Below, in pieces: positions 1 to 30,332 of a DNA stretch of 30,332 nt. The stretch covers positions 1 to 30,332 of IMG/VR virus record IMGVR_UViG_3300045051_000608, one strand, 5' to 3'. The notes under the pieces are model-generated. The model was not told the DNA's origin. It searched no databases and saw only the letters and a list, made by a program, of their open reading frames with translations. The DNA is from a virus. Within the stretch, counting starts at the first letter, position 1. Each line of letters starts with the position of its first letter. The position numbers and the translations under genes are program-made.

Positions 1-1
1 G

Positions 2-796
2 TCACTTTACACATACAGCAACTCGGAGCGCGACATCGGCAATGTGCGCGATGACGAGGAGTTCTTCGGCCACATGGGCTACCTGATCGGCGAGCTCCTG
101 CGCGTCACGAAGCCGGGCCGGCTGGTGTCATTCGATTGCATGGACATGCCGACGTTGAAGGAGCGCGACGGCGTGATCGGGCTGCGCGACTTCCGCGGCG
201 AGCTGATTCGCGCGTTCACCGCGCACGGCTGGATCCTTCACGCGCAGGCCGTGATCTGGAAGGACCCGGTCACGGCGATGCAGCGCACGAAGGCGCTCGG
301 GCTTCTCTGGAAGCAGATCAAGAAAGACTCCTGCATGAGCCGGATGGGCGTGCCCGATTACCTCGTGACCATGCGGAAACCCGGCGTCAACCTGGAGCCG
401 GTCGGCCATCGCCCGGAGGACTTTCCCGTCTCGCAGTGGCAGCGCTGGGCCTCGCCGGTCTGGATGGACATCAACCCGAGTGACACGCTCCAGTACCGGA
501 GCGCGCGCGAGGAGCGGGACGAGCGCCACATCTGCCCGTTGCAGCTCGAGGTGATCCGCCGCGGCGTGACGCTCTGGAGCAACCCGGGCGACACCGTGCT
601 CTCTCCGTTCGCCGGCATCGGCTCCGAGGGCTACGTCGCGGTCCAGGAGGGGCGCCGCTTCGTCGGCGTAGAGCTAAAGGCGTCGTACTACCGGCAGGCC
701 GTCGCGAACCTCAAGAACGCGCAGGCGAAGGCGCAGACGCTCTTCACGCAGGCCGACGAGCCGGAAGAGGACGAGCCGGAGGAGGCCGCTTCCTGA
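2..796 (+). CDS. Site-specific DNA methyltransferase, beta class, 5' end outside window
   Basis: This frame is open from the first bases of the window, so the gene starts upstream; the GTG at 44 is internal. The protein would transfer a methyl group from S-adenosylmethionine to adenine N6 or cytosine N4 in DNA. The visible part starts just after where the catalytic (D/S)PP(F/Y) motif should lie; the residues SLYTYSNSERD look like the usual continuation of that motif in phage enzymes. A central target-recognition part follows. Near the C-terminus is NPGDTVLSPFAGIGSEG, the AdoMet-binding motif I, then FVGVELKASYYRQA. Motif IV before motif I is the order of the beta class (CcrM-like). It lies upstream of the packaging genes but is separated from them by 518 bases. 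A likely role is protection of phage DNA from host restriction; the recognition site cannot be read from sequence. Family assignment is firm. Confidence 0.9.
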   Translation, partial: SLYTYSNSERDIGNVRDDEEFFGHMGYLIGELLRVTKPGRLVSFDCMDMPTLKERDGVIGLRDFRGELIRAFTAHGWILHAQAVIWKDPVTAMQRTKALGLLWKQIKKDSCMSRMGVPDYLVTMRKPGVNLEPVGHRPEDFPVSQWQRWASPVWMDINPSDTLQYRSAREERDERHICPLQLEVIRRGVTLWSNPGDTVLSPFAGIGSEGYVAVQEGRRFVGVELKASYYRQAVANLKNAQAKAQTLFTQADEPEEDEPEEAAS

Positions 797-1314
797 GTCC
801 GAGGGGCCGGTCCGCGCGAGGTGTACCATCCTCCCTTGTGACCCCAGCGCAGGTACACCAAACCGGACCAGCCCCTCGCTCGGGCTGGCCGGCTGCCCGC
901 GCCTCGTCACCGCGGCTCGGAGGATCGATCGCGAAGCGACCGCGTCATCAACAGCCAAGCGACGAGAAACGAAGAGCCCCCGGGGGGTCCCGAGGGCTCA
1001 GAGGCGAAGTCAGACAGAACGGCGGCTGGCCCTTCTCGACGGCTTCGGAGCGTAGCGCAAACCCGGGCAACGGGCAAGTACTTGCGGGTCACCCGCACGC
1101 CGTCCTGTCGGCGGATCTTGCATCGGGGCCGACGTCCCGGTCGGATGTGAAGCGGCGCGAGCCGTCCACCACCCGCCAGCTGCACTCCAGGTAAGACCTC
1201 TGCCCCAAAGGGCCCAACGGGCGGCGGATACCCTTCACGTAGGGATGGCCCCGGTCTATCCAAGAGGGGGAGTGAGAGAATGGGCGGCGTGCAACCCATG
1301 AGCGCAGAAACGCC
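797..1314. other. Long intergenic region between methyltransferase and packaging genes
   Basis: No convincing intact gene is seen in these 518 bases. It holds a strong hairpin at 974-999 and a possible decayed minus-strand gene at about 1010-1262. At 1280-1318 is a 12-codon mini-ORF (MGGVQPMSAETP) whose TGA overlaps the GTG of the next gene. A GGTGTACCATCCT stretch at 820-832 loosely resembles the repeat found at 4491 and 29491. The plus frame at 838-1194 has no family resemblance and poor codon use, so it is not called. Confidence 0.6.
974..999 (-). terminator. Hairpin, possible minus-strand terminator
   Basis: GAGCCC (974-979) pairs with GGGCTC (994-999). After one C/A mismatch, CGGG (981-984) pairs with CCCG (989-992), leaving a four-base loop. 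Read on the minus strand the stem is followed by the T-rich TTCGTTTCTC; read on the plus strand there is no T tract. It therefore fits better as a terminator of minus-strand transcription, although no intact minus-strand gene lies before it. Confidence 0.4.
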
Positions 1315-1318
1315 GTGA
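1280..1318 (+). CDS. Candidate 12-codon leader ORF
   Basis: ATG at 1280 has the purine-rich GGGGGAGTG about eight bases upstream. It encodes MGGVQPMSAETP and stops with a TGA that shares two bases with the GTG start at 1315. The downstream gene has no good ribosome binding site of its own, so translational coupling through this leader is an inference. The ORF is too short for any similarity argument. Confidence 0.25.
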   Translation: MGGVQPMSAETP

Positions 1319-1935
1319 ACAACGTGGGAAAGGGCTCCAAGACCTCCGCCGACAAGGTCCGCCGCGAGTTGCGCGAGAACCGCGCGGTGCAGATCCGGCT
1401 CGAAAGGTCGTCTCTCGACGAGATCGCGGCCAGGCTGATCGAGGAGGGGTTGGCAGATCCGACGTACGCGAAGCCGGGCGTGTGCCGCGACATCCAGCGC
1501 CGGCTCCGTCGCGCCGAGAAGCTCCGCGAGGACGACGCGCAGCACCTTCGCCACGTCTCCAGGATGCGGCTCGAGCGGCTCCTCGACGACGCCTACGCGC
1601 GGGCCTGCGGGTTCGTCTACACCAGGAACGCGAAGGGGGACATCCTCAGCGTCTCGTGGCGTGAGCCGACCGAGGACGACGACCGGCGCTTCCTTCGGTT
1701 CGACGAGAGCCTCCGCCGCCTGATGGGCCTCGACCTCCAGCCGGCCGAAGCCGTAACCGAGAATGACCTCCACGCGCTGCGCTCCCGGCTCTTCTCGGCG
1801 CTCTCCGGCCCCGAGTTCGCCGCCGCGCGCTTGGCCGTGGCCAAGGCCTTCGCGCCCCACGTCGTGGCCGCCGCAGCCGCCGCGCAGCTCCCGGCCGCCG
1901 CCCCGCCTGTCCCGGAGGACGGGCCGGCGAACTAA
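1315..1935 (+). CDS. Probable terminase small subunit
   Basis: A 206-residue basic, helix-rich protein. The residues LERSSLDEIAARLIEEG (about 30-48) look like a helix-turn-helix, followed by a long charged segment (DIQRRLRRAEKLREDD) of coiled-coil type and an Ala/Pro-rich tail. No signature motif fixes the family. The call rests on size, DNA-binding character and position directly before the terminase ATPase gene, with 11 bases between them. Small terminase subunits bind phage DNA at the packaging site and regulate the large subunit. GTG 1315 is the first possible start after an in-frame TGA at 1273. Another DNA-binding regulatory protein is possible. Confidence 0.6.
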   Translation: MNNVGKGSKTSADKVRRELRENRAVQIRLERSSLDEIAARLIEEGLADPTYAKPGVCRDIQRRLRRAEKLREDDAQHLRHVSRMRLERLLDDAYARACGFVYTRNAKGDILSVSWREPTEDDDRRFLRFDESLRRLMGLDLQPAEAVTENDLHALRSRLFSALSGPEFAAARLAVAKAFAPHVVAAAAAAQLPAAAPPVPEDGPAN

Positions 1936-1946
1936 GGGCCGCGCAG

Positions 1947-2957
1947 GTGGCGAGCGCCGCCCGCCGCCGCGAGGAGGAGCTGATCGCCGGGCTCTTTCTC
2001 GATCAGGACGTCCGCGCGCTCCTGGCGCCCAGACCGGCCGAGGAGGACGCGCACCGGCCGCACGTCCCGATCGCCGAGCTGGCGGCGCGCCCGCCCTCCT
2101 TCCTCGCGCGCTCGGCGGGCTACCCGCCGGAGGACTGGCAGGAGGAGGCGCTCGACAGCAAGGCGCCGCGGGTCGTGATCACGGCCGCGAGACAAACGGG
2201 AAAAACGACCGTGTTCTCTGTCGGCCCGCTGCACCGCCTCCTGCAGCCGCGCAAGCTGATCGTGGTGGTGGCGCCGATCCTCGTGCAGGCCGAGGAGATC
2301 CACGAGCGCATCCGCGAGCTCCTGACCAACCTCGGTCTCTGGCACGTCCTCGTCGATCCGAAGGACCACAAGAAGCGGTCGACCCGCGCGAAGAACGGCA
2401 GCCGCATCGTGATCCGGTCCGGCCACAAGCCGGCAAACATCCGCGGCCTCTCCTCGGTGGACAGCGTCTGGCTCGACGAGGCGGCCTTCGCGCACGACGC
2501 GCTGGTGCCATCGCTCCTCCCGATGCTCGCGCGCTCCGGCGGAATCATCCGCATGGGGTCCTCCGCGTTCGGCGCGCGCGGCTATTTCTGGCAGGTCGCC
2601 ACGAACCAGGAGCGCCGCGGCGCCGGCTGGGTCCCGATCAACGTGACGGGGCCCGACTCCGCCGCGCTCTCGAACATGACCGCCGACGACGGTCGGCCGT
2701 ACCTCGAGGTCGCCCGGGAGACGATGGGTGAATTCTGGTACGAGCAGGAGTTCATGAACGTCTTCCACCAGCCGCAGGGTGCCCTCTTCCTGGCCGAGCA
2801 CGTGGACCTCGCGCGGTCGCTGGACGTGCACCCGCTGTGGGATGACCCGACCTGGACGCGCCTCTCCGCGCAGCTGGGAGTCGGAGACGGGAACGCCTCG
2901 AGCGACGGCAGCGGTCTCCCGCCGCAGTCGACCGGCGGGACGACGACGCTCTGGTGA
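1947..2957 (+). CDS. Terminase large subunit, ATPase part (separate gene)
   Basis: A 336-residue protein that should power DNA translocation into the prohead. AARQTGKTT at residues 80-88 is the Walker A motif. VDSVWLDEAA at 171-180 is Walker B with the catalytic Glu at 178. MGSSAFGARG at about 203-212 fits the coupling motif (motif III). EFWYEQEFMN at about 265-274 is typical of the end of the ATPase domain. The frame stops after a low-complexity Gly/Ser/Thr tail where a normal large subunit of 450-600 residues would enter its nuclease domain. That domain is found as its own gene at 3349. The start is GTG 1947, 11 bases after the preceding gene. The ATPase assignment is firm; that the two products act together is inferred. 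Confidence 0.9.
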   Translation: MASAARRREEELIAGLFLDQDVRALLAPRPAEEDAHRPHVPIAELAARPPSFLARSAGYPPEDWQEEALDSKAPRVVITAARQTGKTTVFSVGPLHRLLQPRKLIVVVAPILVQAEEIHERIRELLTNLGLWHVLVDPKDHKKRSTRAKNGSRIVIRSGHKPANIRGLSSVDSVWLDEAAFAHDALVPSLLPMLARSGGIIRMGSSAFGARGYFWQVATNQERRGAGWVPINVTGPDSAALSNMTADDGRPYLEVARETMGEFWYEQEFMNVFHQPQGALFLAEHVDLARSLDVHPLWDDPTWTRLSAQLGVGDGNASSDGSGLPPQSTGGTTTLW

Positions 2958-3007
2958 AGGACTGGCCGGGGGTGATAATGAGCCCGGTAAGCACCGGAGG
3001 TGATGCG

Positions 3008-3349
3008 ATGACGACGAAGAAGAGCCGGGCCGCAGCGCAGGAAGCCGAAGCCGAGGAGACCGAGCAGGAGGCCGCCGCCGAGGAGGCGTCCGTCCCGTCG
3101 CTCCCCGTCGGCGCCGTGGTGGCCTACTGCCTGACGGCGAAGGACCTCCACGACCGCTACCCGCGCAGCAACTCGACGGAGCACGTCGCGGGCGACCTCG
3201 TCCCGCTGATCGTCTCCGGCGCCGGCCACCTGAGCGGCAGCATCAAGGGCCACGCCATCCTCGACGGTCCGCGGTGGATCACCGTCTGGGTCCCCGCCGC
3301 GCTCGAGGGTGACGCGCCCAGCACCTGGAGACAGCCCTCGGCCGGCTGA
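3008..3349 (+). CDS. Small hypothetical protein between the two terminase genes
   Basis: A 113-residue protein of unknown function. The first 35 residues are very rich in Lys, Ala and Glu (probably disordered or coiled). The rest forms a compact unit starting VGAVVAYCLTAKDL, with a likely beta fold (HVAGDLVPLIVSG, KGHAILDGPRWITVWVP). The frame is open from 2954, but ATG 3008 is preferred because GGAGGTGAT at 2996-3004 sits at ideal distance. The stop overlaps the nuclease start by one base (TGATG). The C-terminal pattern resembles small uncharacterised proteins of other actinophage-like genomes, from memory only. Its position between the two halves of the motor suggests a packaging-related role, which is inference. 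Confidence 0.75.
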   Translation: MTTKKSRAAAQEAEAEETEQEAAAEEASVPSLPVGAVVAYCLTAKDLHDRYPRSNSTEHVAGDLVPLIVSGAGHLSGSIKGHAILDGPRWITVWVPAALEGDAPSTWRQPSAG

Positions 3350-4167
3350 TGCCGCCGAGCACGCGGAAGCGCCTCCTCGTCCCCCGACGCGAGCCGGTCC
3401 CCGGGTACACGGCTCGCGTCGGCGTCACCGTCCCGATCGCGGAGGAGCGCGACCGCCTCTTCGTCGCCGGCCTCGACCTCGGCCAGGTCGGCGACGACTC
3501 GGCGCTGGTCGTCGAGGAGGTCTTCGAGCCGGTCGTGGTCGATGGGCGCTCCCTCCCGCTCCGCTTCGAACTCATCTACGCGGAGAGGCATCAGCACCAG
3601 ACCTACCCGTGGCTGGTGCGCCACGTCTGCGACGTGCTCCGGCGCGCGCCGCTCTACGGCAGGACGGTCTTCGCGCTCGACGGCACCGGCGTCGGCCGGC
3701 CCATCGTCCAGATGTTCGTCGAGGCGCGCGCCTGGGCCTTCCCTCCCGGCGGCCGCTGGGTCTACCCGGTGGTGATCACGCCGAGCGGGAAACTCTCCGC
3801 GCACGACGGCTGGCTCCACGTCAGCAAGACGGATCTGGTGGCGGTCGCGCAGCGGGCGCTCCAGCCGGTGACGTGGCCGTGGGGCGAGCGCCTCCCGCGG
3901 CTCCGCTTCGCCGAGCGATTAACCCTCACGCCGATGATCGCCGAGCAGTTCAAGGGCTTCCGGTCCAACGTCGCCAAGGCCGGAAAGATGCTGACCTTCG
4001 AGGCTTGGCACGCGAAGCTCCACGACGACTTCGTGATCGCGCCCAGCATTGCGACGCTGGTGGCCGAGTTGACCACGGCGCGCCGCCTCGCGCCGAGCCC
4101 GGAGTCCCGCGTCCGCTGGACACAGGGTTCACCAGAGGAGCGGCTCCCTCAGCCGCCGATGGCGTAA
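3349..4167 (+). CDS. Terminase large subunit, RNase H-like nuclease part (separate gene)
   Basis: A 272-residue protein carrying the headful or site nuclease of the packaging motor. FVAGLDLGQVGDDSALVV (residues 38-55) is the first RNase H-fold strand with acidic D43. FALDGTGVGRPIVQMF (108-123) carries the second conserved Asp (111). KLHDDFVIA (223-231) is the third acidic cluster, in the HDD form usual for large terminases. These three groups coordinate the two metal ions in the family. No ATP-binding motif is present; that is on the separate gene at 1947. The first 30 residues are basic and have no counterpart I recognise. ATG 3349 overlaps the stop of the preceding gene, suggesting coupled translation. 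Assignment is firm. Confidence 0.85.
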   Translation: MPPSTRKRLLVPRREPVPGYTARVGVTVPIAEERDRLFVAGLDLGQVGDDSALVVEEVFEPVVVDGRSLPLRFELIYAERHQHQTYPWLVRHVCDVLRRAPLYGRTVFALDGTGVGRPIVQMFVEARAWAFPPGGRWVYPVVITPSGKLSAHDGWLHVSKTDLVAVAQRALQPVTWPWGERLPRLRFAERLTLTPMIAEQFKGFRSNVAKAGKMLTFEAWHAKLHDDFVIAPSIATLVAELTTARRLAPSPESRVRWTQGSPEERLPQPPMA

Positions 4168-4176
4168 GCGCGGAAG

Positions 4177-4503
4177 ATGGCGCGCTTCCTCGACGGGCCG
4201 CTCTGCGACACCATCGAGAAGCCGCCGGTGTTCTTCAGGCGCCGGCCGCGCCGGATCTACGTCGGGACGTGCGGCGACGGGCCGGAGCTCTACCCAGAGC
4301 GCGTCGGCCAGGCGTGCGAACTGGTGTGCCTGCGAAAGCGCGCCGATCGCGAGCACCGGCGGATCCCGTACCCGCTCACGGTGGAGTTCGCGGACGGCTT
4401 CCGGGGCATCACGTGCTGGGACGCGCTGCGCGTCGCCGACGTGCCGCCCGAACCGTGGCGCCAGCGCGCGAGCCGGACGCGCCCGGCGCTGGTGCTATCC
4501 TGA
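4177..4503 (+). CDS. Hypothetical protein, 108 aa
   Basis: A basic 108-residue protein with no family that I recognise. It contains four cysteines (CDTI, GTCGDG, GQACELVC) and a conserved-looking core PLTVEFADGFRGITCWDALRV. The Cys residues are not spaced as a clear zinc-finger pair. It starts nine bases after the nuclease gene; GGAAG lies directly before the ATG, closer than ideal. Its last three codons lie in the 19-base repeat at 4491-4509. Codon use matches the flanking genes, which supports it as real. Confidence 0.65.
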   Translation: MARFLDGPLCDTIEKPPVFFRRRPRRIYVGTCGDGPELYPERVGQACELVCLRKRADREHRRIPYPLTVEFADGFRGITCWDALRVADVPPEPWRQRASRTRPALVLS

Positions 4504-4509
4504 TCCGGC
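4491..4509 (+). repeat. 19-base direct repeat, copy 1; candidate regulatory element
   Basis: GGTGCTATCCTGATCCGGC is identical to 29491-29509, 25 kb away. Both copies lie just upstream of a gene encoding a protein with an export signal. TATCCT could act as a -10 element, but no TTGACA-like -35 lies 16-18 bases upstream, so a phage-specific promoter or an operator is equally possible. This copy overlaps the stop codon of the gene at 4177. Confidence 0.5.
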
Positions 4510-4583
4510 GGTGACCAGCAAAAAGCGGACGGCCGGGACAGCGATCGCCACGCGGCGCGCCCGGCGGTCCCCCGGAGGCTCGC

Positions 4584-5438
4584 ATGCGTGACAGCGGACT
4601 CGCCGGCCGATCCCTCGCGGCCTGCGCGGCGATGATCCTGGTCGGCCTGGTCATCAGCACGGCGGTCAAGGACAGCGGCTGCCGGGACCTATCGAGCATG
4701 GCGACGGCCGACTCCGAGGTGGTCCCGCTCTTCTCCGGGCTGACCTACAGCGCCGAGTCCCGCTCCTTCACGATCGCGCCGCAGGGCATGAGCATGAGCG
4801 GCGCGGCGATCACCGTCCAGACGGCCGGCGACTACACCGGGAGTACGACCGTGATGCCGCAGTTCACACTCAACGGGACCACCTGGACGAACCTGTGCGG
4901 CGCGGCGATCCCAGCCGGCGGGTCCTGCGAGGGACTGGCCCGGGAGGCGGCGAACTACCGCATCCACGTCGAACACGAAGGGGCCGGCAAGCTCGTGAGC
5001 GTCGTCGTCGCCGGCCACCTTTGCCGGATCGTGCTCGGCTCGACGGCGACGCCGACCTCGACGAACACGCCGACGGTGACGAACACCCCGACGGCGACGC
5101 CGACCGCCACCGACACCCCGACCGCCACCTCCACGCCTACGAACACCCCGACCCCGACCGCCACGCCGGTGCTCCACGCGCTGACGCTGGACTTCACGAA
5201 CGGCACCGGGAAGAGCATCGCGATCACGGTGGATGCCGTCCCGGGCGCCGCCTGCGACGCGGCCGCCGCGCCGTGCGTCTACCAGGTCCTGGAGGGGGCG
5301 AGCGTCGAGCTCACCGCCACCGCGGGCGGGTTCGCCACGTGGACCGCGAGCGGCGCGGCGGTGAGCTGCGACACGAGCAGCTCGAACGTCTGCGCCTTCA
5401 CCATGACGGCCGCCGGAGCGGCGACGGCGAACTACTAG
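4584..5438 (+). CDS. Exported or membrane-anchored protein with Thr-Pro linker and B-repeat-like domain
   Basis: A 284-residue protein. Residues 10-28 (SLAACAAMILVGLVISTAV) form a hydrophobic export segment with no clear AxA cleavage site, so it may be an uncleaved anchor. A beta-rich domain (about 35-150) carries the cysteines NLCG and GGSCEG. Residues about 153-195 are almost entirely Thr, Pro, Ala and Asn in a TPT pattern, a flexible extracellular linker. The C-terminal domain (about 197-284; AACDAAAAPCVYQ, LTATAGGFATW, SCDTSSSNVCAFTM, AATANY) resembles the divergent InlB B-repeat fold. Paired cysteines fit disulfides formed outside the cytoplasm. GGAGG at 4573-4577 supports ATG 4584. It lies between packaging and portal genes, an odd place for a secreted protein. 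Candidate moron or surface protein; exact role unknown. Confidence 0.8.
   Translation: MRDSGLAGRSLAACAAMILVGLVISTAVKDSGCRDLSSMATADSEVVPLFSGLTYSAESRSFTIAPQGMSMSGAAITVQTAGDYTGSTTVMPQFTLNGTTWTNLCGAAIPAGGSCEGLAREAANYRIHVEHEGAGKLVSVVVAGHLCRIVLGSTATPTSTNTPTVTNTPTATPTATDTPTATSTPTNTPTPTATPVLHALTLDFTNGTGKSIAITVDAVPGAACDAAAAPCVYQVLEGASVELTATAGGFATWTASGAAVSCDTSSSNVCAFTMTAAGAATANY
5044..5166 (+). repeat. Low-complexity Thr-Pro coding repeat
   Basis: An imperfect tandem array of ACG/ACC and CCG/CCC codons encoding a TPT-type linker within the gene at 4584. Units of 6-12 bases vary at third positions, so it is a protein-level repeat and not a recent DNA duplication. Such tracts can change length by slippage. 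Confidence 0.8.
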
Positions 5439-5460
5439 GCCGAGAAGGGAGCGCGCCCGA

Positions 5461-5508
5461 GTGCTGAAGAAGGGCTACTCCCGGACGAGCGATGGGCGCA
5501 GCCGATGA
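5461..5508 (+). CDS. Candidate 15-codon mini-ORF
   Basis: GTG 5461 follows AAGGGAG at about ten bases and encodes a basic peptide, LKKGYSRTSDGRSR after the start. Its TGA shares bases with the ATG at 5505 (ATGA). It could be a coupling leader or the remnant of a small basic phage protein beginning (M)xLKKG. It is too short to be sure. Confidence 0.25.
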   Translation: MLKKGYSRTSDGRSR

Positions 5509-5867
5509 GCGCCCCCGACTTCTGCACCGTGACCGGCACGGCCTACGCCGGCGGCGCGGCCGCGCCCTACGCGGTGCTCCTGGTGACGCAGCTCGCAGGC
5601 GTGGCCAACCGCCCCGAGGGCGGCGCGCTGGTCTCCGGCAGGACGCGCGCGGTCTGGGCGGACGGTAGCGGCCTGTACTCCTTCCCGGTCCTCCGCGGCG
5701 CGCCGTTCCGCATCCGCTTCGAGGCCGGCCGGCTCGACGCCGTCGGCTACGCCCCGGACGAGTCGACCGCCAGCATGGACGACGTCGGCCTCTCGACCTG
5801 GGTCGGCGACCAGGCCGCGCAGGAGGCGCTCCTGGCCGTCCCCGACGCGCGGGTCCCGAGGCCCTGA
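5505..5867 (+). CDS. Hypothetical beta-sandwich-like protein, 120 aa
   Basis: A 120-residue protein with a predicted beta-sandwich pattern: TVTGTAYAGGAAAPYAVLLVTQ, then GRTRAVWADGSGLYSFPVLRGAPFRIRFEAGR. The combination of xVxGxxYxxGAPxxxxxV and DGSGxYSFPxLRGxP resembles carboxypeptidase-regulatory-like or transthyretin-like domains that occur on phage virions. No catalytic motif is seen. It is two bases upstream of the portal gene and therefore probably co-translated with it. A neck or portal-associated role is possible from position only. ATG 5505 overlaps the TGA of the mini-ORF before it. Confidence 0.65.
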   Translation: MSAPDFCTVTGTAYAGGAAAPYAVLLVTQLAGVANRPEGGALVSGRTRAVWADGSGLYSFPVLRGAPFRIRFEAGRLDAVGYAPDESTASMDDVGLSTWVGDQAAQEALLAVPDARVPRP

Positions 5868-5868
5868 C

Positions 5869-7542
5869 GTGGCGGCGCTTCCGAGCCCGATCGCGCCGTA
5901 CGACCCGACGCTCCCGGCGATCCTCACCGCTGCCGCCAGGCTTGGCGAAGACCACGTCGAGGCGCAGGCGAAAGACGCCGAACGCCTGATCTCCTACCTC
6001 CTCGGGAACCAGACCACGTTCGTGCAGGAGTACCTCGACCGGATGATCACGAACCCGGTCCTGAAGAAGCGCTACAAGGCGCTCGCGCGGACGTGGAACG
6101 TGGTCCGGCTCTTCGCGAAGACGCTCACCGTCCTCGGACGCCGGCCGCTCCTGGTGGACTGGAAGTCGACGGAGAAGAATGACCTCTGGAACCGCGTCGC
6201 CGGCGAGGGCGGGGCACGCCTCGCGCCCTTCCTTTGGAGGGTCGGCCGCTGGACGGAGATCCTGAAGACCTGCACCGCGCACGTCGCCTACGACGAGATG
6301 CGCGAGCGGATCCAGCTCTCGCTCTTCTCCGCGCACACCCTCGACGTGGCGTGGATGCGCGAGAACCTCTGCTGGACCGAGCCGGACGTGTACCGCATCC
6401 TGGTCGACGAGGAGCTCCACACCTACCAGGTGTGGGACTTCACCGGCAACGCGCGCGAGCGGATGCGGATGGCGAAGGAGCGGCGCGACGGCACCGGCGC
6501 GGTCACGAGACCGGACAAGCTCGCCACCGGGAAGGTCTGGACGCAGAAGGCCGCGCCCGGCGACGAGATCGACTGGGACCCGCCGAAGGGCTGGCAGCCG
6601 GCGCCGGTGATCGACCCGAAGACCGACCTCTCGCTGGTGCCGTTCGTGGCGTTCCGCACCGATGACCCGACGTGGGGCTACATCACCGAGGACGGCCAGG
6701 AAGACCTGATCGGCGTGCAGGACAACGTGAACAAGCTCCTGACGCAGCTGGCCTACCGCGAGCACTACGCGGCCTTCAGGGTCGTTCTGCTGAAGGGCGG
6801 CAACTGGCGGGGAAGCGACGGAACGGAGCCGTCCCTGCCAGCCGACCCGGGCGTCTGCTGGGTGGGCCCGGACCCCGGGCTGCCGGGCGAGGAGACGCCG
6901 AGCGCCGAGGTGATCGACCCGGGCGACGTCGAGACGCTGCGCTACTTCTCCGACGAGTCGAAGGAGTGGGCGGAGCGCGGCGCGACGATCTTCGGAATGC
7001 CGCCCGGCAGCATGCGGTTCAGGAAGGACCCGATCAGCGGCATCAGCCTCTTCGTCGAGGCGCAGAGCCTGCGCGAGCACTTCGAGCAGGCGGTGGCGAC
7101 GCAGCAGGGATCCGTCGAGGAGCTCGTGCGCCTGATTGCCGTTTCCTGGAACTTCTACCACCAGGACGAGACGGAGCGCTTCCCGGAAGACGTCAAGCCG
7201 TCAGTGACGATCCCGATGGTGCCGTACGCCACGCCGACCGTCGAGAAGCTGACGGTCGACGTCCAGCGGATCGCGAACGGCCTCGGCGACCGGCGTACAC
7301 TTGCCCGAGAGTGGAACCCGTACATGAGCGACGCGGACCTGGAGAAGATGGTCTCCGCCTACGAGGCGGGGCTGCGCGACCAGGCGAGCGCCGCGGCGAC
7401 CGGATCACCCGGGCGCTCCCGGATCTTCGGCGGAGGCGCGTCGGTGGCGAGCCTCGGCACGCAGGTGGGAGATGCCTCCATCCGCAGCAGCAGCCAGGCT
7501 CAGCCTCCCCCGATGCCGGCGCCTGGCCCAACCCGCGAGTGA
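5869..7542 (+). CDS. Portal protein (SPP1 gp6-like)
   Basis: A 557-residue protein that should form the dodecameric ring at one vertex of the capsid, through which DNA is packaged and ejected. The helical N-terminal part (FVQEYLDRMITNPVLKKRYKAL) is followed by a wing region with PDVYRILVDEE and YQVWDFTG. The stretch DLIGVQDNVNKLLTQLAYREHYAAFRVVLLKG (about 282-313) and GATIFGMPPGSMRF (about 369-382) then leads into the long stem and crown helices. This order is typical of SPP1-type portals of 480-560 residues. The C-terminal 50 residues are Gly/Ser/Pro/Gln-rich and probably disordered. The start is GTG 5869, one base after the previous stop. A scaffold-like and a capsid gene follow, as expected. 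Confidence 0.85.
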   Translation: MAALPSPIAPYDPTLPAILTAAARLGEDHVEAQAKDAERLISYLLGNQTTFVQEYLDRMITNPVLKKRYKALARTWNVVRLFAKTLTVLGRRPLLVDWKSTEKNDLWNRVAGEGGARLAPFLWRVGRWTEILKTCTAHVAYDEMRERIQLSLFSAHTLDVAWMRENLCWTEPDVYRILVDEELHTYQVWDFTGNARERMRMAKERRDGTGAVTRPDKLATGKVWTQKAAPGDEIDWDPPKGWQPAPVIDPKTDLSLVPFVAFRTDDPTWGYITEDGQEDLIGVQDNVNKLLTQLAYREHYAAFRVVLLKGGNWRGSDGTEPSLPADPGVCWVGPDPGLPGEETPSAEVIDPGDVETLRYFSDESKEWAERGATIFGMPPGSMRFRKDPISGISLFVEAQSLREHFEQAVATQQGSVEELVRLIAVSWNFYHQDETERFPEDVKPSVTIPMVPYATPTVEKLTVDVQRIANGLGDRRTLAREWNPYMSDADLEKMVSAYEAGLRDQASAAATGSPGRSRIFGGGASVASLGTQVGDASIRSSSQAQPPPMPAPGPTRE

Positions 7543-7587
7543 CGCGGCCGGCGGTGCCGGCGAGCGGCGAGCGGCAGGAGTCTCAAG

Positions 7588-8361
7588 GTGCCTGAAGACC
7601 AGAACGTCCCGGCCCCCACCCCGCAGGATCCGCCCGCGCCTCCCGCGCCGGCGCCGACTCCCGCCCCGGCAGTGCCGGCCGGCGGCGAGCGGAGCCCGCT
7701 CGAGCGCGTCGTGGTGGAGCAGAACGAGGAGATCGCGCGCCTCCGGAAGAGCCACGAGGACATCAAGGCCGACGCGAAGAAGGCCCGCGAGGAGCGGGCG
7801 CAGGAGCGCGAGGTCAGGGTGAAGCTCGCGCGCGAGCTGGCGGACGACGACCCCGCCGCCGACCAGGCCGACCCGGACGAGCTGATCGCCAAGGCGCGCC
7901 AGCAGAAGGCCGACCGCAGGACCGCCGAGGAGAAGGCGAAGAGGGACCGCGAACAGCTGCGCATCGGGCTGCTCGAGAAGGTCGCCACGTCGCCGGACCT
8001 CCGCTTCCTGGGGAACAAGCCGGCGCTGGTCGTCGCAGCCGTCTACGAGGACCCGGAGCTCGCCGCGGCCGCCAGTGGCGGCGTGACGGACGAGTTCATC
8101 TCGCTGGTCGAGAGCAAGGGCTTCCTCACCAGGCGCCAAGGATCCCCCGCGACGCCGCCGCCTCCGACTCCGCCCGCCGCCCAGCCGCCGCCCACCGGGT
8201 CGCCGACCCGGGCCCAGCGGCACGACGGCGTCCAGACGCAGGAGGCATACCTCATGCTCTCGCCGGAGGACCAGCGCGCGCTGCGCGAGGCAGATCCGGA
8301 GCTCGTGGCCCGCCTGAGCGCGGACTTCGACGCCCGGCTCGCACGCCTCTCGAGGCGCTGA
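7588..8361 (+). CDS. Probable scaffolding protein
   Basis: A 257-residue hydrophilic protein between portal and major capsid genes. Residues 8-35 are Pro/Ala-rich. Residues about 38-135 form a charged coiled coil (VVVEQNEEIARLRKSHEDIKAD and AKKAREERAQEREVRVKLAREL). About 140-175 is a more compact helix region, and a second Pro-rich tract (TPPPPTPPAAQPPP) precedes a C-terminal helical tail. This composition and position are those of internal scaffolds that direct capsid assembly and leave before or during packaging. No protease motif is found here or nearby, so scaffold removal by exit rather than digestion is inferred. GTG 7588 has AGGAG at 7576-7580. Confidence 0.75.
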   Translation: MPEDQNVPAPTPQDPPAPPAPAPTPAPAVPAGGERSPLERVVVEQNEEIARLRKSHEDIKADAKKAREERAQEREVRVKLARELADDDPAADQADPDELIAKARQQKADRRTAEEKAKRDREQLRIGLLEKVATSPDLRFLGNKPALVVAAVYEDPELAAAASGGVTDEFISLVESKGFLTRRQGSPATPPPPTPPAAQPPPTGSPTRAQRHDGVQTQEAYLMLSPEDQRALREADPELVARLSADFDARLARLSRR

Positions 8362-8396
8362 GGGCCGCCGGCTCAAGACACGAAAGGAGCACGTAA

Positions 8397-9434
8397 GTGC
8401 CCGACAGCGCCCTGACCCTCGCGGGAATCGAAGGACTCCCGCAGAACATCGCCTCATACATCCTGGCGGCCTCCACCTGGAAGTCGCCCTACGTCAAGAG
8501 CGGCGCGGCCACGGCCGACCCGCGGTACGCCGTCAACATGGGCGGCAGCACCATCACCGTCCCGCGCTTCGAGCGCTTCACCGAGGCCTCCGAGGCGAAC
8601 GACGGCGTCACCGCGTCCGACGTCAAGGGGTTCACGGACAACACCGACGTCGCGGTGGTCTGCCGCCGGAAAAAGTCGTTCGCGATCGCCGGCAACCTGA
8701 AGGCCGCGCTCGCGGCCGGCGACGAGGCGCTGGTGATGCGCCTGGTCCAGGAGGCGCAGGGCGACTACTGGACCCGGGAGATGGACGCTTCGCTGGGCTC
8801 CGTTCTGGCCAGCGTCTTCAACCCGACCGACGGCATCCTCCGCCTGACCAACACGCACAACATCGGCACCGCCGCCAACCCGAAGAAGAACTTCTCCTAT
8901 GGCGTCGCCTACGCCGGCCTGGCGAAGATGGGCGACAACATGGGCCGCATCGCGCTCTGGATCATGCACTCGCTGGTCTGGGTGGACGCGGCGCTCGAGG
9001 GCAACGGCTTCGCGCAGGAGACCCGCGCGATGGAGCCGATCTTCCCCGGCTCGAGCGAGACCGTCGAGGTGGTCCGCGCCACCTACGCCGGCCGCCCGGT
9101 GATCATCTCCGACAACGTCCCCTACACCGGCACCGGCGAGTTCCGGAAGTTCGCCACGATCGGCCTGGCCAAGGGCGCGCTGAACCTCGCCATGCAGCGC
9201 GAGGTCGAGATCACCGAGGGCGTGGAGGCGCGCATCCCGCAGCGGCTCTACACCCCGGAGGTCAGCTTCTCGCCGCACTTCAAGGGCGTGAAGTGGACCG
9301 GCACCGTCAACGCGCAGGGCCCGCTCCCGGCCGCGCTCGCCACCGCGTCGAACTGGGCTGCCGCCTACGGCTCCGACCCGAAGGAGTACGGCGGAGTCGC
9401 GATCTACACCAACGCCTCCCTCGCCACGGCGTAA
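8397..9434 (+). CDS. Major capsid protein (HK97-type fold)
   Basis: A 345-residue protein forming the capsid shell. The pattern is that of a common phage capsid family: an N-terminal segment with TWKSPYVKSGAA, then GGSTITVPRFER, DVAVVCRRKKSFAI, a helix with LVQEAQGDYWTREMDASLGSVL, IALWIMHSLVWVDAALEGNGF, AGRPVIISDNVPYTG, and the C-terminal FSPHFKGVKWTG followed by LATASNWAAAYG and YGGVAIYTN. No N-terminal delta domain is fused; the scaffold is the separate gene upstream. A strong ribosome binding site (GAAAGGAG) precedes GTG 8397, in keeping with high expression. Assignment is firm at the level of capsid family, judged from motif pattern rather than database search. Confidence 0.88.
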   Translation: MPDSALTLAGIEGLPQNIASYILAASTWKSPYVKSGAATADPRYAVNMGGSTITVPRFERFTEASEANDGVTASDVKGFTDNTDVAVVCRRKKSFAIAGNLKAALAAGDEALVMRLVQEAQGDYWTREMDASLGSVLASVFNPTDGILRLTNTHNIGTAANPKKNFSYGVAYAGLAKMGDNMGRIALWIMHSLVWVDAALEGNGFAQETRAMEPIFPGSSETVEVVRATYAGRPVIISDNVPYTGTGEFRKFATIGLAKGALNLAMQREVEITEGVEARIPQRLYTPEVSFSPHFKGVKWTGTVNAQGPLPAALATASNWAAAYGSDPKEYGGVAIYTNASLATA

Positions 9435-9476
9435 GGCCGCGAGCCTGAAGCCGAAAGCGAAAGGAGGGCTCTCAGC

Positions 9477-10301
9477 ATGAAGATCCAGTTCGGTCCTGGC
9501 GGGGACTTCTACCTGCAGAACCAGGGGAACGGGTTCGGCTGCCTTCCGGGCACGCTCTACTTCTCCCCGCGCTCGGTCACCGCCGGCGCCGCGCTCACCA
9601 GCGTGCAGGGCGCAGGCATCGTCGTCCCGTTCAAGCACCGCATCCGGTCCTTCCACGTGACCGCCACCGGCATCGTGCCGATCTCCGGCGGGACGGACCC
9701 GGCGGTGGACTGCTACCGCCACCTGCCGCCGCCGGCTGACGGCACGCTCGCCGCGGCACTCGAGTCGCCGGCCGTCGCCGGCAACGTCGACGACGGCGCG
9801 CACAAGTACAGCGTTGTCTTCTACAACGCGGCCGGCTCGACCACGGGGCTCGCCACCGTCACCGTCACCGTGGCTGACAAGAGCGTCAACGGCAAGGTCC
9901 GACTGACGCTCCCGCTCGGGCCGACCGGGACGACCGGCCGGAAAATCTATCGCACCGCCGCGGCCGGGACCGCGCTCCTGCTCCTGGACACGGTCGCCGA
10001 CAACACGACCACCACGTACCTCGACAACCTCGCGGACAGCACGCTCGGCGCCGGGATCCCGACGGCGAACGCCGCCGCGGCCACCATCCTCTCGGCGACC
10101 GTCAAGCTCTCCGAGGCCGCCTCTGACCGCCAGCTCGTCGACACGCTGCTCGCCGGATCCCTCGCCAGCGACCTGACGACCGACGTCTGGCCCGCCGGAA
10201 CGGGCTACACCCTGCGCGCACTCACCGGCGCCTCGACCGGCGCCATCACCAACCTCGCGGCCTTCCTCGGCTACGAGCGGGTGCCCGAAGAGGCCCCGTA
10301 G
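9477..10301 (+). CDS. Candidate capsid decoration protein with inserted Ig-like domain
   Basis: A 274-residue beta-rich protein directly after the capsid gene, with a very strong ribosome binding site (AAAGGAGG). Residues 1-90 (QFGPGGDFYLQNQGNGFG, RIRSFHVTATGIVP) and 202-274 (ATILSATVKLSEAASDRQLVDT, GYTLRALTGASTG) look like two parts of one beta domain. Between them, about 98-200, is an Ig/fibronectin-like module with HKYSVVFYNAAGSTTG, PTGTTGRKIYRT and DNTTTTYLDNLAD. The last motifs are typical of modules scattered through phage virion proteins. Decoration proteins often follow the capsid gene and carry exposed Ig-like domains that bind surfaces. The function is inferred from position and fold. 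Confidence 0.65.
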   Translation: MKIQFGPGGDFYLQNQGNGFGCLPGTLYFSPRSVTAGAALTSVQGAGIVVPFKHRIRSFHVTATGIVPISGGTDPAVDCYRHLPPPADGTLAAALESPAVAGNVDDGAHKYSVVFYNAAGSTTGLATVTVTVADKSVNGKVRLTLPLGPTGTTGRKIYRTAAAGTALLLLDTVADNTTTTYLDNLADSTLGAGIPTANAAAATILSATVKLSEAASDRQLVDTLLAGSLASDLTTDVWPAGTGYTLRALTGASTGAITNLAAFLGYERVPEEAP

Positions 10302-10336
10302 GAGACCGCGGCCATCGCCATCTCGTCGTTCTCGGG

Positions 10337-10361
10337 GGGGCGGGTCTAAGTGGCCCGCCCC
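10337..10361 (+). terminator. Terminator-like hairpin that includes a start codon
   Basis: GGGGCGGG (10337-10344) pairs perfectly with CCCGCCCC (10354-10361) around a nine-base loop. It is followed by the T-rich TCTTCTCTCCTC. This fits a rho-independent terminator or attenuator at the end of the capsid and decoration genes. The GTG start of the next gene (10350) lies in the loop, so the structure may also limit its translation. Confidence 0.5.
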
Positions 10362-11009
10362 TCTTCTCTCCTCAGCGCGGCCGAGCTGCTCGAGTTCCGC
10401 CGACGCTGGTTTCAGGATGAGGTCCAGCAGCGGACGGAGTTCGGCGGGACGCCTCTCGTGAAGGGCGCCGCTTCGGCCGGCGCCGTCTCCATCACGATCG
10501 ACGGCCTGAACGCCGGGACCGTCCTCGCCCGGACCGCGCTGGTGATCACCCACGCCACCGGGATGCCCGGCCGCTACCACGTCACGGCCGACGTCACCGT
10601 GGCCGGCGGCGAGGCCGCCCTGGCGATCGCGCCGGCCCTCCTCGGGAACGTCTCCGACAACGCCCAGGTGCAGGCCGAGGGGTTCTTCCGCTCCACCTAC
10701 AACCGCGCCACCGGCCGGCAGTGGCTCACCGATCAGGACGTCCAGGAGATCGCCGCGGTGGTCGAGGAGAAGCACGGCCGCTGGATCTCCGAGGGCATCG
10801 CGCCGACGGAGCGCCGCTACCAGGCGATGCGGCACGAGGCGCTGACCCGCGCCCTGGCCGACTCCGAGTACGGCGCGGCAATCCGCAAGGCGAACGACCA
10901 GGCGACCGCGCAGGCGATCATCGACTCGCTGCGCGACCTCCTCGCCGCCGACTCGCGCGCCATCAACGAGCAGCGCGGCCGCGCCGGCTACGCCTTCCTG
11001 CAGGTCTGA
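10350..11009 (+). CDS. Probable head-tail connector protein with inserted beta domain
   Basis: A 219-residue protein. The N-terminal helix LLSAAELLEFRRRWFQDEV and the helical C-terminal half (TDQDVQEIAAVVEEKHGRW to the end) suggest a helical adaptor. Residues about 35-110 are a beta module (GAVSITIDGLNAGTVL, GRYHVTADVTVAGGEAALAI, VSDNAQVQAEG) of a kind found inserted in several phage head-completion proteins. The position between the decoration and MuF-like genes fits a connector or neck protein. The start is GTG 10350 in the loop of a hairpin, and no good ribosome binding site is visible; the first residues MARPSSLLSAAEL read naturally, so I keep this start. The connector role is inferred. 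Confidence 0.6.
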   Translation: MARPSSLLSAAELLEFRRRWFQDEVQQRTEFGGTPLVKGAASAGAVSITIDGLNAGTVLARTALVITHATGMPGRYHVTADVTVAGGEAALAIAPALLGNVSDNAQVQAEGFFRSTYNRATGRQWLTDQDVQEIAAVVEEKHGRWISEGIAPTERRYQAMRHEALTRALADSEYGAAIRKANDQATAQAIIDSLRDLLAADSRAINEQRGRAGYAFLQV

Positions 11010-11012
11010 CCG

Positions 11013-12167
11013 ATGGCGACCGCGCAGGACGTCGTCTCGGCCGAGGCCGAGCACCAGGCGTACGCGCAGGCGATGGCCGACAAGATCGGTCGGGCGGTCG
11101 CGCGGACGCTCGACGTCCGGGAGTTCCTCGACGCCGACGACGCGGAGCTCGAGCTTGCGGTCGCCTCCCTCCTGCTGGTCCTCTGGAACGAGTTCGGGGA
11201 GGAGATCCGGCAGGAGGCCGCCAACCTCGCCGTCCTCGCCGGGATGCCTGAGCCGACCGAGGAGGCGGTCCGGCGCGCCGTTGCGCAGGCCGCGGACGAC
11301 GTCGCCGCCCCTGCGCTGTCCGCCATGCGGACACGGCGGGACTCGATCCGGACCCAGCTGCAGCGCCTCGAGCGCGAGGGCTTCACCGCCGAGCAGGCGC
11401 TGACGACAGGGCTGCAGGCGTCGGTCAAGGAGGCGCTCGCGTCGGCCTTCGCCGCCTCGGCGCGGCAGTTCGTGGGGGACACCTCCTCGCGGATCAACGT
11501 GGAGGTGGCCACCCAGGACGCGCAGGCGCTGGCGGACGCCGAGGACACCCAGGCTTTCATCGACCTGCTGCGGGGGCAGGGCGTCAGCCGGACCGCCTCC
11601 GACGACGTCGTGGACGCCGTCTCGGAATCCTCCGGCCTGACCGGCGGGCGGCTGCCGAAGCTCCTCCAGTGGGTGACGGTGATGGACGAGAGCGTCTGCG
11701 ACGAGGACGCCGCCGGCTACGACTCGGCGAGCGGCGTGCCGCTCCCGGCGAACTTCTCCGGCTCCTGCCTCGCGCGGCACGACTTCATCCTCCCGGTCTC
11801 CGACTGGCAGGTGGAGGGGCTCCCGCGCGACAGCCGGCTCCTTTGCTCGCGCTTCCCGCTCGAGAACCCGCGGCCGCGGTGCCGGTGCCGCGTGGTGGCG
11901 CCCTTCCGCGGCGTCCCCCGCGGTGGCCCGCCGGCGCGAATCGGCGACGCAGTCCGGAAGGGGAAGCAGCGCGCGAAGGAGGACGACGTCGACCTGACGC
12001 TGGACCACCTCGACGCGGTCGGCCGCCAGCTCGCGCAGGCGCTGCAGCAGCCGCCGCCGGACTGGATCCCGATCCGGGTCAGCCTCCGCGTGCGCGGGAA
12101 GGGGCGCCTCGAGATCAAGCCGTCGGTGACCGTCGAGTCCATGATCCCGCAGAGGAGCGGCCGGTGA
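11013..12167 (+). CDS. Minor head protein, MuF/SPP1 gp7-like
   Basis: A 384-residue protein. The N-terminal 200 residues are helical and Ala/Glu-rich. The C-terminal domain starts at LLQWVTVMDESVCDEDA (about 217) and has the MuF signature: a Trp-x-x-x-x-Asp turn with Cys, a later Cys and Arg-His (GSCLARHD), and the closing PRPRCRCRVV at about 283-292. In SPP1 and Mu this family is packaged in small numbers in the head and helps portal function or DNA ejection. The gene usually sits next to the portal; here it comes after the capsid genes. The last 80 residues are an extra basic, beta-rich extension. ATG 11013 is three bases after the previous stop. Confidence 0.75.
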   Translation: MATAQDVVSAEAEHQAYAQAMADKIGRAVARTLDVREFLDADDAELELAVASLLLVLWNEFGEEIRQEAANLAVLAGMPEPTEEAVRRAVAQAADDVAAPALSAMRTRRDSIRTQLQRLEREGFTAEQALTTGLQASVKEALASAFAASARQFVGDTSSRINVEVATQDAQALADAEDTQAFIDLLRGQGVSRTASDDVVDAVSESSGLTGGRLPKLLQWVTVMDESVCDEDAAGYDSASGVPLPANFSGSCLARHDFILPVSDWQVEGLPRDSRLLCSRFPLENPRPRCRCRVVAPFRGVPRGGPPARIGDAVRKGKQRAKEDDVDLTLDHLDAVGRQLAQALQQPPPDWIPIRVSLRVRGKGRLEIKPSVTVESMIPQRSGR

Positions 12168-12610
12168 AGCTGGTGGAGCTCGCGCTCGCCGAGCAGCGCC
12201 GCCGGCTGGCGCTGACGGACCCGGTCCTGAAGGAGGCCGCGATCAGCTTCGACCGGGTCGGCTCCCCGTACCCGGCTGGCGTCCTGACCTCGCGCATCCA
12301 GGCGCGCAGCGAGTCCGGCAGCCTCGGGATGACGGCGCTCGCCAACGGCCGCTACAGCGTCACCGAGCGCATCCGCTGGCCCGGCGCCGGCCAGGGCGGC
12401 GAGACCGCGGTGGTCTACCCGCAGGTGATCGACCGCGTCGCCTGGCGCCTCGTGGAGCTCCTCTCCGGCCAGCACGACCTGCTGAACTACTTCGCTCCGA
12501 TCAACCGCGCCTGGTTCGTCCGGATGATCGAGGAGCCGACGCAGGAGGCCACGTCCGAGACGGTGATCCTCTGGAACGTCCTCGCCTCGCCGAGGAGCTT
12601 CAGCTCGTGA
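12164..12610 (+). CDS. Hypothetical neck or head-completion protein, 148 aa
   Basis: A 148-residue protein starting at GTG 12164, which overlaps the TGA of the MuF-like gene; AGAGGAG lies about seven bases upstream. The open frame extends much further upstream, but only as an antiphase shadow of the MuF-like gene. The protein starts with a charged helix (LVELALAEQRRRLALTDPVLKE). It continues with a beta-rich part (GVLTSRIQARSESGSLGMTALANGRYSVTERI, ETAVVYPQVIDRVAWRLVELL). I do not recognise the family. Its place before the tail completion gene suggests a neck protein. Confidence 0.65.
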   Translation: MKLVELALAEQRRRLALTDPVLKEAAISFDRVGSPYPAGVLTSRIQARSESGSLGMTALANGRYSVTERIRWPGAGQGGETAVVYPQVIDRVAWRLVELLSGQHDLLNYFAPINRAWFVRMIEEPTQEATSETVILWNVLASPRSFSS

Positions 12611-13107
12611 AGGTCACCATCTACGTCAAGCGGAACTACCTGCCGACCGTCCTGACGGACATGGCAGACCGGATCGCGCACCCGCGGCCCTGGCTCGCCG
12701 AGGTCGGGCTCGGCATCATGGACGCGGTGCACGAGCACTTCCGGAACCAGGAGGGCCCCTTCGGCCCGTGGCCGGACCTCGCGCCGGCCTACGCGGCCTT
12801 CAAGGAGCGCTACGTCCAGCAGCCGATTCTCACCTTCTGGGGCTACCTGAAGGAGTCGATCGGCTTCGAGGTCGGCGACCGCGAGGTGGCGGCCTTCCCT
12901 GGCGCTGCGCCGCCCGGCTTCGGCTCGCCCCTGTCCGGCGGCGGAGCTGCAGACCCAGCCGTCTACGGTCCCGCGCACGACCTCGGCATCGGCCAGAAGG
13001 AGCGCCGCTTCATGTGGCTCTCGGACGCGGACTGGGACAGCCTAGAAGAGAGCCTCTACGACTGGGTCTTGAACGGGGATCCGTCATGGCGGAGGGCGCG
13101 CTCATGA
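12607..13107 (+). CDS. Tail completion / virion morphogenesis protein (HK97 gp10 or Mu gpG type)
   Basis: A 166-residue protein with the layout of the phage virion morphogenesis family: an N-terminal helix (LTDMADRIAHPRPWLAEVGLGIMDAVHEHF), GPWPDLAPAYAAFK, then ILTFWGYLKESIGFEV and late VYGPAHDLGIGQKERRFMWLSD. In the family the small domain joins the tail to the head. The W-x-x-L-x-x-x-Y and the G-x-L-x-x-S-I patterns are the visible anchors. GTG 12607 overlaps the preceding TGA, and the end overlaps the next ATG. Good confidence in the family, lower in the exact role. Confidence 0.7.
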   Translation: MKVTIYVKRNYLPTVLTDMADRIAHPRPWLAEVGLGIMDAVHEHFRNQEGPFGPWPDLAPAYAAFKERYVQQPILTFWGYLKESIGFEVGDREVAAFPGAAPPGFGSPLSGGGAADPAVYGPAHDLGIGQKERRFMWLSDADWDSLEESLYDWVLNGDPSWRRARS

Positions 13108-13346
13108 GCGTGGTCCGCATGGAGAACCCGTCCATCGTGGCGCTCCTCGAGCGGATGCTGGCGGACGCCGAGCGCGGTGAGATCACCGGGCTCGTGGGAT
13201 GCGCGACGCTCGCCACGGGGGAGACGGCGCGCTTCGAGTCGCTGAGCGACGCTACGCCCTACATGCTGCTCTTCGCCGAGCTCAGCTCCACCGCCGTCCA
13301 CTTCGCCACGCACCGGATCGAGTGCTGCCCGGAGAATGGATCGTGA
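13104..13346 (+). CDS. Small hypothetical protein, 80 aa
   Basis: An 80-residue protein of unknown function. ATG 13104 is chosen over the in-frame ATG 13086 because GGAGGG at 13091-13096 is correctly spaced and the ATGA overlap with the previous gene is the local style. The sequence has a helix (NPSIVALLERMLADAERGEITG) followed by a short sheet (VGCATLATGETARFES) and another helix with FAELSSTAVHFATHRIE. The pattern 'helix, GEITGLxxxAxxxxG' is seen in small accessory proteins of many phages. It lies inside the tail-completion block. Confidence 0.65.
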   Translation: MSVVRMENPSIVALLERMLADAERGEITGLVGCATLATGETARFESLSDATPYMLLFAELSSTAVHFATHRIECCPENGS

Positions 13347-14155
13347 GCTTCCCGCCCTCCTGGGACGCCGAGCTCGCGCCGCGGGTGCGCGACGTCCTCG
13401 CCGGCGACAGCACCTACCTGGTGCCGTTCTTCAGCGCCTCGAACATCCTCGCGCGCGAGTCAGACGAGGCGGTGCTCCCCTTCGGCCCCTTCCAGGTGGT
13501 GGTCGTGCCGGTCAGCGGGGGGGAGCAGGGCGGCCTCGGCGGAGAGATCGAGGCGAAGCCGAAGGTCAACATCTACGTCTTCCTGCCGCGGCAGGGCGAC
13601 GCGCCGGACCCGAGCATCACCGTCCCGGCCGCGCCCGCGGTCACGGCGGCCGCCGGGCCCGGCCTCACCGGGGTTTGGCGCTGGTCGTGGACTCGCGTCC
13701 GCGCCTCCGGCGAGTCTTACGCCTCGCCGCTCTCCGCGCCGGTCACGCTGGCCGATCAGAAGGCCTCCGTGCCGCTTCCGCCGGTCCTCACCGGGGACCT
13801 CGGTTTCCGCCTCTGGCGCACGCCTGCCGGGCTGACCTCGGCCCGCTACGCGCAGCCGGTACTGGCCGCCTTCGCCGGTCCCTGGGTGGATGACCTGCCA
13901 GACACCCGCCTCGGCCACGAGCTCTACCCGCGCCGCGGCCTGACGATGGACCTCTACCGCAGGATCGCGGCGGTGCTCGAGAGCGACCGCATCCTGCAGG
14001 CCGGGAACCCCGCCGGCGTGGCCGATGACGTCGTGACGGTCGAGCGCTCGCCGGAGAACGTCTCGGACGCGCGGAACCAGAGGGTGATGCGCGTGGCTGT
14101 ATCCTACTCGGTGATCTTCGATGCCGAGAGCGGCGCAAGCGAAAGCGGAGGCTGA
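13343..14155 (+). CDS. Tail terminator-like protein with inserted Ig-like domain
   Basis: A 270-residue protein. The open frame starts earlier, but GTG 13343 with GGAGAA at 13331-13336 is the likely start and overlaps the previous TGA. Residues 1-80 (LAPRVRDVLAGDSTYLVPFF to KVNIYVFLP) and 200-270 (MDLYRRIAAVLESDRIL, NQRVMRVAVSYSVIFDA) together look like the small alpha/beta fold of tail terminators. Residues about 93-198 are an Ig/fibronectin-like insert: VWRWSWTRVRASGESYASPLSAPVTLADQKASV, then GFRLWRTPAG and GPWVDDLPDTRLG. Tail terminators cap the tail tube and join it to the head. The role is inferred from position before the tail tube gene and from the C-terminal pattern. Confidence 0.55.
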   Translation: MSFPPSWDAELAPRVRDVLAGDSTYLVPFFSASNILARESDEAVLPFGPFQVVVVPVSGGEQGGLGGEIEAKPKVNIYVFLPRQGDAPDPSITVPAAPAVTAAAGPGLTGVWRWSWTRVRASGESYASPLSAPVTLADQKASVPLPPVLTGDLGFRLWRTPAGLTSARYAQPVLAAFAGPWVDDLPDTRLGHELYPRRGLTMDLYRRIAAVLESDRILQAGNPAGVADDVVTVERSPENVSDARNQRVMRVAVSYSVIFDAESGASESGG

Positions 14156-14162
14156 GGGCTAG

Positions 14163-14516
14163 ATGGCGATCGACGCCGAGCGCATCGTGCGCGAGGAAGT
14201 GAGGCGCGGCCTGACGCGGGCCGGCCTCGGTGCCGCCAAGCCCACCGCGCGCGACGTCATGGCGCTCATCTCCGAGATCGAGCAGGGCGACGACGTTCTC
14301 GAGCAGCTCCTGGTCAGCACGGAGATCCTGAAGCTGGCGCGGCGCATCGAGGCGGCGCAGAACGCCCGCCGCGCGCAGCTCGACGCCTCGCTCGGCGAGA
14401 TCAGGACGCCGACTTCCGCCGCCCAGCCCGAACCCGCACCCGCCGAGCCGGCGTACGCCGAGGGGCAGCCGACCGACGCAGACGCGCACGCAGCAGATGA
14501 GGAGGTCCAGGAATGA
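14163..14516 (+). CDS. Hypothetical protein, 117 aa
   Basis: A 117-residue protein with a helical first half (AERIVREEVRRGLTRAGLG, ARDVMALISEIEQGDDVLEQLL, ILKLARRIEAAQNARRAQ) and an acidic, Pro/Ala-rich, disordered last 40 residues. No family is recognised. Its end overlaps the tail tube start (ATGA). Most siphoviruses place two overlapping tail-assembly chaperones between tube and tape measure; this gene is before the tube, so a chaperone role is only a guess. Confidence 0.6.
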   Translation: MAIDAERIVREEVRRGLTRAGLGAAKPTARDVMALISEIEQGDDVLEQLLVSTEILKLARRIEAAQNARRAQLDASLGEIRTPTSAAQPEPAPAEPAYAEGQPTDADAHAADEEVQE

Positions 14517-16630
14517 GCCGAGCCGCCACCGGAAACGGGTTTCTGTTCGCGGTCCTTCCGGACCGCCCCCTCGTCGACGCCACCGGCGAGTACATCGTCG
14601 GGGTGGGGCGCGCCGCCGCCAGACCCGAGACGCTCGCGACGCCGTCAGCCCCGACGTCGGCGACCGGCGCCGCCGGCACCATCACCGGTGACCGCATCCA
14701 CTACGTCGAGGTGATGACGGAGGACGGCCGCCTGTCCGCCACCTCCGCCGGCTCCGCGCCGCTGACGCTCGCCACGCAGAAGGCCACCGTGACCTTCACG
14801 AACCCGAGCGACACGCGGGTGGCGGAGGTCCGCTTCTACGCCTCCGACGACGCCGGCGTGACCAAGGGCTACGTCGGCCGCGTCTTCCACGGGAAGTACT
14901 TCGGCGCCGACACCTCCGGGATGACCGGGCTGAACGACGTGACCTTCTCCGGCACATACACCGGGGTCGGAACCGACGCGCAGTTCGACGTGATCGTCTC
15001 GACCGCGGCCGGCACCGACAAGTTCAAGTGGCGGAAGAACGGCGGCGCGTGGTCCGCCGAGATCAGCATGACCGGCGCGGCCCAGCTGATGAGCGACGGG
15101 ATCTCCGTCACCTGGGGCGCCACCACCGGCCACACGCTCAACGACACCGCCGAATTCGTCTCCTGGTCGAACCTCTTCAGCGACGACGTGGCCGCCCCGG
15201 ACTACGGCCGCACGCCGAACGCCGGCGCCTCGCAGGTCGGCGCGGAGCTCGGGATGCGCGGCATCTGGTGCAGGAGCTTCACGCCGGCGGCGATGGGCGC
15301 CTCCGACGCCACGCCGGAGCTGCGCGGGAACGTCGGGCCCGCGGCCTACGTCCCGAAGCCGTGGGAGATCAACGGCAACGTCGAGACGGACATGCGCGCC
15401 GGCGTCCAGGCGCTGGCGGCCACGAACCAGCTCGGGAAGCCGGCCGTCTACGGCGTCCTCGGCGGCGCCCGCGTCGCGCTGCCGGCGGTCGTCGACGAGC
15501 CCACCCGCATCTACGAGATCCTGCCGTCCACCGCGATCGCGGATCCGCGCAGCTTCTCAGGCGTCCGCTACGACGGCGTCACCGGTCTCGGCTCCGACCT
15601 CGGCCTCGCCTACATCGTCAAGTCCAGGAAGATCGACTTCGAGAACGGCGTGGTGAACAAGTTCACGATGGCCGTCGAGGCGATGGGCGCCTCGCGCGTC
15701 GGCTGGGGCACGTACGTCTCCGGCACCGGAACCTACTGGAACAAGTACCGACCGGTGACCCGCGCCTACCGCGTCGACGCCTCGCGGGACACCGACGCCG
15801 TCTACGGCAAGATCACCACCGCGCCGAGCGGCGGCACCTTCGGCGTCAGCTTCAAGACCGGCACCGGGTCCGCCTACGACAACGAGCAGACCTTCACCTA
15901 CGACACCACCACCGGCTACCACATCCAGGGCGACGGCGACGACGCGCATTACGTCGAGGTCCTCGACCAGGACGGCCTCGCGTACGGGGCGGACTGCCAG
16001 GAAGACGAGCCGGGGCTGGCCGAGTACCGGCTGCCCTTCGCGATCCACTTCGACGGCGACTGCCGCCTGCTCGACCTCGACGACATTTTCCTGCTTCCGA
16101 CGAAGATGGCGGCCGTCCCCCGGACGCTGCCGCAGGAGATCGAGCCTCGCCTCGGGTCGGCCAACCTCAGGCTCCTCTACGGCGCCGTGGCGGCCACCAC
16201 CGTGCTCCGCCACCAGAGCGGCACGCTGGAGATCACCTACCCGTCGAAGGTGGCCGAGGAGCTCGACTCCTTCAGCCTCATGCCGCACGACGTGGACCGC
16301 ACCGACCTGGCGATGCTGAAGCTCAGCCTGAAGCGCCGCTACGTCTCGCGCGAGTTCCAGGACCTGGTGCAGCGGAACGGCCGGCTCGTGGTCAACCTCG
16401 CGGTGCGCGGCGGGCTGATCAAGCCCCAGCCCGGAACCGTCTCGACCTTCCGCCGCGGCAGCGTGTGGGCCATCCCGGAGATGGGCTCCGCCAAGAGCCC
16501 CGGCCGGACGATGCCCGGGCGCGGCGTGATGACCGAGGACATGGAGCTGATGGCCTACCAGCCGACCGACGTCACGAAGGACGTCTGGACGGAGACGCAC
16601 ACCACCGACCGGCTCTGGGACTTCTACTGA
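14513..16630 (+). CDS. Tail tube (major tail) protein with multiple inserted beta domains
   Basis: A 705-residue protein, about two to three times the usual tube protein length. An Ig-like module occupies about 41-135 (ITGDRIHYVEVMTEDGRLS, LATQKATVTFTNPSDTRVAEVRFYAS). A second module of a widespread virion type is at about 143-218 (FSGTYTGVGTDAQFDVIVST, FKWRKNGGAWS, GISVTWGATTGHTLNDTAEFV). A third, shorter beta region is at about 432-474. The tube-like framework includes YVPKPWEINGNVETDMRAG (about 283-301), and the C-terminus has FQDLVQRNGRLVVNLAVRGG. Position directly before the tape measure supports a tube protein that surrounds it. A large neck or tail surface protein is an alternative. 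Confidence 0.6.
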   Translation: MSRAATGNGFLFAVLPDRPLVDATGEYIVGVGRAAARPETLATPSAPTSATGAAGTITGDRIHYVEVMTEDGRLSATSAGSAPLTLATQKATVTFTNPSDTRVAEVRFYASDDAGVTKGYVGRVFHGKYFGADTSGMTGLNDVTFSGTYTGVGTDAQFDVIVSTAAGTDKFKWRKNGGAWSAEISMTGAAQLMSDGISVTWGATTGHTLNDTAEFVSWSNLFSDDVAAPDYGRTPNAGASQVGAELGMRGIWCRSFTPAAMGASDATPELRGNVGPAAYVPKPWEINGNVETDMRAGVQALAATNQLGKPAVYGVLGGARVALPAVVDEPTRIYEILPSTAIADPRSFSGVRYDGVTGLGSDLGLAYIVKSRKIDFENGVVNKFTMAVEAMGASRVGWGTYVSGTGTYWNKYRPVTRAYRVDASRDTDAVYGKITTAPSGGTFGVSFKTGTGSAYDNEQTFTYDTTTGYHIQGDGDDAHYVEVLDQDGLAYGADCQEDEPGLAEYRLPFAIHFDGDCRLLDLDDIFLLPTKMAAVPRTLPQEIEPRLGSANLRLLYGAVAATTVLRHQSGTLEITYPSKVAEELDSFSLMPHDVDRTDLAMLKLSLKRRYVSREFQDLVQRNGRLVVNLAVRGGLIKPQPGTVSTFRRGSVWAIPEMGSAKSPGRTMPGRGVMTEDMELMAYQPTDVTKDVWTETHTTDRLWDFY

Positions 16631-16647
16631 AGGGCAGCGGCTAGCTG

Positions 16648-19600
16648 ATGGCCGGCGCAGGAGACAGGGAAGCCCGGCTCCTCGTCGGCGTCGAGGGTGC
16701 CGAGGCCGCACAGGCGAAGCTCGAGAGCGTCGCCGCGGCCGAGGAGCGGATCGGGCGGAGCGCGGAGACCGCCGGGGACCAGGCCGAGGGCGGCCTCTCC
16801 GGCGTCGACCAGGTCGGCCGGAAGCTCGGCGAGACGATGGCCGAGACCGAGCGGAAGACGCTCGGCGCGGCCAAGGCCGAGGCGGAGCTCATGGCGGCCG
16901 CCAAGACCCTCACGGCGGCGCTCCTCGACCTCTCCGCCGCCGAGGCCAGCAACAAGGGTCCTGACGCCCTGGCGGCCGGCTACGCCCGGGTGCGCGACGC
17001 GATGACCGGGCTCGCCGTCGCTCAGCAGAAGGCCTTCGCCTCCGGGGTGGACCTCCGGCCGATGGCGCAGGGGCTCAACGACCTGGCAGCTCAGGCGTCG
17101 CGGGTCGAACAGAACTTCGAGCGGATCAAGCCGCCGGAGGGACTGACCCGCTTCCAGCAGCTGGCCGCGCAGGCGACGCGCGCGCTCGAGCTGCTCGACA
17201 AGGCGGAGCCGCGGCAGCTCCGCACCGGCATCGCCAACCTGCAGGTGCTCCTCGAGCAGCTCGAGGCGGAGGCGAAGCGGACCGGGACCGCGATCGACGC
17301 CGGCCTGCGCGCGACCATGGACAAGGCGTCGGAGTCGATCCGGCGCGCCACCGTCACGGCCGGCCAGTACCGGGACGCTTCCGGCGACATCCGCACCCAG
17401 AGCGGCCTCGCCGCGCAGTCGGTCGAGACCCTCGCCGCTCGTGCCAGCAGCGCGCAGGGGATGATGGGGCTGCTCGCCGACTCCTCCTCCAAGACCGCCT
17501 CGAGCATCGGCAAGGTCGGGCTCGGGATGTTTGGCGCGGCCGCAGGCATCCAGGCCGCGGCGATGGTTGGGGAACAACTTGGAAAGGCGCTCGCCGGCGT
17601 CGGGTCAGCCATCACGCAGGTGGACGCGGCCAACCTCCCGAAGGTCTTCCGGGAAGCGTGGGAGCAGGGCGTCGGGCTCGAGCAGGCCACGGACAACGTC
17701 CAGAAGGCGATGAACCGCCAGACGAACGAGAGCATCAAGCTCGAGGCCGCCGGCCGCGCGGTCGCCCGCGGCCTGATGGAGCAGGGCAAGACCACCGAGG
17801 AGACGATCCGGAACTACGACCTGCTGCAGGCGTCTACCGGGCGGGTCACCGGAACCCTCGGCGTGATGAGCACGGCGCTCGGGCAGATCGCGCAGACCGG
17901 TGTGCCAAGCGCGAACCAGCTCAGCGCGGCCGTCACCCAACTCGGCGCGGTCTTCACCGGGCAGTTCGCTCGCGGCGTGGCTGACGGGAACGCCTCGCTG
18001 CTGGCGAACGAGGAGATCCTGAACAAGGTCGCGCAGTCCTACCGCGCCAGGGGCGAGGAGCTCCCGGACTCCCTCGTGAAGTGGATCAGCAAGCTGCAGG
18101 AGGCCAAGGCCGCGATCCTCGACCTCGACGCGCCGGCCAAGGCTGCCGTGATCGGCGTCGACGCCCTGATGAAGGGGATCAAGGAGGCGGCGGCCTCCGG
18201 CGACCTCGTCGGCTTCGCCACCAGGCACGCCGCCGCGCTGACGCACCTCGGGGAAACCATCGGCCAGACGGCGAGCCAGTTCGGCGTCCTCTCCGAGGAG
18301 GAGCAGCACTACGTCGACACGCAGGCGAAGGCGATCGCACAGGAGCAGGTGGCCGTCCGCGCGCGCCAGGGCGCCATCGACCTCGAGATCAAGAAGGAGG
18401 CGGAGCTCGTGGCGGCGCTCGGCGGGCGCGAGGCCGCGCAGGGGCGCGCCACCCAGAGCGCCGTCGAAGAGTCCGACCGGCGCGTGGCCGCGCTGACGAA
18501 GGAGCGCGCCGCCCTCGGCCCACTCGCCGCTGCGGTCGAAGAGCGAAAGACGAAGCTGGCCGACGAGGAACGCATCATGCGCTCCACCAACGCCGGGCTG
18601 GGGGAGCTCAACGCCACCCAGATGAAGGCGGTGGAGATCGCGCGGACCCATGCCGAGAGCGTCGAGCACTCCAACCGGGTGCTGGCGGCCATGCGCGACG
18701 TCTCCATCCCGCTCGTCCAGTCTCTTCAGGAAGCGCAGACAGCCTCCGAGGGGTTCGCGAACGAGCTGAAGACGCACCTGACCGGGAACCTCATCGAGGA
18801 CGCGACGTGGATCCAGGCGAACGCCGACAAGATTCACGCCTGGGAGGCCGCGGTCAAGAAGGCTGGCGGCACCATCGGTCCGTCCCTCGGCAGCGTCCTC
18901 GACATCCTGAAGCAGATTGAAAGCTCGACGCGCAGCGGCATAGCTGCTGCCGACGGCTGGGCCGCCGCGTGGGCCGGAGCTGCGGCGAAAGCCGAGCGCG
19001 CGCTGAAGCCGCTGACCGATGCGATGAGCGGCAGCATGGGCCGCAACAGCGCGGGGGAGGACCCGGAAAACTGGGCGCTGCATCAAGCCATCTCGAAGAC
19101 CCGCGAGAACCTGACGGGGCTCCAGTCCGACGCGGACGCCGCGAAGGCGAAGGTACAGGGGATGTCTCGCGGCAAGGGCGAGACCGACGCGCAGTGGGCC
19201 GACCGCTACGACGAGGCGGTCAAGAAGATGAACGAGTCCATTCGTGCCGCCGGGGACGCGAGCGGAATACTGGCGCACCGCCTCAATGACGTGAATGTCC
19301 AGGCTGGCCTCGCGGAGGAGCGCAGCCGCGCCCTCTCCGGCGCGATGCAGCACCTGGCGACGACGGCCTACGAGCAGTGGATCCCTTCGCAGAAGGAAGC
19401 GGCCACCATCACGGCCGAGCAGGCCCAGGCGATGGCCAAGCTCGCCTACCAGATGGGGCCGGAGTTCCAGCCGATCATCGGAATCATGATCACGCGGCTC
19501 AAGGAAGCGAAGATCACCGAGGAGCAGTTCACGGCCGCGCTGCTGGAGCTCCTCTCCGGCCCGATGGCGTCGATGAACAGCGCCGGCGTCAAGGCGCAGG

Positions 19601-19950
19601 ACTTCTTCAACATCCTGCAGCACGGGGCCGCCGGCGCGACCACCGCGGTCGTCGGGCTGCTGAACACGCTGAGCGGGCATGACCGGTGGCTGGCGGTCTG
19701 GGGCGACATGGACCGCACCGGCGCCGAGGCCGAACGGATGGCGGGGCGCGTCGAGGAGGCCGGTGTGTCGATGGGCAACACGTTCGTCAACTGGATGGGC
19801 GTTGTCTCGAAGAGCGCCGACCAAATCGAGAAGGATGCCGACCGCATCTCCGGCGCGCTGACCAGCGCTGGCGGCTCCGTCGGCACCGCTCTTTCCCCCA
19901 CCCGCAACACCCTCGCGAACATGACCTATCAGCTGGGGCGCGTGCAATGA
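16648..19950 (+). CDS. Tape measure protein
   Basis: An 1100-residue, strongly helical, Ala/Glu/Lys-rich protein, the longest gene in the window. Long coiled-coil stretches fill the first 280 residues. A hydrophobic, Gly/Ala-rich segment (VGLGMFGAAAGIQAAAMVGEQLG, about 290-312) is of the membrane-active kind found in tape measures. More helical repeats follow to the end. Tape measures fix tail length and pass into the host envelope at ejection. At roughly 0.15 nm per residue, the rule known from lambda-like tails, the tail would be near 165 nm. ATG 16648 has only a weak ribosome binding site. Only 17 bases separate it from the tube gene, so there is no room for the usual frameshifted chaperone pair. 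Confidence 0.85.
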   Translation: MAGAGDREARLLVGVEGAEAAQAKLESVAAAEERIGRSAETAGDQAEGGLSGVDQVGRKLGETMAETERKTLGAAKAEAELMAAAKTLTAALLDLSAAEASNKGPDALAAGYARVRDAMTGLAVAQQKAFASGVDLRPMAQGLNDLAAQASRVEQNFERIKPPEGLTRFQQLAAQATRALELLDKAEPRQLRTGIANLQVLLEQLEAEAKRTGTAIDAGLRATMDKASESIRRATVTAGQYRDASGDIRTQSGLAAQSVETLAARASSAQGMMGLLADSSSKTASSIGKVGLGMFGAAAGIQAAAMVGEQLGKALAGVGSAITQVDAANLPKVFREAWEQGVGLEQATDNVQKAMNRQTNESIKLEAAGRAVARGLMEQGKTTEETIRNYDLLQASTGRVTGTLGVMSTALGQIAQTGVPSANQLSAAVTQLGAVFTGQFARGVADGNASLLANEEILNKVAQSYRARGEELPDSLVKWISKLQEAKAAILDLDAPAKAAVIGVDALMKGIKEAAASGDLVGFATRHAAALTHLGETIGQTASQFGVLSEEEQHYVDTQAKAIAQEQVAVRARQGAIDLEIKKEAELVAALGGREAAQGRATQSAVEESDRRVAALTKERAALGPLAAAVEERKTKLADEERIMRSTNAGLGELNATQMKAVEIARTHAESVEHSNRVLAAMRDVSIPLVQSLQEAQTASEGFANELKTHLTGNLIEDATWIQANADKIHAWEAAVKKAGGTIGPSLGSVLDILKQIESSTRSGIAAADGWAAAWAGAAAKAERALKPLTDAMSGSMGRNSAGEDPENWALHQAISKTRENLTGLQSDADAAKAKVQGMSRGKGETDAQWADRYDEAVKKMNESIRAAGDASGILAHRLNDVNVQAGLAEERSRALSGAMQHLATTAYEQWIPSQKEAATITAEQAQAMAKLAYQMGPEFQPIIGIMITRLKEAKITEEQFTAALLELLSGPMASMNSAGVKAQDFFNILQHGAAGATTAVVGLLNTLSGHDRWLAVWGDMDRTGAEAERMAGRVEEAGVSMGNTFVNWMGVVSKSADQIEKDADRISGALTSAGGSVGTALSPTRNTLANMTYQLGRVQ

Positions 19951-20606
19951 GGTCCACCGCGCCCGGGCAGAAGTCCAGCGCGCTTCTCCTCTTCGACTCT
20001 GAGGTGCTGCGCGTGCCGATCTCGCTGATCAAGGATGACCCAAAGCAGAGCGTCGCGATCCTGAAGATGGCGTCCGGCGGCAAGGTCTTCCTCAGACCGT
20101 CATACGGCCAGTCGGGGTTGCCCCACGTCGTGGCGTCCGAGGGCTCCATGCGCATCCGCTTCAGCAAGGCCGGTCAGACCTCCGAGGTCTACCGCAAGAT
20201 CCAGAAGCTCAGGAAGTGGCCGTCCGCCGTGGACGTCTGCCGGTGGAAGGAGACGGCGGGCGTCTGGACTAAGCGGACCGGCGTCACGCTGCGCCTGCCC
20301 TCGCGTCCCTTCCCGGACTTCCTCGGCGCAGCCTACTGGCCGAGCCCGCTGGACGCCACGTTCACCACCTCGGCGACCGTGAACGGTACGGCGGCTACGG
20401 TCACGGTTGACACAGGGAGCGTGACCGCGCACGGAACGGTGGAGTTCAGCACTACGCCAGCGGCCACTGACGGCCAGCGCGTCTGCGTTCGATGGACGCC
20501 GCTTTTCCTGTGTTACGTCGTGGACGCCCCGGGGCTCGCCATCTCTCAGGACAACGCGAACACAGAGCAGCGCGACATCGTGCTTGAGGACGCGGTCGGT
20601 GCCTGA
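19947..20606 (+). CDS. Distal tail or tail-tip protein, family unknown
   Basis: A 219-residue protein starting at ATG 19947, which overlaps the tape measure stop (ATGA). The upstream open frame is a shadow. The first 140 residues contain SALLLFDSEVLRVPISLIKDDPKQSVAILKM and a basic stretch (VYRKIQKLRKWPSAVDVCRWKE). The rest is beta-rich (ATFTTSATVNGTAATVTVDTGSVTAHGTVEF, RVCVRWTPLFLCYVVD). The position after the tape measure is where distal tail proteins are found, but no defining motif is seen. The end overlaps the following gene. Confidence 0.6.
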   Translation: MRSTAPGQKSSALLLFDSEVLRVPISLIKDDPKQSVAILKMASGGKVFLRPSYGQSGLPHVVASEGSMRIRFSKAGQTSEVYRKIQKLRKWPSAVDVCRWKETAGVWTKRTGVTLRLPSRPFPDFLGAAYWPSPLDATFTTSATVNGTAATVTVDTGSVTAHGTVEFSTTPAATDGQRVCVRWTPLFLCYVVDAPGLAISQDNANTEQRDIVLEDAVGA

Positions 20607-22875
20607 CTCGTTTGCGGCCTCCGGCGCGCTCGTCATCGAGCACCCGTCCCCGACGCCGAGTTGCACGGGCGCTGTCGTCATCGACGGCTCCAACTCCGGG
20701 CAGGCGGACGGGACGCTCTACGTCTCGCGGACGCGCCAGATGGCCTACGCCGGTTCGGGCCTCGGTGTCTACGCCGAGCCCGTGCGCTACAGCGGTTTCG
20801 TGGTCACCATCGGCGGGACCGACTTCACTGACTCCGTCATCGGCGACGTCGAGACGACGGCCACGCTCGAGGCGCTCGGGAACAGCGAGTCACCGAACGT
20901 CGTGATCGAGACGGCGCGCTTCACGCTCTCGGACGACCGGCTCGCCTACAGAGACGCCGCGTCGATCTCGGGCGAGGAACAGGCCGTCACGATCGACATG
21001 CGGATGGGGCCGGGGGGTTACCCGTACACGTGGCGCGCGCTCACCGGACTCTGCAAGCCGTCGCCCAGCGAAGGCTCGCTGATCCCCACGGCGACCGTGC
21101 AGGTCCGCTCGTGGTTCGCTGACCTCCTCTCGTCCGACGTCTGCCTCTCGCTTGAGGCGATGCCGGAGAACGGCAGCCTGCGCGGATACACGCGCGTCGA
21201 GTTGCTGCTCCTTCTGGCGGCATCGGCCGACTATGCGGACCTCGAGATTCGCGGCGGGCCGGGCAAGCGCTGTCAGAAGGCACAGGAGATCAACGGCACG
21301 ACATTCGGCGCCGTGCTCTCCGAGTTCTGCGAGGCCGAGGGCTGGGTCGCGCGGGCACATGCAACGGAGGTCAACGTTATCGAGCTGGTGCCGGAGGCGG
21401 TCTACTGGAACGGATCACGGTTCACGTTCAGCGAGGACGATAAGGTCTCCTACAACGTCTTCAAGGAGGAGCCGCCGAGCGACCCGATCACTCAGTGGAC
21501 GATCAGCGGCAGCGGCATTCCGCGCGAGATCATCGCCGCGGTGGCGCCGCAGCCGGGGGGCGAGCCCGCGCCGCCTCCCCCCGTCGTCACGCGCACCTCG
21601 TCGGCGGGCTCCATCGACAGCGACGGCAACAGGACCGAGGTGCGGACGCTGGTGACGCTCGTCGGTGGAGTCGAGACGCGACGAATCACCGCAGAGATGG
21701 AGACGTTCGCACGCGACGGCGTCATCCCCGGTCCTACGGTGTTTCAGCTGCGCCGCCGCGTCACCGTCTCCTCGGACTACTACGCACTCGCTAGCGGCTG
21801 GCTGTCGGACGTGCTGCTCAGCCGCACAACCACGGTCGAGGAGGTCGGCGGCGTGCCGGCGAGCATCGACACCGGCACGCAGTGGGCGAGCGGCGGCTAC
21901 TACACCACCACCGCTGCCGTAATTCTCGCCACCAGCCGCATCGTCGAGACGTTCACGTACGGCGAGCGGTTCCTGGAGCTAGCCACTCGCGTGGAGTCTG
22001 CCTACTACGCACCATTCGGCAACGACGCCCCAAACTTCGCATGGGGCGACGGTTACAGGTCGGTCGCATCGGCCAGCTGGCAGACGATCGCGCGCGACTC
22101 AACGGTCTGGCTCGTAGAGCAGGACGACGGGCAACTCGTATCGACTCGGCGGGTTTCCTTTAAGGAGCGCTGGGTCGTCATCCGCATCAAGGCTGGCGGC
22201 GTCGGTTCGATCGGGACCAACATCGTGAGGAGCGATCAATTCCGCACCGCCGAGCGCGAGGTCGAGTCGTGGCAGCTTGCGGCCGGCGGTGACGTCGCTT
22301 ACTCGCTCTTCACCACCGTCTACGACACGCTCCCGAAGGACTACCCGTTCACCGTCTTCACCGACGACTCACCGCCGGGCACGCAGGTAATCAACCCGCA
22401 GGTCGTCACGCAGCCGCCGTCACGCGCGGAGTGGGATATCAAGACGCTGACAGGCGGACTCGGCACTCCGCCGATGCTCCCGGTACCGCCGACGGCCACG
22501 GGGCAGGGCGCTGGCGAGACGCCGACTCCGCAGTACGTGCAAGACGTATTCGTCCGCACGCTCGAGGTCACCGGCCTCGCATTCCGGGCGCGGCCTCGGA
22601 ACGCGTTCTTGGCCTACCTCGAAGACGAGGACGAGGTGGCGGCTGTCGCGATGCGGCGCATCCGCTGGCAGTTCGCGCGGCTCATCGCGCACGAGGGGCT
22701 CATCGTTCCGACGCTGCGGCCCGGTGACGGCGTCTCGACAGCCAACACCGTGTACGGGATGACGACGGCTGAGACCGGCCCGCTGGTGGCCGTGGTCAAC
22801 GTGATCGGCCCCGTGACGAACCTCTCGCGGCGCTGCCACGCGGTGCCGCACGACACGATGCAGGTGGTCGCGTGA
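20599..22875 (+). CDS. Tail hub / tip protein
   Basis: A 758-residue protein. GTG 20599 is preferred over TTG 20584; GAGG lies about ten bases upstream of it and it overlaps the previous stop. The region about 70-320 resembles hub proteins of the gp27 / late-control type: VVTIGGTDFTDSVIGDVETTATLE, ETARFTLSDDRLAYRDA, VTIDMRMGPGGYPYTWRALTG, FGAVLSEFCEAEGW and VNVIELVPEAVYWNG. Such domains form the ring that closes the tube and carries the fibres. The second half is beta-rich with no clear family, ending in ALEDEDEV-like charged turns and AMRRIRWQFARLIAHEGLIVPTLRPGD. No peptidase motif is recognised. Assignment as a tip or hub protein rests on position and the N-terminal pattern. Confidence 0.6.
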   Translation: MPDSFAASGALVIEHPSPTPSCTGAVVIDGSNSGQADGTLYVSRTRQMAYAGSGLGVYAEPVRYSGFVVTIGGTDFTDSVIGDVETTATLEALGNSESPNVVIETARFTLSDDRLAYRDAASISGEEQAVTIDMRMGPGGYPYTWRALTGLCKPSPSEGSLIPTATVQVRSWFADLLSSDVCLSLEAMPENGSLRGYTRVELLLLLAASADYADLEIRGGPGKRCQKAQEINGTTFGAVLSEFCEAEGWVARAHATEVNVIELVPEAVYWNGSRFTFSEDDKVSYNVFKEEPPSDPITQWTISGSGIPREIIAAVAPQPGGEPAPPPPVVTRTSSAGSIDSDGNRTEVRTLVTLVGGVETRRITAEMETFARDGVIPGPTVFQLRRRVTVSSDYYALASGWLSDVLLSRTTTVEEVGGVPASIDTGTQWASGGYYTTTAAVILATSRIVETFTYGERFLELATRVESAYYAPFGNDAPNFAWGDGYRSVASASWQTIARDSTVWLVEQDDGQLVSTRRVSFKERWVVIRIKAGGVGSIGTNIVRSDQFRTAEREVESWQLAAGGDVAYSLFTTVYDTLPKDYPFTVFTDDSPPGTQVINPQVVTQPPSRAEWDIKTLTGGLGTPPMLPVPPTATGQGAGETPTPQYVQDVFVRTLEVTGLAFRARPRNAFLAYLEDEDEVAAVAMRRIRWQFARLIAHEGLIVPTLRPGDGVSTANTVYGMTTAETGPLVAVVNVIGPVTNLSRRCHAVPHDTMQVVA

Positions 22876-24626
22876 CGCTCTCGCCGTGGAGCTCGACCGG
22901 CATCGAGGGCTTCGTGCGCGAGGTGCGGCGGACGATCGACGCGAAGACGCGCCAGGTAACGGACCTCCAGATGGCGCTGATGACGACGGGCGACGACGGC
23001 AGGCCGCAGTTCAACGTGCTCAACGGCAAGACCTGTACGGGGCCGCTGAAGGGCGTGCCTGTGCTCGTCAGCCGCAGCGGTGGCGGGCTCGCGATCGTGT
23101 CGGACGGGCGCTCGCGCGGGATGTGGTCCAACGGATCGGGCATCTCGCCGAGTTCGGCGCGCATCGGCGGTGAGACCGTGCGCGCCGGGCCGATTCCTCC
23201 CGTGGTGGCTCCGGCGGCGGCAGTGCGCATGTTCGTCGACAACTTCGGCGATCGCTTCGGCGCGGACGGTGCCCTACTCGGCGGCAGCGGCACGCCTACC
23301 CGCGCCGAATACGAGTTCCCCTACACCGACCGGAAGTGGTCGGTGATCGACTTCCCGATCAGCCGGGATATCCAGCCGGAGCCAAAGACGCTCCACGGCT
23401 CACACGGCACCACGACGCTGCAGGCGGACATCACGCGCGAGCTGACGGGTGGCTTCAGCCCGCACACGATCGACCTCACCGAGGGGTGGTACAAGTCGGG
23501 CGACTCGTCTACGGCCGCGGCCGATGCATTCACGGGAAACTGTGGATTTATGGGCAGCCAGTGGACAAGCGCGCGGCAGATCGGCCCGGCCCCCACTCAG
23601 GTGCTAGACGAGACGACGCCGGATTGGGACGCCACGACGGACGGACTGCTGAGGCTCGTCGGAGACCGGACGCTGACGTGCTCCACGGTGTCTAGCGGGA
23701 CCAAGTCGATTCAGTTCTACAACGAGGATTCGGTCGCCTATACGGTCACGTTCGGCGCTGGATTCGCTGCCCTTACGCCGCTGGTGATTCCGCCAAACGA
23801 GCGCGGCCAGAGATACCGCTGCAATACGGATGTGTTCGGAGGCGTGCGTCAGCCCCAGGGCGGCGGCGGTGCCATGTCGCCGGCAGTCGTGCGAAACTTC
23901 ATGGACGCCACGACGCCGGTTGTGGGCAGCGGCGAGCTGCTGCGGATCGCCAGCGACGTGACCATCACCGTAACCGGCTCGCCGAGCGGGTCTTTCTATG
24001 TGATCAACGAGGACTCGTCAGACCACATCCTGACGTTTGGGTCCGGCTTTGTCGTGCGCCCCGCACTCGTGGTGCCAGGCCTCAGCGGGGCCGCCATGTG
24101 GCAGATTTTCTACGGCAACCCAGCCGTGTCGTGCCTACTGAATGACATCGGATACCTGGATCAGGTAGCGGCGTCCACGGATGGCCTCCTGCTCTGCGCC
24201 GAGTTCCCGGTCGCCTACCTCGATACGCCGGACGCTGGTCGCTACTGGCAGGGATACGTCGAGGACGTGTTGACCGTGCGCGCTGCCAATGGGGCCCTGG
24301 TCTTTGCCAAGAGCGGCGCCGGGACGGTGCTTCGCGCGATCTACGCGGCAAACGGCTTCACGGCGCTCGGCTCTGGCACAAACGCGATCACGTCAGCCTG
24401 GCGCGAGAGCCTCGTGCATATCACGCCCGATGCTGACGGGACCTGGTGGGTGTGCCTCGATGCGAGCCCGGTGATCGGTCACGTCGCCTATCAAGGCGGC
24501 GAGCTGGTGCTACTCGATACGGTGACGCTGAACTACGCGGCGAGCCCACACGGCGAGGGCGCGTCAGATGGTTCAGGTGACGATCCCGACACGGCGGGTC
24601 GGTACGTGCGCGTGATCTACGCATGA
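22872..24626 (+). CDS. Tail-tip or fibre protein with duplicated beta module
   Basis: A 584-residue protein whose GTG start overlaps the previous TGA. The first 110 residues (GFVREVRRTIDAKTRQVTDLQMALMTT to RSRGMWSNGSG) probably attach it to the tail tip. Two related modules follow at about 254-323 and 347-415. Each has a short strand pair, then FYNEDSVAYTVTFGAGF or VINEDSSDHILTFGSGF, then a hydrophobic PxLVxP strand. The C-terminal part (about 420-560) is beta-rich with SALGSGTNAITSAWRESL-like and WWVCLDASPVIGHVAY motifs, perhaps a receptor-binding head. The same module type recurs once in the gene at 26206. Function is inferred from place and fold. Confidence 0.65.
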   Translation: MTLSPWSSTGIEGFVREVRRTIDAKTRQVTDLQMALMTTGDDGRPQFNVLNGKTCTGPLKGVPVLVSRSGGGLAIVSDGRSRGMWSNGSGISPSSARIGGETVRAGPIPPVVAPAAAVRMFVDNFGDRFGADGALLGGSGTPTRAEYEFPYTDRKWSVIDFPISRDIQPEPKTLHGSHGTTTLQADITRELTGGFSPHTIDLTEGWYKSGDSSTAAADAFTGNCGFMGSQWTSARQIGPAPTQVLDETTPDWDATTDGLLRLVGDRTLTCSTVSSGTKSIQFYNEDSVAYTVTFGAGFAALTPLVIPPNERGQRYRCNTDVFGGVRQPQGGGGAMSPAVVRNFMDATTPVVGSGELLRIASDVTITVTGSPSGSFYVINEDSSDHILTFGSGFVVRPALVVPGLSGAAMWQIFYGNPAVSCLLNDIGYLDQVAASTDGLLLCAEFPVAYLDTPDAGRYWQGYVEDVLTVRAANGALVFAKSGAGTVLRAIYAANGFTALGSGTNAITSAWRESLVHITPDADGTWWVCLDASPVIGHVAYQGGELVLLDTVTLNYAASPHGEGASDGSGDDPDTAGRYVRVIYA

Positions 24627-24640
24627 GAGGGGTGATCTGA

Positions 24641-26197
24641 GTGAGCGCGGCAGCCTTCTATCTTTCCGACGACGTCACCCTTGCAACCGGACTCACCTTC
24701 TCGCCCGGCACGTCCGGCACTCCGCTCCAGACCGGCGACGAGACAGCAGAGACCGAGCTACACCTCTGGAACACCGCAAGCGTCGGCGGCGCGGAGACCG
24801 GTCCGCTCTCCATCTACGATGTGGTGAAGGACGCGCTCGGCAACTACAAGTCGAGCGGGCTCGATGCTCTTGATGAGGGATGGCTCTGGGCGAAAGAGAT
24901 GTCGTCCTGCGATAGCACGGGCGATGCCTCGTTCTTTGCGAACGAGAGCGAGTGGACGCGGCTCTCGCCCGGCGCGCGGCTGGAAGTCGATTCGATCCCC
25001 GCCGCCTGCGCGCGCTACCTCTCCATCAAGTGGGTGGTGCCGCAGGGCGAGGGGCTCGCGAGCGAGACGGTCGAGTTCGCGCTGCGCCAGATCCACGACG
25101 AGGCGAGCACCACGCTCACGGTCGGCATCGCTAAGGCGTTCTACGGCATCCTGACCGGTGCGGGGCATCGGTCATTCACCGAGTGGATCGACCCGCCGAC
25201 CGTCACCGAGAGCGGCACGCCGGACGACGTGATCAACATCGGGTGGAGCTGGTTCCTCGAGCGCGGCGTGCCGTACTGGATTCCCCCCGGCACGCTCAGC
25301 GGTAACCAGACCGCCGCCGATGGCGCGCTCGGCAGCGGGCAGGAGTACGTCCTCCTCGTCACGCACGGCTGGGGCACGACGACGTACACCGGGACCAAGG
25401 GCAACCGCGCGACGAGCGGGTTGGCCGTGCCGCCCGCGGTGCCGGCCTCGCACTCGGTGGCCGCGGTCGTTCGCGTGGCCTACGGTGCGGGCGGCTCGGT
25501 CATCACGAACGCCGCGATCACGGTCAGGGCGACGCCGGCCCGCTTCAAACCCTACGACGCCGACGGCACGCTGGTCCTAACGGTCGGCCGCGGGTGGGCG
25601 ATGAACGGCGGACTTACCGCGCGGAGCCTCGATGTCTCGCAGATCACGCTCCCCGACGACACGAGCCGGTACGTGTGGCGCACCTCCGGCGGGCTCTACC
25701 TGACGACGACTTTCGTGCCGCCCGCGAAGGGGGACATCCCGATCGCCTACGCGACGACGGCGGGCGGTGTCATCACGAGCATCGAGGATCGCAGGCTGTT
25801 CCTTTCCGACATGGAGCGCGAGATCGCGCTGTTCTTCGACGGCACGGAAACGACGGGTCCACTCGCCGGGATGAAACGGCAGGCGGGACGGAGCCTCGCG
25901 ATCGACCGCATCCGCTTCACGATCGAGGACGCAAGCGGCGGCACCGGCATCACCGTGCTCGACATCAACCGCAAGCGCGCCGGCACCTCCGCCACGATCT
26001 TCCCGAACCAGGCCGGCTCCGTGGAGTCGCGCCCGACCGTCGCCGCCGGCTCGCGCGGCAGCTCCAACGCGATGCCCGAGATCACGCGGCTTCGCGACGA
26101 CGACGTCCTATCCATCGACTGCGACACGGCGACGAGCGACACGAGCGCGGCCGGGCTCGGCGTGACGTTCGTCTGCGTTCCGGTCGCCTACGAATGA
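24641..26197 (+). CDS. Tail-tip / fibre-associated structural protein
   Basis: A 518-residue beta-rich protein starting at GTG 24641, with GAGAGGGGTGAT just upstream. The N-terminal domain (YLSDDVTLATGLTFSPGTSGTPLQTGDETAETELHLWN) resembles beta modules common in uncharacterised tail appendage proteins. The middle (about 180-300) includes NIGWSWFLERGVPYWIPPGTLSGNQTAADGALGSGQEYVLLVTHGWGTT-like strands. The last third has IAYATTAGGVITSIEDRRLF, a motif often seen in phage baseplate and fibre proteins. No enzymatic motif is seen. It is between two fibre-like genes and is probably part of the adsorption apparatus. Confidence 0.6.
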   Translation: MSAAAFYLSDDVTLATGLTFSPGTSGTPLQTGDETAETELHLWNTASVGGAETGPLSIYDVVKDALGNYKSSGLDALDEGWLWAKEMSSCDSTGDASFFANESEWTRLSPGARLEVDSIPAACARYLSIKWVVPQGEGLASETVEFALRQIHDEASTTLTVGIAKAFYGILTGAGHRSFTEWIDPPTVTESGTPDDVINIGWSWFLERGVPYWIPPGTLSGNQTAADGALGSGQEYVLLVTHGWGTTTYTGTKGNRATSGLAVPPAVPASHSVAAVVRVAYGAGGSVITNAAITVRATPARFKPYDADGTLVLTVGRGWAMNGGLTARSLDVSQITLPDDTSRYVWRTSGGLYLTTTFVPPAKGDIPIAYATTAGGVITSIEDRRLFLSDMEREIALFFDGTETTGPLAGMKRQAGRSLAIDRIRFTIEDASGGTGITVLDINRKRAGTSATIFPNQAGSVESRPTVAAGSRGSSNAMPEITRLRDDDVLSIDCDTATSDTSAAGLGVTFVCVPVAYE

Positions 26198-26205
26198 GGG
26201 AATGC

Positions 26206-27759
26206 ATGAAGACCATCGCTCGCGCCTTCTGCCTCGCGGCTGCACTTGGCTCGGCCCTCTTCACGACTTCGGCCTCGGCGCAGTTCACGCCGCGCCGGGT
26301 CACGTTGACGCCGGGCGCGAGCGTGGGGATCGACGCCTCTCTCGGCTCTATCTTCCTGCTGACGCCGGGTCAGGACGAGACGATCACCGTCAGCAATCCA
26401 GGCCTGCGCACGTTCTACGTGTTCGTCACGCAGACCGGCACCAGCCGCACACTCACGTTTTCGACCGGCTTCACCAGCGTCTCGGCCTACGCGACGGGCG
26501 TCGGCGCCGGTGTTTGCTCGCTCGCCTTCCAGGGCACCGGGACGACCGTCCGCGAGGTGGCGGGCTCCTGTAGGCCGCTCTCCCTCGGCGCGCCGGGCGC
26601 GTACCAGGCGAGCGACGCAGACCTCGACGCGCTGGCGGCGCTCTCGACCACGGGCATGCTGGCGCGCATCGGAGCGGCCACCTACGTGCCGCGGACGATC
26701 GCGGGGACGTCGAACGAGATCGCGGTCACGAACGGCGACGGCGTCAGCGGCGCGCCGACCGTTGGCCTCGCGGCCACGATCGACCTCACCGGCAAGACCA
26801 GCACGAAGCCGAACAAGTCCGGGTCTCTCGCGTCGATGCCCGGCTCGTGCACTGCGGGCGAGACGTACTTTTGTACGAGCGGGTGCACTGACGGGCTCCA
26901 GGGTTACGGCTGCGGCTCCGGCCTAACGTTCGTGCTTCAGGGGGATGCCGGCGGAGCGGGGGCGCTCGCGAGCATCAACGGCGAGGGCGGCCCGGCGATC
27001 ACGATCGCGGCGGGCACCACCGGTTCTGACGTCAACGTCGCGACGACGACCAACACGATCACAGTCCACGTGCCGGATGCCGGGGCGGCGGCGCGCGGCG
27101 TCATCACGACCGGCGCGCAGACGATCGCGGGCGCGAAGACCTTCAGCAGCACGATCGTCGGGGCCATCAGCGGCAACGCGGCCACCGTGACCGGGCTCTC
27201 GGTGACGGCCGGAAAAACCGTCACGGCGACCGAAAGTTCGACCGTGGGTGGCCGCATCGCGCAGTACGTGGCCGACGGCACCACCGGCGCGGTGTCCTTC
27301 ACGTCGATCTCGGCGGCATTCACCAACCTGGAGGTTCGTTGGTCCGCACGAGACACGAAGACCGCCAATTCCCAGCTCATAGCGGTGAGGCTCAACAACG
27401 ACACGACGAGCGGCAACTATACAGGCGGCAGGTACATCACATCGGGCGGAACGGTGCTCACCGGGGCCAACGGGAACGGGTGCAGCGGCGGAATCATCAT
27501 CGCGGAGATTCCCGCGGCCTCGACCACGGCGAACTACTTTTCCGACGGCATCTTCTCCATCAACAACTACACGTCCACGTCTGGTTTCAAGACGGTCATC
27601 TTTCACGGCGCTGGCACAACTACCGCCACGCCGACCGAAACAGAGACCGTCGCGAACTTCCGATGGAAGTCCACGGCGGCCGTCAGCCGAATCGACATCT
27701 GCACCGACGGGACCAACTTCGCCACCGGATCGGTGTTCACTCTCTACGGGATGCCGTGA
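26206..27759 (+). CDS. Tail fibre-like protein with Sec signal peptide
   Basis: A 517-residue protein. The start is ATG 26206, with GAGGGAA upstream. Residues 1-25 are a textbook signal peptide: basic start (MKTIARAF), a hydrophobic core and ASA/QF cleavage after Ala 25. Residues about 38-109 resemble the duplicated module of the gene at 22872. Fibre-type motifs follow: YQASDADLDALAALSTTGMLA, then IAGTSNEIAVTNGDGVSGAP and GAQTIAGAKTFSSTIVG. A Cys cluster (GSCTAGETYFCTSGCTDGLQ and GYGC, about 211-233) is a module known from fibre-like and secreted repeat proteins. The C-terminal domain (about 362-517) has the VSFTSISAAFTNLEVRWSARD pattern of receptor-binding heads. A normal tail fibre is assembled in the cytoplasm, so a cleavable signal is unexpected. 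It could instead be a secreted surface protein. Confidence 0.8.
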   Translation: MKTIARAFCLAAALGSALFTTSASAQFTPRRVTLTPGASVGIDASLGSIFLLTPGQDETITVSNPGLRTFYVFVTQTGTSRTLTFSTGFTSVSAYATGVGAGVCSLAFQGTGTTVREVAGSCRPLSLGAPGAYQASDADLDALAALSTTGMLARIGAATYVPRTIAGTSNEIAVTNGDGVSGAPTVGLAATIDLTGKTSTKPNKSGSLASMPGSCTAGETYFCTSGCTDGLQGYGCGSGLTFVLQGDAGGAGALASINGEGGPAITIAAGTTGSDVNVATTTNTITVHVPDAGAAARGVITTGAQTIAGAKTFSSTIVGAISGNAATVTGLSVTAGKTVTATESSTVGGRIAQYVADGTTGAVSFTSISAAFTNLEVRWSARDTKTANSQLIAVRLNNDTTSGNYTGGRYITSGGTVLTGANGNGCSGGIIIAEIPAASTTANYFSDGIFSINNYTSTSGFKTVIFHGAGTTTATPTETETVANFRWKSTAAVSRIDICTDGTNFATGSVFTLYGMP

Positions 27760-27838
27760 GCAGGGGTAACCGCTGAGCGCCATCGGCGTAGACTTCGCGC
27801 TGCCCGCTGGGAGGGGGCGAGGATGGCCGGTCAGCCAC

Positions 27839-28684
27839 GTGTCGCACCGCTGGATCGGGCGAGCCGTGGCTCTCGGCGTGGGTCTTCTCACGCTCGCGCT
27901 CGCTGAGGGCGCGCTTCGGGCAACGCAGGGCCTCCGCAACGATCCGAGCTACAGGTACGACGCGCGGCTCGGCTGGTCGCCGCGTCCTGGCTTCGTCGGC
28001 CGATCGGACGGCACGACGGTCACGATCACGCCCGACGGCTGGCGCAGCAACGGGCTGGTGGCGCCCGTCCTCGCCGTCGGCGATAGCTTCACGTTCGGCA
28101 CCGACGTTCTAGACCAAGAGACGTGGCCGGCGCAGCTCGAGCGCCTGATCGGGCGGCCGGTCATCAACGGCGGCGTGGGCGGCTACGGCCTCGACCAGGC
28201 GGTGCTGCGCGCCGAGGATCTGGTGGCGCGGCTGCACCCGTCGCTGCTGATCGTGGCGTTCATCCCGGACGACGCCGACCGCTGCGGGCTGCGGGAGCGT
28301 GCGGACGCGAAGCCCTGGTTCACCGCCTCCGGCGACCTTCGCGGCGTGCCGGTGCCGCGTCCGCTGGAGCTGCTGCGCCTGGGGCGGCGCGCTGCGGGCT
28401 GGCGGCCTGCGCCCAGCGGCGAGGACGCCGCTGCCGTCTCGCGCCTCTTGGCGGCCCGCGTGGGGCGCCTGGGCGTGCCGTGGGTAGCGCTGGCTCTCGG
28501 GCACCCGGGGAGCGCCACGGCGCCGGCTGAGCCCTTCCTAAAAGGTGCGCGGCGGGCCGGGGCGCGGGTCGTCGATCTGCGGCAGGAGTTGGACCGGTCG
28601 CCTCGGCTGTTCACCCGGACGATGCACCCGGATCGGCGCGGCCAAGAACTGATCGCCCGGGCCGTCGCCGAGGCGCTGCCATGA
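27839..28684 (+). CDS. SGNH/GDSL-type hydrolase with N-terminal membrane anchor
   Basis: A 281-residue protein. Residues 8-25 (RAVALGVGLLTLALAEGA) are a hydrophobic anchor or signal. VLAVGDSFTFG (about 77-87) is block I with the nucleophilic Ser. NGGVGGYGLDQAVL is block II. LLIVAFIPDDADRCG and DAKPWF match the 'PDD..R' and 'KPWF' patterns of one SGNH clade found with surface polysaccharide genes. The last block is TMHPDRRGQELIA, where the His is present but the usual Asp three residues before it is Arg, so catalysis may use a Ser-His pair. Family members remove or transfer acyl groups. A role in altering the host surface, or in virion-receptor trimming, is inference. GTG 27839 lacks a well placed binding site; the frame is open back to 27770, so the start is uncertain. 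Confidence 0.75.
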   Translation: MSHRWIGRAVALGVGLLTLALAEGALRATQGLRNDPSYRYDARLGWSPRPGFVGRSDGTTVTITPDGWRSNGLVAPVLAVGDSFTFGTDVLDQETWPAQLERLIGRPVINGGVGGYGLDQAVLRAEDLVARLHPSLLIVAFIPDDADRCGLRERADAKPWFTASGDLRGVPVPRPLELLRLGRRAAGWRPAPSGEDAAAVSRLLAARVGRLGVPWVALALGHPGSATAPAEPFLKGARRAGARVVDLRQELDRSPRLFTRTMHPDRRGQELIARAVAEALP

Positions 28685-28926
28685 GCGAGCGCCTCACCGT
28701 GCCCGAGGTGCTCCCGCTGGTCCGCACCATCTACGCAGCGCGCGGCGGCGCGTGCTGTCTACACAACGTGCTAGAGAACGGGAACGTCAGGGATGAGTCG
28801 GTCCGTGCGCGTGTAGACCTCGCCGCCGAGCGTGGTCACGAAGACTGCCGGATGCTTGCCGAGAAGCTCCTCCTGATGTCGAAGACGCAACGCCGGAAGC
28901 TCGGCGGGCTGGCGCTCGGTGCCTGA
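28681..28926 (+). CDS. Small hypothetical phage protein, 81 aa
   Basis: An 81-residue helical protein starting at ATG 28681, which overlaps the SGNH stop (ATGA). Key pattern: LPLVRTIYAARGGACCLHNVLENGNVRDESV, then AAERGHEDCRMLAEKLLLMSKTQRRKL. The CCLH and GHEDC motifs with the closing MSKTQR are characteristic of a small phage protein family I have seen but which has no known function. The Cys/His pair could bind a metal; this is not shown. The codon use is phage-like, so it is real with good confidence. Confidence 0.75.
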   Translation: MSERLTVPEVLPLVRTIYAARGGACCLHNVLENGNVRDESVRARVDLAAERGHEDCRMLAEKLLLMSKTQRRKLGGLALGA

Positions 28927-29005
28927 CCCGACGCCTCAGCCGGTGCGGCGCGACCCGCGGACGGGGCGCCCGATCGTGCCGAAAGGCAAGCGGCCCGGCG
29001 GGTGA
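28919..29005 (+). CDS. Candidate 28-aa basic proline-rich peptide
   Basis: GTG 28919 overlaps the end of the preceding gene by eight bases and encodes 28 residues with several Pro-Arg and Gly-Lys pairs (PTPQPVRRDPRTGRPIVPKG is the core). Nearly every codon ends in C or G, as in neighbouring genes. The peptide looks like the disordered small basic proteins of phages. No strong binding site is seen; coupling to the upstream gene would be needed. Confidence 0.45.
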   Translation: MPDPTPQPVRRDPRTGRPIVPKGKRPGG

Positions 29006-29031
29006 GGACCGTGCGGGCCGCGGTCGCGGCC
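28991..29031. terminator. Nested inverted repeats between convergent genes
   Basis: CGGCCCG (28991-28997) can pair with CGGGCCG (29014-29020), and the overlapping GGCCGC-GGTC-GCGGCC (29016-29031) forms a compact six-pair hairpin. They lie between the end of the plus-strand genes and the end of the minus-strand gene at 29045. They could stop transcription from both sides, though there is no T tract. Confidence 0.3.
29018..29031 (+). repeat. 14-base direct repeat, copy 1 (flanks minus-strand gene)
   Basis: CCGCGGTCGCGGCC is identical at 29474-29487. After each copy a looser ACGGT and ATCC follow within about 16 bases. The two copies bracket the only minus-strand gene. Confidence 0.45.
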
Positions 29032-29044
29032 TAACGGTAATCCG

Positions 29045-29407
29045 TCAGCTGCGCGGGCTGGCGGTGAGCGCCTTCTCTGCGGCCATCGCGACGGCCTCCT
29101 CGGCGGTCGCACCGTAGCCGGCTAGTGCTACGTCGTAGTGGCCGTCGAGCACCCCGATGCACTCCGGCTTGCTGGGGTCTTCGATCATCGTGTGCAACTC
29201 CATGGGCGCGGCGATCCAGACATCCAGCCCAAGCTCGGGGTCAGGAGGAACGAGCGTCAGGTGAAGTCTGGCAATCGTCCCGAGGAGCGCCCGCTGCCCC
29301 TCGCGATAGGCGCGCTCTTCCTTGGCGGTCACGCGCGCCTCGCCGGCCACCTCTCGCGGAGCCGTCGCGTTAGCCTTAGCCTTCACGGTTAGTTCTTGCG
29401 TGTTCAT
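29045..29407 (-). CDS. Hypothetical protein, 120 aa, opposite orientation
   Basis: A 120-residue protein read on the minus strand, the only one in the window that I accept on that strand. The start is the ATG whose first base is 29407. The N-terminal part is basic and helical (VTAKEERAYREGQRALLGTIARLHL). The C-terminal half looks like a compact alpha/beta unit: LGLDVWIAAPMELHTMIEDP, IGVLDGHYDVALAGYGATAEEAVAMAAEKALTA. The last part, with 'GATAEEAVAMA', resembles the type II-like HicB or dsRBD-like helical ends of small proteins, but I cannot assign it. TTGCAC and AAGATT, 17 bases apart, lie before the start on the minus strand and could be a promoter. Its separate promoter and orientation suggest a lysogeny-expressed accessory gene (moron). 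Confidence 0.7.
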   Translation of the reverse strand: MNTQELTVKAKANATAPREVAGEARVTAKEERAYREGQRALLGTIARLHLTLVPPDPELGLDVWIAAPMELHTMIEDPSKPECIGVLDGHYDVALAGYGATAEEAVAMAAEKALTASPRS

Positions 29408-29424
29408 CGCTATCCAATCTTGCG

Positions 29425-29453
29425 CCGCGCTGCCGAAAGTGCAAGGACTAAGA
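29425..29453 (-). promoter_or_regulatory. Weak candidate promoter for the minus-strand gene
   Basis: On the minus strand TTGCAC is followed after 17 bases by AAGATT, then about a dozen bases to the ATG. The match to the sigma-70 consensus is partial (TTG well conserved, -10 poor), but the spacing is exact and the gene needs its own promoter. Confidence 0.25.
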
Positions 29454-29473
29454 GCGCTTGGCGCGGCGCGGCA

Positions 29474-29487
29474 CCGCGGTCGCGGCC
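29474..29487 (+). repeat. 14-base direct repeat, copy 2
   Basis: CCGCGGTCGCGGCC, identical to 29018-29031. It lies three bases before the second copy of the 19-base repeat, in the divergent gap between the minus-strand gene and the fibre-like gene at 29533. Confidence 0.45.
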
Positions 29488-29490
29488 CAC

Positions 29491-29509
29491 GGTGCTATCC
29501 TGATCCGGC
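29491..29509 (+). repeat. 19-base direct repeat, copy 2; candidate regulatory element
   Basis: Identical to 4491-4509. It ends 23 bases before the ATG of the secreted fibre-like gene at 29533, a distance compatible with a -10 region (TATCCT) and a short leader with the ribosome binding site AGAGGAGG (29516-29523). Confidence 0.5.
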
Positions 29510-29532
29510 ACTTCCAGAGGAGGCCGCCAGAC

Positions 29533-30332
29533 ATGAAGAGGTCGCTGCTCGCGCTCCTGGTCGTCCTCGCATCCCACCAGGCGGCCGCTCAGTGGGTCTC
29601 GGGACCTCGAGCCTGGGGGCCTCCGGCCGGCCTTACCTGGGTGCAGGACTACGTGACCCTGCCCTCGACCTGCACGCCGTTCACCCTGCTGGTGGACTCG
29701 GACGCCGACACGACGGGACAGCTGAACCTATGCGGGTCGAACGGGCAGCCGAAAACCGTAGGCGGCGGCGGCTCGGGAACGGTGACCTCGGTCGGTAACG
29801 GCACGATCGGCTCACTCTTCTCGGCCTCCTGGGCGACGGCTACCACCACGCCGGCGCTCTCGTTCGACTTTGCCGCGGCCTCCGCGAACACGTTCCTCGC
29901 CGGGCCGACGAGCGGCGGCGCTGCGGTGCCGACCGCGCGCGCGCTGGTGAGCGCCGACCTCGGCAGCTTCACGCTGCAGCCGTCGCTCCGAAACGTGACC
30001 GTTCAGCCTCCCGACGACACGCCGACGGCGACGTTCCGGCGCTTCGGCGCGGCGCAGACCGCGTGCCTGGTGAGGTTCGACCAGGAGGACAACAGCAACC
30101 TGAGTTGCATCGACAAGGCCGGCGCGTTCACGGGCAACGCGGCGACGGCGAGCGCGGTGGCCGTCGCCGGCATCACCGGGCTCGGCACCGGCGTCGGGAC
30201 GTGGCTCGCTACGCCGTCGAGCGCGAACCTCGCGGCGGCGGTCACCGACGAGACGGGCTCGGGCGCGCTGGTTTTCGGGACCTCGCCTACGTTTACCACC
30301 TCCGCCTTCGCCCCCTACTTCGCTGCGTCCAG
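29533..30332 (+). CDS. Second fibre-like protein with Sec signal peptide, 3' end outside window
   Basis: The frame stays open from ATG 29533 to the last base, at least 266 residues. AGAGGAGG at 29516-29523 is well placed. Residues 1-19 are a signal peptide: MKRS, a Leu/Val core, then QAAA/QW with cleavage after Ala 19. A Cys pair (STCTPFTLLVDSDADTTGQLN and LCGSNG, about 47-77) matches in type the Cys module of the gene at 26206. Fibre motifs follow: GTVTSVGNGTIGSLFSASW, LAGPTSGGAAVPTARALVSADLG, ITGLGTGVGTWLATPSSANL and VTDETGSGALVFGTSPTFTT. The last two are very common in long phage fibres and related bacterial surface proteins. The pairing of fibre repeats with an export signal is the same oddity as at 26206. 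Confidence 0.75.
   Translation, partial: MKRSLLALLVVLASHQAAAQWVSGPRAWGPPAGLTWVQDYVTLPSTCTPFTLLVDSDADTTGQLNLCGSNGQPKTVGGGGSGTVTSVGNGTIGSLFSASWATATTTPALSFDFAAASANTFLAGPTSGGAAVPTARALVSADLGSFTLQPSLRNVTVQPPDDTPTATFRRFGAAQTACLVRFDQEDNSNLSCIDKAGAFTGNAATASAVAVAGITGLGTGVGTWLATPSSANLAAAVTDETGSGALVFGTSPTFTTSAFAPYFAAS

Follow-up and report, generated by a model that had tools for sequence, protein, structure and literature searches.

Gene context and start codon

The window, the whole stretch of DNA analysed here, comprises all 30,332 bases of the IMG/VR virus record IMGVR_UViG_3300045051_000608. Its genes run from a methyltransferase through the terminase large subunit, the portal and the major head protein to an ORF of 1100 aa that has the position and size of a tape-measure gene, and then, downstream of this ORF, to the tail-gene block that leads up to P0001. 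P0001, a fibre-like protein of 517 aa with a predicted export signal, is encoded at 26206 to 27759 (stop included) on the plus strand, and its ORF, frame and coordinates were confirmed. The last tail gene ends at 26197 and P0001 starts 8 nt further on, on the same strand, right after the tail module. This preceding gene (24641 to 26197, plus strand, 518 aa) has no signal and, from its position, probably encodes a tail or fibre protein made in the cytoplasm. Downstream of P0001 lies an SGNH/GDSL hydrolase gene (27839 to 28684, plus strand; Pfam Lipase_GDSL_2), whose product has a hydrophobic N-terminus that may be a signal or an anchor, its start being uncertain. It sits between P0001 and a second fibre-like gene, P0004 (29533 to 30332, plus strand), which is cut off by the contig end. 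No promoter-like site was found between 24500 and the end of the contig, and no relatives of the hydrolase were found in phage records. Single-query searches of IMG/VR with P0001, a 758-aa tail gene and the major head protein also returned no relatives.

We find it extremely improbable that the start of P0001 was mis-chosen and that the true protein begins downstream of its hydrophobic segment. In-frame TTG and GTG codons are present at 26305 (residue 34, the next in-frame start after 26206) and 26323, but neither is accompanied by a Shine-Dalgarno site. A gene caller based on codon use and Shine-Dalgarno sites, both learned from the record itself, picked the ATG at 26206 unprompted, and GAGGGA precedes this codon in the translation start region (26193 to 26205, plus strand). 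Codon use in the 75 nt coding for the signal is gene-like in the P0001 frame alone, with a score of +0.23 versus -1.09 and -0.19 for the alternative frames; upstream of the start, the P0001 frame scores -0.74. The sole other plausible start is the in-frame ATG at 26194, which overlaps the upstream stop TGA at 26195-26197 (ATGA); it has no Shine-Dalgarno site, and its use would add four residues and retain the signal. Coding bias and Shine-Dalgarno evidence both favour 26206, and the hydrophobic N-terminus is not the product of a wrong start.

Predicted signal peptide

The initial annotation had proposed a cleavable Sec signal with a cut at ASA/QF, and our prediction agrees with it. The putative signal peptide (MKTIARAFCLAAALGSALFTTSASA; 26206 to 26280, plus strand), identified with a home-made predictor and codon use, has the basic n-region MKTIAR, an uncharged hydrophobic h-region and an A-S-A c-region followed by QF, as in Sec (SPI) signals that end in an A-x-A cut and have no lipobox. 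We rejected P0001 as a lipoprotein, there being no lipobox at C9, and as a Tat substrate, there being no twin arginine. The scorer, which is not SignalP, was built from 28 known E. coli signals. It favours a cut after residue 25 and rates P0001 at 9.6, a little below the lowest of these 28 training signals (10.4-17.1). Only 1.8% of shuffles of the protein's own N-terminus reach this score. However, in the survey loci described below a score of at least 7 is reached by about 8% of all called genes, so the score alone is not decisive, and it is the comparative evidence that decides for the predicted signal. Elsewhere in the window, a 284-aa protein encoded between the terminase and portal genes (4584-5438) has a hydrophobic N-terminus (score 7.8) and nine cysteines; it weakly matches PHROG 15511, a family of unknown function.

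In ordinary tailed phages, fibre synthesis and assembly take place in the cytoplasm, and the fibres lack a signal peptide. P0001 resembles side tail fibres of the lambda Stf and T4 long-fibre type in gene position, modular make-up and a receptor-binding type C-terminus, but differs from them in its predicted signal peptide, and it is therefore better described as a variant than as an ordinary tail fibre.

Fibre modules and cysteines

Behind the predicted signal, mature P0001 is a mosaic of fibre-type modules with eight cysteines (C104, C122, C215, C223, C227, C236, C426 and C499); a further one, C9, lies in the signal. The first mature region (aa 26-125; 26281 to 26580, plus strand) holds C104 and C122 and has no significant relative; a comparison of this domain with phage records gave no match. 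It is followed by a fibre motif of PHROG 697 (aa 133-209; 26602 to 26832, plus strand; E = 1.4e-11), within which the 42 residues 149-190 share 62% identity by tblastn with a tail fibre of Bradyrhizobium phage ppBdUSDA122-1. A cysteine-rich block had been placed at about residues 211-233. The cluster is present, with C215, C223, C227 and C236 in a CTAGETYF...YGC module (26848 to 26913, plus strand), and its extent of 215-236 is close to the range first given. Further on, a BppL_N-like fibre stretch (aa 299-316; 27100 to 27153, plus strand; E = 5.6e-5) reaches 23.0 bits and just misses the Pfam cut-off of 25.8.

The C-terminal region (aa 351-516; 27256 to 27753, plus strand) is shared at 27% identity with gp30 of Streptomyces phage LazerLemon, a protein that has no signal. 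An alignment of this C-terminal pair used as a query found no relatives, and a sequence search of the PDB gave no match. An AlphaFold model of aa 345-517, made without an alignment, is all-beta but has a mean pLDDT of 46, too weak for use. The PHROG 697 match, the tblastn matches to tail fibres and the BppL_N stretch below cut-off bear out the view that P0001 is fibre-like.

Fibres with predicted export in other phages

P0001 is not a one-off as a fibre with a predicted signal, as is seen from P0004 in the same window and from other phages. The predicted signal of P0004 (MKRSLLALLVVLASHQAAA/QW, with AGGAGG before the ATG) scores 13.1 with the home-made scorer. The protein has cysteines at C47/C67 and C178/C192, and its fibre motif (TPSSANLAAAVTDETGSGALVFGTSPTF) has 75% identity over 44 aa to fibres on other IMG/VR contigs.

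The nearest named relative of the P0001 fibre motif, WAX24263.1 of ppBdUSDA122-1, begins MKLQRLLGAIGAVVMSVSTALA/AEQ. Related phage fibres thus do carry signals of their own. The gene before it, WAX24264.1, is likewise signal-bearing, and no fibre candidates other than these two follow the tail-tip gene of this phage, whose siphovirions have been seen by TEM (PMC10127595). Both proteins are like P0001 in having a signal before a fibre with the TNGDGVSGNPT motif, cysteine pairs, and a place after the tail genes with an envelope-modifying enzyme gene alongside. WAX24263.1 is much longer than P0001, has another N-terminal module and contains a phage tail collar domain (PF07484). The record makes no comment on its export signal, and a word search of the phage's paper found no mention of one. 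The enzyme that adjoins the exported fibres of ppBdUSDA122-1 is an acyltransferase encoded on the opposite strand (4167-5291 of locus L188), an envelope-modifying enzyme as in the window.

To compare fibres with and without signals, we used an N-terminal module of Bradyrhizobium fibres, found at 67 loci with 41 distinct sequences over the first 60 residues; this module family differs from the module at the N-terminus of P0001 itself. All ten distinct signal-bearing members have exactly two cysteines in the first 75 mature residues, versus none of the 31 signal-less members, one of which has a single cysteine (Fisher 9e-10, relatedness ignored). Most of the signal-less members form one marine group, and those from outside it (Rhizobium phage RHph_TM16 and loci L219, L254 and L255) also have no cysteine pair. 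The second cysteine is placed before or after a conserved Trp, and one member (L195) has an altogether different pair, which suggests that the pairs were gained repeatedly. In signal-bearing members 35-40 residues separate the module from the predicted mature N-terminus, versus 33-40 from Met1 in the signal-less fibres, and the match in these distances indicates that the signal was placed ahead of an already complete fibre. The test supports real export and disulphides, and the association agrees with the earlier proposal that the cysteines would form disulphides only after export. It argues against a wrong start and against a mere virion anchor.

In that last alternative, the hydrophobic N-terminus would plug the fibre into the virion and nothing would be exported, as might be suggested by the similar short hydrophobic N-termini found on several fibres of one phage (loci L007 and L119). 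We consider it very improbable, because the hydrophobic segment and the cysteine pairs co-occur perfectly in homologous modules, because signals with predicted A-x-A-type c-regions are found on fibres from many unrelated contigs, and because similar N-termini occur on small exported-looking proteins of the same phages. In these two loci, whole tail-end gene runs (L119, 1-10523; L007, 4513-13748) have short Acidobacteria-like signals, and one of the genes (L007, 4513-7110) encodes a spike-like protein with 15 cysteines.

On the evidence of two sequence surveys, a signal on a fibre is a minority trait. Among 80 IMG/VR fibre genes with the P0001 motif, 13 (about 16%) look signal-bearing, 11 of them by the automatic threshold of 6, and with the P0004 motif the count is 2 of 71. 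We dropped the idea that signals are enriched in fibres overall, as 9 of the 80 fibres score at least 7, compared with 8% of all genes. What appears non-random is the link of the signals with cysteine pairs and their exact placement. Cysteine density is about three times higher in fibre genes with a signal (0.85 versus 0.28 per 100 aa, p = 0.0035), in groups that were partly assigned by eye and include two near-identical Bradyrhizobium entries.

A DNA pattern for D-A-x-x-G-Q-N-x-Y-x-C, which represents the P0001-like cysteine module, matched 24 contigs. Where the 5' end is complete, 16 of 20 contigs have an in-frame start with a signal score above 6; these scores are somewhat generous because the best over all starts was taken, and some contigs are near-duplicates. 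The remaining four look signal- or anchor-like by eye. Many of the contigs carry runs of two to six consecutive long, cysteine-rich genes with predicted export, and some runs adjoin terminase, portal and head genes (L257, L272). A recognisable terminase is present in 15 of 20 records with exported fibres, which therefore appear to be phages and not stray host DNA. Exported phage fibres are apparently a recurring and undescribed set; a literature search that omitted most subscription journals and preprints turned up no paper reporting tail fibres with Sec signals.

Related exported proteins in cellular genomes

The fibre motif is also present in signal-bearing proteins encoded by contigs from Pedobacter and other Bacteroidota. 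In four Pedobacter loci (L090, L091, L093, L101) the proteins are conserved, reach about 1,500 aa or more and combine a signal peptide with this motif. In Paludibaculum fermentans, a member of the Acidobacteriota, plasmid pPfer1 (L284, 19046-27599) encodes three consecutive exported proteins within a polysaccharide biosynthesis locus, and the first of these proteins holds the fibre-type cysteine module. A known precedent for exported fibres, cellular and not phage, is given by the mosaic adhesive trimer (MAT) fibres of Bdellovibrio, which are signal-bearing, phage-fibre-like surface proteins that recognise prey (PMC10769870). Like P0001, they combine a signal peptide with phage-fibre-like modules behind it, in their case with varied binding tips (PMC10769870). 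Unlike P0001, they have a conserved domain of about 130 aa after the signal (NF053851, Bdello_MAT_N), to which P0001 has no NCBIfam match, and 13 of 21 MAT fibres end in an S74 domain (PMC10769870), which is absent from P0001.

These proteins raise the alternative that P0001 is a host-type surface adhesin, comparable to the MAT and Pedobacter proteins, that the phage has captured or carries for lysogenic conversion. The reading stays alive because the same modules occur in exported cellular proteins: besides the fibre-motif proteins with signals in Pedobacter and other Bacteroidota, one of which matches Bdello_MAT_N below cut-off and Pfam Phage_fiber_rpt above cut-off, the Paludibaculum plasmid has its three such genes in a polysaccharide locus. 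The similar cysteine module in these pPfer1 proteins, in a setting that is not phage, also counts against a virion fibre. We nevertheless rate the adhesin as quite unlikely and rank it third, since the P0001 gene is closely set within the run of tail genes and lacks a separate promoter-like site, and since a search for Bdello_MAT_N gave no match in the window or in 22 other records, although the model, which matched no control genome either, may lack sensitivity.

Discussion

The sequence of P0001 contains fibre modules and a predicted signal, and its gene stands directly after the tail genes; comparison with other phages makes export and disulphides well supported. P0001 is very probably an exported fibre-type protein. 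The reading that we prefer for its function, with a probability of about 0.42 for the whole statement, is that of a late Sec-exported receptor-binding fibre that most likely joins virions at lysis. P0001 would be a late-expressed receptor-binding protein of the tail-fibre type, exported by the Sec pathway and cut after Ala25. The mature protein would trimerise and form disulphides in the periplasm or outside the cell, and it would join virions, as the equivalent of a side fibre, when lysis mixes tails with the periplasm. In T4, fibres attach to fibreless particles in mixed lysates.

The initial annotation had offered display on the host cell, joining of the virion outside the cytoplasm and capture of a host surface protein as meanings, among which sequence alone does not decide. 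We favour this late virion-joining fibre because whole fibres with intact N-termini are kept and because the genes directly follow the tail genes; this co-linearity, with an intact fibre N-terminus behind the signal, makes us lean towards a virion-derived fibre. Nevertheless, P0001 may not be needed in the virion, because the gene just upstream (24641-26197) encodes a signal-less candidate for a tail or fibre protein.

Nearly as likely as the virion-joining fibre, and rather unlikely taken by itself, is that P0001 blocks or destroys receptors. After export the fibre would remain with the producing cell, in its periplasm or on its surface, where it would bind the receptor or alter it together with the neighbouring SGNH hydrolase, and so block superinfection or keep progeny off debris, a fibre-built equivalent in effect of Cor and Llp. 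Cor of phi80 and Llp of T5 are exported phage envelope proteins of the beta-barrel or lipoprotein type, not fibres. This reading gains from the envelope-modifying enzymes that adjoin the fibres (the SGNH hydrolase here and the acyltransferase in ppBdUSDA122-1), from pectate-lyase-like proteins in some exported cassettes (L256, and by eye L007 4513-7110), and from Lom of lambda, an outer-membrane protein that is exported and whose gene lies between tail genes (PMC12309495). Lom, Cor and Llp are like P0001 in being phage-encoded and exported, Lom also in its place among tail genes (PMC12309495), but they are beta-barrel or lipoproteins and have no fibre motifs. A pure blocker would have no need of the whole fibres with an intact N-terminal module that are kept here, and late co-expression with tail genes fits late exclusion, not protection during lysogeny. 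The tail proteins PblA and PblB of Streptococcus phage SM1 have no signal peptide and come to lie on the host surface via lysis-related permeabilisation. They would share a host-surface fate with P0001, and they differ from it in the signal.

Tailed-phage assembly is taught as wholly cytoplasmic. We tentatively suggest, as a possibility somewhat less probable than our reading of P0001 itself, that in many environmental tailed phages the receptor-binding fibres and spikes are Sec-exported and disulphide-stapled in the periplasm and that virions are completed outside the cytoplasm at lysis, P0001 and P0004 being examples from one phage. Exported fibres raise the question of their site of action or of attachment to the virion. 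If they are used in the virion, the last assembly step would shift to lysis, fibre trimers would form with the help of disulphides and of folding factors in the periplasm, and annotation pipelines built around cytoplasmic fibres would assign wrong labels to these genes. If the producing cell is instead their target, phages would have turned receptor-binding proteins into secreted tools for use against rivals or to counter re-adsorption. In both cases the trait can be tested in a culturable phage, ppBdUSDA122-1 of Bradyrhizobium diazoefficiens.
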